Source of the DNA: Xylanimonas ulmi
GTDB lineage: Bacteria; Actinomycetota; Actinomycetes; Actinomycetales; Cellulomonadaceae
DNA: 64,000 nt
Direction of reading: 5' to 3'
Assembly: GCF_004216535.1 (NCBI RefSeq)
Contig: NZ_SGWX01000001.1
Span: 1,178,001-1,242,000 of the forward strand
Below the pieces are notes generated by a model. That model was given only the letters and a program-made list of their open reading frames with translations. It was not told where the DNA came from and searched no databases. Position 1 is the first letter of the stretch. Each line of letters starts with the position of its first letter. The translations under genes were made by a program, and so were the position numbers. Shown in pieces: positions 1 through 64,000 of this stretch.

Positions 1-93
1 GGCGCGGCGGTGTGCGCCGGCGTCGTCATCGTCCTGAAGTCCCTGCGCCGCGCCCCCGTCGAGGCGGCCGAGCCCGCGGCCGCCCACGCCTGA
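1..93 (+). CDS. C-terminal end of a membrane protein, probably a PTS permease
   Basis: The first 30 codons in frame 1 are open and end in TGA at 91-93. They read as a hydrophobic stretch (CAGVVIVLKSLRR) followed by an Ala/Glu/Pro-rich hydrophilic tail, which is how many membrane permeases end. The gene starts outside the window. Because ptsH follows 21 nt later, the likeliest identity is the EIIC part of a PTS permease (fructose- or mannitol-type). That assignment rests on position only, since the visible residues contain no diagnostic motif. Confidence 0.5.
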   Translation, partial: GAAVCAGVVIVLKSLRRAPVEAAEPAAAHA

Positions 94-114
94 CCCGCAC
101 GAAGGAGAACCACC

Positions 115-396
115 ATGCCCACCCGCCACGCCGTCATCGCATCGAGCTCCGGTCTGCACGCGCGCCCCGCGGCGCTGTTCACCCAGGCGGTCGCCGCCAG
201 CGGTGTCCCGGTGACCCTCACGGTCGGCGACGGCGCGCCCATCGACGCGTCGAGCATCCTCATGGTCATGGCGCTCGGCGTGGCGCAGGGCGCGCACGTG
301 CGTCTCGACGCCGACGGCCCGGACGCCGAGCGCGTGCTCGACGAGCTGGTCGCGCTGCTGGAGACCGACCTCGACGCGCCGCAGGCCACCCCGTGA
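115..396 (+). CDS. ptsH: PTS phosphocarrier protein HPr
   Basis: HPr is the small cytoplasmic carrier that takes phosphate from Enzyme I and hands it to sugar-specific EIIA domains. The 93-residue product has the normal family length. The active-site motif GLHARPAA puts the phosphorylated histidine at residue 15. The DASSILMVMALG segment puts a serine at residue 46, the position that HPr kinase modifies in Firmicutes; whether that happens here is unknown. AAGGAGAA lies just before the ATG. The gene sits 21 nt after the probable permease and overlaps ptsI by 4 nt, so the three genes look like one operon. Confidence 0.95.
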   Translation: MPTRHAVIASSSGLHARPAALFTQAVAASGVPVTLTVGDGAPIDASSILMVMALGVAQGAHVRLDADGPDAERVLDELVALLETDLDAPQATP

Positions 397-2093
397 CGGC
401 ACTCGCCACCCCCACCCTCGCGCCTCTGGTGGGCGTGGGGGTGGGGCGCGGGGCCGCGATCGGCCCCGTCGTGGCGGTCGCCCCGGCTCCGGCCGTCCCG
501 GCCGACGAGCCAGCCCCCGCGGACAGCGCGGCCGCGGCCGCGCGCGCGACACAGGCGTTCGACGAGGTCGCGGCAGCCCTGAGCTCCCGGGCCGCCCACC
601 TGACCGGCGCCGGCGCCGCGATCCTGGGGGCCAGCGCGGCGATGGCGTCGGATCCGGGCCTGCGCGGCCAGACGGCCGCCAAGATCGCGGCCGGGACCGG
701 CCCGGTCACGGCGCTGACCCAGGTCGTCGACGAGTTCGCCCAGACGTTCGCCGCCGCGGGCGGCTACCTCGCCGAGCGCGTCACCGACCTGCGCTCGGTG
801 CGCGACCGTGTCGCGGCCCGCCTGCTCGGTCAGCCCGAGCCCGGCGTGCCGGCGCTCACACGTCCCAGCGTCGTCGTCGCCGAGGATCTGTCGCCGGTCG
901 ACACCGCGGCCCTCGACATGTCGCTCGTGCTGGCCATCGCCACCGACCGCGGCGGGCCCACGTCGCACACCGCGATCATCGCCGGCCAGCACGGCATCCC
1001 CTGCGTCATGCGGGCCGAGGGCGCCAGCGGTCTGCCGGCGGGCGCGGTCGTGGCGGTCGACGCCGCCGCCGGCACCGTCATCCCCGAGCCGGGACCGCAG
1101 GTCGCCGAGGCGTTCCGCCGCCGCGGCGAGGTGGCCCGCGCCCTCGCGCAGGACTCCTCGCCCGGCGCGCTCGCCGACGGCAACCCGCTCGCGCTGCTGG
1201 CCAACGTGGGCACGCCCGGCGCCGCAGCCCACGCCGCCGGCCAGTCGGTCGAGGGCGTCGGGCTGCTGCGCACCGAGGCGCTGTTCCTCGGACGGGCGAC
1301 GCCCCCCTCACACGCCGAGCAGGCGGCGGCCTATGCCGCGGTGCTCACCTCGTTCGGGGAGCGCAAGGTCGTCATCCGCACCCTCGACGCCGGGGCCGAC
1401 AAGCCGCTGGCGTTCGCGGCCATGCCCGCGGAGGAGAACCCCGCCCTCGGGGTGCGGGCCTACCGGCTCGTGCGCACCCGCCCGAGCCTGCTCGACACGC
1501 AGTTGGGCGCCATCGCCGACGCCGCGGCGATGACCGGTCGCATGCCGTGGGTCATGGCGCCGATGATCGCCACGCCCGCCGAGGCGCGCGACTTCGCGCG
1601 TCGCGCCCGCTCCCACGGGCTGCCCACCGTGGGCGTCATGGTCGAGGTCCCCGCGGCCGCATTGCGCGCCGACGCGATCCTGGCCGAGGTCGACTTCGTC
1701 TCGATCGGCGTTGACGACCTGGCCCAGTACACGATGGCGGCCGACCGTCTGCGCGATGAGCTCGCCGACCTGGTCGACCCGTTCTGGCCGCCCGTGCTCG
1801 ACCTCGTCGCCGCGACCGCCGCAGCGGGGGAGCGGTGCGGCAAGCCCGTGGGGGTGTGCGGTGAGTCGGCGTCTGACCCGGTCATGGCGGTGGTGCTCGC
1901 CGGGCTCGGCGTCACCTCGCTGTCGATGGGACCGACCGCGGTTCCCGCGGTGCGTTACGCGCTCTCGCGGCACACCGAGCAGGAGGTCCGCGACGTCGCC
2001 GACGCGGCGCGCAGCGCGGACGGGGCGCCGCAGGCGCGAGCCGCGGCGCTCGCGGCGATGAGCCCCGACGTCGTCGAGGCGCTCACGCTGTAG
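393..2093 (+). CDS. ptsI: PTS Enzyme I (phosphoenolpyruvate-protein phosphotransferase)
   Basis: Enzyme I autophosphorylates with PEP and passes the phosphate to HPr. The GTG at 393 shares bases with the ptsH stop (GTGA) and gives 566 residues, the usual family length. The frame stays open further upstream, but that part only shadows ptsH. Visible landmarks are the phosphohistidine motif GGPTSHTAIIAG (His192), the PEP-domain motif EGVGLLRTEALFLG, a FVSIGVDDLAQYTMA segment matching the family's FFSIGTNDLTQY motif, and the C-terminal GVCGESASDP with the catalytic cysteine. The position after ptsH implies translational coupling. Identity is secure; which sugars it serves is not shown. Confidence 0.95.
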   Translation: MTALATPTLAPLVGVGVGRGAAIGPVVAVAPAPAVPADEPAPADSAAAAARATQAFDEVAAALSSRAAHLTGAGAAILGASAAMASDPGLRGQTAAKIAAGTGPVTALTQVVDEFAQTFAAAGGYLAERVTDLRSVRDRVAARLLGQPEPGVPALTRPSVVVAEDLSPVDTAALDMSLVLAIATDRGGPTSHTAIIAGQHGIPCVMRAEGASGLPAGAVVAVDAAAGTVIPEPGPQVAEAFRRRGEVARALAQDSSPGALADGNPLALLANVGTPGAAAHAAGQSVEGVGLLRTEALFLGRATPPSHAEQAAAYAAVLTSFGERKVVIRTLDAGADKPLAFAAMPAEENPALGVRAYRLVRTRPSLLDTQLGAIADAAAMTGRMPWVMAPMIATPAEARDFARRARSHGLPTVGVMVEVPAAALRADAILAEVDFVSIGVDDLAQYTMAADRLRDELADLVDPFWPPVLDLVAATAAAGERCGKPVGVCGESASDPVMAVVLAGLGVTSLSMGPTAVPAVRYALSRHTEQEVRDVADAARSADGAPQARAAALAAMSPDVVEALTL

Positions 2094-2108
2094 GGCGCGA
2101 CGGCGCCC
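2093..2108. terminator. Hairpin between convergent ptsI and the SipW-type module
   Basis: GGGCGC and GCGCCC form a 6-bp stem around a GACG loop immediately after the ptsI stop. The hairpin lies in the 32-nt gap between convergent genes and could end transcription in either direction. There is no U-tract, so this is tentative. Confidence 0.35.
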
Positions 2109-2125
2109 CGCCGCGGGCTCGACCC

Positions 2126-2641
2126 TCACGGCGCGCAGGCGACGATCACCGGGTCGTTGAAGCGCTGCCCGATGGTGATGCGCGCCGAGTCCAGGTCGAC
2201 GCCGTTCGCGTCGGAGACCACGACGTATGCCGGCGTCAGCGGCTCGGTCGCCCGCCATCCAGTGGCGGCGATCGTGACGTTGGAGATGTTGTACCTGGGG
2301 TGATACCCGGAGGTGTTGTCGCTCGACAGCGGGTAGCGCACGCCGTCGACGAGCAGGTACTCGGTGTAGGTGGACTCGAGCGGCTGGATGCTCGCCAGGA
2401 GCGGCCAGTAGATCGTGATGTGGTAGTCACCCTCGTCGGGGTCGAAGTTCTCGCACACGGCGGTGCCCGTGCTCACCGGAGGCTCCGCGGTGGGGGTGGG
2501 GCCGGTCCACGTCAGCACCGCCGTCGGGCCAAAGACGGCGACCTCCTGGGTCCACAGCGCGCCACTGACTCCCGTGCCGAAGGCGATCGCGCCGACGGCG
2601 ATCGCGCTCACGCACAGCCCCGCGACAGCCCTGCCGCGCAC
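2126..2641 (-). CDS. Secreted protein with SipW-type signal region
   Basis: The product has 171 residues. It opens with a short basic stretch, a hydrophobic helix and then GALWTQE, the same type of junction as the ALWSQE in the protein two genes upstream. Short signal peptides of this kind are typical of substrates processed by SipW-like peptidases. The mature part contains two cysteines (TAVCENF and the C-terminal VACAP) and a predicted beta-rich body (YLLVDGVRYPL). The start is GTG preceded by AGGAGG at a 7-nt spacing. It is the last gene of the three-gene module. By analogy with TasA/camelysin it may form extracellular structure, but no specific function can be read. Confidence 0.75.
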   Translation of the reverse strand: MRGRAVAGLCVSAIAVGAIAFGTGVSGALWTQEVAVFGPTAVLTWTGPTPTAEPPVSTGTAVCENFDPDEGDYHITIYWPLLASIQPLESTYTEYLLVDGVRYPLSSDNTSGYHPRYNISNVTIAATGWRATEPLTPAYVVVSDANGVDLDSARITIGQRFNDPVIVACAP

Positions 2642-2680
2642 CGTCCCACCTCCTCGAGCCGCTCCGACGATCCTGGGCGA

Positions 2681-3286
2681 TCAGATGTAGTACTCCGGCT
2701 CCGGGTCCGCCCGCTTGCGCCCGACCGCGTAGTACACGGCCAACGCCGCCAGCACGCCGGACGCGGCGAGGGCGGCCCACCGCAGGTGGGCCACACGGCG
2801 CACCGCGTTGATCGCGTACCCGACCTTCGGGACGGTGTACATGACCACGCCCTTCATGGCGCGTGCGGGCAAAGCCCTGTCTTCGGCGGTGTTCGCGTCG
2901 CCGCGGGTGACGAACGAGCAGCCCTCGTAGGTGGTGTCCTCGTAGCCGTCGGGGTCGAGGTCGTCGTGGCGGATAGCGACCAGTCGGTGGGTGACCAGCG
3001 TGGCGTCCTCGGGGTCGGGCATGAAGGTGACGATGTCGCCCACCTTGACCGTGCCGTCGCACACCTGGTGCGGCTTGATCCCGCGGATCGCGACGACGTC
3101 GCCGGGGTCGATGGCCGGGCGCATCGATCCCGACAGGATGGTCAGCCCGGACCCGGCGTGCGCCTGAGGGATCACGAAGACCAACAGGGCCAGGGTGGTC
3201 AGCGCGACCAGCGCGCCCCATCCGAGGGCCGCGCGAGCGCGCCGGCCCGCGGTGACCCACCTGGGGCGGCGGCGCACGACGGTCAC
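2681..3286 (-). CDS. sipW: SipW-like signal peptidase I
   Basis: This 201-residue membrane protease removes signal peptides. It has an N-terminal membrane segment at about residues 22-45, the catalytic motif SGSMRPAI with Ser54, and LVTHRLVA with His100 where bacterial LepB enzymes carry lysine. A conserved-looking RGDANTAED follows at about residue 130, and a second membrane segment lies near the C-terminus. The Ser/His dyad marks the archaeal/ER-like S26B subfamily to which Bacillus SipW belongs. The gene starts with GTG 8 nt after the upstream gene and lies between two genes for proteins with matching signal junctions, which are probably its substrates. Confidence 0.88.
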   Translation of the reverse strand: MTVVRRRPRWVTAGRRARAALGWGALVALTTLALLVFVIPQAHAGSGLTILSGSMRPAIDPGDVVAIRGIKPHQVCDGTVKVGDIVTFMPDPEDATLVTHRLVAIRHDDLDPDGYEDTTYEGCSFVTRGDANTAEDRALPARAMKGVVMYTVPKVGYAINAVRRVAHLRWAALAASGVLAALAVYYAVGRKRADPEPEYYI

Positions 3287-3294
3287 CGAGCCCG

Positions 3295-3924
3295 TCAGGG
3301 CCGCACCTGTGTGATCGTGATCGAGTAGTCGCCCAGCGACACGACGGACGACCCGCCCGCCTGGCTCTCATAGTCGTTCGAGGGGTCGTCGGGGAACGTG
3401 ACCTCGACCGTGGCCGTGGCGACACCCTCGTTGACGGTCACGTCGAGCGTGTCGCCCACCACCTGCAGCGGATCACCTGCGCTGACCGCGCCGTCGTAGG
3501 CCGCGTCCGTCAGCTGCGCGCGCAGGTTCTGCCCGTCGAGGTCGGTGACCGCCGCCTCGATGGTGAACCTGCCGGTGATGGTGTCGCCCGGCACGATGTG
3601 GAACGTGGCCGGGTCGATGGGGAACCCGCCGACCTCGGCGTCCCACGGCCCGGTCCAGGTGTTCTCCCACCCCTGGTCGGCGGGACCCCAGGTGGCCGGG
3701 TCGTCCCCGGCGTCGAGCTCGGGGGAGGTGTCGAACCACGCGATGTCGCCCACCTGCGCGGACCACTCCCAGGCGCCGTCGGTGATGGTCTCCTCGCCGC
3801 CGTCGACCGTGCCCTCTTGCGACCACAGGGCGTAGGTGGATCCTCCGGCGAGCAGGATCGTCACCGACGCGACGGCGCACACGGCCGCCTTGAGATAGCT
3901 GGACGATCGACCCGTCGTGCCCAC
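3295..3924 (-). CDS. SipW-dependent-type secreted protein
   Basis: The chosen GTG at 3924 has GAGGA 7 nt upstream and gives 209 residues. An upstream ATG at 4017 would add 31 residues that do not resemble a signal peptide. The protein begins with a basic stretch and a hydrophobic helix (AVASVTILLAGG) ending in YALWSQEGTV, the junction typical of alternate-length signal peptides linked to SipW. The mature part is acidic, aromatic-rich and predicted beta-stranded (FTIEAAVTDLDG, TATVEVTFPDD). It is the first gene of the module with sipW and the 2126-2641 protein. TasA/CalY-like extracellular fibre proteins are the closest functional analogy; this is inference. Confidence 0.75.
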   Translation of the reverse strand: MGTTGRSSSYLKAAVCAVASVTILLAGGSTYALWSQEGTVDGGEETITDGAWEWSAQVGDIAWFDTSPELDAGDDPATWGPADQGWENTWTGPWDAEVGGFPIDPATFHIVPGDTITGRFTIEAAVTDLDGQNLRAQLTDAAYDGAVSAGDPLQVVGDTLDVTVNEGVATATVEVTFPDDPSNDYESQAGGSSVVSLGDYSITITQVRP

Positions 3925-4045
3925 GGTTGCTCCTCGCGGCGCTGTCACGGGCACCTGCCCGCAGTTGAGGTTCGAAACCGTCTTATCACTCGGAGGTTGG
4001 TGGCGCACGGCAACCATCGACGCCGCCGGCGCTGGAGGGTGCGGG

Positions 4046-5281
4046 CTACAGGTCGACCGGGTCGCGCGAGATCGGGCACGTCATGCAGTGCCCGCCGCCC
4101 CGGCCGCGGCCGAGCTCGGCGCCGACGATCTCGACGACCTCGACGCCCGCCTCGCGCAGCAGGGCGTTGGTGTGGGTGTTGCGGTCGTAGGCGAACACGA
4201 CGCCGGGCTCGACGGCCACCACATTGTTGCCGCTGTCCCACTGCTGACGCTCTCCCGCATACCAGCCGCCGCCGGGCTCGACGGCGCGCAGTCGCGCAAG
4301 TCCGAGGGCGTCGGCGACGACGTCGACGAACGGAGCGGACTCCGCGGTGACCTCAAGGCCACCGGCGTCGGCGGGGCGCAGCGAATACGACGCGATGCCG
4401 TCGACGATGTCGGGGTAGTAGGTGACCAGGTCCCTGTCGGCGAAGGTCAGCACCGTGTCGAGGTGCATGGCCGAGCGCATCTTGGGCAGCGCCGCCACGA
4501 CGACACGCTCGGCGGCGCCGGCGTCGAACAGCGTCGCGGCCACCTGGCTGACGGCCTGGCGTGAGGTGCGCTCGCTCATGCCGATCAGCACGGCGCCGTT
4601 GCCGATCGGCATGACGTCGCCGCCTTCGAGTGTGGCCCGGCCCCACGAGCGCTCCGGGTCGCCCCACCAGACCGTGGAGCCGGCGAAGGCCGGGTGGAAC
4701 TCGTAGATGGCCTTCATCAGCAGCGTCTCACCGTGCCGCGCGGGCCAGAAGAGCGGGTTGAGGGTCAGGCCGCCGTAGATCCAGCAGGTGGTGTCGCGCG
4801 TGTAGATCGTGTTGGGCAGCGGCGGCATGAGGTACTCGCCGACCCCGGACTCGCGCGCGAGCGTCACGCGGGCCGAGCGCAGGTCGGCGGGCAGGTCACG
4901 CACCGACAGGCCGCCGATGAGGTACTCGGCGAGCGCGACGTCGTCGAGCGACTCCAGGAAGGCGCGCGTGTCGGCCAGCAGGCCCAGCCCCACCTCGTTG
5001 GCGACGATCTTGCGGTCGAGCAGCCATTCGCGCGCCCCCGGCACGGCGAGCGTGGCCGCGAGCAGGTCGTGCAACTCCAGGACGTCGACGCCGCGCTCGC
5101 CCAGTTGGCGCACAAAGTCGGCGTGGTCGCGCTGCGCGTTCGCGACCCACAGGACGTCGTCGAACAGCAGGTCGTGGTTGTTGCGGGGCGTCAGGCGCTC
5201 GTGCGCCAGGCCGGGGCGGCACACGAGCACGGTGTTGAGCTTGCCGACCTCGGAGTGGACGCCGAAGGGCGCTAGAGACAC
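4046..5281 (-). CDS. arcA: Arginine deiminase
   Basis: The enzyme hydrolyses L-arginine to citrulline and ammonia, the first step of the ATP-yielding arginine deiminase pathway. At 411 residues it has the normal length. It opens with [19 protein letters not shown], contains [13 protein letters not shown] and the [12 protein letters not shown] motif with the catalytic-core Glu/Asp, and ends in [10 protein letters not shown] with the nucleophilic Cys399. The start is GTG with GGGAG upstream. It lies 31 nt downstream of the antiporter gene in the same direction, so the two are probably co-transcribed. The catabolic ornithine transcarbamylase and carbamate kinase needed to finish the pathway are not in this window. 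Confidence 0.96.
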
Positions 5282-5312
5282 GGTGACTCCCTGGGGCCGG
5301 GGTGGCGGACGG

Positions 5313-6788
5313 TCAGATCTGCACGGTACCCGTGGCGAGCAGCACGAGCCCGACCAGCGCGCACGCGGCGACGACGCAGAAGACGCCGCGCCCCGCCCGG
5401 GTGAACACGGGCTGCCCGCTCTCGCGCCGGGCCACCGCGTACAGGAGCGTGGCGGGGGTCAGCAGCAGGCCCGCCAGGATCACGAACACGTATCCCGCGG
5501 CCCAGACCAGGAACAGCGTGTAGGCGGTCGAGACGCAGGCGACGGCCAGGTCGCGGGCGCGGGTGCGCGGCGCGACGCCGTCGTACCCGTCGCCGCGCAA
5601 CGCGATGCGCAGCGCATACGCGCTCGCGAGCGCGAACGGCGCGAGGGCGAGCGCGGCCGTCAGGTCGAGCGCGAAGTCGAGCGTGTCGGCCGCGAACTGG
5701 ACGGCGAAGAGGATCGCGGTGACCAGGACCGACGTCCACAACACGGCGCGTTGGGGCGCGCCGTGCCGGTTGAGTGTCGCGAGATGGCGCGGCAGGTCGC
5801 CGTCGGAGGCCGCCGCGTACACGACGTCGGCGGCCAAGAGCTGCCAGGCCAGGTACGCGCCCAGCACGCTGACCACGAGCCCCACGCGGATGAGCGCGCC
5901 GCCCCACGGCCCGACCGCGGCCTCGAGCACGCCGCCCGCCGACGGCTGGGGGAGCGTGGCGAGGCGGGCTTGGGGCGCCACGCCGTAGGACAGGATCGAC
6001 AGGCTCGCGAACAGGGCAAGCACCGAGACGAAGCCGAGCACCGTGGCGCGCCCGACGTCGCGGCGCGAGCGCGCATAGCGCGAGTAGACGCTCGCGCCCT
6101 CGATGCCGAGGAACACGAACACCGTCACGAGCATGGTGCCGCGCACCTGCAGGAACAGGGACTCACCGCCCGGCACGTCGTAGCCGCCCGTGAGGTTGCC
6201 CGCGAACACCTCGGCGTCGAACGCCCACACGGCCAGCGCCAGGAACAGCCCGAGCGGCAGCAGTTTGGCGATCGTGACGACCAGATTGACGACGGCGGCC
6301 TCGCGCACGCCGCGCCGGATGAGGGCGAAGACGCCCCACACCGCGACGACCGAGACCGCGAACGCCGCCGGGGTGTCACCGTGTCCCAGCACCGGCTCCA
6401 GCGAGGGGAAGAGCTGGGACGCCGTCGTCATGATGAGCACCCAGTAGAAGGCGTTGCCCGCGCAGGCCGACGCCCAGAAGCCCACCGCCGCCAGGAAGCC
6501 CGGATACGCGCCGAAGCCCTCACGCGCGTAGACGTACACACCGTTGTCCAGGTCGGGCTTGCGGACGGCGAGCGTCTGGAAGACCAGGGCCAGGCTGAGC
6601 ATGCCCAGCCCCGCGATGGCCCAGGCGATGAGCGCTCCGTACACGCCGGTCTCGCGCGCGAAGCGGGCCGGAAGCTGGAACACCCCGGCGCCGACCATCG
6701 AGCCGACGACCATGGCGGTCAGGGTCGGCAGGGCGAGCCCGGTGGCCGCGCGGGTGGCGGAGGCGGCCGCGCGGTCGGCGCTGGTCAT
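5313..6788 (-). CDS. arcD: Arginine/ornithine antiporter-like APC transporter
   Basis: This is a 491-residue APC-superfamily permease with about twelve membrane segments. The N-terminal [18 protein letters not shown] carries the glycine-rich first-helix motif that binds the substrate backbone. It lies directly upstream of arcA, so arginine import coupled to ornithine export is the probable role. The start has a weak GAGG, and TAGCGT lies 8 nt upstream, so the mRNA leader may be very short. Related basic-amino-acid exchangers (lysine, histidine) share this fold, so the substrate depends mainly on the arcA linkage. Confidence 0.88.
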
Positions 6789-6849
6789 GACCTCGGACGC
6801 TACCTTGAGCCCGGTGGTCGGGCGCGCCCGGTGGTTGAGCCGCCGCCGG

Positions 6850-6909
6850 TGGTTGAGCCCGTCGAAACCACCGCCCGATCACTTGGCCCGGTTTCGACGG
6901 GCTCAACCA
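6850..6909. repeat. REP-like 20-bp perfect inverted repeat
   Basis: The arm at 6850-6869 (TGGTTGAGCCCGTCGAAACC) is the exact reverse complement of 6890-6909, with a 20-nt spacer. A partial extra copy, GGTGGTTGAGCC, lies at about 6831-6842. The element fills the gap between the divergent arcD and acyltransferase genes. A related half unit occurs at 61663-61681, which suggests a dispersed repeat family rather than a local operator. Confidence 0.8.
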
Positions 6910-7031
6910 GCGAGGTTGTGTGGAACCACGCACATCCGCCCTGGCTACCCGGCGTCCGGTGTGCTCGTCGGCCCGCGCCCCGCCAGACTGGACTCCCGCG
7001 CCGGCCCGGCGACCGAACCAGCGGAGGAACA

Positions 7032-8189
7032 GTGAGCGATCGACGACCGCGTGTGCGGGGGACCGGCCCGCGCGGGCGTCCCGAGTCCGCCCTCGACGTG
7101 GCGGTGGCCGCCACGCCCGCGGGCCGCGACCGCGTGGTCGACCTGCTGCGCGTGGTGAGCATCGGCGTCGTGGTGCTGTGGCACTGGTCGCTGTCGCTCA
7201 CGCACTGGGGCGCCGACGGCGCGCTGACCATGCCGAACCCGATCCGCGACATCCCCGGCGGCTGGGCGGCGACCTGGGTGCTGCAGGTCATGCCGGTGTT
7301 CTTCTTCGTCGGGGGCTACGCCAACCTGGCCGGGTGGCAGGCCGTCGAGCGCGACGGCGGTGGCGCGGGGTTGTTCGTGGGGCGGCGCCTGCGCCGGCTG
7401 CTCGTGCCCGTGGCGCCCTGGGCCGCGTGCTGGGCGGCGTTCGACCTCGTCATGCTCGCGTCCGGCCGGCCCAGCGTCCTGCGCTGGGGGCTGGCCGTGC
7501 TGGCGCCCCTGTGGTTCCTGGGCGTGTACGCCGTCGTCATCACGCTGGTTCCCGTGACGGTGCGGCTGCACCGACGCTGGGGCTGGCGTGCGCCGGTCGC
7601 GCTCGCCGCCGTGGTGCTCGCCGCCGACGCGGTGCGGCTTGGGCCCGGCTGGGGCGCCCCTGTCGTCGGGTGGGTCGGCTCGCTCGCGGTCTTCGTGCTC
7701 GTCCACCAGCTCGGCTACTTCTGGCGCGACGGCACGCTGCTGCGGGGCGGGCGGCGCACGGCGGCGCTTGTCGCGGCGGTGGGGCTCACGGGCCTCGTCG
7801 CACTGACGGGCCTGGGACCGTACTCACGCTCGATGGTGGCGGTGGCGGGTGAGGGGGTCAGCAATATGTTCCCCACCACGGCGCCCATCGTGGCGCTCGC
7901 GGTCTTCCAACTCGGCCTGGCGCTGCTCGCGCGCCCGTGGCTCGCCGCGTGGCTGTCGCGACCAGGTCCGTGGCGCGTGGTCGTGGCGGCGAACGGCCTG
8001 GCCATGCCGGTGTTCGTGTGGCACATGACGGCGCTCGTGGCGTTCCTGTGGCTGTACGAGCGCACCGGGCACACGCTCAGCGCGGAGCCGACGGCGGCGT
8101 GGTGGCTCGGTCGTCCGGTGTGGGTGGTGGGACCGGGCCTCGTGCTCGCCGGGATTCTGGCGGTAGGCGCCCGCGTGCGACGACGGTAG
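7032..8189 (+). CDS. Acyltransferase family 3 membrane protein
   Basis: The GTG at 7032 follows GGAGGAAC and gives 385 residues. Longer upstream reading is antisense to arcD and arcA. After a basic N-terminus come about ten membrane segments. The first carries RVVDLLRVVSIGVVVLWHW, the family's Arg/His-containing motif, followed by LQVMPVFFFVGGY. This family transfers acyl groups (often O-acetyl) to extracytoplasmic glycans, lipids or peptides. The product is a paralogue of the 10945-12378 protein: RxVDLLR, GADGxLT and QVMPxFFxVGG recur in the same order. The acceptor molecule is not evident. Confidence 0.87.
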   Translation: MSDRRPRVRGTGPRGRPESALDVAVAATPAGRDRVVDLLRVVSIGVVVLWHWSLSLTHWGADGALTMPNPIRDIPGGWAATWVLQVMPVFFFVGGYANLAGWQAVERDGGGAGLFVGRRLRRLLVPVAPWAACWAAFDLVMLASGRPSVLRWGLAVLAPLWFLGVYAVVITLVPVTVRLHRRWGWRAPVALAAVVLAADAVRLGPGWGAPVVGWVGSLAVFVLVHQLGYFWRDGTLLRGGRRTAALVAAVGLTGLVALTGLGPYSRSMVAVAGEGVSNMFPTTAPIVALAVFQLGLALLARPWLAAWLSRPGPWRVVVAANGLAMPVFVWHMTALVAFLWLYERTGHTLSAEPTAAWWLGRPVWVVGPGLVLAGILAVGARVRRR

Positions 8190-8265
8190 GCGCCTGGAGC
8201 GACATTGACGTGCAGTTCGTCGGGATGGTGGTATATGCGCCGATCACCACATTCCGGAGGAATTC

Positions 8266-9774
8266 GTGTCTCTGTCCGATCTGTCCGCTCGCCAGTCCCA
8301 CACGCCTGACGGGCCGGTGCGCTACCGGGGTCGGCATCTGCCCATGGTGGCCGTCGTCCTCGCCGCGACCATCGCGACCGCCCTGGCCTACAGCGGCATG
8401 GTCCTGTTCGGGCTCGAGGTCGCGCACATGTCGCGCATCGAGGCGTTCGGGCTGGCCGGGTTCCTCGAGGTCAGCCTCGTCGCCGTCGCCCTCCTGGCAC
8501 GCAACGCCGCCCTGGAGGGGCGGCCGTACGGCGTGCTGCTGACGCTCACCTGGATCCTGTCCGGGACGTCGGGCATGTTCGCGGCGCTGCACCAGATCGC
8601 CGTGCCGGACGAGACGACGCCGTACATGGTGGCGTTCCGGTTTGTGCCGCCGCTGGTCGCGGCGCTCATGTGGCACCTAGCGCTGGTGGGGGAGCGGCAC
8701 CTGGTCACCGGGCACACGCTTGAGGAGCGGCGGCGCGAGCACCGGGTGCACCAGTACGTCACCGCGCTTGAGCTGTGGCGCGACGCGCGCGTCGACAGCC
8801 GCGGCGACAGCGCCGGGATGCGCAAGGTGCGTACGGCGCACCGGCGCCAGATCGCGGCGCGCGACAGCGCTCTGCGCATGCTGACCGTCGAGGACTTCGA
8901 GCAGCGCATGCAGGTGTGGGTCGAGAGGCTGGAGACCGCGGAGCGGCACGGCAGCCGACTCGACCTGATCGGAGCGACGTCAGCGCAGCGCGGGGTGAGC
9001 GCCGCGCGGCACGACGACGGCGTCGCGCCGGACCACCTCGCCGCGGTGACCGACGAGGCGCCGGTGGCGCCGGCGCCGGTGGAGGAGGCGGCGGTCGCGG
9101 GCCAGAGGGCCGACGACGGAGAGGCCGCCGACCCCGCGTCGTCGGAGCCGTTCGCCGAGGCGTTCGCGCAGGCGCTCGCCGCGTCCGACGACCCTGAGGT
9201 TGAGGTTGAGGTTGAGGTTGAGGTTGAGGGCGAGGGCGAGGCTCGGGCTGCCGCGCCGATGGCGACGGCCGAGGCGTGGACCGAGCCCCTGCCCGAGACG
9301 GGGCACACCCGTCGGGTCGAGCTCTTCGACCTGGTGCGGGACGCCGACCCTCTGCTCGGTGGAGCTGCCGCGCAACGCTCCGCCTTCTTCGTCGCGCATG
9401 GGGCCGTGGCGACGCCGCCCACGGCGGGCGAGGTCGGCGCGCCGCGGACGGTCGAGGTGAACGCTGACGCGAACGCCGGGGCCAACCCTCAGGTCGAACC
9501 TGAGGTCGGTGCCGGTGCGCGTGCCCGTGCGAACGATGGCGCGAGTGCTGAGGTCGTGGAGGGGAGTGCCCCACGGGAGCCCGAGCGCGTGGCTCCGGCC
9601 GTGTCGTCGGCGCCGAGCGCGGTCGAGCGCGACAGGCTCATCCGTGACCTCGCCGACCAGGGGCTGGCGCAGCGCGACATCGCGGCCCGGGTCTCGGCGT
9701 CGCGAGCCACCGTGAGCCGGGTGCTGCGCCAGCGCGCGACAGCCGGGGAGTCGGTCGGCGCGGTGACCCCGTAG
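8266..9774 (+). CDS. DUF2637-like four-helix membrane protein with C-terminal HTH
   Basis: The start is GTG after GGAGGAATTC. The 502-residue protein has three recognisable parts. Residues about 25-150 form four membrane segments resembling DUF2637, a family common in actinobacteria and their conjugative elements. A long linker rich in Ala/Glu/Val follows, with a basic section (RKVRTAHRRQ). The last about 50 residues form a helix-turn-helix (DLADQGLAQRDIAARVSASR, then ATVSRVLRQR). This looks like a membrane-tethered DNA-binding protein. The linker contains five exact GAGGTT hexamers encoding Glu-Val repeats. Target genes are unknown, though the MarR and acyltransferase genes follow. Confidence 0.75.
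   Translation: MSLSDLSARQSHTPDGPVRYRGRHLPMVAVVLAATIATALAYSGMVLFGLEVAHMSRIEAFGLAGFLEVSLVAVALLARNAALEGRPYGVLLTLTWILSGTSGMFAALHQIAVPDETTPYMVAFRFVPPLVAALMWHLALVGERHLVTGHTLEERRREHRVHQYVTALELWRDARVDSRGDSAGMRKVRTAHRRQIAARDSALRMLTVEDFEQRMQVWVERLETAERHGSRLDLIGATSAQRGVSAARHDDGVAPDHLAAVTDEAPVAPAPVEEAAVAGQRADDGEAADPASSEPFAEAFAQALAASDDPEVEVEVEVEVEGEGEARAAAPMATAEAWTEPLPETGHTRRVELFDLVRDADPLLGGAAAQRSAFFVAHGAVATPPTAGEVGAPRTVEVNADANAGANPQVEPEVGAGARARANDGASAEVVEGSAPREPERVAPAVSSAPSAVERDRLIRDLADQGLAQRDIAARVSASRATVSRVLRQRATAGESVGAVTP
9196..9228 (+). repeat. GAGGTT hexamer tandem repeat inside the DUF2637-HTH gene
   Basis: Five perfect GAGGTT copies occupy 9196-9225 and a sixth partial copy (GAG) follows, continuing as GAGGGC units to 9240. 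The repeat encodes (Glu-Val)5 then Glu-Gly. The unit is a multiple of three, so slippage would change linker length without shifting the frame. Confidence 0.9.
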
Positions 9775-9808
9775 TCCGTCGACGGGAGAGTTCGTCAGGC
9801 ACGCGACA

Positions 9809-9865
9809 GTCAGGTACTTGACAGAAGTGCGCCGCATGGCGCACCCTTGATGTCAGGTACCTGAC
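9809..9865. promoter_or_regulatory. Paired palindromic operators upstream of the MarR gene
   Basis: GTCAGGTACCTGAC at 9852-9865 is a perfect 14-bp palindrome. GTCAGGTACTTGAC at 9809-9822 differs from it at one base. A more degenerate copy, GTCAGGCACGCGAC, lies at 9794-9807. Between the two main sites is a 7-bp inverted repeat (GTGCGCC, GGCGCAC) at 9827-9844. The sites end 32 nt before the marR-type start codon, as expected for MarR autoregulation. Confidence 0.7.
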
Positions 9866-9897
9866 AGATAGACGCACTCACCCCTGAGGACTTCATC

Positions 9898-10737
9898 ATG
9901 AATCACCCCATCACCCCCCGCCCCGACGACGAGGGCCTCGACCGAACCCCCTTGGACGACCTCGCCGACGACCTCGGCGACGACCTGGACGACAACACCG
10001 ACGACTGCACCGACGACACCCTGGACGACACGACCGGCGAGGCCGCCGCGGAGCCCGACGCCCGCCAGGAGGCCGCCCAGCGGCTCGCCATGGTCGGCGT
10101 CCTGCATATGCGACTGCTGCGCCGCGAGGCGCGCGCCGGGCGCGGCGCCCCGTGGGCCGACCCGCGCCAGGGTCAAGGGCGCGTGCTCGCGCTGCTCAAA
10201 CTGCAGCCCGAGACCACCCAGCGCGAGCTGACCTTCCTGCTGGGCATGTCCCGCCAGGCGCTCGCCGAACTGCTCGGCAAGCTGGAGCGTCAGGGCCTGG
10301 TCGAACGCGAGCCGTCCGCGCAGGACAAGCGCGTCGTCGTCGTCCGGCTCACCGACGCCGGGAAGGCGGCCGAGCAGGCCACGCACGACCAGCGCACCAC
10401 CGACGACCTGCTCGACGCGCTCGAGGACGAGGAGGTGTCCAGCCTCTCCGGATACCTCGCCCGCATCCTCGACACGGTCGAGCAAGAGTGGCCGGACCGC
10501 GAGGGCTGGAGCCCCCGTGAGGGCTTCGGCCGCGGACGGCGCGGCTTTGGCCGCGGCGGGTTCCCCGGGTTCGGCCCGTGGCCCGGCGGCCCGGGGCCGC
10601 GTGGCCCGTGGGCCCCGGAGGGGCCGCGCCCGCACGACGGCCCGCGCTCGCACGAGGGCCCGCGCCCACACGAGGGCCCGCGTCCGCACGGCCCGCACGA
10701 CGGCCCGCGGCCCGAGGGCCACGGCCCCCGTCGCTGA
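9898..10737 (+). CDS. MarR-family regulator with acidic N-terminus and His/Arg/Pro-rich tail
   Basis: The 279-residue protein has an ordinary winged-helix core at about residues 60-185 (QRELTFLLGMSRQALAELLG as recognition region, then ERQGLVEREPSAQDKRVV as wing). Both ends are unusual. The first 50 residues are strongly acidic (DDLADDLGDDLDD). The last 80 are a low-complexity tail of GPRPHEGPRPH-type repeats that may be disordered or bind metal. TGAGGA precedes the ATG. Palindromes upstream suggest autoregulation. The downstream acyltransferase is a candidate target, being 207 nt away on the same strand. Its ligand is unknown. Confidence 0.88.
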   Translation: MNHPITPRPDDEGLDRTPLDDLADDLGDDLDDNTDDCTDDTLDDTTGEAAAEPDARQEAAQRLAMVGVLHMRLLRREARAGRGAPWADPRQGQGRVLALLKLQPETTQRELTFLLGMSRQALAELLGKLERQGLVEREPSAQDKRVVVVRLTDAGKAAEQATHDQRTTDDLLDALEDEEVSSLSGYLARILDTVEQEWPDREGWSPREGFGRGRRGFGRGGFPGFGPWPGGPGPRGPWAPEGPRPHDGPRSHEGPRPHEGPRPHGPHDGPRPEGHGPRR

Positions 10738-10944
10738 CCGACCAGCCCTCGTCCGCTGACGCGGGCGAGGGCCCCCACCTGGCCGCCGCGTGCCGCCTCG
10801 GCGCGGGAACCACGCACCTGCGTGCGCGTTTCCCGCACCGGCCGACCGCGGCGGCCTTCGCACGCCCGAGACTGGGCGCCACGACGAGGACCTCGCCGCG
10901 CGCCGCCGTCGCGCCGCCTCGCCGAGCGATGAGGGGAACCGCCC

Positions 10945-12378
10945 ATGCCGACGATCGCCGAGTTGGCCCGACGCACCCCAGCCACGCGCCGCCGCCACGT
11001 CGACCTGCTGCGCGCGCTCGCGATGGGCGCCGTCGTCGTCGGCCACTGGCTGGTCATGACCGTCGAGCGCGGCGCGGACGGGCTCCTGACGGGCTTCACC
11101 GCGCTGCCGCACCTGACCGTGCTGCACCCGTTGACGTGGGTGTTCCAGGTCATGCCGCTGTTCTTCCTGGTCGGGGGAGTCTCCAACGCGATCTCCTGGA
11201 CCCGCGCCCGTGACCGGGGCCGCGACGCCGCGGGGTGGCTGCTCGACCGCAGCACGCGCCTGTTCCCACCCGTGACGGCGCTGCTGGTCACGACCGCCGT
11301 GGGCGCCGTCGTGGCCGGCTGGGCGGGCGCGCCGGCCGTGTTCGTCGCGCGCGTGGTCGAACTCGTGGTGCTGCCGCTGTGGTTCCTGGTCGTCTACCTC
11401 GCGCTGATCGCCCTGACCCCCGCGATGCACCGCCTGCACGAGCGCTGGGGCCTCGCGGTCCCGGCCGTGCTCCTGGTCGGCGTCGTGCTCGGCGATGTGG
11501 TGCGCCTGTCGACCGGGGTCGAGCTCGGCGCCGCCGGCAACTTCGCGTTCGCATGGCTCGCGGTGCACCAGCTCGGCTTCGCGTGGCGGGACGGCTCGCT
11601 GCGCCTGACGCGCGCCCGCGCGGCCGTGCTCCTGGCCGGCGCCGTGACCGCGCTTGTGCTGCTGACCGGCCCTGGCCCCTACCCCGTGAGCATGGTCTCG
11701 GTGCCGGGCGCCGCGATCCAGAACCCGTCGCCGCCCTCGCTCGCGCTCATGGCGCTCGCCGCCGCGCAGGTGGCCTTGGCCGTGCTGGTCGCGGGGCCGG
11801 CCGACCGGTGGCTGGCCCGACGCCGTCCCTGGGCCGCGGTGCTCGGGATGAACGCCACGGTGCTGACGGTGTACCTGTGGCACATGGTCGCCTCGTTCGT
11901 CGGTGCGATGCTGCTCGACGCCGTCGGGATGCTGCCGTCCTCGGACGTGCACTCGGCGGCGTGGTGGCTCGGGCGCGTGCCGTGGCTCGCGACGCTGAGC
12001 CTGGTGCTGGCCGTGTTCGTGGCGGTGTTCGGGCGCATCGAGACCCGGACGCTGACCCGCAAGCTCGCCCAGGGCGCCACTGCCGCGACGCCGCGAGGCC
12101 CGCTGGCCACACTGCCCGTCGTCCTGGGCGCCTACGGGGCGGCGGCGCTCGGCATGTACTGGCTCGCCTCGGCAGGCCGCGGCCCCCACGGCCCGTTCGT
12201 CGTGCCCACCGGCGCGCTCGCGCTGGTGCTGGGCGCGGCCGCGATGTTGCGTCTGGCGCGCACGGCGCGCGGCCGCGGGGTCGAGGCCGACGCCGTGACC
12301 GCCCCGACCAGGCCCGCGTGTGCCGGTCGGCGGGGCACGTCCGGACCATCGCGGGTGATCAGCGCCGCGCGCGACTAG
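10945..12378 (+). CDS. Acyltransferase family 3 membrane protein (second paralogue)
   Basis: This 477-residue integral membrane protein has the acyltransferase-3 signature RHVDLLRALAMGAVVVGHW at about residues 18-36, then WVFQVMPLFFLVGGVSN, and about ten to twelve membrane segments. It shares its motif order with the 7032-8189 protein but has an extra C-terminal membrane region. GAGGGGAACC precedes the ATG. The family usually modifies cell-surface glycans or lipids by O-acylation. It lies after the MarR gene and before the Mrp-type operon. The 207-nt gap before it contains no other recognisable gene. Confidence 0.87.
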   Translation: MPTIAELARRTPATRRRHVDLLRALAMGAVVVGHWLVMTVERGADGLLTGFTALPHLTVLHPLTWVFQVMPLFFLVGGVSNAISWTRARDRGRDAAGWLLDRSTRLFPPVTALLVTTAVGAVVAGWAGAPAVFVARVVELVVLPLWFLVVYLALIALTPAMHRLHERWGLAVPAVLLVGVVLGDVVRLSTGVELGAAGNFAFAWLAVHQLGFAWRDGSLRLTRARAAVLLAGAVTALVLLTGPGPYPVSMVSVPGAAIQNPSPPSLALMALAAAQVALAVLVAGPADRWLARRRPWAAVLGMNATVLTVYLWHMVASFVGAMLLDAVGMLPSSDVHSAAWWLGRVPWLATLSLVLAVFVAVFGRIETRTLTRKLAQGATAATPRGPLATLPVVLGAYGAAALGMYWLASAGRGPHGPFVVPTGALALVLGAAAMLRLARTARGRGVEADAVTAPTRPACAGRRGTSGPSRVISAARD

Positions 12379-12490
12379 GCTCAGGCGGCAGACCGGGGGC
12401 GGCGGTGGCCTCCCCTTGCGGCGCCCCCGACACCACTGCCCTCGGCATCCTCGACGGCATCGCTGGGCGCTGCCGAGACGGAGGAGGACG

Positions 12491-14131
12491 ATGGTCGCGC
12501 TGGTGCTGCTGCCCGTCCTGCTCGGCGTGGCCCTGTACAAGGCGCCGACGGCGCCCGCCAAGGCGCTGGCCTTCGCCGGTCAGGGCTGGCTCGCGTGGCG
12601 CGCCGTCACGCTGCTGGCGCGCACCGTGCGCGAGGGCCCCACCCTGGAGGTGCTCGGGGGCGGCGACGGGTTCGTGTACATCGCGCTGCGCGGCGAGCGT
12701 GCCGCGCTCGCGCTCGTGGTCCTGACGGTCGTGCTGGTCACCGCGGCGCTCGCGCATGCGCTGGGCGAGCCCTACTTCGACAACAGACTCCTGCTCCTGC
12801 TGCTGGTGCTGCAGGGGCTGGTCGCCGGGGTGCTGCTGACCGACGACGTCTTCAACCTGTTCGTGCTGTTCGAGGTCGCGACCTTGACCACGATCCTGCT
12901 GGTCATGTTCAAGCGGGACCGGCGCAACACCTACGACGGCCTGTACTACCTCATGGTGCAGATCGTCGCGATGACGTTCTTCCTGTTCGGACTGGCCTAC
13001 CTCTACCGGGTCTTCGGCGTGCTGTCGGTCACCGAGATCGCGGCGATGGTCGGCCAGGGCGTGGACGGGCGCGCGCTCGTGGCGCCGTTCGCCTTCATGG
13101 TCACCGGGCTCGCGCTCAAGGCCGGGCTGTTCCCGCTGTTCTCGTTCGTGCCGCGCTCGTACGCCAACCCCGGCGCCCCGACCGTCGTGCTCATGCTCAT
13201 GTCAGGCGTCCTGGTCACGGCCGCGCTGTTCTGGGTCGCGCGCCTGGTGGACCTGTTCGCCCCCGCGCTCGACGTGAGCGGGTTCCTCGCGGTGGTCGGG
13301 CTCGTCACGGGCGTGGCCGGCGCCGCCAAAGCCCTCGCCCAGCGCGACATCCGGCTGCTGCTCGCCTACAGCACCGTCTCGCAGGCCGGGCTCGTCACGC
13401 TCGGCCTGGCCGCGGGGACCGCCGCCGCGTCGGGCGGCGCGATCGCGCACCTGGCCAACCACGCGCTGGCCAAGTCGGCGCTGTTCCTGACGGCCGCCGC
13501 GATCGGGCGCCGCTACGGCTCCGTGCGCCTGGACGAGATCCGCGGCGTCGCCCGGCGCATGCCGCTGGTCACCGCGCTCTCGGCGGTCGCGGTGCTCGGC
13601 ATGCTGGGCGCGCCGTTCACCGGCGGCGCGTGGTCGAAGGACCTCATCGCCTCCGGCGCCGCGGGCACGTGGGTCGAGGCCGCGGTGTGGGTGGTCAACA
13701 TCGGCACGGCGCTGGTCTTCGTGAGGTACTGCGCCATGTTCTTCGGGACCCCGCCCCCGCCCCTCGCGCCCGCCGCCGCGCCCGCGCCCACGCGGGCGGT
13801 CCGGCTCGGCCAGGGGGCCAAGGTCGGCGTCGTCGTCGCGCTCACGCTCGCCTGCCTGGCGACCGGCGTACTCGCCGTTCCCACGGCCCACCTGCTGCTG
13901 GGCGCCGACGTGGCCGTCTCGGCGGGCACGACGGCGGCCAAGGCCGCCGCCTTCGCCGCCACGATCGCCGTCGCGCTGCTGGCCCACCGCTACCTGGGCC
14001 CCGCGGCCCGGCGCCTGCGCGCGCCGCTGACGCGCACGCTGTCGCTGCCGTACGCGTGCCTGGCGCTGACGGTGTTCTTCGCGGCGACGGCGCTCGCGGG
14101 CTCGATCGCCACGCGGGGGGTGGCGGGATGA
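12491..14131 (+). CDS. mrpD: Mrp-type cation/proton antiporter subunit D
   Basis: MrpD is an antiporter-like membrane subunit related to the NuoN/NuoM proton-pumping subunits of complex I. The ATG at 12491 follows GGAGGAGGACG and gives 546 residues with about fourteen membrane segments. Key features are LALKAGLFPLFSF with the channel lysine, ALAKSALFLTAAAIG, and GGAWSKDLI. It is the first gene of a tightly overlapping set and shares ATGA with the next start. It is the only large antiporter-like subunit here; a full-length MrpA is absent. Confidence 0.9.
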   Translation: MVALVLLPVLLGVALYKAPTAPAKALAFAGQGWLAWRAVTLLARTVREGPTLEVLGGGDGFVYIALRGERAALALVVLTVVLVTAALAHALGEPYFDNRLLLLLLVLQGLVAGVLLTDDVFNLFVLFEVATLTTILLVMFKRDRRNTYDGLYYLMVQIVAMTFFLFGLAYLYRVFGVLSVTEIAAMVGQGVDGRALVAPFAFMVTGLALKAGLFPLFSFVPRSYANPGAPTVVLMLMSGVLVTAALFWVARLVDLFAPALDVSGFLAVVGLVTGVAGAAKALAQRDIRLLLAYSTVSQAGLVTLGLAAGTAAASGGAIAHLANHALAKSALFLTAAAIGRRYGSVRLDEIRGVARRMPLVTALSAVAVLGMLGAPFTGGAWSKDLIASGAAGTWVEAAVWVVNIGTALVFVRYCAMFFGTPPPPLAPAAAPAPTRAVRLGQGAKVGVVVALTLACLATGVLAVPTAHLLLGADVAVSAGTTAAKAAAFAATIAVALLAHRYLGPAARRLRAPLTRTLSLPYACLALTVFFAATALAGSIATRGVAG

Positions 14132-14607
14132 TCCGGCGCTCGGTCCCCGTCGTCCTGGCGTTCATGGCGATCTGGGTGGTCATGGTCGAGATCGTGAGCC
14201 CGGTCGTGCTCGTCTCGGGCCTGGTGGTGGGTGTCGGCACGCTGGTGCTGACCAACCGCCTGCTCGGGGTCGACTACACGACGGTGTTCCTGAGCCCGCT
14301 CGCGACGCTGCGCTACGTGGGGGTGCTGCTGCGGGAGATGACGGTGGCGGCCTACGGCATGGCGGTGGTGATCGTGAGGGGGCGCGCCGAGGTGACCGAG
14401 TTCGTGTACGAGAGCGCGCTGCGCGACGACCTGCTGCTGTTCCTGCTGGCCAACAGCATGACGCTCACGCCCGGATCGGTCGCGGTGGACCGCGACGGTG
14501 CGCGCATCACCGTGCTCACGGTCGACGACGTCGCCACGGCCCGCGCCTCGTGCCTGCGGCTGGAGCGCTCGGTCGCCCGGCTGCGCAAGGAGGAGACGTG
14601 TTCCTGA
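14128..14607 (+). CDS. mrpE: Mrp-type antiporter subunit E
   Basis: The 159-residue product starts at an ATG overlapping the mrpD stop by 4 nt. It has two or three N-terminal membrane segments and a cytoplasmic C-terminal domain. The NSMTLTPGSVAV segment matches the family's N-x-x-T-LTPGT signature. MrpE supports assembly of the Mrp complex in other bacteria. The end overlaps mrpF by 10 nt, so translation is probably coupled. Confidence 0.9.
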   Translation: MIRRSVPVVLAFMAIWVVMVEIVSPVVLVSGLVVGVGTLVLTNRLLGVDYTTVFLSPLATLRYVGVLLREMTVAAYGMAVVIVRGRAEVTEFVYESALRDDLLLFLLANSMTLTPGSVAVDRDGARITVLTVDDVATARASCLRLERSVARLRKEETCS

Positions 14608-14861
14608 CGGTGGTCAGCTTCGTCCTGGTGGCCGCCTCCGTGCTCACCGGCGTCATCGTGCTGCGCGGCTCCGACCCGTGGAACCGGCTGCTGGGGTACT
14701 GCCTGGTGGCGGGCAAGGTCAACATGCTCGTGATCGTCCTCGCGCTGGTGACCGGGCAGAGCTTCTACCTCGACATCGCCCTGGTGTACACGCTGCTGAG
14801 CTACGTCGGGGTGCTCGTGCTGGCCGACTACATGGCGGGACGGGGGAGCGACCTTGACTAA
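14598..14861 (+). CDS. mrpF: Mrp-type antiporter subunit F
   Basis: The GTG at 14598 has AAGGAGGA upstream and gives an 87-residue protein with three membrane helices, matching MrpF size and topology. The segment RGSDPWNRLLGYCLVAGKVN resembles the family's D-R-hydrophobic region. A longer in-frame start at 14550 would overlap mrpE by 58 nt and lacks a better ribosome binding site. The end overlaps mrpG by 8 nt. Confidence 0.88.
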   Translation: MFLTVVSFVLVAASVLTGVIVLRGSDPWNRLLGYCLVAGKVNMLVIVLALVTGQSFYLDIALVYTLLSYVGVLVLADYMAGRGSDLD

Positions 14862-15141
14862 CGAGATCGTGGGCGACGTCGTCATCGGGATCGGCGTGGC
14901 CATCGTCGTGCTCGGGCTCGTCGGCCTGGTGCGGTTCAAGGAGTTCGACCTCAAACTCCTGGCGGGCGCCAAGATCGACACGGTCGGCCTCATCGTCATC
15001 GTGCTGGGCGCGGTGGTGCGCAGCGGGGTGAGCTGGCTCAGCGCCAAGGCGCTGCTCATCCTCGCGTTCGTGCTGATCGTCAACCCCGTGGTGACCAGCA
15101 CGCTGGCCGCGGGCGCGCGCAGACGCCGCAGGGGCGAGTGA
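14854..15141 (+). CDS. mrpG: Mrp-type antiporter subunit G
   Basis: The product has 95 residues, three membrane helices and a basic C-terminus. It starts with TTG and carries the MrpG-like RFKEFDLKLLAGAKIDTVGL segment linking the first two helices. The start lies inside the end of mrpF. An alternative ATG in this frame is not available, so the TTG is accepted with GGGGGAG upstream. It belongs to the same translationally coupled operon. Confidence 0.86.
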   Translation: MTNEIVGDVVIGIGVAIVVLGLVGLVRFKEFDLKLLAGAKIDTVGLIVIVLGAVVRSGVSWLSAKALLILAFVLIVNPVVTSTLAAGARRRRRGE

Positions 15142-16055
15142 TGGGCCTCGACCAGATCGTCTTCGTGTTCCTCATCGTGTTCGCGGTGCGCGCGGTGTTC
15201 GCCTCATGCCTCAAGCACGCCATCATCACCTCGGGCGTGTTCGGGCTGTGGGCGTCACTGGCGTACCTGCTCTACCACGCGCCCGACGTCGCGGTGTCCG
15301 AGGCCGTGGTCGCCTCGTCGCTCGGCACGGTGCTGCTGATCCTGGCCATCCGCCACTACGGCGACATCACGGTGCCGGGCATCGGGAAGATGGTCTGGCG
15401 GCGCAAGGGCGCCGACCTGGTCATCGTGGGCGCGTGCGCGCTCGTGCTGTACCTGACGGCCGCCACGCCGCCGGCCGGCGTCGGGGCGCTGCGCGAGGCC
15501 GTCATGACGACCTACCTGGACTCGCCGCGCCTGGTCAACCCGGTCACATCCGTCCTGCTGCACTACCGCGTGTTCGACACCGTGCTTGAGGCGCTCATGC
15601 TGCTGGTCGCGGTGCTGGGCGTCATGCACCTGCGCGACGACGCCGGCGGGCCGTCGCCGGCCGGGTACGGATCGCTGACGGCGCGCCACCCCACGGTGGT
15701 CAAGGCGCTGCAGATCCTCACCCCCGTGCTCATCATCGTGGGGCTGTCGCTCATCGTCGGCGACCCCTACACCCCCGGGGGCGGGTTCCAGGGCGCGGGC
15801 CTGCTCGCCGCCGTCATCGTCTCCCGCTACCTCATCGGCGTCCGCGGACCCGCCAGCACCAAGGCCCTCGAGACGCTCGAGAAGGTCATCTTCGTGGTGT
15901 TCGTGCTGAGCGTCGGGCTGTATGTGTTCCTGGGGCTGCGGGAGACGGCGCCGGACGCCTACGTCCCGTTCGTGCTCGCCATGAACGGACTGCTGGGCGT
16001 CAAGGTGTTCTGCGGGCTGTCGATCATGTTCCTGTACTTCGCGAGGGAGGCCTGA
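15141..16055 (+). CDS. Fused MrpA C-terminal (DUF4040/MbhE) and MrpB subunit
   Basis: Three modules are visible in 304 residues. Residues about 1-80 form a DUF4040/MbhD-like bundle (HAPDVAVSEAVVASSLGTVL). Residues about 90-170 match the MbhE-like extreme C-terminus of MrpA (NPVTSVLLHYRVFDTVLEAL). Residues about 190-300 are an MnhB/MrpB domain with PYTPGGGFQGAG. Full-length MrpA joins the first two modules to a NuoL-like domain; here they are fused to MrpB instead. GTG at 15138 is an equally possible start. The stop overlaps the mrpC ATG by one base. Confidence 0.88.
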   Translation: MGLDQIVFVFLIVFAVRAVFASCLKHAIITSGVFGLWASLAYLLYHAPDVAVSEAVVASSLGTVLLILAIRHYGDITVPGIGKMVWRRKGADLVIVGACALVLYLTAATPPAGVGALREAVMTTYLDSPRLVNPVTSVLLHYRVFDTVLEALMLLVAVLGVMHLRDDAGGPSPAGYGSLTARHPTVVKALQILTPVLIIVGLSLIVGDPYTPGGGFQGAGLLAAVIVSRYLIGVRGPASTKALETLEKVIFVVFVLSVGLYVFLGLRETAPDAYVPFVLAMNGLLGVKVFCGLSIMFLYFAREA

Positions 16056-16450
16056 TGGACGGGCTGCTCGACCTGTCGTGGCTCAACGGCGCCAACGTCG
16101 CCGTGATCCTGTTCTTCGTCGGCCTCGCGGGCCTGGTGCTGCGCAAGAACATGATGATCAGCGTGATCTCGGTGTCGATCATGAACACCGCGGTCATCCT
16201 CGCGTTCGTGACGATGGGCTCCAGCCTCGACCACGTCGCGCCGATGTCCGCGCAGACCGTGGCGGGGGCGGCCGACCCCGTGCCGCAGGCGCTGATGATC
16301 ACCACGGTCGTGATCGGCGTCGCCGTCCAGGCGGTTTGCCTCGTGCTCATCCTCAACCACTACCGCGAGCACAAGACGCTCGACTGGGACCAGGCCAAGG
16401 CCATCCGTGAGGGACGTCCGACTGATGGGACGACGACCGCGGCCCCTTGA
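16055..16450 (+). CDS. mrpC: Mrp-type antiporter subunit C
   Basis: This is a 131-residue NuoK-like protein with three membrane helices. The motif DPVPQALMITTVVIGVAVQA is the MrpC hallmark. It ends with a hydrophilic tail (HKTLDWDQAKAIREG) and closes the operon. The complex is expected to exchange Na+ (or another cation) for H+ and help pH and salt homeostasis. The ion specificity cannot be inferred from sequence. Confidence 0.9.
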   Translation: MDGLLDLSWLNGANVAVILFFVGLAGLVLRKNMMISVISVSIMNTAVILAFVTMGSSLDHVAPMSAQTVAGAADPVPQALMITTVVIGVAVQAVCLVLILNHYREHKTLDWDQAKAIREGRPTDGTTTAAP

Positions 16451-16673
16451 CCGGCGCGCGCGGCGCGGCCTACCTTCCAGGCGCGTTTCCCCGCCAGGGC
16501 GGATGGCCCCGGCACGCCGGCACACGACGTCGGCGAGCCGTCGCGGGGAGCAAAGGAGCACCTGTCCCTGCTCGTGAACGGCCCGCCCGGGGGCGACCAC
16601 CCCGGCGGCTGCGACCACCGCACCCAGGCCTGAGGGCCGAGGGCCCGAGCAGTCCATCCCGAGAGGACTCCTC
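16451..16673 (+). other. metE leader region without recognised riboswitch
   Basis: This 223-nt leader has several small hairpins. CCGGGG...CCCCGG lies near 16587-16605, and GGGCC/GGCCC at 16634-16646 is just before the GAGAGGACTCCTC stretch at the ribosome binding site. I looked for the conserved cobalamin, SAM-I and SAM-IV cores, which often control methionine genes, and found none. No Met-rich leader peptide was seen. Confidence 0.4.
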
Positions 16674-19004
16674 ATGCCCATCGCCACACCGTTCCCCGGC
16701 GGAACCATCCTCGGCTACCCGCGCATCGGCCGGCGCCGCGAGCTCAAGCGCGCGCTCGAAGCCCGCTGGGCCGGGCGCACCACCGACGCCGAACTGGAGG
16801 CCGCCAGCCGCGCCCTGCGCCTGGCCACGGTGCGCCGCCTCGTAGCGCTCGGCCTCGACCCCGCCGACGGCTCGGTCCCGTCGTCGTTCTCGCCCTACGA
16901 CCAGGTGCTCGACGCCGCGGTGCTGCTCGGCGCCGTGCCCGCCGCCGACTACTTCGTCGCCGCGCGCGGCGACGGCGCCCGCCCGCCGCTGGAGATGACC
17001 AAGTGGTTCGACACCAACTACCACTACCTGGTCCCCGAGATCGGCCCCGACACCCCGCTCACCTTCGCCGACGATGCCCCCGTGCGCTGGTTCGCCGAGG
17101 CCGCCCGGCCCGACGACGGTGGCCAGGCCGTGGTGACCCGCCCCGTGGTCGTCGGCCCCGTGACGTTCCTGCTCCTGGCCAAGGCCGCCGCAGGCGCCCC
17201 CGTCGGCTTCCGGCCGCTCGACCGCCTCGACGACGCCGTCGCCGCCTACGCCGACCTGCTCGCCGCGCTCGGCGCGGCCGGAGCGCCGTGGGTCCAGCTC
17301 GACGAGCCCGCCCTCGTCGCCGACACCGTCACCGGCCACCTGGCCCCCGGCGCGCTCGCCGAGGCCGTCACCCGCGCCTACGCCACGCTCACCGCCGTGC
17401 CCGGACGCCCGGCGATCCTCGTCGCCGCTCCCTACGGCGACCTGCGCGGCGCCTCGGGCGACCACCTGGCTCCGCTCGCCGCGAGCGACGTCGAGGCCAT
17501 CGCCGTCGACCTCGTGCGCGGGTCCGCCCCGACCGGCCTCGTGCCCGGCCTGGAGTCCAAGGCGCTCGTCGCCGGACTCGTCGACGGGCACAACGTCTGG
17601 CGCGCCGACCTCGCCGCGAGGCTCGCCCAGGCCGCCCGGCTCCAGGCCGCCACGGGCACAGGCGCCGTCGCGGTCGGCACCTCGACCTCCCTGCTGCACG
17701 TGCCCCACGACGTCGAGGACGAGACGTGGGACGGCGCCGCCGGACGCGACCCCCGCCTACGCGACTGGCTCGCGTTCGCCGACCAGAAGGTCGCCGAGGT
17801 CGTCACCCTCGCGCGCGGCCTCGCCCACGGCCCCGGGGCGGTCGCCGAGCAGATCGCCGCGGCGAGCGCGGCGCTCGCGGACCGCGCGGCGGCGGCCGGC
17901 GTCGTCGTGCCCGCGGTGCGTGAGCGGGTGGCGCGGCTGGGGGAGGCCGACGTGGCGCGGGCGCCCTACCGGGAGCGCGCCGCGGCGCAGGCCGCCCGCC
18001 TGAGCCTGCCCCCGCTGCCGACCACGACCATCGGCTCGTTCCCGCAGACGCCCGAGATCCGCGCGGCGCGCGCGGCATGGGCTCGCGGCGCGCTCGACGA
18101 CGCGGCGTACGAGGCGGCGATGCGCGCGGAGGTCGCACGCGTGGTGGCGCTGCAGGAGGAGCTGGGCCTGGACGTGCTGGTGCACGGCGAGCCGGAGCGC
18201 AACGACATGGTGCAGCACTTCGCCGAGCGGCTCGACGGGTTCGCCGTGACGGCGGGCGGCTGGGTGCAGTCCTACGGGTCGCGGTGCGTGCGCCCGCCGA
18301 TCCTGTGGGGTGATGTGTCGCGGCCCGCGCCCCTGACCGTGGCGTGGACGCGCTACGCGCAGTCGCTGACGGCCAAGCCCGTCAAGGGCATGCTGACCGG
18401 GCCGGTGACCATCCTGGCGTGGTCCTTTGTGCGCGACGACCAGCCGCTCGGCGACACCGCCGCGCAGGTCGCGCTCGCCCTGCGCGACGAGGTGGCCGAC
18501 CTGGAGGCGGCCGGCGCCGCCGTCGTGCAGGTCGACGAGCCCGCGCTGCGCGAGCTGCTGCCGCTGCGCCGTGAGGACCAGCGCGCCTACCTCGACTGGG
18601 CGGTGCGCGCCTTCCGGCTCGCGACCGCCGGGGCCGCGCCCGACACGCAGGTGCACACGCACCTGTGCTACTCGGAGTTCGGCGAGGTCATCGACGCGAT
18701 CGACGGACTCGACGCCGACGTGACCTCGCTCGAGGCGGCGCGCTCGCGCATGGAGATCGTGCCTCAGCTGCGCGACGCCGGGTACGGGCGCGGCATCGGC
18801 CCGGGCGTCTACGACATCCACTCCCCGCGCGTGCCGTCGGCGGGCGAGGTGACCGAGCTGCTGCGCCTCGCGGTCAGGGCGATCGAACCCGCCCTGGTGT
18901 GGGTCAACCCGGACTGCGGGCTCAAGACACGCGGGTACGCCGAGACGACCGAGTCGCTGCGCCACCTGGTGGCCGCCGCCCGCGCGGTGCGCGCGAGCCT
19001 GTGA
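16674..19004 (+). CDS. metE: Cobalamin-independent methionine synthase
   Basis: MetE transfers the methyl group of 5-methyltetrahydropteroyl-triglutamate to homocysteine, the last step of methionine synthesis. The 776-residue protein has the normal two-barrel length. The N-terminal barrel starts with [14 protein letters not shown], the segment binding the polyglutamate tail. The catalytic barrel has [16 protein letters not shown] and the zinc ligands His663 and Cys665 ([10 protein letters not shown]) and Cys748 (NPDCGLKTR). The ATG follows a GAGAGGAC site. It converges with the antiporter gene downstream. All catalytic landmarks are intact. Confidence 0.97.
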
Positions 19005-19013
19005 CCGCGCCGT

Positions 19014-19042
19014 CCGCCGTCGTCGCACCCGGGCGACGGCGG
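19014..19042. terminator. Hairpin between convergent metE and antiporter gene
   Basis: CCGCCGTCG at 19014-19022 pairs perfectly with CGACGGCGG at 19034-19042 over an 11-nt loop. An alternative pairing joins 19012-19019 with 19051-19058. The position between convergent genes fits a bidirectional terminator, but no U-tract follows. Confidence 0.5.
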
Positions 19043-19068
19043 GCGGGCGCCGGCGGACGGGGGCCGGC

Positions 19069-20283
19069 TCAGCGGCGGCGCACCGCCAGCGCCGCCGTCG
19101 GGAACGTGAGCATCGAGACCATGCCCGCGCCCACCATGGCCGAGCCGAGCACCGAGCTCAGCGCCCCGGCGTCGACCGCGATGTTGACCACGGCGACGAT
19201 GACGGCCAGCCCCACCGACGTCCACAGCATCGCGGCGACGCGGTCGCGCGCGCCCGAGCGCCACGGGATGACGAACGAGCCGGGCAGGCCGCGCGCGACG
19301 AACATCACCACGAGGAAGACGGGGACGAGCGCGAGCGCGAGCGGCTGGGAGAACAGGCCGCGCAGGTCGAACGCGACGCCCGTGGTCACGAAGAAAAGCG
19401 GCGTGAGGAACCCGAACGCCAGGCCCTGGAACTTGTGCTCGACGAGCTGGCGCTCGCCCGGGTCGACGTTGCTGACGAGCTGGCGCACCAGCACGCCCGC
19501 GGCGAACGCCCCCACCAGCATGTCGAGGTCGAACACGTCGACGCTCACGGCGGTGAGGATCGCGACCGCGAACACGACGATGCGCACCGCGAAGTTGCCC
19601 GAGGTGTGCATGGTGGCGCTCACGACGCGGCGCGCCCAGACGGGCAGGCCCCGCGCGGCGATGCGCACGGAGGCGAGCACCATCGCGCAGAACAGCACCA
19701 GGGCGAGCGCCGACCACCAGATGTCCCGCCCGCCGAACACGACCGACAGGGCCAGCAGCGGCGCGAGCTGCCCCACGGTCCCCGCGGCGATGATGGCGCG
19801 GCCGAACGGCGTGGTGAGCTCCCCGGCGTCGCGCATCGAGGGCATCGCGGTGCTCAGGGCCGTGGAGGTGAGCGCGATGCCGGCGAAGACGCCGGTGGTG
19901 ACCAGCGACGTCGTCCCGTCGCCCGAGACCTGCAGGCCGCCGGCGTCGGCGGCGATGATGACGCCGATCCCGGCCAGCACGGCCAGCACGAGCGAGAGCA
20001 CCCACCCTGCGGTCGCCCAGCCGAGCTGCGTGCGGGAGATGGCGCGGTACTCCAGCTCGTACCCGGCGATGAAGATGATCGCGGCCAGACCCATCCGGCC
20101 GACCGAGGCGGGCAGGCCGCCGGGCTCGACCAGGCCGAGGATCGCCGGGCCGATGAGCATGCCGAGCGCGATCTCCACGACCGGCAGGGGGATCGGGATC
20201 AGGCGCTTGCTCAGCGCGGCGAGCGGGGGAGCGGCGACGACGGCCGCGAGGACGGCCGCGAGGCCGAGCAGGGCAGAGTCCAC
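19069..20283 (-). CDS. CPA2-type cation:proton antiporter
   Basis: The 404-residue protein has about twelve membrane segments and the Na+/H+ exchanger fold of the KefB/GerN group. Visible landmarks are PLPVVEIALGMLIGPAILGL near residue 40, FIAGYELEY, and TSTALSTAMPSM. Soluble RCK/TrkA domains are absent. I place the start at GTG 20283: a TAGAGT hexamer ends 7 nt before it and there is no Shine-Dalgarno sequence, which fits a leaderless transcript. The 25 codons further upstream look non-coding. The transported ion is not determinable. Confidence 0.86.
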   Translation of the reverse strand: MDSALLGLAAVLAAVVAAPPLAALSKRLIPIPLPVVEIALGMLIGPAILGLVEPGGLPASVGRMGLAAIIFIAGYELEYRAISRTQLGWATAGWVLSLVLAVLAGIGVIIAADAGGLQVSGDGTTSLVTTGVFAGIALTSTALSTAMPSMRDAGELTTPFGRAIIAAGTVGQLAPLLALSVVFGGRDIWWSALALVLFCAMVLASVRIAARGLPVWARRVVSATMHTSGNFAVRIVVFAVAILTAVSVDVFDLDMLVGAFAAGVLVRQLVSNVDPGERQLVEHKFQGLAFGFLTPLFFVTTGVAFDLRGLFSQPLALALVPVFLVVMFVARGLPGSFVIPWRSGARDRVAAMLWTSVGLAVIVAVVNIAVDAGALSSVLGSAMVGAGMVSMLTFPTAALAVRRR

Positions 20284-20290
20284 GGCTTGA

Positions 20291-20296
20291 ACTCTA
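20291..20296 (-). promoter_or_regulatory. TAGAGT -10 box, leaderless antiporter gene
   Basis: TAGAGT (minus strand) ends 7 nt before the GTG at 20283, so transcription would begin at or next to the start codon. No -35 match is obvious. Confidence 0.5.
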
Positions 20297-20373
20297 GGGA
20301 CGTTCGCGCCGGTCGGCCCCGTGGAGGCCGAGTCGGCTCGCGCGGCTGGCCACGACACGCGGCGCTCGGGCCG

Positions 20374-20435
20374 CTGCGTGCGGCGGTCGGTGTGCCGGGG
20401 TCGCTGCGTGCCAGGGTCGTTGTGTGCCGGGGACG
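20374..20435. repeat. Degenerate 14-16 bp tandem repeat
   Basis: Four adjacent units follow the pattern (C/T)TG(C/T)GTGC(C/G)(G/A)GG(T/A)CG. The clearest are CTGCGTGCCAGGGTCG at 20404-20419 and TTGTGTGCCGGGGACG at 20420-20435. They fill most of the gap between the stop of the MFS gene and the antiporter start, both on the minus strand. Function is unknown. Confidence 0.6.
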
Positions 20436-20436
20436 C

Positions 20437-21735
20437 TCAGCGCGGTCCCGGACCGCCCGTGCCCCGGTACCGGTCGAACACCTCGGCGAGCGTGGGGACA
20501 CTCAACCCTGCCGCCGCCCGCGCGCGCGGGCGCGTGACGAGCACGCCCACGACGCCGACGGCGAGGGGCACGAGCACGACGCTCAGCGCGAGCCGGTAGT
20601 CGGCGAGCGTGGGAGCGCCACCCGGCGCCCGGGCGTCGAGCACGACGCCGACGGCGAGCATGACCACGACGGCGGAGGCGAAGGCGCCCATATTCGCCAC
20701 GCCCTGCGCGGCGCCCCGACGCGCGGGTGGGTTGAACGACGCGGCCAGGTCGAGGCCCACGAGCGAGGCCGGCCCGCCGATCGAGATGAGGACGACGAAC
20801 ACGGCCAGCGCCCACAGCGGCCGCGGTGTGGCGGGCAGCAGCACCATCGCCCACCCCGCGCCCGTCGCGACCGCGACCGCGAGCGCGCCCCACGTGCGGC
20901 GCAGCGGGTGGCGCGCGGTGAACTCGCCGATCGCGGGCCCGGCGACGAGCGAGACGGCGACGCTGACGGTCAGCAGGGCGCCCGCCTCGGCCGGGGTGCG
21001 GCCCTGCCCGCGCACGAGGAACGGGACGCCCCACATGAGCACGAAGACGTTGGGGCTGACCCCGCCGAGCAGGTGGGCGAAGAAGCCGAGCCAGGTGCCG
21101 GGGCTCGTGAGCGTGGCGCCGAGCCCGGCGAGGCCACGGCGTAGCGGCGGCTCGTCGTGCGGCCCGGGGCGGACCCCGAACGCGGCCAGGCCCGCGGTGG
21201 CGAGCCCGAGCGCGGCCAGCGCCGCGAATGCGGGCGTCCAGCCGAAGCGGTGCAGGGCGGCGGCGAACGGGATCGCCGAGACCACCTGGCCGAGTTGCCC
21301 GACCAGCCCGGTGACCTGCGTCAGCAGCGGCACGCGGCGCCGGTCGAACCAGCCCCACACCAGGCGGACCGCGGAGATGAAGACGGCGGCGTCGCCCGAG
21401 CCGACCAGCACGCGCAGCGCGATGGCCGCGCCGACGCCGGGCGCCACCGCCATGCCGGCCTGTCCGAGCGCCATCGTGAGCGCGCCGAACGTCAGCAGAC
21501 GCCGGGCGCCGAAGCGGTCGAGCGCGACGCCCATCGGGACTTGCATCGCCGCGTAGGTGGCGAGCTGCACGACGACGAACAGGGACAGCACGGTGGCCTG
21601 GGCGCCGAACCGGTCGGCCGCCGCCAGGCCCGCGACGCCGAAGGACGAGCGGTGGGCGACGGCCAGCACGTAGACGGCCAGCCCGCACGCCCACACGAGC
21701 CACGGCGTCGCGCGGGAGGTCGGCGGGCGTGGCAC
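20437..21735 (-). CDS. MFS transporter
   Basis: This 432-residue product has twelve predicted membrane segments. The loop after helix 2 carries GVALDRFGARR, a version of the major-facilitator motif A. It starts with GTG. CAGCAT ends 6 nt upstream, a one-base variant of the TANNNT leaderless promoters seen elsewhere here, and no Shine-Dalgarno is visible. The C-terminus extends about 30 hydrophilic residues beyond the last helix. Substrate is unknown. The gene lies 55 nt downstream of an AraC-type regulator on the same strand, which may control it. Confidence 0.85.
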   Translation of the reverse strand: MPRPPTSRATPWLVWACGLAVYVLAVAHRSSFGVAGLAAADRFGAQATVLSLFVVVQLATYAAMQVPMGVALDRFGARRLLTFGALTMALGQAGMAVAPGVGAAIALRVLVGSGDAAVFISAVRLVWGWFDRRRVPLLTQVTGLVGQLGQVVSAIPFAAALHRFGWTPAFAALAALGLATAGLAAFGVRPGPHDEPPLRRGLAGLGATLTSPGTWLGFFAHLLGGVSPNVFVLMWGVPFLVRGQGRTPAEAGALLTVSVAVSLVAGPAIGEFTARHPLRRTWGALAVAVATGAGWAMVLLPATPRPLWALAVFVVLISIGGPASLVGLDLAASFNPPARRGAAQGVANMGAFASAVVVMLAVGVVLDARAPGGAPTLADYRLALSVVLVPLAVGVVGVLVTRPRARAAAGLSVPTLAEVFDRYRGTGGPGPR

Positions 21736-21790
21736 CGCTCCATGCTGTCACGCCGCGCGCCCCGGGCGTCGCGCCCGGGGCGAGAGGGTG

Positions 21791-22771
21791 TCACTCCTCG
21801 GGGATCTGGAACCGCTCGCACTCGGCGGGCGTCAGCTCGTGCTCGCCCGGGTCGGTCGTGACGGCCTCGCGGCGCAGGTCCGACGGCGTCAGACCCGTGG
21901 CCTCCTGGACGGCGCGCCGCATCGCGACGGTCGAGCCGAAGCCCGACAGGGTCGCAATCTCGGCCAGGGAGGCCGAGGCGAGGCGCACGTCGCGCAGGCG
22001 CGCGATCGCGTGCTGCGTGCGCACCTCCTGGATGCGCTGGGCCACGGTGCGGTCCTCGTCCTCGAACAGCCGCTGCAGTGAGCGGCGCGAGAGGCCGAGG
22101 TGCTCGGCGACCGACGCCGAGCTCAGCTCGGGGTCGGTGTACCGGGCGGCGATGTGACGCAGCGCGGCCAGCCGCTGGCGGCGCAGGTCCCAGCCCGCGC
22201 AGCCGGCCACGGCGAGCGCCGTGATGGTGCTGACCGCGAGGGTGCGCAGCACGTCCGCGATCTGCGCCCGGGCGACCGGGGCGAGCTGGTCGGAGTCCTG
22301 GCGCAGCAGGTCGAGCAGGAACGCGCCGAGCGCGCACGGCACCGCGGCGTCAGCGCGGCCGACGACGAACGGGGCCGATCGCGGCAGGGCCGTCAGGCCG
22401 GTGTTGTCGGCCGGCAGGTCGCACAGCACGATGCGCGCCGGGGCCAAAGACTCGTAGGCCACGGGGCTCGTGCCGAGGATCAGGGCGCTGTCGCGCGCCG
22501 CGAGCGTCGCGTTCGCCTCGTGGTGTCGCAGTGTCACCTCGCCCTCGACGACGACCATGAGGCGCAGCGTCGAGGAGTCGGCGCCCCACATACGGTCGGG
22601 CGTGTCGAGGCGCACGGGGCCGTGCTCCAGATAGGTGACCTGCAGGTCGCCGAACTTGGCGGTGCGCGTGCGCGCGTTGCCCCGTTCGGTGGTGGTGGTC
22701 TGCGCCGGGTGGGCGCGGCGTGGGGTCACGCCGCGGTGGCGGTGGATGGTGCGGTGGGGGCTCGGATTCAT
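21791..22771 (-). CDS. AraC-family transcriptional regulator
   Basis: The 326-residue protein has an AraC-binding-like N-terminal domain (about residues 35-200) and a C-terminal double HTH. The first HTH is SSASVAEHLGLSRRSLQRLF and the second contains LAEIATLSGFGSTVAMRRAV, matching the AraC/XylS layout. The layout resembles regulators of the AraC-binding-like/FeaR group (DUF-type N-terminus), whose inducers are often small aromatic compounds, but the ligand here is not identifiable. AAGGGACC precedes the ATG. The downstream MFS gene is the natural candidate target. Confidence 0.85.
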   Translation of the reverse strand: MNPSPHRTIHRHRGVTPRRAHPAQTTTTERGNARTRTAKFGDLQVTYLEHGPVRLDTPDRMWGADSSTLRLMVVVEGEVTLRHHEANATLAARDSALILGTSPVAYESLAPARIVLCDLPADNTGLTALPRSAPFVVGRADAAVPCALGAFLLDLLRQDSDQLAPVARAQIADVLRTLAVSTITALAVAGCAGWDLRRQRLAALRHIAARYTDPELSSASVAEHLGLSRRSLQRLFEDEDRTVAQRIQEVRTQHAIARLRDVRLASASLAEIATLSGFGSTVAMRRAVQEATGLTPSDLRREAVTTDPGEHELTPAECERFQIPEE

Positions 22772-22960
22772 CGTGCCGGGTCCCTTCGTTGGTGTGGTCT
22801 GCGCCTATCCCACGCGGCGCGCGCCGGATCACCGCCGTTCCGTGCGTGGTACCTCGCAGGTCCGTTCCGGGCAGCAGGAGACGCCCAGCACAGTGCGCCC
22901 CCAGGAGGGTCCCGGCGCGTCAACTCGGGGTGGCGCTGGGTGCGCCGTCAGACTGTCCGG

Positions 22961-23449
22961 GTGAGCGAGACGACGCTGTGGCTGGTGTGTGGGCTTCCGG
23001 GAGCGGGCAAGACGACGCGCGCCCGCGCGGTGGTCGAGGTGGAGCAGGCCGTCTACCTGAGCCCCGACGAGTGGATCGTCCGGTTGGGCGTCAGCCTCGT
23101 CGACTACGAGTTCCGCTTCAAGCTCCAGGCGTGCCTGCTCGACCTCGCCGGTGACCTGTTGGCGCACGGGGTGAGCGTCGTCGTCGAGTTCGGGTCGTGG
23201 TCGCGCGCCGAGCGTGAGGCCATCCGGCAGGTTGCGGAGCCCGCCGGCGCCCGCACCGCGCTGCACTTCCTGGACGCGCCCCTCGACGAGCTCGCGCGGC
23301 GTGTGCGCGCCCGTGGCGGCCCCGACGCCGAGGCGCTCGCCCGGGACGTGCTGCTGGCGACCTGGCAGCAGTTCGAGCGCCCGACGGCGGACGAGATCGC
23401 TCAGTTCGACGTCTACGTCGCCCCCGACGACCCCTGGCCGGCCAACTGA
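22961..23449 (+). CDS. Small AAA/P-loop kinase-like ATPase
   Basis: The 162-residue protein begins with LWLVCGLPGAGKTTRARAV, a Walker A motif, and continues with YLSPDEWI, as in the AAA_33/zeta-toxin-like kinase group. That group phosphorylates small molecules or nucleotides. A basic lid-like RRVRARGG segment is present at about residue 115. GTG 22961 is chosen because the protein begins right before the P-loop strand. CAGACT ends 6 nt upstream and may be a weak leaderless -10 box. No antitoxin gene is adjacent, so a toxin role is not supported. The substrate is unknown. Confidence 0.75.
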   Translation: MSETTLWLVCGLPGAGKTTRARAVVEVEQAVYLSPDEWIVRLGVSLVDYEFRFKLQACLLDLAGDLLAHGVSVVVEFGSWSRAEREAIRQVAEPAGARTALHFLDAPLDELARRVRARGGPDAEALARDVLLATWQQFERPTADEIAQFDVYVAPDDPWPAN

Positions 23450-23457
23450 CCGACGCG

Positions 23458-23473
23458 CGCGGGCGCGCCCGCG
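23458..23473. terminator. GC palindrome after the kinase gene
   Basis: CGCGGGCGCGCCCGCG is a perfect 16-bp palindrome 8 nt after the kinase stop and about 100 nt before the convergent LPXTG gene end. It may act as a terminator stem, though the minimal loop and missing U-tract lower confidence. Confidence 0.4.
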
Positions 23474-23571
23474 GGGGAGCGGCCCCTCACGAGCGCGCCC
23501 ACACTGAGCCACGCGCGCCCGCGACGGCGGTCGCCGTCACGGGCACACGTCAACGCGGGCTGCGCAGGGGT

Positions 23572-25023
23572 TCAGCGCGCGCTCGGGCGACGCCGTCGGG
23601 CGAGCATCACCAGCGCCGCACCGGCGCCGAGCAGGGCGCCGGCCACGGCCAGTGCCGTGACGGCCTCCGCGCCCGTGCGCGGCAGGTACTGCGACAGCGG
23701 GTGCTGCGTGGCCGAGGCGTCCCGCACCACGCGGATGATCGAGCCGTCGTGGTCGTCCTCGTCGTTGTCGCGGTCGTTCTGGTCGTCGTCCGGCGTCATG
23801 GACGTGTTGGACTCGTTGACCTCGTTGTCCTCCCACGAGTGGTAGACCAGCTTGCCGTCCTCGACCGCGCTGTTGGAGCGGTCGGGCGTGGAGTCGACGT
23901 CGGGCACCTGCTGCCAGGAGCCGGCCACGCCGTCGTAGGTCTCGCTCGCGAGCGGCTGGGCGAAGCTGGCCATCATCGTGCGCGCGAGCGGCGCCGCGGA
24001 CGGCTCGGACGCCGCCGCCGGCTCGACCCCCGCGGGGACCCACCCGCTGAACCGAGAGATCTCGACGAAGGTGGGCAGGTCCTCCGACTCGTCGGCGTGC
24101 GTGCCGAGCGCCTCGGGCGTCACGCGCAGGGTGAGGTAGACCTTGAACCGCTCGCCGGGGGCCAGCACGATGCCCGCGTCCTCCATCGACATGTGCCACA
24201 GGCCGTCGGGGGCCAGCTCCCACCCGTCGTTGTCGTGCCCGGGGACGGTGTTCATGTACTGGCCGTCCGCGTACTCCAGTCCGACGCCGGAGTAGTTGAC
24301 GAGCTCGTCGACGCGCGCGGTGCGGTTGCCCTGGTTCAGCAGTTCGATGTCACGCACCAGCAGGTCGCCCACGTGGATGTCGACGGTGTCGTCGTCGTAG
24401 GTCACGTAGGGGATGATGTGCGACGGCCCGGGCTCGTCTGGCGATGACCGCCACTGGTAGATGAGCGAGCCGTCACGCCACACCTCGGAGACCCAGGTGC
24501 GCAGCGCGAGGTCGTACACGGGCTCGCCGTCGTCCGGGCCGTCCGCCTGCGCGGGCGCCTTCGGGTGGACGTCGACGTCGTAGAGCCAGCTCGCGCCGTC
24601 GTCCGGATCGGTCATCGGGATCGTGACGTAGAACGGCGCGACGCCCCCGACGGCCAACTGCTCGACGCGGTACAGGCCGACCGGAAGGCGCGAGAACGAC
24701 GCCTGCCCGGAGCCGTCGGTGACCCGCAGGTCGGCGGGCCCGAGGTTCGGGATCCCCTGGCCGCCCGAGGCGAGGCGGGCCGCCTCACGCCACCCCGAGT
24801 CGGAGGTCAGGTCGACGCCGTCGACCTGGGCGACCGCGAAGCGCTCCCCGGACGCGGGCCGCGCGGACGAGACGTCGTCGCCCATCCGGTAGGAGTGCAC
24901 CGTCAGGCTTCCGAGGCGGGTGGGGTCGATGACCGCGGACGACGCGGCGGCGGGGGTGGCGGCGGCGACGGGCGCGAGCGTGGCGCCCAGCGCCACCACC
25001 CAAGAGACCAGCTTGCGGTTCAT
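23572..25023 (-). CDS. LPXTG-anchored pilus-associated surface protein
   Basis: The ATG at 25023 has GGAGG upstream and gives 483 residues. The order is a signal peptide (residues 1-28, ending AAAASS), a SpaA-like beta domain with WLYDVDVHPKAP resembling the pilin motif W-x3-V-x-VYPK, a long middle region, an acidic low-complexity stretch (DDDQNDRDNDEDDHDG) and the sorting signal LPRTG with a hydrophobic helix and RRRR tail. Its ATG overlaps the sortase stop (ATGA). It is probably the minor pilin or tip/base subunit of the pilus encoded upstream; which of these is undecided. Confidence 0.82.
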   Translation of the reverse strand: MNRKLVSWVVALGATLAPVAAATPAAASSAVIDPTRLGSLTVHSYRMGDDVSSARPASGERFAVAQVDGVDLTSDSGWREAARLASGGQGIPNLGPADLRVTDGSGQASFSRLPVGLYRVEQLAVGGVAPFYVTIPMTDPDDGASWLYDVDVHPKAPAQADGPDDGEPVYDLALRTWVSEVWRDGSLIYQWRSSPDEPGPSHIIPYVTYDDDTVDIHVGDLLVRDIELLNQGNRTARVDELVNYSGVGLEYADGQYMNTVPGHDNDGWELAPDGLWHMSMEDAGIVLAPGERFKVYLTLRVTPEALGTHADESEDLPTFVEISRFSGWVPAGVEPAAASEPSAAPLARTMMASFAQPLASETYDGVAGSWQQVPDVDSTPDRSNSAVEDGKLVYHSWEDNEVNESNTSMTPDDDQNDRDNDEDDHDGSIIRVVRDASATQHPLSQYLPRTGAEAVTALAVAGALLGAGAALVMLARRRRPSAR

Positions 25024-25982
25024 GAACGCCTCCGGCGTCGGGTCAGGTTGCGGTCGGCGTGGCGCCGGCCGCCGGGAGAGGTGGAGGTGGACGGCGTCGT
25101 GTCGCGGCGCGCGGGCCAGAAGGCGAGGGCCATGACGCTCGCGGCGCCGCCGCCGTTGACGGCCGCCCACCACGGGAACCCCGGCCCGGTCACGGCACGG
25201 ACGACGGAGCCGCCGTCGTCGTCGGGATGGGGGTCGTCGGTCCGCTCACCGCGGACGAGTAGACGGTGGGTGTTGACGTAGGTGGGGAAGCACGTGGTGA
25301 GGGTCACCAAGTCCTTGCCCTCCTCGATGCGGATCAGGTCCGTCGAGTCGGACGCGCGGACCGGGGTGATCGAGGTGACCTCGTAGGCCAGGTGGCGGCC
25401 CATGACCGACAGCGTGAACACGTCGCCCACCTCGACCTCGGAGAGCCGGTTGAACAACGTGGCCTTGCTCCAGCCGGAGTGCGCGCCGATCACGGCGTGC
25501 GTCGACGGGCCTCCGACCGGCAGCGACGTGCCATACAGGTGGCCGGCGTTGGTGTCCAGCGCGGTCGGCGACGTGCCGTGCACCACGGGCAGCCGCGCGT
25601 CGATCGAGGCCACGTCCAGGTCCGCCATGAGCGACGTGCCGTCCACCGAGAGCAGGTCCGTGTAGGCGATGTACTCGGGGTCGGACTCGTCGGCGGCCCC
25701 GAACTCATGGATGTCGTGGCCGATCTCGCTCGCGCCGCCGGCCGCGAGCCAGGCGTTGTACTCCTGCGCCGCGGCGAACTGGGCGTCCTGCTCGTGCGAC
25801 GGCGTCGCGTCATGCGCCTGCGCGAACTGCGCGGTGCGGCTGGCGGCGGCGCGGTCGTTGAACCACGTCACCGCGGGGTTCCACTGCTACACGGCGATCG
25901 CCGCGACCACCAGGACTGCGACGACGACACGGACCGCGAGGGCCCGGCGCTGCGCGGACCGGTTGAGCTTGTGGCGGGGCAT
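25020..25982 (-). pseudogene. Class C sortase with in-frame amber codon in the N-terminal anchor
   Basis: From ATG 25982, preceded by GGGAGG, the frame encodes a basic N-terminus and a hydrophobic helix (VRVVVAVLVVAAIAV). It then meets TAG at 25887-25889 (codon 32) and continues in frame without shift to TGA at 25020. The rest is an intact class C sortase: VIGAHSGW with the catalytic His, TLTTCFPTYVNTHRLLVRG with Cys and Arg, and a C-terminal membrane helix. Such enzymes polymerise pilins. The defect could be a real nonsense mutation, a sequencing error, or bypassed by restart at GTG 25871, which would remove the anchor. The gene lies between the pilin and the second LPXTG gene. Confidence 0.85.
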
Positions 25983-26091
25983 GGAACCTCCCTCCCGCAC
26001 AGGTGATGGCTGGGTCATGTGCGCGCCACACGGGCGCTGGTGAGGGGCGCGGCCCCGGAGGTGACGCTCCGGGGCCGCGCGGGGAGTCGCG

Positions 26092-27498
26092 TCAGTCGTT
26101 CACGCGACGGGACCGCACGAGCCACAGCACACCGCCGCCGGCGAGCACCACGGCGATGATCGGCAGAACGGCGCGGTTGCCACCGATCGCGGGGAGGGCG
26201 AAGGGGCGCTCCGGCGCGTTGTGGACGACAATGGTGTACTCGCCCTTGTTCGCCGAGAGGAGCTTGAACTCCCGGGGCGTCTTGTCGGGCTGGTAGCCCT
26301 CAGGAGGGTCCGTCTCGACCAACCAGTACGTCTGCGCCGGGCTCAGAGACTGATTGTCTGCAAAGTCAGAGTAGCGGAGAGTGAAAGTCACGGTGCCGTT
26401 TACCGTCTTGCGCGGTTCGACGATATACGGGCCTTCTGTCGCAGCATCTTCGGAGGCGGCGATCGCGAACGTGGCGCCGTCGAGCAGGTCGCCGGACGCC
26501 GCGTCGAGCTTATTGACCGTGAGTTGACCCCACATAGTTGTCACTTCGGCTGATGTGCCGCTGTAGACGTTGCTGCCGACGATCATTTCGTAGGATGCAT
26601 CGTTCGTAATCACGCCAGGACTATTGACAGTAGCTTCGATGCTGAAGCCGATGTCGGTGGTTTTGCTGATCGCGTCAAGAAGGACCTCTGGGAGTTTGAC
26701 TGTGAGCGTATTGCTCGCCGTGTCGAGCGGGCTACCATTCAAAGTCTTAAATTGCTCATCGTAGTCGACTATGGGGGATGGAGCCGGATCACCCGCGTGA
26801 GCGAGTGTGAGCGAGTTGACATTCGGCACGAGCCGCTTGTCGAATATGTCAGTGATTGTTACGGAAGTTGTGCCCGGAGGGACTGGAATCGTCACCGTGT
26901 ACTTGACTGGCTTGGTGACGTCGGCGTCCGAGACTGTCTTGGATATCAGACTCTTCTCGTTCTTGGGGTACACGTGCACGTCATAGATCCACTTGTCGCC
27001 GCCCGGATTCAGCGTGGGCACCGTCACGAGGAACTGCTCAGTTTCCGGCACACCAGCGGGTGCATCGATTTCGGTAACAAGGTAGAGCCCGACGTTTAGG
27101 TCCCTGACCTTGATGACGCCGTCCGCGTCGGTCTTGTGAAGCGTTTGCTCGGGGTCGGCCGAAATCAGAGCGGCTGCCTCTGTGGGCGTCATGGTCGCCG
27201 CAGTCGTCCAGCCTACGGGTGTCGTGAGATTCACCCCGGTCACCTGCTCGATCGTGAACGTGACGCCCTCAATCGGGATACCCTGGACGTCCTCATCCTC
27301 GCCGGTTGCGGCGTCACCGAGCTGCTCCGGTGCGACCAGTTTGGTGATGGTGATGCTGCCCGTCGCACTCGAGTCGATCTTCTCCGGGCCAACGACCACC
27401 GGGTCGTTTGGATCGGCGAGTGCGGATTGGGGCATTGCGAGCAGTGCCACGATTGCTGGGATGAGGACGGCTCTGCGTCCCCTGGTCTTCTTGACCAC
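26092..27498 (-). CDS. SpaA-type major pilin, isopeptide-forming
   Basis: GTG 27498 with AAGGGA upstream gives 468 residues; an upstream ATG at 27570 is less likely. A signal peptide ends QSALA. Domain 1 contains LYLVTEIDAPAG and the pilin motif WIYDVHVYPKNEK, whose lysine is the polymerisation site. The last domain has the E-box YWLVETDPPEGYQ, whose glutamate directs isopeptide bonding. The sorting signal is LPAIGG, followed by a helix and RSRR. It is predicted to form the pilus shaft. GC is low: 61 of 120 bases at 26521-26640. It follows the adhesin gene and precedes the sortase. Confidence 0.9.
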   Translation of the reverse strand: MVKKTRGRRAVLIPAIVALLAMPQSALADPNDPVVVGPEKIDSSATGSITITKLVAPEQLGDAATGEDEDVQGIPIEGVTFTIEQVTGVNLTTPVGWTTAATMTPTEAAALISADPEQTLHKTDADGVIKVRDLNVGLYLVTEIDAPAGVPETEQFLVTVPTLNPGGDKWIYDVHVYPKNEKSLISKTVSDADVTKPVKYTVTIPVPPGTTSVTITDIFDKRLVPNVNSLTLAHAGDPAPSPIVDYDEQFKTLNGSPLDTASNTLTVKLPEVLLDAISKTTDIGFSIEATVNSPGVITNDASYEMIVGSNVYSGTSAEVTTMWGQLTVNKLDAASGDLLDGATFAIAASEDAATEGPYIVEPRKTVNGTVTFTLRYSDFADNQSLSPAQTYWLVETDPPEGYQPDKTPREFKLLSANKGEYTIVVHNAPERPFALPAIGGNRAVLPIIAVVLAGGGVLWLVRSRRVND

Positions 27499-27612
27499 GG
27501 TGGGTCCCTTCTTGATCAGCGGACCGTTTTCGGTCTGTTCGAGAGCGGATTTCAATATTGCGGGCCGCATTGTTGGAGGAGGCTTCCGCGAGTTGGGCGG
27601 GCGTACGGAGCG

Positions 27613-29364
27613 TCAGCGGATGCGGTGTCGACGGTTGCGCCGCGAGGCGGCGAGGAGATAGACGGCACCGATTGCCGCGATCGAGGCCGCGACCGCGGGG
27701 ATGGCACCCGGAGTTCCGCCGACTGGCGGGAGCGGAGGGCCCTTCGCCCAGTCGTCTGGCGTTGGTGTGGGTGTCGGCGTCGGGTCGGGAGAGGGCGCGC
27801 CGCAAGGGGTGACGGAGACCGTAGCGGTGGCGGGCGCGGAAGTCACCGACTGCGCTCCGAACTGTCCGGACGCGTGGGCTTCGTTGACGAACTGGCACAC
27901 GGGAGTGCCCGTCCCTGCCGCGGTGACCTCTTCCGACGTGAGCTTGTGGGTTGCCGTGAACGTCTGCGTCTCATTCGGCCCGAGGGTGACAGGCGAGCTA
28001 GGTGCGAGGGTCCCATGATCGATGAGATCGTCCTCGATCGTGACGCCGGTGAGCGTCGTCGTCCCAGTGTTCTTGACGTCGAACTCGTAGGCGATCGTTT
28101 CGCCCACCCCATATCCGACGCTCTCTCCTCGCACGGTCTTCACGATCTCCAGCGCCGGGGCCGGAGCGTCGACGAGCGTGGTGATCTTGAGCATGCGGAT
28201 GAGGTGGACGTCGGTGAAGTGACCAGTCGACCCGGCAAACCCGAACTTGAAATTCTCGGGCATGGGTTCCGTCATGCGGTACGACAGGAGTGGCGCGCTT
28301 TCGGCGAGGGTCTCTCGCTTTCCATCGAAGGCGACGAAGACCTGGACGAGCGGCTTCTCCTCAGGAGAGACGATGATGCGGACGAGTCGCTTCGACTCAT
28401 CGAGAAGACGCTCCATTTTCTTGTCCTCTGACATCCCCGCCCATCCCGTGATGCCGCCAGTCCATCTTGGATCGTGACTGCTCGGGCCGCCGAGGAGACC
28501 AGGGAGTGTGGTCGTCGGCTTCTTGGTGGAGGGAAGGACGATTGTCGACGTCAGGTATTCGTATCCGTCAAAACCATTTCCCGGACCGCGTAGCGTGATC
28601 GTATTGTCGGCGTTGTCCTTCCAATCGGATCCGGCAGGCGAGAAAGTTCCTGGGTAGTAGCATTTTTTCTTGAGGCCGCCGGCGGATTCGCCACCGGTGG
28701 ATCCTCTGCATTCGGGGTCGTCTTGAATGTAGTTTCCGAGGACGTCGAATCCGATTCCGAGATATCCGTGATCAACGCCACGTGTCCACGTCCCATCCTC
28801 GTCGCGCTTCTGCGCGTACCCGAGAGATCCGCCATAGGCTCCTGGGGTGTCAAGATTCGCGGTGCCATCGACGATGAAGAAGCCGATTCCGTCGGCGGGC
28901 GCCTGGGTGTTCGACGTGGCCGGTGTCGTCGAGTTGAACTGGTACATCTCGAACGTGACGTCGATTCCGCCGGAGGCGCTAATTGCGTGGTCGTACAGAA
29001 CGGCTCCGACTTTGTTGTGGTTGTTGTCGGTGAGTTGGAGGTAGCCGTCCACGGACGCGTCCGGCCCCGGGGCGCCATTACGCGTACCCGTCTGCTCGAC
29101 ATTCGCGCCGTTGGGGCCCTTATCGAGACCCACCTTGGGTGCGAAGACGGTACCGTCGGGCGCATTCGTGAGTCCGGCGTGTCCGAGAAGTTTGAAGTTC
29201 GAGTCCTGCAACCTATCGCCGGTGAAGTCCTCATTGAGGAGCGGCGTCGGCACGGCGTTTGGCATCTCGTCGGCGGCCGCCGTTGGCTGGGATGCGACGT
29301 CGACCACCAAGGCAAGGCCCAATGTCGCCACTGCGATCGCTGCGATGGGTTTCGTCAGTCGCAC
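27613..29364 (-). CDS. Lectin-like surface adhesin with DUF11-like domain and LPXXG-type anchor
   Basis: GTG 29364 follows AGGAGG at 8-nt spacing and gives 583 residues; the longer upstream frame lacks signal character. After a signal peptide ending TAAAD comes a large domain resembling bacterial L-type lectins (DGYLQLTDNNHNKVGAVLYD, ADGIGFFIVDG, GSLGYAQ, GYLGIGFDVLGNY). A DUF11-like beta domain follows (IVKTVRG, YEFDVKNTGTTTLTGV), then a PTPTPTP wall spacer, LPPVGG, a helix and a basic tail. It heads the pilus locus and is probably its adhesive tip or a co-expressed adhesin. GC is low (33 of 60 at 28621-28680). The sugar target is unknown. Confidence 0.83.
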   Translation of the reverse strand: MRLTKPIAAIAVATLGLALVVDVASQPTAAADEMPNAVPTPLLNEDFTGDRLQDSNFKLLGHAGLTNAPDGTVFAPKVGLDKGPNGANVEQTGTRNGAPGPDASVDGYLQLTDNNHNKVGAVLYDHAISASGGIDVTFEMYQFNSTTPATSNTQAPADGIGFFIVDGTANLDTPGAYGGSLGYAQKRDEDGTWTRGVDHGYLGIGFDVLGNYIQDDPECRGSTGGESAGGLKKKCYYPGTFSPAGSDWKDNADNTITLRGPGNGFDGYEYLTSTIVLPSTKKPTTTLPGLLGGPSSHDPRWTGGITGWAGMSEDKKMERLLDESKRLVRIIVSPEEKPLVQVFVAFDGKRETLAESAPLLSYRMTEPMPENFKFGFAGSTGHFTDVHLIRMLKITTLVDAPAPALEIVKTVRGESVGYGVGETIAYEFDVKNTGTTTLTGVTIEDDLIDHGTLAPSSPVTLGPNETQTFTATHKLTSEEVTAAGTGTPVCQFVNEAHASGQFGAQSVTSAPATATVSVTPCGAPSPDPTPTPTPTPDDWAKGPPLPPVGGTPGAIPAVAASIAAIGAVYLLAASRRNRRHRIR

Positions 29365-29716
29365 CGGGAGCACCTCCTGCGCTTTCTCACTGCGTTGACC
29401 GAACAGCCGGCGGTTGTTCGAGGATGTGTCTAGGTTGCGGTTCGTGGGAGCGGCGACTGGGCGCGGGGCGTGAGACGCGCGCCGGGGTGGCGACGATTCG
29501 CGCCCGCGACTTGACGCCACTGCAGTGGGTATGCTTCAGGTAAAGGACGGGTCCCGGGCGGCTTTCGTGAGGGTCACGTACCGAGCGGTTCAGTCATGCG
29601 AGGTTGCGGTCACGTCACCATGGGGCGAGACGCTCACCGGCGGGATGCCCTCGGGTCTCGGCGTTGTGCGCACACTGCCCTCCGCAGGGATCCACCACGT
29701 GAACAGGAAGGCGCCA
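29365..29716. other. Divergent control region between adhesin and chelatase genes
   Basis: No gene is evident in these 352 bases, although the chelatase frame stays open upstream. CCACTGCAGTGG at 29517-29528 is a perfect 12-bp palindrome between TTGACG (29511-29516) and TATGCT (29530-29535). The 13-nt spacing is too short for a normal -35/-10 pair, so the palindrome may be an operator next to a -10 box. I found no cobalamin or SAM riboswitch core. Confidence 0.35.
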
Positions 29717-30496
29717 GTGACCGACCGCATCCTCCTGGCCGTGTCGCACGGCACGTCCTCTCGTACCGGGGCCGACGCGGTCGGCTTGCTCGTCGAAGCC
29801 GTCAGGGCGCGCCGAGGTGAGCGTGGTCAGGGCGTCGCCGCCGCGTTCGTGGACGTCCAAGACCCCGACGTGCCGACCGCGCTGTACACCCTCGGAGCCA
29901 CCGTGCCTGGCGGGCCCCCGGTCGTCGTCGTGCCCCTGCTGCTGTCCGCCGGGTATCACGTGCATGTTGACCTGCGTGATGCTGTCGATGCCGCGCGGGC
30001 CGCGGGCGGGGACGTGGCCCTCGCCGGAGCGCTGGGCCCCGACGCCCGTGTCGTCGCGCTGCTCGCGCGCAGGCTCGCTGAGGCCGGGTTGCGCGCCGAC
30101 GACGCCGTCGTGCTGGCCGCGGCGGGGTCCAGCGACGCTCGGGCGGTCGCGGACTGTGAGGCCGTCGGGGCCTCGCTCTCGGAGCGCCTGGGCCGGCCGG
30201 TGACCGTCGCCTACATCTCGGCGGCGACGCCCCGCCTGCACGATGCGGTCGCCGTAGCCAGGCAGTCGGGGCGCGCCGCCGTTGGCCGGTCAACGCCCGA
30301 GGCGCCGGCAGGGGAGGGGGTCGGCGCCCCGCGCGTCGTCGTGGCGAGCTACCTGCTCGCGCCAGGCAACTTCGCCGACCTGGCGGCCGCCGCGGGCGGC
30401 GATGTGACGAGCGCGCCGCTGCTGGTCGCAGGCGGCCCGGTGCCCCCCGAGTTGGTCGACGTGGTGCTGGACCGGTTCGCGGCCGCGTCGTCGTGA
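29717..30496 (+). CDS. CbiX/SirB-like sirohydrochlorin chelatase
   Basis: The GTG at 29717 follows AGGAAG and gives 259 residues. The N-terminal half opens with ILLAVSHGTSS (His11) and has PLLLSAGYHVHVDL (His81 and His83), the metal-binding histidines of this class II chelatase family. The C-terminal half repeats the fold (VVASYLLAPGNFADL) without the histidines, as is normal in two-domain actinobacterial members. Such enzymes insert Fe2+ or Co2+ into sirohydrochlorin for siroheme or cobalamin. No other siroheme, cobalamin or sulfite-reductase gene is nearby, so the metal and pathway remain open. Confidence 0.85.
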   Translation: MTDRILLAVSHGTSSRTGADAVGLLVEAVRARRGERGQGVAAAFVDVQDPDVPTALYTLGATVPGGPPVVVVPLLLSAGYHVHVDLRDAVDAARAAGGDVALAGALGPDARVVALLARRLAEAGLRADDAVVLAAAGSSDARAVADCEAVGASLSERLGRPVTVAYISAATPRLHDAVAVARQSGRAAVGRSTPEAPAGEGVGAPRVVVASYLLAPGNFADLAAAAGGDVTSAPLLVAGGPVPPELVDVVLDRFAAASS

Positions 30497-30506
30497 CGCG
30501 CGGGCG

Positions 30507-30791
30507 TCATCTCTCGATCACGAATGCGCTGCCCCCGCGCGCGGGCACGTCGACGGCGTGCACCGCCGTGACGTGGGCGAGCGGCGGACCCTGGCGCAGC
30601 GCCGCGAGTACGCCGTCGACGGCGTCGGGCGCGCCTTCGAGCTCGGCCTCCACCGCACCGTCGTCGCGGTTGCGCACCCAGCCGGACAGGCCCGCGCTGT
30701 AGGCGGTGTCGGTGGTCCAGAAGCGGAACCCGACGCCCTGGACGCGCCCACGCACCACGACGCGGACGCGGCGAGCGGGCGCGGAGGTCAC
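30507..30791 (-). CDS. acyP: Acylphosphatase
   Basis: GTG 30791 gives 94 residues, the standard size; the longer frame upstream adds low-information sequence. The catalytic arginine is Arg23 in RVQGVGFRFWT and the catalytic asparagine is Asn41 in GWVRNRDDGAVE, exactly the family positions. The enzyme hydrolyses the carboxyl-phosphate bond of acyl phosphates. It converges with the chelatase gene, with only 10 nt between stop codons. Confidence 0.93.
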   Translation of the reverse strand: MTSAPARRVRVVVRGRVQGVGFRFWTTDTAYSAGLSGWVRNRDDGAVEAELEGAPDAVDGVLAALRQGPPLAHVTAVHAVDVPARGGSAFVIER

Positions 30792-31035
30792 GCGCAGGCT
30801 CCCGCCACGGGCGCCGACGGCGCAGCGCCGGGCGCGGTGCGGGCGACGGCCGAGGTGCGCATGCCCACGATCGTAGGCGCCGCGCGGCGACACGCGATCG
30901 CGAAAGCCCTAGCCGCCACGCGCTGGCGCGCGTAGATTCTGAGCGGATGCAGGGCGCACGCGCTGCACGCACAGACACGCTCGTCGGCGACGCAAACCGG
31001 CGGCGAGCACCGGACACGGAAGGGGGGACACCACG

Positions 31036-31167
31036 ATGATCCGATCGACCGCGACGGACCGCGGCGGCGCTCTCACCTGCGCGTGCCCGGGCCTGGGCGC
31101 GCAACGGCGGTTCGACCTGCACCGCACCGACCTCATCGACCATTCCTGCGGCACTCTCCACGTCTGA
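31036..31167 (+). CDS. Small ORF (43 residues) upstream of the HNH gene
   Basis: ATG 31036 follows AAGGGGGG at good spacing and the frame runs to TGA at 31167. The peptide has three cysteines (LTCACPG and DHSCGTL) and is rich in Arg, Asp and Thr. A 6-bp hairpin begins immediately at the stop. It could be a leader peptide or a small protein. I recognise no family. It lies 117 nt before the HNH gene on the same strand, and upstream to 30791 nothing else is seen. Confidence 0.4.
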   Translation: MIRSTATDRGGALTCACPGLGAQRRFDLHRTDLIDHSCGTLHV

Positions 31168-31183
31168 CCGGGCCCGCGCCCGG
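31168..31183 (+). terminator. Hairpin right after the 43-codon small ORF
   Basis: CCGGGC, CCGC loop, GCCCGG form a 6-bp stem starting at the base after the small-ORF stop codon. It may be a terminator or an attenuator coupled to translation of the small ORF. There is no U-tract. Confidence 0.35.
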
Positions 31184-31284
31184 CCAGCCCTGAAGCCGTC
31201 GCAGGAGATCCCTGGGCGGCTTCCGTCGTCCTCGGACCGAAAGACCTGGAATCCGACGACGCTGACAAGGACTGGGAGGCGGCT

Positions 31285-31731
31285 ATGGCAGATGTGCTCG
31301 TCCTCAACGCCGGCTACGAGCCGCTGCACCGCGTCTCGGTGCGGCACGCGATCCACATGCTGGTGCGCAAGGTCGCCGTGGTCGAAGAGTCCGTCGTGGG
31401 ACGCACGTTCGGGCCCTACCCGATGCCACGTGTGCTGCGCCTGGTGCGCTACGTGACGATGCGCTGGCGCTACCGCCGCGACCAGGCCCCGGCGTGCACC
31501 AAGGCGGGGGTGCGCGCCCGCGACGGGCGGTGCGCGTACTGCGGCGGCGCCGCCGACACCGTCGACCATGTGCTGCCGCGCTCACGGGGCGGGGCGTCGT
31601 CGTGGCTCAACCTCGTGGCCGCATGCGCGGACTGCAACGCGCGCAAGGCCGACCGCACACCGCAGGAGGCGGGCATGGAGTTGCGCCTCGTCCCGCACGT
31701 GCCCGACCTGTCCTGGAGACCCGCGGCCTGA
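31285..31731 (+). CDS. HNH endonuclease domain protein
   Basis: The ATG follows GGGAGGCGGCT. The 148-residue protein has a conserved N-terminal part (VLNAGYEPLHRVSVRHA) and a C-terminal HNH nuclease motif: CAYCGGAADTVDHVLPRSRGG, then NLVAACADCNARKADRTP. The two CxxC pairs bind structural zinc, and the DH of VDHVLPRS is the catalytic pair. This compact form is widespread in actinobacteria as a stand-alone gene, and its DNA target and role are not established. There is no adjacent methylase or recombinase. Confidence 0.88.
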   Translation: MADVLVLNAGYEPLHRVSVRHAIHMLVRKVAVVEESVVGRTFGPYPMPRVLRLVRYVTMRWRYRRDQAPACTKAGVRARDGRCAYCGGAADTVDHVLPRSRGGASSWLNLVAACADCNARKADRTPQEAGMELRLVPHVPDLSWRPAA

Positions 31732-31847
31732 CGCCGCCACGCAGCGGCCACACGCGCCCCCGCGGCGGCGCCCGTGGGCGCCCGCGACGGCGCCGATGAG
31801 TGGGCGGAGCAACCATCAACGCGCGCCACGGGTGCACAATGGCGCCG

Positions 31848-33767
31848 ATGCCCACCGCCGACCCCGTGACTGCCCCTGCGTCCGCCCGTCCCATCGCCGA
31901 CGCCGACCAGTCCACGGTCGCCGCCCTGCGCCGTCTGCTGCCGTTCGTGCGCCCCGCCCTGCCGCGGCTGGTCGCGGGCATGTTCTCGGCGCTGGGCGCG
32001 TCGCTCGCCGCGCTCGCGATCCCGCGCGTGCTGCAGCGCATGGTCGACGGCCCGCTCGCCGCCGGCGCCCGCGAGCACGACGCCGGGGCGCTGTGGGGCG
32101 CGATCGCCGTGGTGCTCGCGCTGGGCCTGGCCGAGGCGGGACTGGTCCTGGCGCGGCGCAACCTCGTGATGCTGCCGGGCACGCGCGTCGAGGCCGACCT
32201 GCGCATGGCGCTGTTCCGCCACCTGCAAGACCTGCCCGTCGCGTTCCACGACCGGTGGGCGGGCGGGCAGCTGCTGTCGCGCTCGATGTCGGACCTGGGG
32301 TTGCTGCGCCGCTGGCTGGTGTTTGGCCTGCTGCAGCTCGTGGTCAGCTGCGTGACCGTGCTGGTCGGCGTCGGGCTGCTGGCCGCGACGACGGGGTGGC
32401 TGGGTGTCGTGTACCTGGTCGGGGCGGTGCCCGTGACCGTCATCGCGTTCCGGTTCTCACGCCGATACCGCGCCATCGCGCGCCGCTCGCAGGACCAGGC
32501 CGGTGACCTGGCCACCACGGTCGAGGAGTCGGTGCATGGCATCCGCGTGCTCAAGGCGTTCGGGCGGGGCCGCGACGCGCTGGCGTCGTTCACGGGACAG
32601 GCCGAGCGGCTGCGCTCGACCGAGCTGGCCAAGGCGCGCGCGCAGGCGCAGGTCAACGTCGCGCTCACGCTCATCCCCGAGCTCACGCTGGCCGTGTGCC
32701 TGGTGCTCGGGGCGCTGCTGGCGCACGACGGCGCCCTGAGCGTCGGCGCGCTGACCGCGTTCTTCGCGACCGCCGCCGTCATCAACGGCCCCGTCGTGGA
32801 CCTCGGCATGACCCTGTCGATGACGTTCAACGCCCGCACCGCCGTCGACCGGCTCTTCGACGTGCTGAGCACGGCCAACCCGCTGACCGACCCCACCGAC
32901 CCGATCGAGCCGGCCGACCCGCGCGGCCACGTGCGGCTGCGTGACGTGACCTTCCAGTACGACGACGCCGTTCGCCCCGTCCTGGAGCACGTCGACCTCG
33001 ACCTGCCCGCCGGGACCACGACGGCGCTGGTCGGGCTGACCGGATCGGGCAAGTCCACGCTCGCCATGCTGATCCCGCGCCTGTACGACGTCACGGGCGG
33101 CGCCGTCGAGATCGACGGGGTCGACGTGCGCCGGATGCGCCGCGCCGACGTGCGCCGCGCCGTCGCCGTCGCGTTCGAGGACCCCACCCTGTTCTCCACG
33201 TCGGTGCGCGAGAACGTGCTGCTGGGCGTCGACGATGCCCTGCCCGACGACGTCAAGCAGGAGCGGCTCGCGCAGGCGCTCGACGTCGCGCAGGCGCACT
33301 TCGCCACGCGCCTGCCCCACGGCGTCGACACGCGCGTGGGCGAGGAGGGCCTGTCCCTGTCGGGCGGGCAGCGCCAGCGCCTGGCCCTGGCTCGCGCGAT
33401 CGCCGCGCGCCCGCGCGTGCTCGTGCTCGACGACCCGCTCTCGGCGCTCGACGTCGCCACCGAGGAGGCCGTGACCGCCCGCCTGCGCCAGGCGCTGACC
33501 GGCGCCACGACCCTCGTCATCGCGCACCGGCCCTCCACCGTCGCGCTCGCCGACCGGGTCGCGGTGCTGCGCGACGGGCGGGTGAGCGCCGTCGGGACGC
33601 ACGCCGAGCTGCTGGCCACCGACCCGCACTACCGGTACGTCATCTCGGCTTTGGAGGACGACGCGGCGCAGCACGGCGTCGGCGCGCTCGACGATCCCGC
33701 CCCACCCACCGACATGGGGGCCGAGTCCGGGCTGCACGACGACGAGGCGACGGGAGCACGGCTGTGA
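31848..33767 (+). CDS. ABC exporter half-transporter, degenerate Walker B subunit
   Basis: From ATG 31848 the product has 639 residues: six membrane helices (about 25-310), then an ATPase domain with Walker [10 protein letters not shown], signature [10 protein letters not shown], Walker [13 protein letters not shown] and H-loop IAHRPS. The Walker B motif has Asp in place of the catalytic Glu. Starts at 31839 and 31800 are also in frame. CACAAT ends 7 nt before 31848, a near-match to the leaderless pattern. The gene overlaps the next half-transporter by 4 nt. Together they should form a heterodimeric exporter; substrate unknown. Confidence 0.92.
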
Positions 33768-35581
33768 GCGCCACGACAGGAGCGGCGCCCGCGGACGAGG
33801 CGTCGGAGGACACGCTCGACCGCGCCCAGTCCCGTGCGGTGCGCGCCCGCTCGCTCGCCCTGCTGGGCGGCCTGCTGCGCCCGCACCGGCGCGTCCTGGT
33901 GTGGTCGGCCGTGCTGGTCGTCGCCTCGACGCTCGGCCAGGTCGCCGGCCCCGCCCTGGTCGCCGTGACCATCGACCACGCCCTGCCCGCGCTCGACGAG
34001 AGCCGCTACGGCCCCCTGGCCACGTTCGGCGCCCTGCTGGTCGTCGCGGCCGTCGTGGCGGGCGTGGCGGGAGGCGCCTACGTGCGCGCCGCCGCCGCCA
34101 TCTCGCAAGCCGTGCTGCTCGAACTGCGCCGACGCGTGTTCCGCCAGACCCAGCGCCTGAGCTTGGAGTTCCACGAGTCCTACACCTCCGGCCGCGTCAT
34201 CTCCCGCCAGACCTCCGACCTGGAGGCGCTGCGCGAACTGCTCGACGGCGGACTGACCGGCGTCGTCTCCTCCGTGCTGACGATGACGTTCACCGCCATC
34301 GGACTCACCCTGGTCGACTGGCGCTCAGGCGCCGTGCTCGCCGTCGCCATGGCGCCCGCCTGGGCGTTGACCCGCTGGTTCCAGCGGCGCTCGCAGGTGT
34401 ACTACCGCCAGCAGCGCACGGCGTCGGCGCGCGTCATCGTCACGTTCGTCGAGACCATGACGGGGATGCGCGCCGTCCAGGCGTTCCGCCGTGAGGCCAC
34501 CACCGAGCGCGACTACGGGCGCCTGGCCGAGCGCTACCGCCAGGCCAACCTCGACACGTTCTCGCTCAACGGCCGCTACCAGCCCGGGCTGCTGCTCATC
34601 GGCAACCTGACCGTCGTCGTCGCGCTCGCCTACGGCGGCTGGCGGGCGCTGCGCGGCGACCTGCCCGTCGGCGTCCTGGTCGCGGCCCTGCTGTACGTCA
34701 AGCGGTTCTTCCAGCCGATCCAACAGGTCGGCATGTTCTACAACTCCTTCCAGTCGGCCTCGGCCGCGCTGGAGAAGCTGTCCGGGCTGCTGGCCGAGGA
34801 GCCCACCGTCGTCGAGCCCGCCCACCCCGCGCCGCTTCCCGACGCGCGCGGCGAGGTGCGCCTGGACCACGTCACCTTCCGCTACGGGGGCGGGCCCCTG
34901 GTGCTGCCCGACCTCGACCTGCGCATCCCCGCCGGGCAGACCGTCGCGCTCGTCGGCACCACGGGCGCCGGCAAGTCGACCCTCGCCAAGCTCGTCACCC
35001 GGTTCTACGACGCCACCGGCGGTCGCGTGCTGCTCGACGGCGTCGACGTGCGCGACCTGGCCACCACCGACCTGCGCCGCGCCGTCGTCATGGTCACCCA
35101 GGAGGCCTACCTGTTCTCCGGGTCGGTGCGCGAGAACATCGCGCTGGGCAAGCCCGACGCCACCCAGGCCGAGATCGAGGCGGCGGCGCGCGCCGTGGGC
35201 GCCCACGACTTCATCCTCGCCATGCCCGACGGGTACGACACCGACGTCAACAAGCGCGGCGGGCGCGTCTCGGCCGGTCAGCGCCAACTGCTGTCGTTCG
35301 CGCGCGCGTTCCTCGCCAACCCCGCCGTGCTCGTGCTCGACGAGGCCACCAGCTCCCTCGACATCCCCGGCGAGCGCCTGGTGCAGCGCGGCCTGGCGAC
35401 CCTCCTGGCCGGGCGCACCGCCATCATCATCGCCCACCGCCTGTCCACCGTGGAGATCGCCGACCGCGTCCTGGTCATGGAGCACGGCCGCGTCACCGAG
35501 GACGGCGCCCCCGCCGACCTCATCGCCGCCGACGGCCACTACGCCCGCCTCCACCACGCCTGGCAGACCTCCCTCGCCTGA
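33764..35581 (+). CDS. ABC exporter half-transporter, canonical Walker B subunit
   Basis: The 605-residue partner has six membrane helices and an ATPase domain with Walker [10 protein letters not shown], Walker [13 protein letters not shown] with the catalytic Glu, H-loop IIAHRLS, and a degenerate signature RVSAGQ instead of LSGGQ. The upstream subunit has the opposite pattern. One composite site (this Walker motif with the partner's LSGGQ) is therefore complete and the other is degenerate, as in BmrC/BmrD and TM287/288. GTG 33764 overlaps the upstream stop (GTGA). A strong inverted repeat follows the gene. Confidence 0.93.
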
Positions 35582-35588
35582 CCGTCGC

Positions 35589-35653
35589 CAGAAATGGGAC
35601 CCTGACGGTCCGGTGATGGCCGGAAAAACCGGACCGTCAGGGTCCCATTTCTG
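35589..35653. terminator. 26-bp perfect inverted repeat, bidirectional terminator or mobile repeat
   Basis: The arm at 35589-35614, starting CAGAAATGGGACCCTG, is exactly complementary to 35628-35653, with a 13-nt loop (GATGGCCGGAAAA). It sits between the convergent ABC exporter and VOC genes. Each strand's outer arm ends in an A- or T-run (CAGAAA/TTTCTG). Its perfect length is unusual for an ordinary terminator and could mark a MITE- or REP-like element. Confidence 0.75.
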
Positions 35654-35671
35654 CGGGGTTGGGGAGAGGGG

Positions 35672-36106
35672 TCAGTCGAGGCAGAACTCGTTGCCCTCGA
35701 CGTCGCGCATGGTGATGCACGACTCGTTGAAGCCGTCGGCGCGCTGCGTCAGCACGTGGCTCGCGCCGAGCGCCAGCAGCCGCGCGCACTCGGCCTCGAG
35801 CGTCGCGAGGCGTTCGTCGCCCACGAGCCCGGCGCCCGCGCGCACGTCGAGGTGCACACGGTTCTTGACGACCTTGCCCTCGGGGACGCGCTGGAAGAAC
35901 AGCCGCGGGCCCACGCCTGTCGGGTCGACGCACGCGAACGCCGAGCCCTGGTCCTCGGGCGGCAGCGAGCGGTCGAAGTCCTCCCAGGTCGCGAACCCTG
36001 TCGGCGGCGGGGGGACGACGTATCCGAGCACCTCGCACCAGAAGCGGGCGACGCGCTCGGGGTCCGCGCAGTCGAACGTGACCTGGACCTGCCTGACCGT
36101 TGTCAT
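35672..36106 (-). CDS. VOC/glyoxalase-like family protein
   Basis: The ATG at 36106 gives 144 residues with two beta-alpha-beta3 units. The first contains TFDCADPERVARFWCEVLGY and the second ends MRDVEGNEFCLD, where the glutamate is a typical metal-ligand position. TACGGT ends 6 nt before the start and no Shine-Dalgarno is present, so I prefer this start over ATG 36154. VOC proteins include dioxygenases, lyases and resistance proteins; nothing here selects among them. The gene converges with the ABC exporter. Confidence 0.82.
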   Translation of the reverse strand: MTTVRQVQVTFDCADPERVARFWCEVLGYVVPPPPTGFATWEDFDRSLPPEDQGSAFACVDPTGVGPRLFFQRVPEGKVVKNRVHLDVRAGAGLVGDERLATLEAECARLLALGASHVLTQRADGFNESCITMRDVEGNEFCLD

Positions 36107-36112
36107 GCGCAC

Positions 36113-36118
36113 ACCGTA
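36113..36118 (-). promoter_or_regulatory. TACGGT -10 box, leaderless VOC gene
   Basis: TACGGT (minus strand) ends 6 nt before ATG 36106, fitting transcription from the start codon. Confidence 0.5.
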
Positions 36119-36153
36119 GGGGAGCGGGCGCGCGCACGGCACGCCGGAGGTCA

Positions 36154-36192
36154 TCAGCCCAGGCGGTCAGCCCAAGCGGTCAGCCCGAGCGG
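36154..36192. repeat. Three tandem 13-bp repeats
   Basis: TCAGCCCAGGCGG, TCAGCCCAAGCGG and TCAGCCCGAGCGG follow one another at 36154-36166, 36167-36179 and 36180-36192, differing at one or two bases. They abut the stop codon of the LysR gene, in the gap before the VOC gene. Confidence 0.85.
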
Positions 36193-37110
36193 TCAGGACA
36201 GGGCGCCCGCCGCGCCCGCCGCGACGAGCCGCACCAGCAGCTCACGCGCCGGGGGAGTCGGCGCGCCCAGCGTGAGCGCGAGCACGCGACGGCGCGCCCC
36301 GGGCAGCGCGTGCGTCACCACCTGGTCGGACCGGTGCGCGCGCAACGCCAGGTCGGGCAGCAGGCTCACCCCGACGCCGGCGGCGACCAGGGCCTGGACG
36401 GCCACCGAGTCGTCGGTCTCGAACGTGATGCGCGGGGAGAACCCCGCCGCGGAGCAGCGCGCGACCAGGTCGGCGCGGCAGCGGGGGCACCCGGCGATCC
36501 AGTCGGCCTCGGCCAGATCCGCCAGCGGCGGCGCGACGTCGTCGGGCGCCGCCGCTGGCGCCGGGCGCACCAGGTGCACCGGCTCGTCCAGGATCGGGGT
36601 CACCACGTACCGCGACAGGTCGTCGACGGCGCGCGCGTGGCGCACGTCGTCATGCTCGAACACCAGGGCGACGTCGACCTCCCCGGCGGCCAGCGCGGCC
36701 ACCGCCTCGGGCGGCTCGACCTCCACCAGCCCGACACCCAACCCCGGATGGTCACGCACGAGCGCGGAGATCGCCGTCGGCACGATCGTGGCCAGGGCCG
36801 AGGGGAACGCGGCCAGGCGCGCACGCCCGGCGCGCAGCCCCGCCAGAGCGTCCAGCTCGCGGCGCACCCCCGCCACACGCCCCAGGATCTCCTCCGCGCG
36901 ATCGGCCAGCAGCCGCCCCGCCTCCGTGAGCCGCACCCCGCGCCCCGCGCGCTCCAACAACGGGATGCCCGCCTCGACCTCCAGCCGGGCCAGATGGTGG
37001 CTCACCGACGGCTGCGCGACACCGAGCTCGCGCGCCGCAGCGGTCAGCGAGCCCGTGCGCGCGACGGCGGCGAGCGCGCGCAGGCGCGTCAGGTCAAGGT
37101 CGGCGGGCAC
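36193..37110 (-). CDS. LysR-family transcriptional regulator
   Basis: The 305-residue protein has an N-terminal winged HTH (LTRLRALAAVARTGSLTAAA, then VAQPSVSHHLARLE) and a two-lobed effector domain. The effector part contains CPRCRADLVARC, with closely spaced cysteines at about residue 210 that might respond to redox, though this is speculative. GTG 37110 is preceded by TAGCCT with a 6-nt gap and no Shine-Dalgarno, so it is probably leaderless. It diverges from the YciO-like gene 51 nt away, the usual arrangement for LysR targets, though that gene is housekeeping-like. Confidence 0.9.
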   Translation of the reverse strand: MPADLDLTRLRALAAVARTGSLTAAARELGVAQPSVSHHLARLEVEAGIPLLERAGRGVRLTEAGRLLADRAEEILGRVAGVRRELDALAGLRAGRARLAAFPSALATIVPTAISALVRDHPGLGVGLVEVEPPEAVAALAAGEVDVALVFEHDDVRHARAVDDLSRYVVTPILDEPVHLVRPAPAAAPDDVAPPLADLAEADWIAGCPRCRADLVARCSAAGFSPRITFETDDSVAVQALVAAGVGVSLLPDLALRAHRSDQVVTHALPGARRRVLALTLGAPTPPARELLVRLVAAGAAGALS

Positions 37111-37116
37111 CAGACC

Positions 37117-37122
37117 AGGCTA
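37117..37122 (-). promoter_or_regulatory. TAGCCT -10 box, leaderless LysR gene
   Basis: TAGCCT (minus strand) ends 6 nt before GTG 37110. It faces away from the opposite-strand TAGCCT at 37149. Confidence 0.5.
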
Positions 37123-37148
37123 CCGGGGGCCGACGCCGCCCATCGGAG

Positions 37149-37154
37149 TAGCCT
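37149..37154 (+). promoter_or_regulatory. TAGCCT -10 box, leaderless YciO-like gene
   Basis: TAGCCT ends 7 nt before ATG 37162, with no Shine-Dalgarno in between. It is 26 bp from the LysR -10 box. Confidence 0.55.
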
Positions 37155-37161
37155 GCCGGAC

Positions 37162-37782
37162 ATGGCCCGGTACTTCGATGTGCACCCCGTCGACCCGCAG
37201 GCCCGCGCCATCGCGCAGGTCACCGCCATGCTGCGTGACGGCGCCTTGATCGCCTACCCGACCGACTCGGGCTACGCACTGGGCTGCCGCATGGACTACC
37301 ACGACGGCGCCGACCGCATCCGCCGCGTGCGCCGCCTGGACGACAAACACCACTTCACCCTCGTGTGCGCCGACTTCGCCCAGCTCGGGCACCTCGTCCA
37401 CCTCGACAACAGCGCCTTCCGCGCCATCAAAGCCGCCACCCCCGGCCCCTACACCTTCATCCTGCGCGCCATGCCCGAGGTGCCGCGCCGCCTGGCCCAC
37501 CCCAAGAAGAAGACCGTCGGCGTGCGCATCACCGACAACCGCGTCGCCCAGGCGCTGCTGCACGAGCTCGGCGAGCCACTGCTCACCTCCACGCTCATCC
37601 TCCCCGGCGAGACCGCGCCCCTCACCGACGGGTGGGCCATCAAGGAGGAGCTCGACCACGTCCTGGACGCCGTCGTCGACGGGGGAGAGGCGCCCGGGCG
37701 GCCCACCACCGTCGTCGACTGGTCGCAGGGGTACCCCGAGGTCCTGCGCGTCGGCGCGGGAGACCCGTCGCGCTTCGAGTGA
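37162..37782 (+). CDS. YciO/TsaC/Sua5-family protein
   Basis: This 206-residue protein has the single YrdC domain that binds ATP and threonine in L-threonylcarbamoyladenylate synthases, which start tRNA t6A modification. Landmarks are LIAYPTDSGYALGCRMDY, KHHFTLVCADFAQL, ATPGPYTFILRA and KKKTVGVRITDN. The RRLDDKHHFTL and PKKKTVGVR stretches resemble the YciO branch, whose function is less certain than that of TsaC. It starts at ATG 37162 under a leaderless-type -10 box. Whether it is the essential TsaC or an accessory YciO is unresolved. Confidence 0.85.
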   Translation: MARYFDVHPVDPQARAIAQVTAMLRDGALIAYPTDSGYALGCRMDYHDGADRIRRVRRLDDKHHFTLVCADFAQLGHLVHLDNSAFRAIKAATPGPYTFILRAMPEVPRRLAHPKKKTVGVRITDNRVAQALLHELGEPLLTSTLILPGETAPLTDGWAIKEELDHVLDAVVDGGEAPGRPTTVVDWSQGYPEVLRVGAGDPSRFE

Positions 37783-37809
37783 TCCACGACGCGGCCCGCC
37801 GCCCGCCGT

Positions 37810-37815
37810 TAGGGT
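37810..37815 (+). promoter_or_regulatory. TAGGGT -10 box, leaderless UDP-glucose pyrophosphorylase gene
   Basis: TAGGGT ends 7 nt before ATG 37823 with no Shine-Dalgarno between. Confidence 0.55.
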
Positions 37816-37822
37816 TCGTGCC

Positions 37823-39232
37823 ATGAGCGACGGTGGCCTGAAGCAGGCGCGCGAGAAGATGACACAGGCGGGCGTCGCGCCCGCCGCGATCGAGACGTTC
37901 ACCCGGTTCTACCGGCTCCTGGAGTCGGGCGCCACGGGCCTCGTGCGCGAGGACGACGTCGAGCCCCTGCCGCAGCTCGACCGCGCGGCCGACCTCGACG
38001 TCAGCGACGACGCCGCCGCCGCGGCCCTCGCGCAGACCGCGATCATCAAGCTCAACGGCGGGCTGGGCACCTCCATGGGCATGGACCGCGCCAAGTCGCT
38101 GCTGCCCGTGCGCCGCACGGCCGACGGGCAGGACCTGACCTTCCTCGACGTCATCGTCGGCCAGGTGCGCGCCGCGCGGGCCGCCACCGGCGCCCGCCTG
38201 CCCCTGCTGCTCATGAACTCCTTCCGCACCCGCGACGACTCACTCGCCCTCCTGGACCGCTACGACGACCTCGCCGTCGACGGGCTCCCCCTCGACTTCC
38301 TGCAGAACCGTGAGCCCAAACTGCGCGCCGACGACCTCACCCCCGTCGACTGGCCCGCCGACCCCACCCTGGAGTGGTGCCCGCCCGGCCACGGCGACCT
38401 GTACCCCGCCCTGCACGCCTCCGGCGTCGTGCGCGCCCTGCTCGACGCCGGCCTGCGCTACGCCAGCGTCTCCAACTCCGACAACCTCGGCGCCGCCCCC
38501 GACGCCCGCATCGCCGGATGGTTCGCCGCCACCGGCGCCCCCTACGCCGCCGAGATGTGCCTCAAAACCCCCGCCGACGTCAAGGGCGGACAACTCGTCG
38601 TCCGCAAAGCCGACGGGCGCATCGTCCAGCGCGAGACCGCCCAAACCCACCCCGACGACCTCGCCGTCTCCCTCGACCCCACCCGGCACCGGTACTTCCA
38701 CACCAACAACCTCTGGTTCGACCTCGAGGCGCTCGCGGCCGAGCTCGACCGCACGGGCGGGGTGTTGGAGCTGCCGCTCATCCGCAACGCCAAGACCGTC
38801 GACCCGGCCGACCCCGCCTCGACGCCCGTGATCCAGATCGAGTCGGCCATGGGCGCCGCGGTGGCGGTGTTCGAGGGCGCGACAGCCATCGAGGTGGGCC
38901 GCGAGCGGTTCCTGCCGGTCAAGACGACCAACGACCTGCTGGTGCTGCGCTCGGACGTGTACGCGCTGACCGACGACGCGCGCCTGGTCGCACAGGCGCC
39001 CGCGCCGCTGGTCACCCTGCCGCCGCAGTACAAGACCATCGCGCGGTTCGACGAGCGGTTCCCGGACGGCGCCCCCTCGCTGCGCGGCGCCACGTCGCTG
39101 ACGGTCGAGGGCGACTGGACGTTCGGGCGCGGCGTCGTCGTCGAGGGTGACGCGGTGCTGGGCGACCCGGGCGCGCCGTCGCGCGTGCCCGACGGCGCCA
39201 CGGTGACCGCCGCCGGGGTGGCCGCCCGCTGA
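37823..39232 (+). CDS. UTP-glucose-1-phosphate uridylyltransferase (UDPGP/UGP2-like)
   Basis: The 469-residue protein belongs to the eukaryotic-type UDPGP family, not the short bacterial GalU type. It has the nucleotide-binding motif IIKLNGGLGTSMGMDRAKSL, the substrate region LDFLQNREPKL, NSDNLGA for metal/uridine binding, FHTNNLWFDL and LPVKTTNDLLVLRSD. The C-terminus forms a partial left-handed beta-helix. It makes UDP-glucose from UTP and glucose-1-phosphate, as in bifidobacterial homologues, although UDP-GlcNAc activity occurs in relatives. It begins under a leaderless promoter 40 nt after the YciO-like gene. Confidence 0.88.
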   Translation: MSDGGLKQAREKMTQAGVAPAAIETFTRFYRLLESGATGLVREDDVEPLPQLDRAADLDVSDDAAAAALAQTAIIKLNGGLGTSMGMDRAKSLLPVRRTADGQDLTFLDVIVGQVRAARAATGARLPLLLMNSFRTRDDSLALLDRYDDLAVDGLPLDFLQNREPKLRADDLTPVDWPADPTLEWCPPGHGDLYPALHASGVVRALLDAGLRYASVSNSDNLGAAPDARIAGWFAATGAPYAAEMCLKTPADVKGGQLVVRKADGRIVQRETAQTHPDDLAVSLDPTRHRYFHTNNLWFDLEALAAELDRTGGVLELPLIRNAKTVDPADPASTPVIQIESAMGAAVAVFEGATAIEVGRERFLPVKTTNDLLVLRSDVYALTDDARLVAQAPAPLVTLPPQYKTIARFDERFPDGAPSLRGATSLTVEGDWTFGRGVVVEGDAVLGDPGAPSRVPDGATVTAAGVAAR

Positions 39233-39355
39233 GCGGGACAAAGTGACGCCCGGCTGAACCCCGGGTGGAGCGCGGGCGACCACGCGCGGGCCGCGATGAA
39301 CTTCGCGTGAACGTGTTCGCCCCAGGGCCGCATCGGCTTGATTCACGCCGCCCCG

Positions 39356-40555
39356 ATGCAGGATGTTCCCGGCGTGTCACGACGATCGCTGCCCCCGCGC
39401 GCCCCTTCGACCCGCCCCGCGACGCTCGCCCACGACGTCGACGTGCTCGTCGTCGGCGCCGGGATCGTCGGGCTCGCCCACGCGGTCGAGGCGAGCGCGC
39501 GGGGCGCGAGCGTCGTCGTGGTCGAGCGCGACGACCGCGCGCTCGGCGCCTCGGTGCGCAGCCTGGGGCACGTGGCAGTCACGGCCCAGGACGGGCCGGC
39601 GCTCGCCTGCGCGCTGGTGACCCGAGACAAGTGGATCGCGCTCGGCCGGCAGGCGGGCTTCGACGTGTCCGAGGCGGGGAGCGTGGTGGTCGCGCGCGCC
39701 GAGGACGAGCTCGCGGTGCTGGAGGACTTCGTGTGCGCGCGCGACGGCGCCGCGCACCTGCTCGACCGTGCGGGCGTCGCGCGCCACCTGCGCTCGGTGG
39801 ACGACGACGTCGTCGGCGGCGCGCTGCTCGCCACCGACCTGCGCGTCGACCCGCGTGTGGCGGTGCCCGAGATCGCCCGATGGCTGTCCGCGCAGCCGCG
39901 CGCGGCGGTGGTGACGGGCACGAGTGTGCTGGGCGTCGAGCCGGGCTCCGGGCGCTCACTCGTGCGTACCTCGCGCGGCGACGTCATCGCCCGCACGGTG
40001 GTGCTGGCCGTCGGGGCCGACGTCGACCGGCTCCTGCCCGCGGTGGCCGAGGCGCATGGGCTGACGCGACGCACGCGCCAGGCGCTGCGCGTCACCGGAC
40101 CGACGGCGCCGGGGGAGCGGGGCGCCGGGGGCGGGACGGTGCTGCTGGGTGGGACGGCGGTGCTGCACCATGCGGGGCTGACACGCTCGCCCCAGCACAA
40201 GGAGGTGCGCGAGCGGCTGGAGCGCGAGCAGCCCGAGGTCGTGGCCGCCGAGGTCAATCTGCGCGCCACGCCGCTGGCCGACGGGTCGCTCTTGCTCGGC
40301 GACGCCGGAGCGCAGGGCGGTGCGCTGCCGTTCCGCGCGGAGGCGCTCGACGAACTGCTGCTGCGTGAGGGGGAGAGGCTGGTGGGAGGGCCACTGCGCG
40401 TGGTCGAGCGGTGGGCCGCCGTCGAGGCGACGGCGCCGGAGCCGTTCGTGGTGGCCCGGCCGCAGCGCGGCCTGCTCGTGGTCACCGTGGGCGCGCCGAT
40501 TGGACTGTCGACGGCCTTCGGCCTGGCGCCGCGGACGCTCGACGGCCTCCTGTAG
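39356..40555 (+). CDS. FAD-dependent oxidoreductase, TIGR03364-like DAO family
   Basis: The 399-residue product opens with a dinucleotide-binding fold, VDVLVVGAGIVGLAHAVEA, with the acidic ERDD that ends strand 2. The remainder resembles D-amino-acid/glycine-oxidase-type flavoproteins, matching what I recall of the TIGR03364 subgroup often near phosphonate genes. No such partner gene is adjacent here. Alternative starts are a TTG at 39338 and GTG 39374; ATG 39356 is a compromise, since none has a clear Shine-Dalgarno. Substrate unknown. Confidence 0.8.
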   Translation: MQDVPGVSRRSLPPRAPSTRPATLAHDVDVLVVGAGIVGLAHAVEASARGASVVVVERDDRALGASVRSLGHVAVTAQDGPALACALVTRDKWIALGRQAGFDVSEAGSVVVARAEDELAVLEDFVCARDGAAHLLDRAGVARHLRSVDDDVVGGALLATDLRVDPRVAVPEIARWLSAQPRAAVVTGTSVLGVEPGSGRSLVRTSRGDVIARTVVLAVGADVDRLLPAVAEAHGLTRRTRQALRVTGPTAPGERGAGGGTVLLGGTAVLHHAGLTRSPQHKEVRERLEREQPEVVAAEVNLRATPLADGSLLLGDAGAQGGALPFRAEALDELLLREGERLVGGPLRVVERWAAVEATAPEPFVVARPQRGLLVVTVGAPIGLSTAFGLAPRTLDGLL

Positions 40556-40588
40556 CGCCCGACTCCCCGCGGATGCGGCGGGCGGGCC

Positions 40589-41230
40589 TCAGCCGGGGAC
40601 GTCGGTGATGCGGTCAGCGCCCACGACGGGGACGAGCGCGCCCGCCGTGGCGGCGGCGACGTCGTCGCGTAGCGTCGCGACCTCGGCCGGGGGGACCAGG
40701 ATCGTCAGGTGCGCGACGTGGGCGTACTCGGTCGGCCCGAGCACGGCGCCGTGGCCGGTGGCCCAGTCGCGCAGCAGGTTGTCGAGGCGGCCCGCGTCGG
40801 CGTGCGGCACGTCCAGACGAACCTGCGTCAGCACGCGGCGGTGGACGGGCCGGGCCAGGTCGAGCGCCTGCGACACCGCCGTGGAGTAGGCCCGCACAAG
40901 CCCGCCTGCGCCGAGCAGCACGCCGCCGAAGTACCGCGTCACGACGGCGACCACGTCGGTCACGCCGCGGTGGCGCAGCACCTCGAGCATGGGGACGCCA
41001 GCGGTGCCCGAGGGCTCGCCGTCGTCGGTCGATCGCTGCTGGTCGGCGTGCGTGCCGACGACGAGGGCGACGCAGTGGTGGCGGGCGTCCCAGTGCTCCT
41101 TGCGGCGTCGGGCGACGACGGCGTCGGCCTCCTCGACGCTGCCGACCGGGTGCAGGTGGGCGAGGAACCGTGACTTCTTGACGACGAGCTCGTGGTCCAC
41201 GGGGGCGGCGATCGTCGAGGGCAGGTCCAC
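40589..41230 (-). CDS. YigZ/IMPACT family protein
   Basis: GTG 41230 gives 213 residues. The N-terminal UPF0029/IMPACT domain has KKSRFLAHLHPV, HHCVALVVG, DDGEPSGTAGVPML and VTRYFGGVLLGAGGLVRAYS, the family signature. A small DUF1949-like C-terminal domain follows. The eukaryotic relative IMPACT regulates GCN2, but the bacterial function is not established. TACGCT ends 6 nt before the start and there is no Shine-Dalgarno, so longer starts are rejected. Confidence 0.88.
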   Translation of the reverse strand: MDLPSTIAAPVDHELVVKKSRFLAHLHPVGSVEEADAVVARRRKEHWDARHHCVALVVGTHADQQRSTDDGEPSGTAGVPMLEVLRHRGVTDVVAVVTRYFGGVLLGAGGLVRAYSTAVSQALDLARPVHRRVLTQVRLDVPHADAGRLDNLLRDWATGHGAVLGPTEYAHVAHLTILVPPAEVATLRDDVAAATAGALVPVVGADRITDVPG

Positions 41231-41236
41231 CCGGTG

Positions 41237-41242
41237 AGCGTA
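41237..41242 (-). promoter_or_regulatory. TACGCT -10 box, leaderless yigZ-like gene
   Basis: TACGCT (minus strand) ends 6 nt before GTG 41230. Confidence 0.5.
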
Positions 41243-41276
41243 GCGGCGACGCGCCGCGAGGGTTGGCAGGAAAAAG

Positions 41277-41286
41277 TGTGCCAAGC
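41277..41286 (+). repeat. Left 10-bp direct repeat flanking the recombinase-like gene
   Basis: TGTGCCAAGC, preceded by the A-run GGAAAAAG, is repeated exactly at 42010-42019. It lies 15 nt before the start of the recombinase-like gene. A-runs are rare in this GC-rich window. Confidence 0.7.
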
Positions 41287-41301
41287 AGCGAGGATGACGC
41301 C

Positions 41302-42009
41302 ATGAGCAGCGCCGACACCAGCCCCGACGGCCCCGCAGACGACGAGCGCACGACGCCGCGAGCCACCGTTGCCGCGCGCCTGACCGGTCCTGGCCGCTAT
41401 CCGCGCCCGGTCGTCTCGCTCGCCGACGCCGAGTGGGTGTGGCGCGAGTTGGGTGTCGAGGCGCTGCGCCCGGGCGCCAAGCCCGAGGTGGTGCGTCTGG
41501 CGGTGATCGTCGGGCTGACGCGGGCGACCGGGGCGCGGTACGGCGACCTGCTGCGCGTGCGCGCCGAGGACCTCGACCTGGGCGAGGTGGGCGCGCACAC
41601 GGGGGAGGGGAGCGTTCTGGTGCGCCACGGCAAGCACCGCACCGTGCGGGAGCACCGCCTGGCGCCCGAGGTCGTGCTGGTGCTGCGGCACTGGATGGAC
41701 GTGCGGCTGGAGTTGGCGGCCGAGCTGGAGGGGTCGGTGCCGCGCGCACTGCTGCTGACGGTCCACCACACGCACGACAACGGGACGACCGTCTCCAGCG
41801 GCCTGCCCATCACCAAGCAGGGGCTCGTGCTGTCGTGGCGGCGGTTCGCGCTGCGCACCAACGCGCGCTACGGGGCGCTGCGCCCGCCGCTGCCGACGCG
41901 CTTCGAGCAGGTGCGTCGTGCCTGGACCGAGGCGGGCGTCCCGGACCTCGGACGGGAGGTCGCCTCGGCCGTAGCCTCAGTGGAGCCTTCTTCTGCCTCC
42001 GAAAAATAA
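41302..42009 (+). CDS. Tyrosine-recombinase-like protein lacking the catalytic C-terminus
   Basis: From ATG 41302 the product has 235 residues. GLTRATGARYGDLLRVRAED matches the first catalytic-arginine box of tyrosine recombinases, and GKHRTVREHRLAPEVVLVLRHW the beta-hairpin with the catalytic lysine. The expected HxxR box, the His/Trp and the nucleophilic Tyr are not visible; the end (PTRFEQVRRAWTEAG) diverges. It may be a decayed integrase or a DNA-binding derivative. GAGGAT ends 6 nt upstream. Direct repeats flank the gene. The relationship to integrases is inferred from motifs only. Confidence 0.6.
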   Translation: MSSADTSPDGPADDERTTPRATVAARLTGPGRYPRPVVSLADAEWVWRELGVEALRPGAKPEVVRLAVIVGLTRATGARYGDLLRVRAEDLDLGEVGAHTGEGSVLVRHGKHRTVREHRLAPEVVLVLRHWMDVRLELAAELEGSVPRALLLTVHHTHDNGTTVSSGLPITKQGLVLSWRRFALRTNARYGALRPPLPTRFEQVRRAWTEAGVPDLGREVASAVASVEPSSASEK

Positions 42010-42019
42010 TGTGCCAAGC
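42010..42019 (+). repeat. Right 10-bp direct repeat flanking the recombinase-like gene
   Basis: This exact second copy of TGTGCCAAGC begins at the base after the recombinase-like stop codon, following GAAAAATAA, so the A-run is conserved as well. The two copies could be remnants of att or target-site sequences. Confidence 0.7.
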
Positions 42020-42089
42020 GCAGAGCGCTGCACGACCGACCCCACGGAGCACCCAACCGCAAGCCCTCATCAGCGGGGGCCGGCGCCGG

Positions 42090-42773
42090 TCAGGCTGTCC
42101 GCAGGCCCATGAGGGGAGCGGCCGCCGTCGAGGCCGGGAGCTCGACGAAGCCGAGGCGGTCGTAGAAGGTGCGAGCGCCCGTGTTGGCGGGGTCGTAGCT
42201 CAGGTGCACGCCGGGCACGCCGCGCGCGGCGAGGTTCGCGCAGAGCGCCGCCACCATGCGCCGGCCCCAGCCCTGGCGCTGGGCGCGGGGCAGCAGGTCG
42301 ATGTGCAGGTGCGCGGGGAAGGCGGCGAGCGCCTGCTCGCCCGGGGCGAGAAGGCGCTCGGGGTGGACGCCGTCGTGCCACAGTTGGGCCTCGCTGTAGG
42401 CGGGGCCGCCCTCGGCGGGCGCCGGAGCCGGCTGCGGGTGGCGGGCCAGGAACCCGGGCGTCCACTCGCGCCGCCAGCGCTCGACGAACCGGGCGGTGTC
42501 GGCGGTCGCGATCACGTAGCCCGCCACGACGCCGTCACGAACCCGCAGCGCGGTGTCATGGCCGTCCGCCCCGTCCACGTCGAGGTCGGGCTGCACGACG
42601 ACGAACGCGCTCTCGGGCTCCAGGTCCACGTACGGCAGCGCGTAGACGTCGGGCATGAGCAGGTCGTCCGAGTAGCGGCCGCGCGCGTCGCCGCCCGCGG
42701 CGGCGGTGCGCACACAGACCTCGGCGACCGCCGCGCGGTCGGACGACACGTAGGGGCGCAGCGCCCCCGTCAC
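42090..42773 (-). CDS. GNAT-family N-acetyltransferase
   Basis: The 227-residue protein ends in a GNAT acetyl-CoA site, LLPRAQRQGWGRRMVAALCANL, followed by GVHLSYDPANTGARTFYDRLGF. Its long middle insert (residues about 100-150) and the H-L-H-I-D strand resemble the acetyltransferase-like domain linked to O-GlcNAcases. The substrate is unknown. It starts with GTG overlapping the dps stop by 4 nt, so the two genes are probably co-translated. Confidence 0.88.
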   Translation of the reverse strand: MTGALRPYVSSDRAAVAEVCVRTAAAGGDARGRYSDDLLMPDVYALPYVDLEPESAFVVVQPDLDVDGADGHDTALRVRDGVVAGYVIATADTARFVERWRREWTPGFLARHPQPAPAPAEGGPAYSEAQLWHDGVHPERLLAPGEQALAAFPAHLHIDLLPRAQRQGWGRRMVAALCANLAARGVPGVHLSYDPANTGARTFYDRLGFVELPASTAAAPLMGLRTA

Positions 42774-43336
42774 TGGCCGTCGAGGGCGTCGCGCGCGGCG
42801 CCGAGCTCGGTGCTGGCCCCCGCCGTCGAGAGCGCGCCGCCCGTGCTCTCCAGGTGCGCGCGCACGAACCAGTGGAACTGCTCGAGCTGGCGCAGGTGGC
42901 CGATCAGCAGGTCGTTGGTGACGACGTCGAGCACCTCAGTGTCCGCGGCCGCGCGGCGGTGCGCGGCGATGACGCCCTCGTAGACCTCGTCGAGCGCGCC
43001 CAGGTGCTCGATGGTGGAGGCGCGGCCCAGCGCGTAGTCGTCCCAGGTGCGCGCCGCGACGAGCGCGCCGGGCGTGCCGACGGGCGCGACGCCCAGGGTC
43101 GCGATCCGCTCGGCGATCTCGTCGACCATGAGCCGCACGGCGTCCACCTGCGGGTCGAGCATCTCGTGCACCGCGATGAAGTGCGGGCCGACGACGTTCC
43201 AGTGCACGTGCTTGAGCGTCAGGTGCAGGTCGTTGAGCGAGTGGAGGCGCTCCTGGAGGATCGCGGCGGTCTGCGCGCCCTCCGCGGGAGTCAGGGACGG
43301 GACGGTGTAACGGGGAACGTCGGGTGACGAGGACAT
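42770..43336 (-). CDS. dps: Dps family ferritin-like DNA-protection protein
   Basis: Dps dodecamers store iron and protect DNA from peroxide. The 188-residue product has the complete intersubunit ferroxidase site: His45 in KHVHWNV, His57 and Asp61 in AVHEMLD, and Asp72 and Glu76 in VDEIAERI. It has hydrophilic N- and C-terminal extensions, but without the lysine clusters that bind DNA in some homologues. GGAGGT precedes the ATG. It lies 23 nt downstream of the MoxR-cluster genes on the same strand and overlaps the GNAT gene. Confidence 0.94.
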   Translation of the reverse strand: MSSSPDVPRYTVPSLTPAEGAQTAAILQERLHSLNDLHLTLKHVHWNVVGPHFIAVHEMLDPQVDAVRLMVDEIAERIATLGVAPVGTPGALVAARTWDDYALGRASTIEHLGALDEVYEGVIAAHRRAAADTEVLDVVTNDLLIGHLRQLEQFHWFVRAHLESTGGALSTAGASTELGAARDALDGQ

Positions 43337-43359
43337 CGCGCAAACCTCCGGTTGTGTGC

Positions 43360-43905
43360 TTACGAGTCATCCTCTGGCCGCAGCAGCCACCACGCCAGCG
43401 CGAGCAGGGCCGCCGCGCCCAGCACGAGCGTCGGCGCGGACGCTCCGCGCACACCGAACGCCAACGCTCCGACCAGCAGCGTCACCCCGACGACGGCGCC
43501 GTCACGCAGCGCCGAGCGGCCGAGCACGGCCAGTTCGACGCGTGTGGTCCACCCCACAGCGCCCGCCCATGCCGCGAGCCGCACCGCGATGTACCCGAGA
43601 GGGGCGAGCCCCAGTGCGGCGGGGTCGGGTCCGGACGCGGCCGTCAGGACGAGGAACGCGGTGAGCCCCACGCCGGTCAGCGCGGGCCGGTGGCCGGGGC
43701 GCCACAGGGACCAGCCGACGAGCAGTGCCGCGACACCGACCGCGACGGCGTCGAGCGCCTCCGGCAGGCGCGAACGCGACAGTGCGATGAGCACGAGCGC
43801 TGCGGGAGTCACCGCGGCGAGCACGCGCACCACCCAGCCGGGCGCCCAGCGTCGGGTCTCGACCTCGACACGCGGCAGCCGCTGTCGCCGCCCCGCGGGG
43901 CTCAT
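43360..43905 (-). CDS. Membrane protein of the MoxR-DUF58 cluster
   Basis: ATG 43905 overlaps the DUF58 stop by 4 nt and gives 181 residues. There are five or six membrane segments (for example VLAAVTPAALVLIALS and TPTLVLGAAALLALAWWLL) and no soluble domain. I do not recognise a family. Its place as the last gene of the overlapping MoxR/DUF58/DUF4129 series suggests a membrane partner of that system. Confidence 0.75.
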   Translation of the reverse strand: MSPAGRRQRLPRVEVETRRWAPGWVVRVLAAVTPAALVLIALSRSRLPEALDAVAVGVAALLVGWSLWRPGHRPALTGVGLTAFLVLTAASGPDPAALGLAPLGYIAVRLAAWAGAVGWTTRVELAVLGRSALRDGAVVGVTLLVGALAFGVRGASAPTLVLGAAALLALAWWLLRPEDDS

Positions 43906-45194
43906 CGGCGGGCTCCCGCGGGCCGATGGCGTTCGGCGGCGCGCACCAGCGCCTCGAACCTCGCCGGGGCCTGCGCGCGCGCCGACCCGGCCCACCGAAC
44001 CACCGGCACGCCGAGGGAGTCGAGCGCCCGGACGCGATCGGCCCGCTCCATCGAGGTGATGCGCCAGGCGAGCACGAGGTGCCGTTCGGGCACGGGCCGC
44101 ACGTCGGGCAGTGTGTCGACGACGACGGCCGGGACGCCCTGCTCGGCCCATGCCTGCGCGAGGCGCACGGGCGCGTCGTCGAGCAGCGTCGTGAACAGGT
44201 AGACGATGGCGTCGGCCGGGACCTGCGGCGCGCGGACGCGGTGAGCGGGCGCGCCGACGGGCGCGGCCAGGGCGAGCGCGTGCACGATGCGGCGCAGGTG
44301 CCGTCTGCCGGCCGCGGGCGCCAACGGCCGGCGTCGGCGCGCGAGGTCCTCAAGCCCGACGCGGTCACCCGCGTCGACGAGTGCGGTGGCGACCGACGCG
44401 GCGGCGTGGCGTGCGAGGTCGAGCGACGTCGGCTCGTCGACGCGCAGCGGCTCGGAGCCGCGCCAGGTGCGCAGGTCGGGGCCGACATCGTCACGGGAGT
44501 CGACGACGAGCACCGCGGCGGCCTCGGCGGTCGCGAGCGTGCGGCGCACGTAGAGCGCGTCGAGCGTCGGCGACAGGCGCGCCGTCGTCCGCCAGTCGAC
44601 CCGGCGCAGCGGGTCGCCCGGCGCCAGCGGGTGCACGTCCCGCAGCTCGGCACCGTCGCCCAGGCGGCGCGAGGTGCGCGGCCCGGTCAGGCCGCGCAGT
44701 CGCGTGGGCAAGGGGACGCGTCCGAGTCGCGACGCCTCGGGCAGCACGAGGCGGCTGGGCGCCTCGGCGGGGTGCGTGTCCTCGGCGTACGCGTCGAACG
44801 CCGCGCCGCCGCGCACATCGGCGCGGAATGTGGTCTGCGGCCCCGTGCGCACCGTCGCGAGGCGCAGGGGCAGCGTGCGCTCGCCGCGGCCCGCCACGAC
44901 GACGGTCGCGGGCCGGTGCCCCGGTGCGTAGACGCGCACGTGCGCCACGTCCGCCTCGGGCGCCGTGACGCGCAGGGTCTCCGCGATCTCTCCGGGGCCC
45001 GCCTCCCGCCCGGCGTCATCGAAGGACGCGACGGTCGGGGCGACCGGAGGCGCCAGTCGTCCGAGCAGGGCGCCGAGCACCAGGGGGACGCCCATCAGCG
45101 CGACGTCGGGGCGGCCGAACAGGACGCCCGCGACGAGGACGCCGAGTCCGGTCACGCCCGCGAGCGCCGCGGCCCGCGTGGGGCGCCAGGTCAC
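43902..45194 (-). CDS. DUF58-domain protein
   Basis: GTG 45194 overlaps the MoxR stop by 4 nt. The 430-residue protein has two N-terminal membrane helices and a beta-rich domain, then the DUF58 signature (RRLGDGAELRDVHPLAPGDP, followed by LRRVDWRTTAR). A von Willebrand A-like region follows, with AAVLVVDSRDDV in place of the usual D-x-S-x-S. DUF58 proteins pair with MoxR ATPases in assembly or activation of metal-dependent or cell-envelope proteins. The exact client is unknown. Confidence 0.9.
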   Translation of the reverse strand: MTWRPTRAAALAGVTGLGVLVAGVLFGRPDVALMGVPLVLGALLGRLAPPVAPTVASFDDAGREAGPGEIAETLRVTAPEADVAHVRVYAPGHRPATVVVAGRGERTLPLRLATVRTGPQTTFRADVRGGAAFDAYAEDTHPAEAPSRLVLPEASRLGRVPLPTRLRGLTGPRTSRRLGDGAELRDVHPLAPGDPLRRVDWRTTARLSPTLDALYVRRTLATAEAAAVLVVDSRDDVGPDLRTWRGSEPLRVDEPTSLDLARHAAASVATALVDAGDRVGLEDLARRRRPLAPAAGRRHLRRIVHALALAAPVGAPAHRVRAPQVPADAIVYLFTTLLDDAPVRLAQAWAEQGVPAVVVDTLPDVRPVPERHLVLAWRITSMERADRVRALDSLGVPVVRWAGSARAQAPARFEALVRAAERHRPAGARR

Positions 45195-46201
45195 GCCCGG
45201 CCCACGGTGGCCGGGCCGGCCACGGTCCCGAGCAGTTCCCTGACCACGCTCTCGGGGCGTACGGCGGCCGCCCACGCCGTGGGGCTGAGGGTGAGGCGGT
45301 GGGCGAGCACGGGCACGGCGATGCGCTTGACGTCCTCGGGCAGCGCGTAGTCCCGCCCGTCGAGCACGGCGACGGCGCGCGCGAGCAGCAGCAGGTTCTG
45401 TGACCCGCGGGGCGAGGCGCCGACCTCAAGGGCCGGGTGGGTGCGGGTGGCGGCGGCCAGGTCGACGCAGTAGCGCACGACGTCGTGGTCGACGGCGACG
45501 GCCTCGACGCCCGCCTGCATCGCCAGCACCGTCTCGGCGTCGACGACGGGGCGCGCGGGCGCCGCCTCCTGCCGCCGCGCCATGCGGCGAAGGAGCACCT
45601 CGGCCTCCTGGTCGCGGTCGGGGTAGCCGACGGCGAGCCGCACCATGAACCGGTCGAGCTGCGCCTCGGGCAGTGGGTAGGTGCCCTCGTACTCGACGGG
45701 GTTGGAGGTCGCCACGACGTGGAAGGGCCGCGGCAGCGGCCGCGTCGTGCCGTCGACCGAGACTTGGCGCTCGGCCATGGCCTCCAGCAGCGCTGACTGG
45801 GTCTTGGGCGCGGTGCGGTTGATCTCGTCGGCCAGGAACAGGCCGGTGAACACCGGACCGGGTCGGAACTCGAAGGCGCGGCTGGCCGGGTCGAAGACCG
45901 AGGAGCCCGTGATGTCGCTCGGCAGCAGGTCGGGCGTGCACTGCAGGCGTGCGAAGTCGAGCCCCAGGGCCGTGGCGAGCGAGCGCGCCGCGAGCGTCTT
46001 GCCCAGTCCGGGCACGTCCTCGAACAGCACGTGTCCGCCGGCCAGCACGGTCGCCAGTGCGATCTGGAGGGAGTCGCGCATGCCGACGACGGCGGTGGCG
46101 ACCTCGTCGAGCACGCGCCCGCCGAGGTCGGCGACCTCGCGGAAGGGGAGCGGCGTCACCGCGCGCGCGGCGTCGGGGGCGTGGGCGTCGGGCTCGGTCA
46201 T
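45191..46201 (-). CDS. MoxR-type AAA+ ATPase
   Basis: The 336-residue protein is a compact MoxR chaperone ATPase. Walker A is FEDVPGLGKT at about residue 61, followed by QCTPDLLPSDITG. Walker B is GLFLADEINRTAPKTQSALL, sensor 1 ATSNPVEYEGTYPLPEAQLDR, and a C-terminal lid domain closes the protein. It overlaps its neighbours by 4 nt on each side, so it is produced together with the DUF58 and DUF4129 proteins. MoxR ATPases remodel von Willebrand-domain partners. Confidence 0.95.
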   Translation of the reverse strand: MTEPDAHAPDAARAVTPLPFREVADLGGRVLDEVATAVVGMRDSLQIALATVLAGGHVLFEDVPGLGKTLAARSLATALGLDFARLQCTPDLLPSDITGSSVFDPASRAFEFRPGPVFTGLFLADEINRTAPKTQSALLEAMAERQVSVDGTTRPLPRPFHVVATSNPVEYEGTYPLPEAQLDRFMVRLAVGYPDRDQEAEVLLRRMARRQEAAPARPVVDAETVLAMQAGVEAVAVDHDVVRYCVDLAAATRTHPALEVGASPRGSQNLLLLARAVAVLDGRDYALPEDVKRIAVPVLAHRLTLSPTAWAAAVRPESVVRELLGTVAGPATVGRA

Positions 46202-46734
46202 CGAGGTCTCCAGGCGGGGGTGGTGGGGTCGGGCGCCTCGACCAGGTGGTCGAGGGCGCTGAACCAGGTCTCCAGGGTGCGCGGCGACACCGGGCGGCGC
46301 GTCGTCAGTCCGGTGAGCACCGCGGCTCCCAGCAGGGCCTCGGCCCGCTCGCGGTGCGAGGCGGCGTCGTGCGGTCCGTGGCCCCAGCCGGTGGGCTCGT
46401 CGCGCGGCACGCCGTCCCAGAGCACGCCGTGCGCGGCCAGGCGGTGGGCCGCGATGGCGCGGACGCGGCGCAGGACCCGCTCGGTGACGTGCCCGTCACG
46501 CGTGAACGCCGCCCAGCCCAGCTCGCTGACGTCCGCACGCGCCCCCGGGCGCGCCTCGGTGGGCGGGCGCGGCCACGGCTCGTCCTCGGGGCCCACGGTC
46601 TGGGAGACGAGGTAGACGACGAGGGCGAGCGCGCCGAGCGTGACCGCGTGCGCGACGTCGAGGGTTCGCGTGAGCGCGAGGGCGGCCGCGGCCAGCGCGC
46701 AGATGGCGGCGACGACGACGGGTCGGCGCGTCAC
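46198..46734 (-). CDS. Membrane protein of the MoxR cluster, unrecognised family
   Basis: The 178-residue product has two N-terminal membrane segments (VVVAAICALAAAALAL and HAVTLGALALVVYLVSQ) and a soluble C-terminal half. The soluble half contains ERVLRRVRAIAAHRLAAHGV and ends with RTLETWFSALDHLVEAPDP, the latter helical. It overlaps MoxR and the DUF4129 gene by 4 nt. Similar small proteins fill this slot in other actinobacterial MoxR clusters; I cannot assign a function. Confidence 0.75.
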   Translation of the reverse strand: MTRRPVVVAAICALAAAALALTRTLDVAHAVTLGALALVVYLVSQTVGPEDEPWPRPPTEARPGARADVSELGWAAFTRDGHVTERVLRRVRAIAAHRLAAHGVLWDGVPRDEPTGWGHGPHDAASHRERAEALLGAAVLTGLTTRRPVSPRTLETWFSALDHLVEAPDPTTPAWRPR

Positions 46735-47420
46735 GGGACCCTGCCCTCGAACGCGCGCGCGATCGCCACGAGCGCTGCCCGGGCATCGGTGACCTGGGCC
46801 GCGGTGACCGGATGGGTCGTGAACCGGGCCTGCTGGTACAGGCCGCGCAGCGCTGCGGTGTGCTCACGTGGGGCGGGGGAGACACCGAGCAGGTGCGCGG
46901 TGAACTCGGTGCTGGTCTGCGACGCGTGCCGCTCCCAGCCGTGCCGAGCCGCCGCGTCCTCGAGCTCGACCCACGCGGCGACGACCGCGTCGTGGGGCGT
47001 GGCCGCCTCGTCGAGCCGCCTGAGGGCCGCCTCGACGGCGTCGGCGAGCGCCGGCAGGTCGACGAGGCCGCCGGGCGTCACCTCGCCCGCGGTGAGGTGG
47101 TCCGGCGCGGGAGTGGGCTCGGCGCCTGACGGGCGGCGGTCGACCAGGTACCGCACCAGGCTTCGCCCGAGGATCAGCAGCACGATCGCGACGACGACCA
47201 CGACCACGACCGCGATCCAGGTCGTGTTGCCGCCGCCGGCGTCCTCGGGCGGCAGCGGCGGAGGGGTTGGCGCGGGCGGGGGTGAGACGGTCGGCGCCGC
47301 GCCGAAGTCGATGTCGAGGGCGGGGAGCCGGATGCGCCAGGGCGTCCCGGCGCCCGCGGCGAGCACCACGAGCGCGAGCAGCACGACGGCGCCGACTGCT
47401 GGAACCGCTCGGCTGCGCAC
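46731..47420 (-). CDS. DUF4129-domain membrane protein
   Basis: GTG 47420 gives 229 residues: one N-terminal helix, a Pro-rich extracytoplasmic linker (PPPAPTPPPLPPE), a second helix (WIAVVVVVVVAIVLLIL) and a cytoplasmic DUF4129 domain. The domain includes AWVELEDAAARHGWERHASQT, which matches its A-W-x-x-L-E core, and GLYQQARFTTHPVTAAQ. DUF4129 often sits C-terminal to transglutaminases in MoxR/DUF58 clusters. No transglutaminase is present here. TACGAT ends 6 nt upstream, so this is the probable leaderless first gene of the operon. Confidence 0.85.
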   Translation of the reverse strand: MRSRAVPAVGAVVLLALVVLAAGAGTPWRIRLPALDIDFGAAPTVSPPPAPTPPPLPPEDAGGGNTTWIAVVVVVVVAIVLLILGRSLVRYLVDRRPSGAEPTPAPDHLTAGEVTPGGLVDLPALADAVEAALRRLDEAATPHDAVVAAWVELEDAAARHGWERHASQTSTEFTAHLLGVSPAPREHTAALRGLYQQARFTTHPVTAAQVTDARAALVAIARAFEGRVP

Positions 47421-47426
47421 GCGGTG

Positions 47427-47432
47427 ATCGTA
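47427..47432 (-). promoter_or_regulatory. TACGAT -10 box, start of the MoxR operon
   Basis: TACGAT (minus strand) ends 6 nt before GTG 47420. TTCGCC lies 17 nt upstream of it and could be a weak -35. It would drive the five overlapping genes down to 43360, and possibly dps. Confidence 0.55.
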
Positions 47433-47479
47433 GTCATGCCGTTGGCCGAGGCGAACGGCCAGCAGGCGCACGCGCTTGC

Positions 47480-48655
47480 TCAGGCGCCCGTGGGACGCGC
47501 GCGCATCGCCTCGGCGTGGACGCCCGCAACCGCCGCGGCGACGAACGCGGCGGGGTCGGCGTCGAGCCCGCGGCCCATGGTCGACAGGCGTGCGGGCGAG
47601 TCCGCGAGCGCCGCGAGCAGGTCGGCGTCCGCGGGGACGTCGATCAGCCGGTGCCGGTCGGCGAGGGCTGCGGCCTGGGCGCGCAGGCGCCGGGTGAGCG
47701 GGGCGCCCCAGGCGGGGTGGGCTTCGAGGGCGGGTGTGGGGACGGGCACGGGGACGTCGGCCGGGCGCAGGGCGACGCGCCCGTAGGCGGTCAAGGAGTG
47801 GTGCGAGACGCCGCGGTGCCGGTCGCGGGGGTCGGCGCCCGAGACGCGCAGCGACGCGACGGGACGCCCGCCGAGCACGGCGGCGGCGTTGACGGCCTCG
47901 CCCGCGGCGACGCCCGAGAAGCCCCAGCGGGTCCCCGTGCCGAGGTTGCCGGGTCCTTGGGCGACGACGACAAGGTCGGCGCGGGTGACGTGGTGGGCGG
48001 CGAGCAGGCCGGTGTGGACGGTGACCGCCTCCAGGTCGCCGCCGAAGGACTGCCCGACGGTGATGGTGGCGGCGAGCCAGTCGTGCTCGCGCAGTGTGGC
48101 GATGGTGCGGGAGAACGCGGCGGGCAGGGCGCCGCCGTCGGTCATGACGTAGGCGACGCGCGGCGCGGGGCGCCCGGCCTGGCGCGCGGACCAGCGCGCG
48201 GCGGCGACGATGGCGGGCAGGGCCGAGTGCAGGTCGGCAACGACGACGGGCATCGCGTCCAGGTCGTCGGCCTCGCGCAGCGTCTCGTGGTGGGGTGACT
48301 CCTGCTCGTCGACGCCCAGCACCATCGCCTGCAGCGGTGTGTAGCGCGCCTTGACGAGGTGCCCCGGGCCGGGCTCGGGGTCGGCGGGCAGGGCGCCGGT
48401 GGGTCCGACGACGAGCGCGTAGCCGCCGGTGCCGAGTCCGCGGGCGAGCGCGGAGCAGTTGAGCAGCAGCCGGTCTCCCGGGGCGGGGTCACCGACCAGG
48501 GCCGTGTAGGCGAGCGCGCGCACACGCACACGCTCGGCGCCGTCGGCCGCGGTCAGCGGCGCGGCGAGGTCGAGGTCGAGCTCGCGGGCGCGGTCGGGGC
48601 CCTCGCCCCAGGTCGCCCCGCGCGACACCACGGTGCCGGTTCGCCAGGTGATCAC
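47480..48655 (-). CDS. DUF3866 family protein
   Basis: The 391-residue protein has no membrane segment. Visible features are GDRLLLNCSALARGLGTGGYA, VKARYTPLQAMVLGVDEQES, VAYVMTDGGALPAAFSRT and VVAQGPGNLGTGTRWGFSG, a pattern I associate with the actinobacterial DUF3866 family usually found beside pafBC or proteasome genes. No catalytic mechanism is known. GTG 48655 is preceded by TAGCCT with a 7-nt gap. It diverges from pafB with only 34 bp between the two start codons. Confidence 0.82.
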   Translation of the reverse strand: MITWRTGTVVSRGATWGEGPDRARELDLDLAAPLTAADGAERVRVRALAYTALVGDPAPGDRLLLNCSALARGLGTGGYALVVGPTGALPADPEPGPGHLVKARYTPLQAMVLGVDEQESPHHETLREADDLDAMPVVVADLHSALPAIVAAARWSARQAGRPAPRVAYVMTDGGALPAAFSRTIATLREHDWLAATITVGQSFGGDLEAVTVHTGLLAAHHVTRADLVVVAQGPGNLGTGTRWGFSGVAAGEAVNAAAVLGGRPVASLRVSGADPRDRHRGVSHHSLTAYGRVALRPADVPVPVPTPALEAHPAWGAPLTRRLRAQAAALADRHRLIDVPADADLLAALADSPARLSTMGRGLDADPAAFVAAAVAGVHAEAMRARPTGA

Positions 48656-48662
48656 GCGTGGC

Positions 48663-48668
48663 AGGCTA
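48663..48668 (-). promoter_or_regulatory. TAGCCT -10 box, leaderless DUF3866 gene
   Basis: TAGCCT (minus strand) ends 7 nt before GTG 48655. It is separated by only 8 bp from the divergent TAGCCT that serves pafB. Confidence 0.55.
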
Positions 48669-48676
48669 CCGGCGGA

Positions 48677-48682
48677 TAGCCT
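48677..48682 (+). promoter_or_regulatory. TAGCCT -10 box, leaderless pafB
   Basis: TAGCCT ends 7 nt before ATG 48690. Together with 48663-48668 it forms a mirror-image pair, so the two polymerase footprints must overlap. Confidence 0.55.
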
Positions 48683-48689
48683 CGTCCCG

Positions 48690-49724
48690 ATGTCCGACGA
48701 CCTTTCCCTCCCCGCCCCGACGACGCTGAGCGTCCCCCCGGCCGAGCGCCTGCTGAACCTGGTGATCGCGCTGGTGAACACGAGCGCGTCGATGACCAAG
48801 CAGCAGATCCGCCGCGGTGTCGCCGGGTACGGGGACGCCGCCTCGCTCGACGCGTTCGAGCGGATGTTCGAGCGTGACAAGGACACGCTGCGCGGTCTGG
48901 GCGTGCCGATTGTCACCGTCGACGCCGGCGGGCACAGCGACGACGTGGGCTACCGCATCGACAACGAGGCGTACGCGCTGCCGCCGGTCGACCTGACCCC
49001 GGCCGAGCTGGGGGTGCTGGCGCTGGCGGCGCAGCTGTGGGGCGACAAGTCGCTGCGCACCGACACCTCGCGCGCCATGACCAAACTGCGCGCCGCGGGT
49101 CCCGCGCTGGTCGAGGCGGACGCCCTGGCGGGGTTGGCGCCGCGCGTGCGGGCCGTGGGCGACGCGTACGGTCCGCTGCTGGACGCGGTGACGCAACGGC
49201 GCACGGTCCGCTTCCGCTACCGGGCGGCGAACACCGGCGTCGTCGCGGAGCGGCGGGTCGAGCCGTGGCGCATCGCGGCGCGCGGCGGCGGCTGGTACCT
49301 GGTGGGCCGCGACCTGGACCGCGCGGCGCCGCGCGTGTTCCGCCTCTCGCGCATCGAGGGCAAGGTGCGCGTCGGCGCGCAGCCCGAGGCGTTCGAGATG
49401 CCCGCGCACGTCGACGTCGACGCGGCCCTCGGCGCCACGGGCCAGGTGCGCGCCGCGGTGCTGGCCGTCGTGCCCGAGCGCGCCTCGGCCGTGCGGGCGC
49501 GCGCGGTCGCGCCGCCCGACGCCGCCGCACCGGCCCCCGCGGCCGTGCCCGACGGCCGCGACGTCGTCGCCGTGCCGTTCACGTCCGTGACCACGCTCGC
49601 CGAGGAGCTCGCCGGGTACGCCGACGCCGTCATGGTGCTCGCCCCGCCCGAGCTGCGCGGCGAGGTGGTGCGCCTGCTGCGGGCCGCCGCCCGCCTCGAC
49701 TCCCTGGAGGCTCCCCGTGCCTGA
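48690..49724 (+). CDS. pafB: WYL-domain transcription factor subunit PafB
   Basis: PafB and PafC form a heterodimeric regulator that drives the LexA-independent DNA-damage response in mycobacteria. The 344-residue protein has an N-terminal winged HTH (about residues 20-90), a middle WYL domain (RTVRFRYR, VEPWRIAARGGGWYLVGRDLD) and a C-terminal WCX-type extension. It is transcribed divergently from the DUF3866 gene and overlaps pafC by 8 nt. The pairing with a second WYL gene and with tatA-tatC downstream supports the name. Confidence 0.9.
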   Translation: MSDDLSLPAPTTLSVPPAERLLNLVIALVNTSASMTKQQIRRGVAGYGDAASLDAFERMFERDKDTLRGLGVPIVTVDAGGHSDDVGYRIDNEAYALPPVDLTPAELGVLALAAQLWGDKSLRTDTSRAMTKLRAAGPALVEADALAGLAPRVRAVGDAYGPLLDAVTQRRTVRFRYRAANTGVVAERRVEPWRIAARGGGWYLVGRDLDRAAPRVFRLSRIEGKVRVGAQPEAFEMPAHVDVDAALGATGQVRAAVLAVVPERASAVRARAVAPPDAAAPAPAAVPDGRDVVAVPFTSVTTLAEELAGYADAVMVLAPPELRGEVVRLLRAAARLDSLEAPRA

Positions 49725-50706
49725 GCGCGCCGACGACCGCCTGGTGCGGCTCCTGGGCCTGGTCGCCTTCCTCGACGGGCACGGTCCCGTGCCCGTGCCC
49801 GAGCTCGCCGAGCGCTTCGGCGTCTCCGAGCGGCAGATCCACGACGACGTCGACCAACTGTGGGTCACCGGCACGCCCGGGTACTGGCCCGAGGACCTCA
49901 TCGACTTCGACGCCGACGCCGTCGAGCGTGGCGTGGTGCGCCTGACCAACGCGCGCGGGCTGACCCGGCCGCTGCGGCTCGGCACCCGTGAGGCCGTCGC
50001 GCTGGTCGCGGCGCTGCGCGCCCTGCTGGAGTCCCCGCCCGTGCAGGCCGACCCAGAGCGCGTCCGCCTCGTGCGCTCGGCGCTCGACAAGCTCTCGACC
50101 GCGACGGGGGAGGCCGCGAGCGCCGTCGACGTGCGCCTGACGCGCGACGGCGACCCCCAGGTGCTGCAGTCCGTCACGGCGGCGCTGGCGGCGCGGCGAC
50201 GCCTGCGGATCCGATACGTGACCGCCGGTGACGTGGTGGGGGAGCGCGATGTGGACCCGGCGCGGCTGCTGACGCAGGACGGCGCGGGGTACCTGCTGGC
50301 GTGGTGCCACCGCGCGCACGGGCGGCGCACGTTCCGCCTCGACCGGGTGCTGGCCGCGACGGTGCTGGACGCGCCGGTCGACGCCGCGCTCGTCGCGCAG
50401 GCCGACCGGGACGTGGACGTGGCGCGGTCGGCGGCGGCCGGCGACGGCGAGACCCCGACCGTGACCGTGACGTTCGCCTCGCCCGCCCGATGGCTGGCCG
50501 AGGAGGTGCCCTCGGAGTCGGTCACCGAACTCGACGGCGGGGCGTTCGCGCTGCGGCTGCGCGTGACGAACCCGGCGTGGCTGCGCGGTCTGCTGCTGGC
50601 CGTGGCGCCGCTCGTGCTGGCCGTCGACCCGCCCGAGGTGGCGGGGGACGTCGCGGCGGCGGCGCGGGCGGCGCTGGCGGCCTACGGCGATCCGGGCCCG
50701 CAATAG
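49717..50706 (+). CDS. pafC: WYL-domain transcription factor subunit PafC
   Basis: The 329-residue partner of PafB has an HTH of the form VPELAERFGVSERQIHDDVD at about residues 26-45, and a WYL domain. Its WYL core is degenerate (RRLRIRYV, GYLLAWCHRAHGRRTFRLDRV), with L-L-A-W replacing the W-Y-L trio. A C-terminal WCX region follows. The GTG start lies within the end of pafB, so production of the two subunits is coupled. The -10 box of the next gene overlaps its stop codon. Confidence 0.9.
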   Translation: MPERADDRLVRLLGLVAFLDGHGPVPVPELAERFGVSERQIHDDVDQLWVTGTPGYWPEDLIDFDADAVERGVVRLTNARGLTRPLRLGTREAVALVAALRALLESPPVQADPERVRLVRSALDKLSTATGEAASAVDVRLTRDGDPQVLQSVTAALAARRRLRIRYVTAGDVVGERDVDPARLLTQDGAGYLLAWCHRAHGRRTFRLDRVLAATVLDAPVDAALVAQADRDVDVARSAAAGDGETPTVTVTFASPARWLAEEVPSESVTELDGGAFALRLRVTNPAWLRGLLLAVAPLVLAVDPPEVAGDVAAAARAALAAYGDPGPQ

Positions 50707-50709
50707 GGT
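50704..50709 (+). promoter_or_regulatory. TAGGGT -10 box overlapping the pafC stop codon
   Basis: TAGGGT begins with the pafC stop codon (TAG 50704-50706) and ends 7 nt before ATG 50717. Confidence 0.5.
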
Positions 50710-50716
50710 GGGCGGC

Positions 50717-51091
50717 ATGTGGTGGCTCGTGTGGGGTGTGCTCGTCGTCGGGACGCTGGTCGGCGCGTTCTTCCTGGGCCGTGACCTGTGGCGCAAGGCG
50801 GTCCGGCTGGGGCACGCCCTGGGCGCGGCCTCCCAAGAGCTCGGCGACGCCTCGGCCCGCGTGGCCGACGCCGTCGAGCGGGCGCAGGCCAACCCCGCCG
50901 ACACCAGTCCCACGGTCTTCGACGACATCACCGAACTGCGTCAGCGGGTCGCCGAGCAGCGCTCGGCCCGGGCCGAGCGCGCCGCCGCGCGCCGCGAGCG
51001 ACAGCTCGCCACGGCCCGCGGTTGGTCGGTCGAGGCGTGGCTCGCGCAGCGTGAGCGAGCCAGGAGCGTTTCGTCCGAACCGCCCCGTTGA
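50717..51091 (+). CDS. Small membrane-anchored coiled-coil protein
   Basis: The 124-residue product has one N-terminal membrane helix (WWLVWGVLVVGTLVGAFFLG) and a long charged helical region (LRQRVAEQRSARAERAAARRERQ) likely to form a coiled coil. I do not recognise a family. It sits between pafC and tatA and has its own leaderless-type -10 box. A role next to the Tat pore is conceivable from position only. Confidence 0.65.
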   Translation: MWWLVWGVLVVGTLVGAFFLGRDLWRKAVRLGHALGAASQELGDASARVADAVERAQANPADTSPTVFDDITELRQRVAEQRSARAERAAARRERQLATARGWSVEAWLAQRERARSVSSEPPR

Positions 51092-51096
51092 CCGCG

Positions 51097-51102
51097 TAGG
51101 AT
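51097..51102 (+). promoter_or_regulatory. TAGGAT -10 box upstream of tatA
   Basis: TAGGAT lies 53 nt before ATG 51156. Unlike neighbouring promoters it would give a leader of about 45 nt containing the strong GAGGAGGAG ribosome binding site. No clear -35 is present. Confidence 0.4.
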
Positions 51103-51155
51103 CGGCCGCACGAGCCGGGCGTGCTTGGCGCCGGCCGCCGGAGGAGGAGCCCCCC

Positions 51156-51356
51156 ATGTTGCGCAACGGCCTACAGGCCTGGCACATCATCGTCCTGCTG
51201 GTCATCATCGTCCTGCTGTTCGGGGCGAACCGGCTGCCCGGGATGGCCAAGAGCGTGGGCGAGTCGCTCAAGATCTTCAAGCGCGAGATCAAGGACCTCT
51301 CCGAGGACGACAAGCCGGCCGACAAGCCCGCCGATCCGAGCGAGCCGAAGGCGTAA
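51156..51356 (+). CDS. tatA: Sec-independent translocase subunit TatA
   Basis: TatA forms the pore of the twin-arginine pathway that exports folded proteins. The 66-residue protein has one membrane helix (WHIIVLLVIIVLLFGANRLP) with the FGANRLP hinge, the amphipathic helix MAKSVGESLKIFKREI, and an acidic/lysine-proline tail. GAGGAGGAG precedes the ATG. tatC follows 3 nt after its stop. Its small size is normal for actinobacterial TatA. Confidence 0.93.
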   Translation: MLRNGLQAWHIIVLLVIIVLLFGANRLPGMAKSVGESLKIFKREIKDLSEDDKPADKPADPSEPKA

Positions 51357-51359
51357 CCC

Positions 51360-52133
51360 ATGGCAGGCGCCCCCCGTGACCCCGAGGGGAGGATGCCGCT
51401 GCGCGAACACCTGCTCGAACTGCGCAAGCGTCTGTTCCTCGCTGCCTGCGGCCTCGTCGTCGGCGCGATCGGCGGCTGGTTCCTCTACGCGCCGCTGCTG
51501 GAGGTGCTGCGCCGCCCGCTCGACCTCGCCGCCTCAGCCCAGGGCAAGCAGATCTCCCTGAACTTCACCGCGCTCGGCTCACCGCTCGACATGCAGATCA
51601 AGGCGGCCCTGTTCCTGGCCGCGATCGTCACCGCGCCGTGGTGGCTCTACCAACTGTGGGCGTTCGTCACCCCCGGCCTGACCCGGCGCGAGCGCGTCTA
51701 CGCCTACGGGTTCGTGGGCGCCTCGGTGCCGCTGTTCTGCGCGGGACTCCTGCTGGCCTGGTGGGTGCTGCCGCACGCCGTCGACCTGCTCACCGACTTC
51801 ATCCCGCAGGGCGCCTCTGGCCTGTTCACCGCGCAGGAGTACCTGACGTTCGTGATGCGGCTCCTGCTCGCCTTCGGGCTGGCGTTCGTGCTGCCCGTGC
51901 TCCTGGTCGGGCTCAACCTCGTCGGGGTGCTGCGCCACGAGACGCTCGCCAAGGGCTGGCGGTGGGCGGTGCTCATCGCGTTCGTCTTCGCGGCCATCAT
52001 GACCCCCACCCCCGACCCCTGGACGATGATCCTCGTGGCGACGCCGATCTGCGCCCTGTACTTCGGCGCGCTCGGCGTCGCCGCGCTGCACGACAGGCGC
52101 GTGGACCGACGGCGCGTCGCCGCCGCCGCCTGA
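51360..52133 (+). CDS. tatC: Sec-independent translocase subunit TatC
   Basis: TatC recognises twin-arginine signal peptides. The 257-residue protein has six membrane segments, an N-terminal MPLREHLLELRKRLF containing the conserved H-L-x-E-L-R-x-R, and the family's F-T-x-x-G-x-P region (NFTALGSPLDMQIKAALFL). The late MTPTPDPWTM loop is also typical. It follows tatA by 3 nt. TatB is not seen here and may be encoded elsewhere. Confidence 0.95.
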   Translation: MAGAPRDPEGRMPLREHLLELRKRLFLAACGLVVGAIGGWFLYAPLLEVLRRPLDLAASAQGKQISLNFTALGSPLDMQIKAALFLAAIVTAPWWLYQLWAFVTPGLTRRERVYAYGFVGASVPLFCAGLLLAWWVLPHAVDLLTDFIPQGASGLFTAQEYLTFVMRLLLAFGLAFVLPVLLVGLNLVGVLRHETLAKGWRWAVLIAFVFAAIMTPTPDPWTMILVATPICALYFGALGVAALHDRRVDRRRVAAAA

Positions 52134-52139
52134 GCCGGG

Positions 52140-52145
52140 TACGGT
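52140..52145 (+). promoter_or_regulatory. TACGGT -10 box, leaderless diacylglycerol kinase gene
   Basis: TACGGT ends 7 nt before GTG 52153. An earlier in-frame GTG at 52144 overlaps the hexamer itself, which argues against its use. Confidence 0.5.
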
Positions 52146-52152
52146 GTCCGCC

Positions 52153-53238
52153 GTGCCCGGCCCCACACCGCTCGCCCCCACCGCCCCTGTCGGCGCGCCC
52201 CAGCGCCTCGGCGTCGTCGTCAACCCCACCGCCGGCAAGGGGCGCGGCGAGCGCGTCGGGCGCGACGTCGTCGACCGCCTCGCCGCGACCGGGCACGACG
52301 TGTGGGATCTGTCGGGGCACAGCGCCGACCTCGCGCTCGAGCACACCCGCCGCGGCCTGGCCGACGGGCTCGACGCCCTCATCGTCGTGGGCGGCGACGG
52401 CATGGTGCACCTGGGCGTGCAGGCCGTCGCCGGAACCGCCATCCCGCTCGGCGTCGTGGCCGTGGGCACCGGCAACGACTTCGCGACGACGCTGGGCCTG
52501 CCCGTGCGCGAGGCCACACCTGCGCTCGACACCCTGCTGGCCGCGCTCGACGCCGGCGAGGCCGGTGTGCGCGCCGTCGACGCGATCCGCGTCACGGGCG
52601 ACGGTCTGAGCAGCCGCAAACAGGCCGGAGAGTCGCTGCGCTGGGTCGCCGGCGCCGTGTCCGCCGGCCTGGACGCCGCCGTCAACGAGCGCGCCAACGC
52701 CATGCTGCGCCCCCGCGGCGAGGCCCGCTACGTCGTGGCCGCGCTGCGCGAGATCGCCGGATACCGGGCCTGGCACTACCACCTGACGTTCGAGCACACC
52801 CAGGGCGACGACGCGGCCATCGACGCGCTGCGCAGCCTGCCCGGCTTCACCGACCTGGGCCCCGAGGCCGACGGCGACGGGCGGCGCCTGCGCTGGGACT
52901 CCCGCGGCGCGCTCGTCACCGCGTCCAACGGCGCCACCATCGGCGGCGGCATCCCCGTCGCGCCCCACGCCGCGATCGACGACGGCCTGCTCGACATCGT
53001 CGTGGCGGGCGACGTCGGCCGCGGCGGCGCCTCGGTGCTGTTCCCCCAGATCCTCGCCGGTGGACGGCACCTGGGCCATCCGCTCGTGCGCGTCGTGCGC
53101 GCCCGCGCCCTCGACATCCAGCCAGGCGACGGGCACATCCCGTCGGCCTTCGGCGACGGCGAGCACCTCGGCGCCCTGCCACTGCGCGCCGAGCTCGTCC
53201 CCGGTGCGCTGAGGGTGCTCACCACGCGCTTAGGCTGA
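52153..53238 (+). CDS. Diacylglycerol kinase / lipid kinase family protein
   Basis: The 361-residue protein has the DAGK catalytic fold. GVVVNPTAGKGRG is the nucleotide loop, IVVGGDGMVH is the GGDG motif, and VVAVGTGNDFATTLGLP is the GTGNDFA motif. A C-terminal beta-sandwich contains DDGLLDIVVAGD. Such enzymes phosphorylate diacylglycerol or related lipids in phospholipid and glycolipid recycling. It lies between tatC and helY; the helY -10 box overlaps its final codons. Confidence 0.9.
   Translation: MPGPTPLAPTAPVGAPQRLGVVVNPTAGKGRGERVGRDVVDRLAATGHDVWDLSGHSADLALEHTRRGLADGLDALIVVGGDGMVHLGVQAVAGTAIPLGVVAVGTGNDFATTLGLPVREATPALDTLLAALDAGEAGVRAVDAIRVTGDGLSSRKQAGESLRWVAGAVSAGLDAAVNERANAMLRPRGEARYVVAALREIAGYRAWHYHLTFEHTQGDDAAIDALRSLPGFTDLGPEADGDGRRLRWDSRGALVTASNGATIGGGIPVAPHAAIDDGLLDIVVAGDVGRGGASVLFPQILAGGRHLGHPLVRVVRARALDIQPGDGHIPSAFGDGEHLGALPLRAELVPGALRVLTTRLG
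53231..53236 (+). promoter_or_regulatory. TAGGCT -10 box, leaderless helY
   Basis: TAGGCT lies inside the last codons of the lipid kinase gene and ends 7 nt before ATG 53244. Confidence 0.5.
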
Positions 53239-53243
53239 CGCCC

Positions 53244-56138
53244 ATGGCCACCGCCGACACCCCCGAGAGCCTCAGCCCGGCCGAGCGGTACGCGGCCTCG
53301 CGCGCCCGCACCACCCGCTCCCAGGTCGGCTCGGGCACCCGGCTCGCCGAGTTCCGCTCCGGCCTCGGCTTCGAGCTCGACGACTTCCAGGTCACCGCCT
53401 GCCAGGCCCTCGAGGACGGGCGCGGGGTGCTGGTCGCCGCGCCCACCGGCGCGGGCAAGACCGTTGTGGGGGAGTTCGCCGTCCACCTGGCCCTCGCCCA
53501 GGGCGGCAAGGCGTTCTACACCACCCCGATCAAGGCGCTGTCGAACCAGAAGTACGCCGACCTGGCCCGCCGCCACGGCGCGCACAACGTCGGCCTGCTC
53601 ACCGGCGACACCACCCTCAACGGGGAGGCGCCCATCGTCGTCATGACGACCGAGGTGCTGCGCAACATGCTCTACGCCGGTTCGCGCACGCTCGACGGAC
53701 TGCAGTTCGTCGTCATGGACGAGGTGCACTATCTCGCCGACCGCTTCCGCGGGCCCGTGTGGGAGGAGGTCATCATCCACCTCGCCGACCACGTGCAGCT
53801 CGTCTCGCTGTCGGCGACCGTCTCCAACGCCGAGGAGTTCGGCGACTGGCTGGAGATGGTGCGCGGCGACACCGCCGTCGTCGTCTCCGAGCGGCGGCCC
53901 GTGCCGCTGTGGCAGCACGTCGTGGTCTCCGCGCCCGAGCCGCGCGGCGTCCCCCGCCTCATGGACCTGTACGCGGGGCATGTCGACCCCACCGACCCCG
54001 GCGTCAACCCGCCCATCAACCCCGACCTGAGCCACGTGTTCCGCGTCTCGGGCCGCCGTGACGACCCCGGCGCGCGGCGCGGGCCTGGCGACCGCGGCTA
54101 CCGGGGCCGCGGCGGTCACCGGCCCGGCGGAGCGGTGGGCCTCGCCCCGCAACGGCGCACGCCGCCCCGGTTCGCCGTGGTCGACGCCCTCGACGCCGAC
54201 GCGCTGCTGCCCGCGATCTACTTCATCTTCTCGCGCGCCGGATGCGAGGGCGCCGTGCAGCAATGCCTCGGCGCGGGGCTGCGCCTGACCTCCCCGGCCG
54301 AGGAGGCCGAGATCCGCGGCGTCGTCGAGCAGCGCACCGCGACCATCCCGCCCGAGGACCTCGACGTGCTCGGCTACTGGCCCTGGCTGCACGCGCTGGC
54401 CCGCGGCGTCGCCGCCCACCACGCCGGGCTGCTGCCCGTCTTCAAGGAGACCGTCGAGGACCTGTTCGCGCGCGGCCTGGTCAAGGTGGTCTTCGCCACC
54501 GAGACGCTCGCGCTCGGCATCAACATGCCCGCCCGCTCCGTGGTGCTGGAGAAGCTCGTCAAATGGGACGGCACGGCCCACCAGCCCGTCACCCCCGGCG
54601 AGTACACCCAGCTCACCGGGCGTGCCGGACGGCGCGGCATCGACGTCGAGGGGCACGCCGTCGTCGTCGACCACAGCGGACTCGACCCCGTCGCCCTCGC
54701 CGGCCTGGCCAGCCGCCGCCTGTACCCGCTGCGCTCCTCGTTCCGGCCCACCTACAACATGGCCGTCAACCTCGTCTCCCAGGTCGGCCACGACCGCGCC
54801 CGCGAGGTCCTGGAGACCTCGTTCGCGCAGTTCCAGGCCGACCGCGGCGTCGTCGGCCTCGCCAAGCAGGCGCAGGCGCACGCCGAGGCCCTGGCCGGGT
54901 ACGTCAAAGCCATGACGTGCGACGTCGGAGACTTCGCCGAGTACATGGGCATCAGGCGCCGCATCAGCGCACGCGAACGGGACCTGTCGCGCGCCGCCTC
55001 GGGCACACGCCGCGCCGAGGCCGTCGCCTCGTTCGAGCGCCTCAAGCGCGGCGACGTCATCGAGGTTCCCTCCGGACGGCGGCGCGGGTACGTCACCGTG
55101 CTCGACCCCGGCCTTGACGAGCGCAGCTTCGACGGGCCGCGCCCCACCGTCCTGACCCAGGAGCGGCAGGTCAAGCGGCTCACCCTGGCCGACGCGCCGG
55201 GCGGGGTCAGCGTCGTCACCCGCGTCAAGATCCCCAAGGCGTTCAACGCCCGCCGCCCCGACGCCCGCCGCGACCTCGCCTCGTCCATGCGCAACGCCCT
55301 GGGCGCGCTGCGCGACGACCTGCCCGGCTCAGACCGGCGCGGCGGGCGCGGCCCGCGCCCCGGCCAAGGCCCGGGCAAGCGGCCGGACGCCGCCTCCGAC
55401 AGCGAGCTGTTGCACCTGCGCGCCGCGCTGCGCGCCCACCCGTGCCACGGCTGCCCCGACCGCGACGACCACGCCCGTTGGGCCGAGCGCCACGACACGC
55501 TCGCCGCCGAGCACCACCGCCTCGTCCAGCGCATCGAGGGCCGCACCGGCACCGTCGCGCGCACGTTCGACCGCACGTGCGCCGTCCTGGAGAGGCTGGG
55601 CTACCTGGAGCGCGACGGCGAGTTGCGCGTCACCGCCGACGGCGCGTGGCTGCGGCGCGTCTACGCCGAGAACGACCTGCTGCTGGCCGAGTGCCTGCGC
55701 CGCGGCGCGTGGGACGGCCTGGACGCCCCCGGCCTGGCCGCCGCCGTCTCGACCGTCGTCTACTCCGGGCGCCGCGAGGACGCGGCCGAGCCCTACGTGC
55801 CCGGCGGGCCGCACGGCCGCCTCGCCTCAGCCCTCGACGCCACGACCCGCGTGTGGTCGGACCTGACGGACCTGGAGGAGCAGCACGGCCTCGACGCGAC
55901 CAGCCCGCTCGACCTCGGCATCGTCGCCCCCGTGCACCGCTGGGCCGCCGGCAAGGGGCTCGACGCCGTGCTACGCGGCACCGACCTGGCCGCCGGGGAC
56001 TTCGTGCGCTGGTGCAAACAGGTCGTCGACGTGCTCGACCAGCTCGCCCAGGCCGCGCCTACCCCCGCGCTGCGCGCCACCGCGCGACGCGCCAAGGACG
56101 CGGTGCTGCGCGGCGTCGTCGCCTACTCCAGCCTGTAG
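53244..56138 (+). CDS. helY: HelY-type Ski2/Mtr4-like DExH RNA helicase
   Basis: The 964-residue protein resembles actinobacterial HelY. Motifs in order are the Q-type lead FELDDFQVTACQAL, Walker A AAPTGAGKTVV (about residue 65-72), DEVH at 159-162 (VVMDEVHYLADR), SATVSNAEEFG, ETLALGINMPARSV, and motif VI QLTGRAGRRGID. Between the RecA-like domains is a Gly/Arg-rich insert (GDRGYRGRGGHRPGG). A C-terminal DSHCT-type region and a CHGCPDRDDH cysteine pair follow. Related enzymes unwind RNA for decay; the bacterial substrate is not established. Confidence 0.93.
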   Translation: MATADTPESLSPAERYAASRARTTRSQVGSGTRLAEFRSGLGFELDDFQVTACQALEDGRGVLVAAPTGAGKTVVGEFAVHLALAQGGKAFYTTPIKALSNQKYADLARRHGAHNVGLLTGDTTLNGEAPIVVMTTEVLRNMLYAGSRTLDGLQFVVMDEVHYLADRFRGPVWEEVIIHLADHVQLVSLSATVSNAEEFGDWLEMVRGDTAVVVSERRPVPLWQHVVVSAPEPRGVPRLMDLYAGHVDPTDPGVNPPINPDLSHVFRVSGRRDDPGARRGPGDRGYRGRGGHRPGGAVGLAPQRRTPPRFAVVDALDADALLPAIYFIFSRAGCEGAVQQCLGAGLRLTSPAEEAEIRGVVEQRTATIPPEDLDVLGYWPWLHALARGVAAHHAGLLPVFKETVEDLFARGLVKVVFATETLALGINMPARSVVLEKLVKWDGTAHQPVTPGEYTQLTGRAGRRGIDVEGHAVVVDHSGLDPVALAGLASRRLYPLRSSFRPTYNMAVNLVSQVGHDRAREVLETSFAQFQADRGVVGLAKQAQAHAEALAGYVKAMTCDVGDFAEYMGIRRRISARERDLSRAASGTRRAEAVASFERLKRGDVIEVPSGRRRGYVTVLDPGLDERSFDGPRPTVLTQERQVKRLTLADAPGGVSVVTRVKIPKAFNARRPDARRDLASSMRNALGALRDDLPGSDRRGGRGPRPGQGPGKRPDAASDSELLHLRAALRAHPCHGCPDRDDHARWAERHDTLAAEHHRLVQRIEGRTGTVARTFDRTCAVLERLGYLERDGELRVTADGAWLRRVYAENDLLLAECLRRGAWDGLDAPGLAAAVSTVVYSGRREDAAEPYVPGGPHGRLASALDATTRVWSDLTDLEEQHGLDATSPLDLGIVAPVHRWAAGKGLDAVLRGTDLAAGDFVRWCKQVVDVLDQLAQAAPTPALRATARRAKDAVLRGVVAYSSL

Positions 56139-56156
56139 CGCCCGCTGGCCAGGCCC

Positions 56157-56870
56157 ATGCGCACCCGCCGACCTCGACCGCGGCCGCGCGGCCTGCGACT
56201 GGCGGCGTGGGCCGCCGACTACGCCTACGCGGCCCGGCAACAGGTCCGCCACGCGCTCACCCCACCCCGCCTGCCGCGCGGCGGCGGACAGGGCGCGCCC
56301 GTCCTGCTGCTGCCGGGGATCTACGAGCCGTGGGACTTCCTACGCCCCGTGGCCGGCCGACTGGCCGCGCGAGGCCATCGCGTGCACGCCGTCGAGGCCC
56401 TGGGACGCAACGCCGGCCCCGTGCCCGCGGCCGCGCAGGTCGTCGCCGCCTATCTCACTGCGGCCGACCTGCGCGACGTCGTGATCGTGGCGCACAGCAA
56501 GGGTGGACTGATCGGCAAGAGCGTCATGCTCGGACCGGCGGGCGACCGGATCGCCGGCATGGTGGCGTTCGCCACGCCGTTCGCCGGGTCGGCGCTGGCC
56601 CGATACGCCGTCCGGCGGCCGCTGCGCGCATTCGACCCGCGCAACCCGGACCTACGCCACCTCGCCGCGCAGACGTCGGTCAACGAGCGCATCGTCGCCC
56701 TCTACCCCTGGTTCGACCCGCACATCCCCGGCCGCGCGCGGCTGCGCGGAGCCCGCAACCTCGACGTGCCGCTCGCCGGCCACTTCCGTCCGCTCGGGCG
56801 CCCGCTGCTCATCGACACGGTCGTGCGCGAGGTCGACCGCATCGCGGCCGCGAGCGCCGCCGAGGGCTGA
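56157..56870 (+). CDS. Alpha/beta-hydrolase (lipase-like)
   Basis: The 237-residue product starts with a very basic leader ([11 protein letters not shown]). It then has PVLLLPGIYEPWDFL for the oxyanion-hole loop, VIVAHSKGGLIG with the nucleophilic Ser in a G/A-x-S-x-G elbow, and a late AGHFRPLG histidine. This matches triacylglycerol-lipase or esterase-like alpha/beta-hydrolases of the PGAP1/LipA type. It follows helY by 18 nt without a clear Shine-Dalgarno. The substrate is unknown. Confidence 0.8.
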   Translation: MRTRRPRPRPRGLRLAAWAADYAYAARQQVRHALTPPRLPRGGGQGAPVLLLPGIYEPWDFLRPVAGRLAARGHRVHAVEALGRNAGPVPAAAQVVAAYLTAADLRDVVIVAHSKGGLIGKSVMLGPAGDRIAGMVAFATPFAGSALARYAVRRPLRAFDPRNPDLRHLAAQTSVNERIVALYPWFDPHIPGRARLRGARNLDVPLAGHFRPLGRPLLIDTVVREVDRIAAASAAEG

Positions 56871-57290
56871 GGCCGACGCGGATTGCTCCGACCGACCGTC
56901 ATGGTCCCACCCCGTGAGGCGTCTACGAGGGCGAAGGTGGTTTGACGGTTTCGAGAAGGGACGCACGCTGTGCGGTGTGGTCGGCGCACAGGGACTCCAG
57001 AGTCCTGTTTCGCTCGGTTGACGACGGGTGACGACGCGGGAGGGTCCGTGTCCTCGCGCTGTCGGGGCGGCGCGCGCCGCGGGGAGGCGTCGGGATGCCG
57101 CGCCGTGGCGCGGTTGGCGGGAGTCCGTGCCCCAGGACGCCGATGGCGGATGGGCCGGTGAGGCGTCGCGGGGGCCTAGTGCGTTCGGCCGTGGTGAGTC
57201 CGGTACCGAAGTCCCATGGAGCCGGTGACGCAAGGGGGTTCCGCTCACGACCTGGGTGCGCAACCGTGAGATACGCCTGGGTACGACGGA
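56871..57290 (+). other. 420-bp region before the sigma factor gene
   Basis: I find no supported gene here. The sequence is somewhat richer in G on the plus strand and contains a short hairpin, GGACT-CCAG-AGTCC, at 56992-57005. Possible promoter material lies near 57265-57290 (CAACC and a later CGAC), which could be an ECF-type promoter, but the 18-nt spacing is off and it is not convincing. Confidence 0.35.
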
Positions 57291-58088
57291 GTGGTCCCCT
57301 TGAGGAACGGTAGCCCGCCTGCGAGCGACGCGGACCTCGTCGCGATCGTGCGCGCTGGGGACCCGTCGGGCAGAGCCTACGCGGACCTCTTCGAGCGGCA
57401 CTGGCATGTGGCGCGGGCGGCGGCGGTGCGTTTCGGCGCGGGCGGTGACGCGGACGACCTGGCGCAGGAGGCCATGGTCCGGGTCTTCGTCGCCATCGCG
57501 TCCGGGGCGGGGCCCGACAGCGCGTTCCGCGCCTACCTGATCGCGGCGGTGCGCAATCTCGCGATCTCCAGGGCGCGTCGCACCCAGCCGTACCTGGCGG
57601 GTGACGCCATGGACCTGGAAGAGCTCGCGTTCTCCGGGGAGGAGGGGCGCAAGGCGGACGACGACGTCGTCGACAGGTCGCTGCTCGCCGCGGCCTTCCA
57701 CAAGGTGCCCGACCGGTACCGCGCGGTGCTGTGGCACACGGTCGTCGAGGGCATGACGCCGCGCGAGCTCGGACCGCGTCTGGGCATGTCGGCCAATGGC
57801 GTCGCCGTGCTCGCCGCACGGGCCCGCGAGAGCCTGCGGCGGGCGTGGATCAGCGTCCAGCTCGACGACGGCGACCTGGACGAGCGGTGCGCGTGGGCCC
57901 TGCGGGCGTTGATCAGCCTGCAGCGTGAGGACGTGCTGGGACGCACGACCCGCGACCGACTCGCCGCGCACCTGCGCCAGTGCGCGCGGTGCCGCAAGTC
58001 CGCGGTCTCGGTGCGTGTGCTCGCCCGCTCCGTGCGCCGCCCCCGGTCTTCCGGCGGTTCCCGCACGGCCTGTCGATCGCCCACCTGA
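57291..58088 (+). CDS. ECF-type sigma factor with C-terminal zinc-finger-like tail
   Basis: The 265-residue protein has sigma region 2 (ADLFERHWHVARAAAVRFGA, then DADDLAQEAMVRVF) and region 4 (VPDRYRAVLWHTVVEGMTPR, then ELGPRLGMSANGVAVLAARA). It then extends about 90 residues to AAHLRQCARCRKSA, an H-x3-C-x2-C motif like the ZAS domain of anti-sigma factors. This suggests built-in control rather than a separate anti-sigma gene. The start is GTG 57291; TTG 57300 has a better-spaced GGAG and is an alternative. Target promoters are unknown. Confidence 0.82.
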   Translation: MVPLRNGSPPASDADLVAIVRAGDPSGRAYADLFERHWHVARAAAVRFGAGGDADDLAQEAMVRVFVAIASGAGPDSAFRAYLIAAVRNLAISRARRTQPYLAGDAMDLEELAFSGEEGRKADDDVVDRSLLAAAFHKVPDRYRAVLWHTVVEGMTPRELGPRLGMSANGVAVLAARARESLRRAWISVQLDDGDLDERCAWALRALISLQREDVLGRTTRDRLAAHLRQCARCRKSAVSVRVLARSVRRPRSSGGSRTACRSPT

Positions 58089-58214
58089 GAGCGCGATCCG
58101 CGAGCCGGCGCCGAGGCTCGGCCGGACACGGATCGCCCCCACCGGCGCGCGGCGCCGGGCTCGCCGGTGTCCGACGATGTGTCCTCGCACGTCGCATGTG
58201 CGCTGATCACGCCT

Positions 58215-58220
58215 TATGGT
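58215..58220 (+). promoter_or_regulatory. TATGGT -10 box, leaderless amidohydrolase gene
   Basis: TATGGT ends 6 nt before GTG 58227, with no Shine-Dalgarno between. Confidence 0.55.
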
Positions 58221-58226
58221 TCGCAC

Positions 58227-59891
58227 GTGACATCGACCTTGTACCGCAACGGCGCGATCCACTCCTCGGCGGACCCGTTCGCCGAGGCGATGCTGATCGA
58301 CGACGGCGTCGTGGCGTGGATCGGCGCGGACGACACCGCCGCAGGCCTCGCCGCGCGCGCCGACAGGGTCATCGACCTCGATGGCGCTCTGGTCGCGCCA
58401 GGGTTCGTCGACGCGCACGTGCACACGCTGGAGACCGGGCTCGCCCTGGAGTCCGTCGACCTGTCGCCCGCCAGCGCCGCGACTCGCGCCGCCGCGCTCG
58501 ACGCGATCGCGGCCGGGGCGCGCCGCCTCGACGCGGCCGACCCCGACGGCGACGAGGTGCTGCTCGCCTTCGGGTGGGACGAGCAGGCGTGGCCAGAGGC
58601 GAGCGCGCTCACCCGCGCCGAGCTCGACGCCGCGGCCGGCGGGCGCCCCGTCTACGCCACGCACGCCGACGTGCACCACGCCGTCGTCTCGACCCGCATG
58701 GCCGCGAACGCCGGTCTGGAGGCGCTGCCGGGTTGGGACGCGTCGGGCCTGGTCATGGGGGAGGCGCTGCGCCGGGCTCGCGACGTCGCCCAGGACCTGT
58801 CGCCGGCGCGTCGCACGCGCGCCTACCGGGTGGCACTGGAGCGCGCGGCGGCGCTGGGCGTCGTGGCAGTGCACGAGATGTCGGCGCCGCACACCGACAC
58901 GCGTGAGGGATTGCGTGAGCTGGTCGCGCTCGCCGACCAGATGCCCGCCCCGCAGGTGGTGGCCTACCGCGGCGAGCTGGTCGAGTCCGCCGACGACGCG
59001 CGCGAGCTGTTGGCCGCCCTGCCGTTCCTCGCGGGCATCGGCGGTGACGTCAACGTGGACGGCTCGATCGCCTCCCGCACAGCGGCGATGCGCCACGCGT
59101 ACGCCGACCAGCGTGGTCCGCTCGGGCTCGGGTTGGACGACGACGGCCGCGGTCTGCTGTACCTGTCGGCCGACGAGATCGGCGCCCACCTGGCGGCGTG
59201 CTCGGCGGTCGGGGTGCAGGGCGGCTTCCACGTCGTCGGGGACCGGGCGATGGACCAGGTCGTGCTCGGGCTGGAGGTGGCCGCCAAGGAGCACGGGCCG
59301 GGCGCCGTGCGCGCCGCCCGGCACCGGCTTGAGCACGCGCTGTTCGTGGACGCCGCCGCGCTGGCGTCGCTGCTGCTGCACGGGGTGTCGTTGTCGATCC
59401 AGCCGGCGTGGGACGCCGTGTGGGGTGGGCCCGACGGCTTGTGGGCCGCGCGACTGGGCGGGGCGCGCGCGGCGAATATGTCGCCGTTCGCGGACCTGGC
59501 CGGCGCCGGAATCCCGCTCGCCTTCGGGTCGGACGCGCCCGTGACGCCACTGGACCCGTGGGCGGCGGTGCGCGCCGCAGTCTCGCACGACGACGAGTCG
59601 CAGCGCTTGTCGGGCCGGTCCGCGTTCCGCGCGCACACGCGCGGCGGATGGCGGCTCGCGGGCCTGGAGGGCACGGGCGCGGGGGAGCTGGCGGTCGGGG
59701 CGCCGGCGCACCTGGCCGTGTGGCGCGCCGAGAGCTACGGCGTGCGGTCCTCGGGGCGTGGCCTGTCCTCGTGGAGTGCGGAGGCCCGCGCCGGGCAGCC
59801 GGTGCTCCCGGACCTGGCGCCCGACGCGCCGCAGCCGCAGTGCCTGCAGACGGTGCGCGCGGGCGTCCCGATCTACGACACCTTCGACTGA
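58227..59891 (+). CDS. YtcJ-like amidohydrolase
   Basis: From GTG 58227 the product has 554 residues, typical for the amidohydrolase-3 (YtcJ/exoenzyme-like) family. Metal-binding His64 and His66 lie in GFVDAHVHT. Other catalytic-site elements are the family's VDGSIASRTA, GFHVVGDRAMDQV, RHRLEHA with its histidine, and the terminal aspartate in FGSDAPVTPLDPW. It should hydrolyse an amide or related bond using zinc in the cytoplasm. The substrate is unknown. Upstream starts are rejected because of the leaderless promoter. Confidence 0.88.
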   Translation: MTSTLYRNGAIHSSADPFAEAMLIDDGVVAWIGADDTAAGLAARADRVIDLDGALVAPGFVDAHVHTLETGLALESVDLSPASAATRAAALDAIAAGARRLDAADPDGDEVLLAFGWDEQAWPEASALTRAELDAAAGGRPVYATHADVHHAVVSTRMAANAGLEALPGWDASGLVMGEALRRARDVAQDLSPARRTRAYRVALERAAALGVVAVHEMSAPHTDTREGLRELVALADQMPAPQVVAYRGELVESADDARELLAALPFLAGIGGDVNVDGSIASRTAAMRHAYADQRGPLGLGLDDDGRGLLYLSADEIGAHLAACSAVGVQGGFHVVGDRAMDQVVLGLEVAAKEHGPGAVRAARHRLEHALFVDAAALASLLLHGVSLSIQPAWDAVWGGPDGLWAARLGGARAANMSPFADLAGAGIPLAFGSDAPVTPLDPWAAVRAAVSHDDESQRLSGRSAFRAHTRGGWRLAGLEGTGAGELAVGAPAHLAVWRAESYGVRSSGRGLSSWSAEARAGQPVLPDLAPDAPQPQCLQTVRAGVPIYDTFD

Positions 59892-59931
59892 GGCGCGCGG
59901 ACGGCGGGCCTGGGGCTCCAGCCGGGTCGCG

Positions 59932-59937
59932 TACGCT
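59932..59937 (+). promoter_or_regulatory. TACGCT -10 box, leaderless lnt
   Basis: TACGCT ends 6 nt before GTG 59944. Confidence 0.55.
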
Positions 59938-59943
59938 GCCCGC

Positions 59944-61644
59944 GTGTCCCGTCCCCCCGCCACGTTCTGGGCCTCACGCCCCGTCACCCTGCTGTTGTCC
60001 GTGCCGGTGGGAGCGGCCCTGTGGGCGGCGTTCCCCGACCTGGCGTGGTGGCCGCTCGGACTGGTCGCCGTGGCCCTGCTCCACCTGGCGCTGCGTCGGG
60101 ATCACGCCGGCTGGAACTTCCTGGTCGGGCTGGTCGCCGGGCTCGTGTTCTTCGTGCCGCACCTGTACTGGGCGTATGTCGCGACGGCGCTGGTCCCGTG
60201 GTTCGCGTTGAGCCTGCTCGCGGCGCTCGGCCCCGCGGTGTTCTCCGCGGCCTGGACGTGGACGCGTCGGCTGCCGTGGGTGCGCGACCGGGCGTGGGCG
60301 CACGTGCTGGCGTTCGCGACGCTGTGGACCGCGGTCGAGGAGTGGCGTTCGGAGGTGCCGTTCGGCGGCTTCCCGTGGGGGCGAATGGCGTGGTCGGTCG
60401 CCGCAGCGCCGACGGGGCGCGCCGCGTGGCTCGGCGGCACGCCGCTCGTCTCGTTCCTGGTCGCGGGCGCGGGCGTGCTGCTGGCCCTCGCGGTCGGCCG
60501 CGCGGTGGCGGCCGCGCGCGATCCGCGCGCCCGCCGCGGGCACCTGGTGGCGGCCGCGGCGGGCGCCGTCGTCGCGGCGGTGGGCGTCGTCGGGCCGACC
60601 TGGCTTCCGCTACCGACCGCAGGCGACGAGCAGGCCGTCGCCAACCCCCCGGCGACCAGCGCCGTCGAGGCGCCGGACCGATCGGTGTTCGTCGACGCCG
60701 GCACGGGCGCCCAGCAGGCGGGCGTGCTGCGGGTCGGGGCGGTGCAGGGCAACGTGAGCGAGCCCGGCCTGGGCTCGTTCTACAACCGCGCCGAGGTGCT
60801 CAACAACCACCTCGACGGCACCCGCGCCATCGCCGACGACACCGACACCCGCGCGGCGCGCGACGAGCCCGAGCCGGGTGTCGACGTCGTGCTGTGGCCC
60901 GAGAACGGCTCCGACCTGGACCCACAGGTGGCCCGCGACGTCGCCCGTGCCCTCGACGCCGCGAGCGAGCGCGTCGAGGCGCCCATCCTGGTGGGCGCGC
61001 AGGAGTTCCCCGAGACGGGCGGGCGCTACAACGTGCTGCTGTTGTGGCAGGACGGTCAGGGTGTGATCTCGCGGTACGCCAAGCAGCGTCCCGCGCCATT
61101 CGCGGAGTACATCCCGATGCGATCGGTCGCGCGGCTGTTCACCGACCAGGTCGACCGGGTCACCACGGACATGTTCGCCGCGACGAACCCTCCCATCATC
61201 GAACTGCCGTCCCCGCGCCTGGGACGGACCGTGCGCCTCGGCACGGCGATCTGCTTCGAGGTCGCCTACGACGACATCCTGCGCGACGCCGTGCGCCGCG
61301 GCGCGGAGGTGCTCGTCGTGCCGACCAACAACGCGTCCTTCGGCGTCACCCCGCAGTCAGCGCAGCAGCTGCAGATGACGCGCCTGCAGGCCATCGCCAA
61401 CGGGCGCGCCACGGTGCAGATCTCGACCGTGGGGATCAGCGGTGTCGTCGCGCCGGACGGCACGCTCGTGGCCCGCACGGGCCTGTTCACCGCCGACCAC
61501 CTGTCCGCCGAGCTGCCGCTGCGCACCTCCTGGACCCCGGCGGTCGCGGCCGGGCACTGGCCTGCGTGGACCCTCAGCGCCGGCGGCGGACTGCTGACCC
61601 TCGCGGGGCTGGCGACGAGCCTGCGCCGTCGCCGCGCGGCCTGA
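59944..61644 (+). CDS. lnt: Apolipoprotein N-acyltransferase
   Basis: Lnt adds the third acyl chain to the N-terminal cysteine of lipoproteins. The 566-residue protein has about seven membrane helices (residues 10-225) flanking a nitrilase-fold domain, and a last helix near the C-terminus. The catalytic triad is visible: Glu320 in WPENGSD, Lys380 in KQRPAPFAEYIP and Cys437 in ICFEVAYDD. The membrane part carries VPFGGFPWGRMAWS. The gene is convergent with rbpA across a strong hairpin and is probably leaderless. Confidence 0.94.
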   Translation: MSRPPATFWASRPVTLLLSVPVGAALWAAFPDLAWWPLGLVAVALLHLALRRDHAGWNFLVGLVAGLVFFVPHLYWAYVATALVPWFALSLLAALGPAVFSAAWTWTRRLPWVRDRAWAHVLAFATLWTAVEEWRSEVPFGGFPWGRMAWSVAAAPTGRAAWLGGTPLVSFLVAGAGVLLALAVGRAVAAARDPRARRGHLVAAAAGAVVAAVGVVGPTWLPLPTAGDEQAVANPPATSAVEAPDRSVFVDAGTGAQQAGVLRVGAVQGNVSEPGLGSFYNRAEVLNNHLDGTRAIADDTDTRAARDEPEPGVDVVLWPENGSDLDPQVARDVARALDAASERVEAPILVGAQEFPETGGRYNVLLLWQDGQGVISRYAKQRPAPFAEYIPMRSVARLFTDQVDRVTTDMFAATNPPIIELPSPRLGRTVRLGTAICFEVAYDDILRDAVRRGAEVLVVPTNNASFGVTPQSAQQLQMTRLQAIANGRATVQISTVGISGVVAPDGTLVARTGLFTADHLSAELPLRTSWTPAVAAGHWPAWTLSAGGGLLTLAGLATSLRRRRAA

Positions 61645-61662
61645 GGCCGCGCCACCCCCGGC

Positions 61663-61681
61663 GGTCGAGCCTGTCGAGACC
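61663..61681. repeat. Half unit related to the 6850-6909 palindrome
   Basis: GGTCGAGCCTGTCGAGACC at 61663-61681 matches GGTTGAGCCCGTCGAAACC at 6851-6869 at 16 of 19 positions. All three differences are C/T or G/A changes. Here only one arm is present. Confidence 0.65.
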
Positions 61682-61697
61682 CCGGCCCCCGCACGAC

Positions 61698-61728
61698 GAA
61701 GGCCGGCCCCTTGCGGGGACCGGCCTTC
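61698..61728. terminator. Strong hairpin between convergent lnt and rbpA
   Basis: GAAGGCCGG plus CCCC (61698-61710) pairs with GGGG plus CCGGCCTTC (61715-61728) around a TTGC loop, leaving one bulged A. The 13-bp stem lies between convergent genes and can serve both directions. Confidence 0.75.
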
Positions 61729-61770
61729 GGTCAGGTGCGGCGGAACGTGGCAGCCGCCGCCGTCGAGTCG

Positions 61771-62115
61771 TCAGGCGCCGCGGCGCAGCTTGCCCGCGCG
61801 CAGCAGCTCAAGGCGCTCGTCGAGCAGCTCCTCAAGCTCGGCGACGGTGCGCCGCTCCAGCAGCATGTCCCAGTGGGTGCGCTGCGGCTTGGTCGCCTTG
61901 GGCTCGGGCCGCTCAGCGTCGCGCAACAGCGCCTCCTCGCCGCAACGGCACTCCCACACGGGGGGGACCTCGGCGTCGGTCGCGAACGGCAGGATGATGG
62001 TGTGCCCGTTGGGGCAGTCGTAGTAGGCCTGGAAGCGGGGGGCGAAGTCGACGCCCTCGTCCGACTCCATGCTCTTGGCGCCGATGCTCATACCTCGCAG
62101 GGAGCGGTCGGGCAT
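61771..62115 (-). CDS. rbpA: RNA polymerase-binding protein RbpA
   Basis: RbpA stabilises the open complex formed by principal sigma factors and is specific to actinobacteria. ATG 62115, preceded by AGGAGG, gives 114 residues. The N-terminal tail (LRGMSIGAKSMESDEG) precedes a core with YDCPNGH and WECRCG, whose cysteines bind zinc in family members. The basic linker PKATKPQRTHWDML leads to a sigma-interaction helix (RRTVAELEELLDERLELLR). A sigmaR-type promoter lies upstream. Confidence 0.95.
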   Translation of the reverse strand: MPDRSLRGMSIGAKSMESDEGVDFAPRFQAYYDCPNGHTIILPFATDAEVPPVWECRCGEEALLRDAERPEPKATKPQRTHWDMLLERRTVAELEELLDERLELLRAGKLRRGA

Positions 62116-62189
62116 GTCGTCCTCCTGGGATTTCGGGGTGCCGGTGGTGCGGCCCGCTGGTAACGGGCGCGAAGGGGGCCTAGAGGTCC

Positions 62190-62215
62190 AACGTCGTGAC
62201 GCGGCGCCGTGTTCC
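62190..62215 (-). promoter_or_regulatory. sigmaR/SigH-type promoter of rbpA
   Basis: On the minus strand GGAAC (62215-62211) is followed after exactly 18 nt by GTT (62192-62190). This fits the GGAAT-N18-GTT consensus of sigmaR in Streptomyces and the related SigH pattern of mycobacteria. In Streptomyces coelicolor an rbpA gene belongs to the sigmaR oxidative-stress regulon, which makes the match meaningful. Confidence 0.65.
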
Positions 62216-62460
62216 AACGTTTCATGAGATGCGCGCCACACGGCACAGTTCGTGGTCGGTGTCGAGGGTCCCTGGTCCTGACCCTGAGCGCAAACCGAGC
62301 GGGCTTGGCGACACTCAACGCACGCCACGGCGTCCGGAAGTGTGCTCTGCGCGACGCCGACACGCACACTGGACCGCGGGAATGAACGCGGCAGGGCACC
62401 GGTTGACCCGGCCAGTACATGCAAATGCATGAACCCCCATCGAACAGGGAGCTGAGCACC
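62216..62460. other. Divergent spacer between rbpA promoter and LLM monooxygenase gene
   Basis: No gene is seen in this stretch. Toward the monooxygenase it has TTGACC (62403-62408) with TGCATG 17 nt later, a weak sigma-A-like pair. An inverted repeat CATGC-AAAT-GCATG at 62418-62431 overlaps that -10 and could bind a repressor. Confidence 0.35.
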
Positions 62461-63660
62461 GTGCAGTTCGGAATCTTCTCGGTCAGTGACGTGACCACGG
62501 ACCCCGTCACGGGACACACGCCCGACGACACCGAGCGCGTCCGGAGCATGCTGACCATCGCCAAGCACGCCGACGAGGCGGGCCTTGACGTCTTCGCGAC
62601 CGGCGAGCACCACAATCCGCCGTTCGTCGCCTCCAGCCCGACGACGATGCTCGGCTACCTGGCCGGAGTGACCAAGAACATCACGCTGTCGACCGCGACC
62701 ACCCTGATCACGACCAACGACCCGGTGCGCCTGGCCGAGGAGTACGCGATGCTCCAGGTCATCAGCGAGGGCCGGATGGACCTCATGATGGGCCGCGGCA
62801 ACACCGGCCCGGTGTACCCGTGGTTCGGCAAGGACATCCGCCAGGGCATTCCGCTGGCGATCGAGAACTACGCGCTGCTGCGCCGTCTGTGGACCGAGGA
62901 CGTCGTCGACTGGCAGGGCAAGTTCCGTACCCCGTTGCAGGGCTTCACCTCGACGCCGCGCCCGCTCGACGGCGTGCCCCCGTTCGTGTGGCACGGCTCG
63001 ATCCGCAGCCCCGAGATCGCCGAGCAGGCCGCCTACTACGGCGACGGGTTCCTGCACAACAACATCTTCTGGCCCATGAGCCACACCAAGCAGATGATCG
63101 CGTTCTACCGCCAGCGCTTCGAGCACTACGGCCACGGCCGCGCCGACCAGGCGATCGTGGGCCTGGGCGGTCAGGTGTTCGTCCGCAAGAACTCCCAGGA
63201 CGCGATCGACGAGTTCCGTCCCTACTTCGACGTGGCGCCCGTCTACGGGCACGGCCCCTCGATGGAGGACTTCACGCGCGAGACGCCGCTGACGGTCGGC
63301 TCGCCGCAGCAGGTCATCGACCGCTACGGCGCGTTCGTCGACGAGGTCGGCTACTACCAGCGCCAACTCTTCCTCGTCGACCACGCCGGCCTTCCGCTCA
63401 AGACCGTGCTGGAGCAGATCGACCTCCTGGCGCAGGACATCGTGCCCGAGCTGCGCCGCATCGCCGAGGCCAAGCGCCCCGCCGACGACGTCCCCCTCAA
63501 CCCGCCGACGCACGCCGAGCGCGTGGCCGCAGCGCTGGCCGCGGGAGAGCTCGGCGCCGGGCACGTCGGCGGCACCGAGGACCGCTGGACCGGCCTGCGG
63601 GCCGAGGAGGGCGACCCCCAGCACCTCGAGCCGACCGCCGGCCGCGCCTTCGGTCTGTGA
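62461..63660 (+). CDS. LLM-class flavin-dependent monooxygenase (CE1758-like)
   Basis: GTG 62461 follows GGGAGCTGAG and gives 399 residues. The protein starts FGIFSVSDVT and has the luciferase-like TIM barrel elements GLDVFATGEHHNPPFVASSP and RLAEEYAMLQVISEGRMDLMMGRG, with a GSPQQVIDRYGAF segment near the end. The TGEHH start of the barrel marks the CE1758-type actinobacterial subgroup. It uses reduced FMN from a partner reductase, and the gene starting 11 nt downstream encodes such a reductase. The substrate is unknown. Confidence 0.92.
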   Translation: MQFGIFSVSDVTTDPVTGHTPDDTERVRSMLTIAKHADEAGLDVFATGEHHNPPFVASSPTTMLGYLAGVTKNITLSTATTLITTNDPVRLAEEYAMLQVISEGRMDLMMGRGNTGPVYPWFGKDIRQGIPLAIENYALLRRLWTEDVVDWQGKFRTPLQGFTSTPRPLDGVPPFVWHGSIRSPEIAEQAAYYGDGFLHNNIFWPMSHTKQMIAFYRQRFEHYGHGRADQAIVGLGGQVFVRKNSQDAIDEFRPYFDVAPVYGHGPSMEDFTRETPLTVGSPQQVIDRYGAFVDEVGYYQRQLFLVDHAGLPLKTVLEQIDLLAQDIVPELRRIAEAKRPADDVPLNPPTHAERVAAALAAGELGAGHVGGTEDRWTGLRAEEGDPQHLEPTAGRAFGL

Positions 63661-63671
63661 GGCCTGACTCC

Positions 63672-64000
63672 ATGGGCACGAGTCGCACGCTCGTCACCAT
63701 CTCGGCGGGGCTGTCGGTCCCGTCCTCGACACGGCTGCTCGCCGACCGCCTCACCGAGGCGGCGACGCGCGCGCTCGAGCAGGCCGGCCACCCCGTCAGG
63801 GTCGAGTCGATCGAGTTGCGCGACCACGCGCACGCCGTCGTCGACGCCATGCTGACGGGCTTCCCCGCGGGGGACCTCGCGGCGGCGCTCGAGACCCTCG
63901 CGGCGGCCGACGGCGTCATCGCCGTCACGCCGCTGTTCACCACGACCTACTCGGGCCTGTTCAAGTCGTTCGTCGACATCCTCGACAAGGACGCCCTGCG
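63672..64000 (+). CDS. NADPH-dependent FMN reductase (CE1759-like), truncated by window end
   Basis: An open frame from ATG 63672 runs to the window edge, giving 109 residues with no stop. It begins with a beta strand and flavodoxin-like loop, TLVTISAGLSVPSSTRLLAD, and continues with ADGVIAVTPLFTTTYSGLFK, the FMN-binding loop of the FMN_red fold, then SFVDILDKDAL. It follows the luciferase-like monooxygenase by 11 nt and should supply its reduced flavin. Confidence 0.88.
   Translation, partial: MGTSRTLVTISAGLSVPSSTRLLADRLTEAATRALEQAGHPVRVESIELRDHAHAVVDAMLTGFPAGDLAAALETLAAADGVIAVTPLFTTTYSGLFKSFVDILDKDAL

Follow-up and report, generated by a model that had tools for sequence, protein, structure and literature searches.

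A pilus cassette with an interrupted sortase gene

The window (the whole 64,000-nucleotide stretch of Xylanimonas ulmi DNA that was analyzed) contains a cassette of four minus-strand genes that encode a putative tip adhesin, a shaft pilin, a sortase, and a minor/base pilin (Table 1). All three pilin genes have uninterrupted frames; the sortase gene, the only class C sortase gene in the cassette, carries one in-frame stop codon. The sortase adjoins three genes that encode LPxTG-like sorting signals, one of which is a SpaH-type shaft pilin (NF033902, 238 bits). The cassette resembles the Corynebacterium/Actinomyces-type SpaH/EbpB clusters, in which genes for tip, shaft, and base pilins likewise surround a single class C sortase gene; it differs from them in the LPxIG/LPxVG signals of the shaft and tip pilins and in the motif of the orthologous sortases (WQWNP instead of the usual YPxxS). 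Because the ATG of the base pilin gene overlaps the TGA of the sortase gene, translation of the base pilin is probably coupled to that of the sortase.

Table 1. Features of the pilus cassette (positions in the window).
Feature	Positions	Strand	Description	Basis
Putative tip adhesin gene	27613–29520	minus	intact; weak L-type lectin match, DUF7507/DUF11 repeat, sorting signal LPPVG	
Major (shaft) pilin gene	26092–27570	minus	intact; SpaH/EbpB family, YPK pilin motif, sorting signal LPAIG	
Hairpin	26046–26080	minus	strong, about 14 bp, between the shaft pilin and sortase genes; also at this position in both related species	
Class C (pilin-polymerizing) sortase gene	25020–25982	minus	one in-frame stop	frame inspection, profile match, orthologs
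N-terminal membrane helix	25890–25940	minus	residues 15–31; hydropathy peak	
In-frame TAG	25887–25889	minus	codon 32, end of the N-terminal membrane helix; Trp in both syntenic orthologs	
Proposed restart GTG	25869–25871	minus	codon 38, first in-frame GTG 3′ of the stop; CTC in both relatives	
Minor/base pilin gene	23572–25023	minus	intact; sorting signal LPRTG; ATG overlaps the sortase TGA (ATGA)	

The initial annotation described an otherwise intact class C sortase with a sound start and a single TAG at the end of its membrane anchor, and each part of this description holds when the frame is read again. The frame runs from ATG 25982 to TGA 25022–25020 with the TAG as its lone interruption; the ATG is preceded by a strong Shine-Dalgarno sequence, GGGAGGGAGG (duplex −11.5 kcal/mol), and both are kept in the closest ortholog, so the start is correctly placed and the TAG lies inside the gene. 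The hydropathy peak that marks the N-terminal helix ends immediately before the TAG, that is, the helix is encoded but severed from the enzyme part. The remnant 3′ of the TAG is open from 25886 to 25020, with no second lesion; it matches the NCBIfam class_C_sortase profile NF033745 (195 bits; cut-off 160) and Pfam Sortase (73 bits), and its sequence-nearest solved structures are class C sortases. As had been proposed, this remnant still encodes the catalytic residues His (GAHSG), Cys (TLTTC), and Arg (HRLLVRG), each of them invariant across the ortholog alignment; the hydrophobic stretch at the C-terminus, with a hydropathy value of 1.25, is weak.

Orthologs and the age of the stop

We searched for orthologs in eleven genomes of the genus, one of them the window's own. 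Two of the others, G004 and G001, encode orthologs (78% and 73% identical, respectively) in the same gene order and with uninterrupted frames; a search of 222 genomes of the family and a 396-genome sample of the order gave no other ortholog this close, and the best match outside the genus is 45% identical, has the canonical motif, and is accompanied by a shaft pilin with an LPFTG signal. Aligning the early codons with those of close relatives, a check suggested by the initial annotation, identifies the expected residue: the equivalent of codon 32 is a tryptophan codon in both G004 and G001. Where class C sortases have an N-terminal GYPSY motif with an essential proline, the orthologs read WQWNPA, which has a proline and lacks the canonical YPxxS of the paralogs.

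The cassettes of the three species (23572–29520 in the window; L040; L044) share several further features. In all three, the shaft and tip pilins have LPxIG/LPxVG signals; judged from these signals and the WQWNP motif, the cassette and its sortase may form a small separate subgroup limited to the genus. The hairpin, of roughly 12–15 pairs, is found in the pilin-sortase gap of all three species (L010 and L011 in the relatives), where it may reduce expression of the sortase relative to the shaft pilin. The pilins are 36–57% identical between the species, compared with 73–79% for the sortase, and the flanking genes are conserved; fast divergence of pilins beside conserved flanks is as expected for a diversifying surface structure.

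The part of the sortase gene 3′ of the stop has 14 lineage-unique amino-acid changes in the window copy, compared with 18 in G004 and 33 in G001, and pairwise dN/dS for this part is 0.26–0.34, as in a constrained gene. With no excess of unique changes and dN/dS in this range, the window copy, as judged from its sequence, is not decaying; together with the lack of a second lesion, this means that the stop either arose recently or is an error.

A sequencing or assembly error, which would leave the sortase gene intact and which the initial annotation had listed as one of three outcomes, would agree with a lesion that is a single substitution in a gene otherwise under normal constraint. However, a comparison with syntenic orthologs that covered 37 conserved window genes, or 43,416 coding bases, turned up no stop or frameshift other than the sortase TAG; this lesion background applies to the window. 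Because a stop results from only about 2% of single substitutions in these genes, a single stop caused by error within 43 kb would be expected to come with tens of further errors nearby. Indels, the usual fault of long-read sequencing, affect none of the conserved window genes; in G001, by contrast, two or three frameshifts seem to be present. The TAG lies outside any homopolymer. The clean surroundings thus argue against poor assembly, and we regard an erroneous base call as unlikely.

Apparent stops in other genes of the window were considered and rejected, each being located upstream of the real start or in a shadow frame. The apparently frameshifted genes in G001, seen as split alignments in the same stretch (L043, near 7690–9359 and 14476–15389), are intact in the window and could be either assembly errors or pseudogenes.

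Readthrough and restart

The initial annotation held that TAG is a normal stop in this organism and that recoding is improbable, and our results agree on both points. TAG ends three of 38 conserved window genes (those starting near 10945, at 39338, and at 53262), and the last of these encodes a HelY-like helicase. If the TAG in the sortase gene were read through by a suppressor tRNA, by programmed readthrough, or after reassignment, low-level readthrough might suffice, because a sortase is a catalytic enzyme that may be needed only in small amounts; also, the UAG is followed by C, in general a relatively leaky context. Nevertheless, RF1 is present in the genome; no CUA anticodon occurs among the tRNAs called by ARAGORN (50 Rfam tRNA matches and the tRNA-Ser of the window), and the tRNA-Trp that was found has the anticodon CCA. 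The RNA 3′ of the stop shows no unusual folding of a kind that might promote readthrough (z = 0.05), and the relatives have no TAG at codon 32. Readthrough is therefore extremely improbable.

A second outcome offered by the initial annotation was a restart at GTG 25871 that yields a working sortase without its membrane anchor. This GTG is in frame and 15 bases 3′ of the stop, close enough for re-initiation, and the whole catalytic domain is encoded 3′ of it. However, its Shine-Dalgarno pairing (−3.3 kcal/mol, compared with −11.5 kcal/mol at the true start) is equaled or surpassed by roughly 40% of random GTGs, and 44% of all GTGs on the same strand reach −3 kcal/mol or better; the bases upstream thus provide no usable ribosome-binding site. 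Nor do the relatives share this start: the codon is CTC in G004 and G001. A protein made from this GTG would carry no signal for export, with its one remaining hydrophobic stretch at the C-terminus, and would also lack the N-terminal proline; in Lactobacillus rhamnosus, the counterpart of this proline is required for function of the pilin-specific sortase and thus for pilus assembly (PMC4829219). Given the weak Shine-Dalgarno sequence, the unconserved start, and the loss of both anchor and proline, we judge that any restart here would be without function; a working sortase from GTG 25871 is very improbable.

Predicted consequences and precedents

The remaining outcome offered by the initial annotation, a pilus that is switched off, fits these results best, with a real and recent nonsense mutation as its cause. 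We consider it quite probable that a tryptophan codon recently mutated to TAG, in nature or during cultivation, producing a null allele of the cassette's only class C sortase. Translation would then end after a 31-residue membrane peptide, and no polymerizing enzyme from this locus would reach the membrane. Without a polymerizing sortase, the shaft pilins of sortase-built pili stay unpolymerized; the shaft, tip, and base pilins would be expected to remain monomers, either held by their hydrophobic tails or singly attached by another sortase. Translation of the base pilin would probably be reduced as well, through lost coupling or polarity, given the ATGA overlap. It is highly doubtful that the TAG allele is instead a maintained polymorphism, that is, an allele selected in some settings so that part of the population displays unpolymerized pilins.

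The genome, a single contig of 3,965,098 bases, encodes ten sortases besides the interrupted one. At least six of the ten are class C-like, with uninterrupted N-termini and a YP/FP-type motif, and pilins with LPLTG, LPKTG, or LPVTG signals adjoin six of the other sortases. The signals in the cassette are LPAIG, LPPVG, and LPRTG, compared with the LPLTG-like signals beside these six, a difference that gives no clear indication of rescue by a paralog; partial rescue is possible, and the ten other sortases might partly stand in for the interrupted one.

A family-wide habit of N-terminal stops was also considered and rejected: the internal stops in the paralogs L013 and L032 are located at or beyond the C-terminal ends of the genes. 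Two class C sortases of the same genome, L035 (at 1.11 Mb) and L032 (at 3.24 Mb), have almost the same sequence along most of their length, which suggests recent duplication or conversion of a pilus cluster.

Lesions of this type are known. The closest precedent is L. rhamnosus PB12, in which a stop in srtC1 is associated with the absence of pili and with SpaA present only as monomers, and in which an intact srtC1 restores pili (PMC4829219). As in the cassette described here, the stop lies within a pilin-specific class C sortase gene and the pilin genes are otherwise present; however, PB12 belongs to another phylum and has another pilus type, and loss of pili, monomers, and rescue were proven there by experiment, whereas here we infer the phenotype from sequence. 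Similarly, Enterococcus faecalis deleted for the class C sortase bps forms only monomers and small oligomers (PMC3708956).

Nonsense or pseudogene alleles have also been described for a minor pilin in Streptococcus suis (PMC2797073), for pitA and srtG2 in pneumococcal PI-2 (PMC3178606), and for srtB, spaF, spaG, and spaB in Corynebacterium diphtheriae (PMC4600297). The srtB pseudogene in C. diphtheriae ISS 4060 and the srtG2 pseudogene in PI-2 are like the allele in the window in that some strains or species have lost a sortase of the cluster that relatives keep intact; however, both of those clusters keep a second pilus sortase, whereas the cassette described here contains a single one. Nonsense alleles of pilus genes, those for class C sortases included, are thus already documented, and the lesion is most likely a recent loss of function of an ordinary, known type that does not reveal a new mechanism.

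For the organism, an actinobacterium of soil or gut type, a count of pili based on annotation is probably one too high for this genome, and the sequenced strain may not display a pilus that its relatives can build. For the genus, a natural null allele beside intact orthologs could serve as a control for work on pili.
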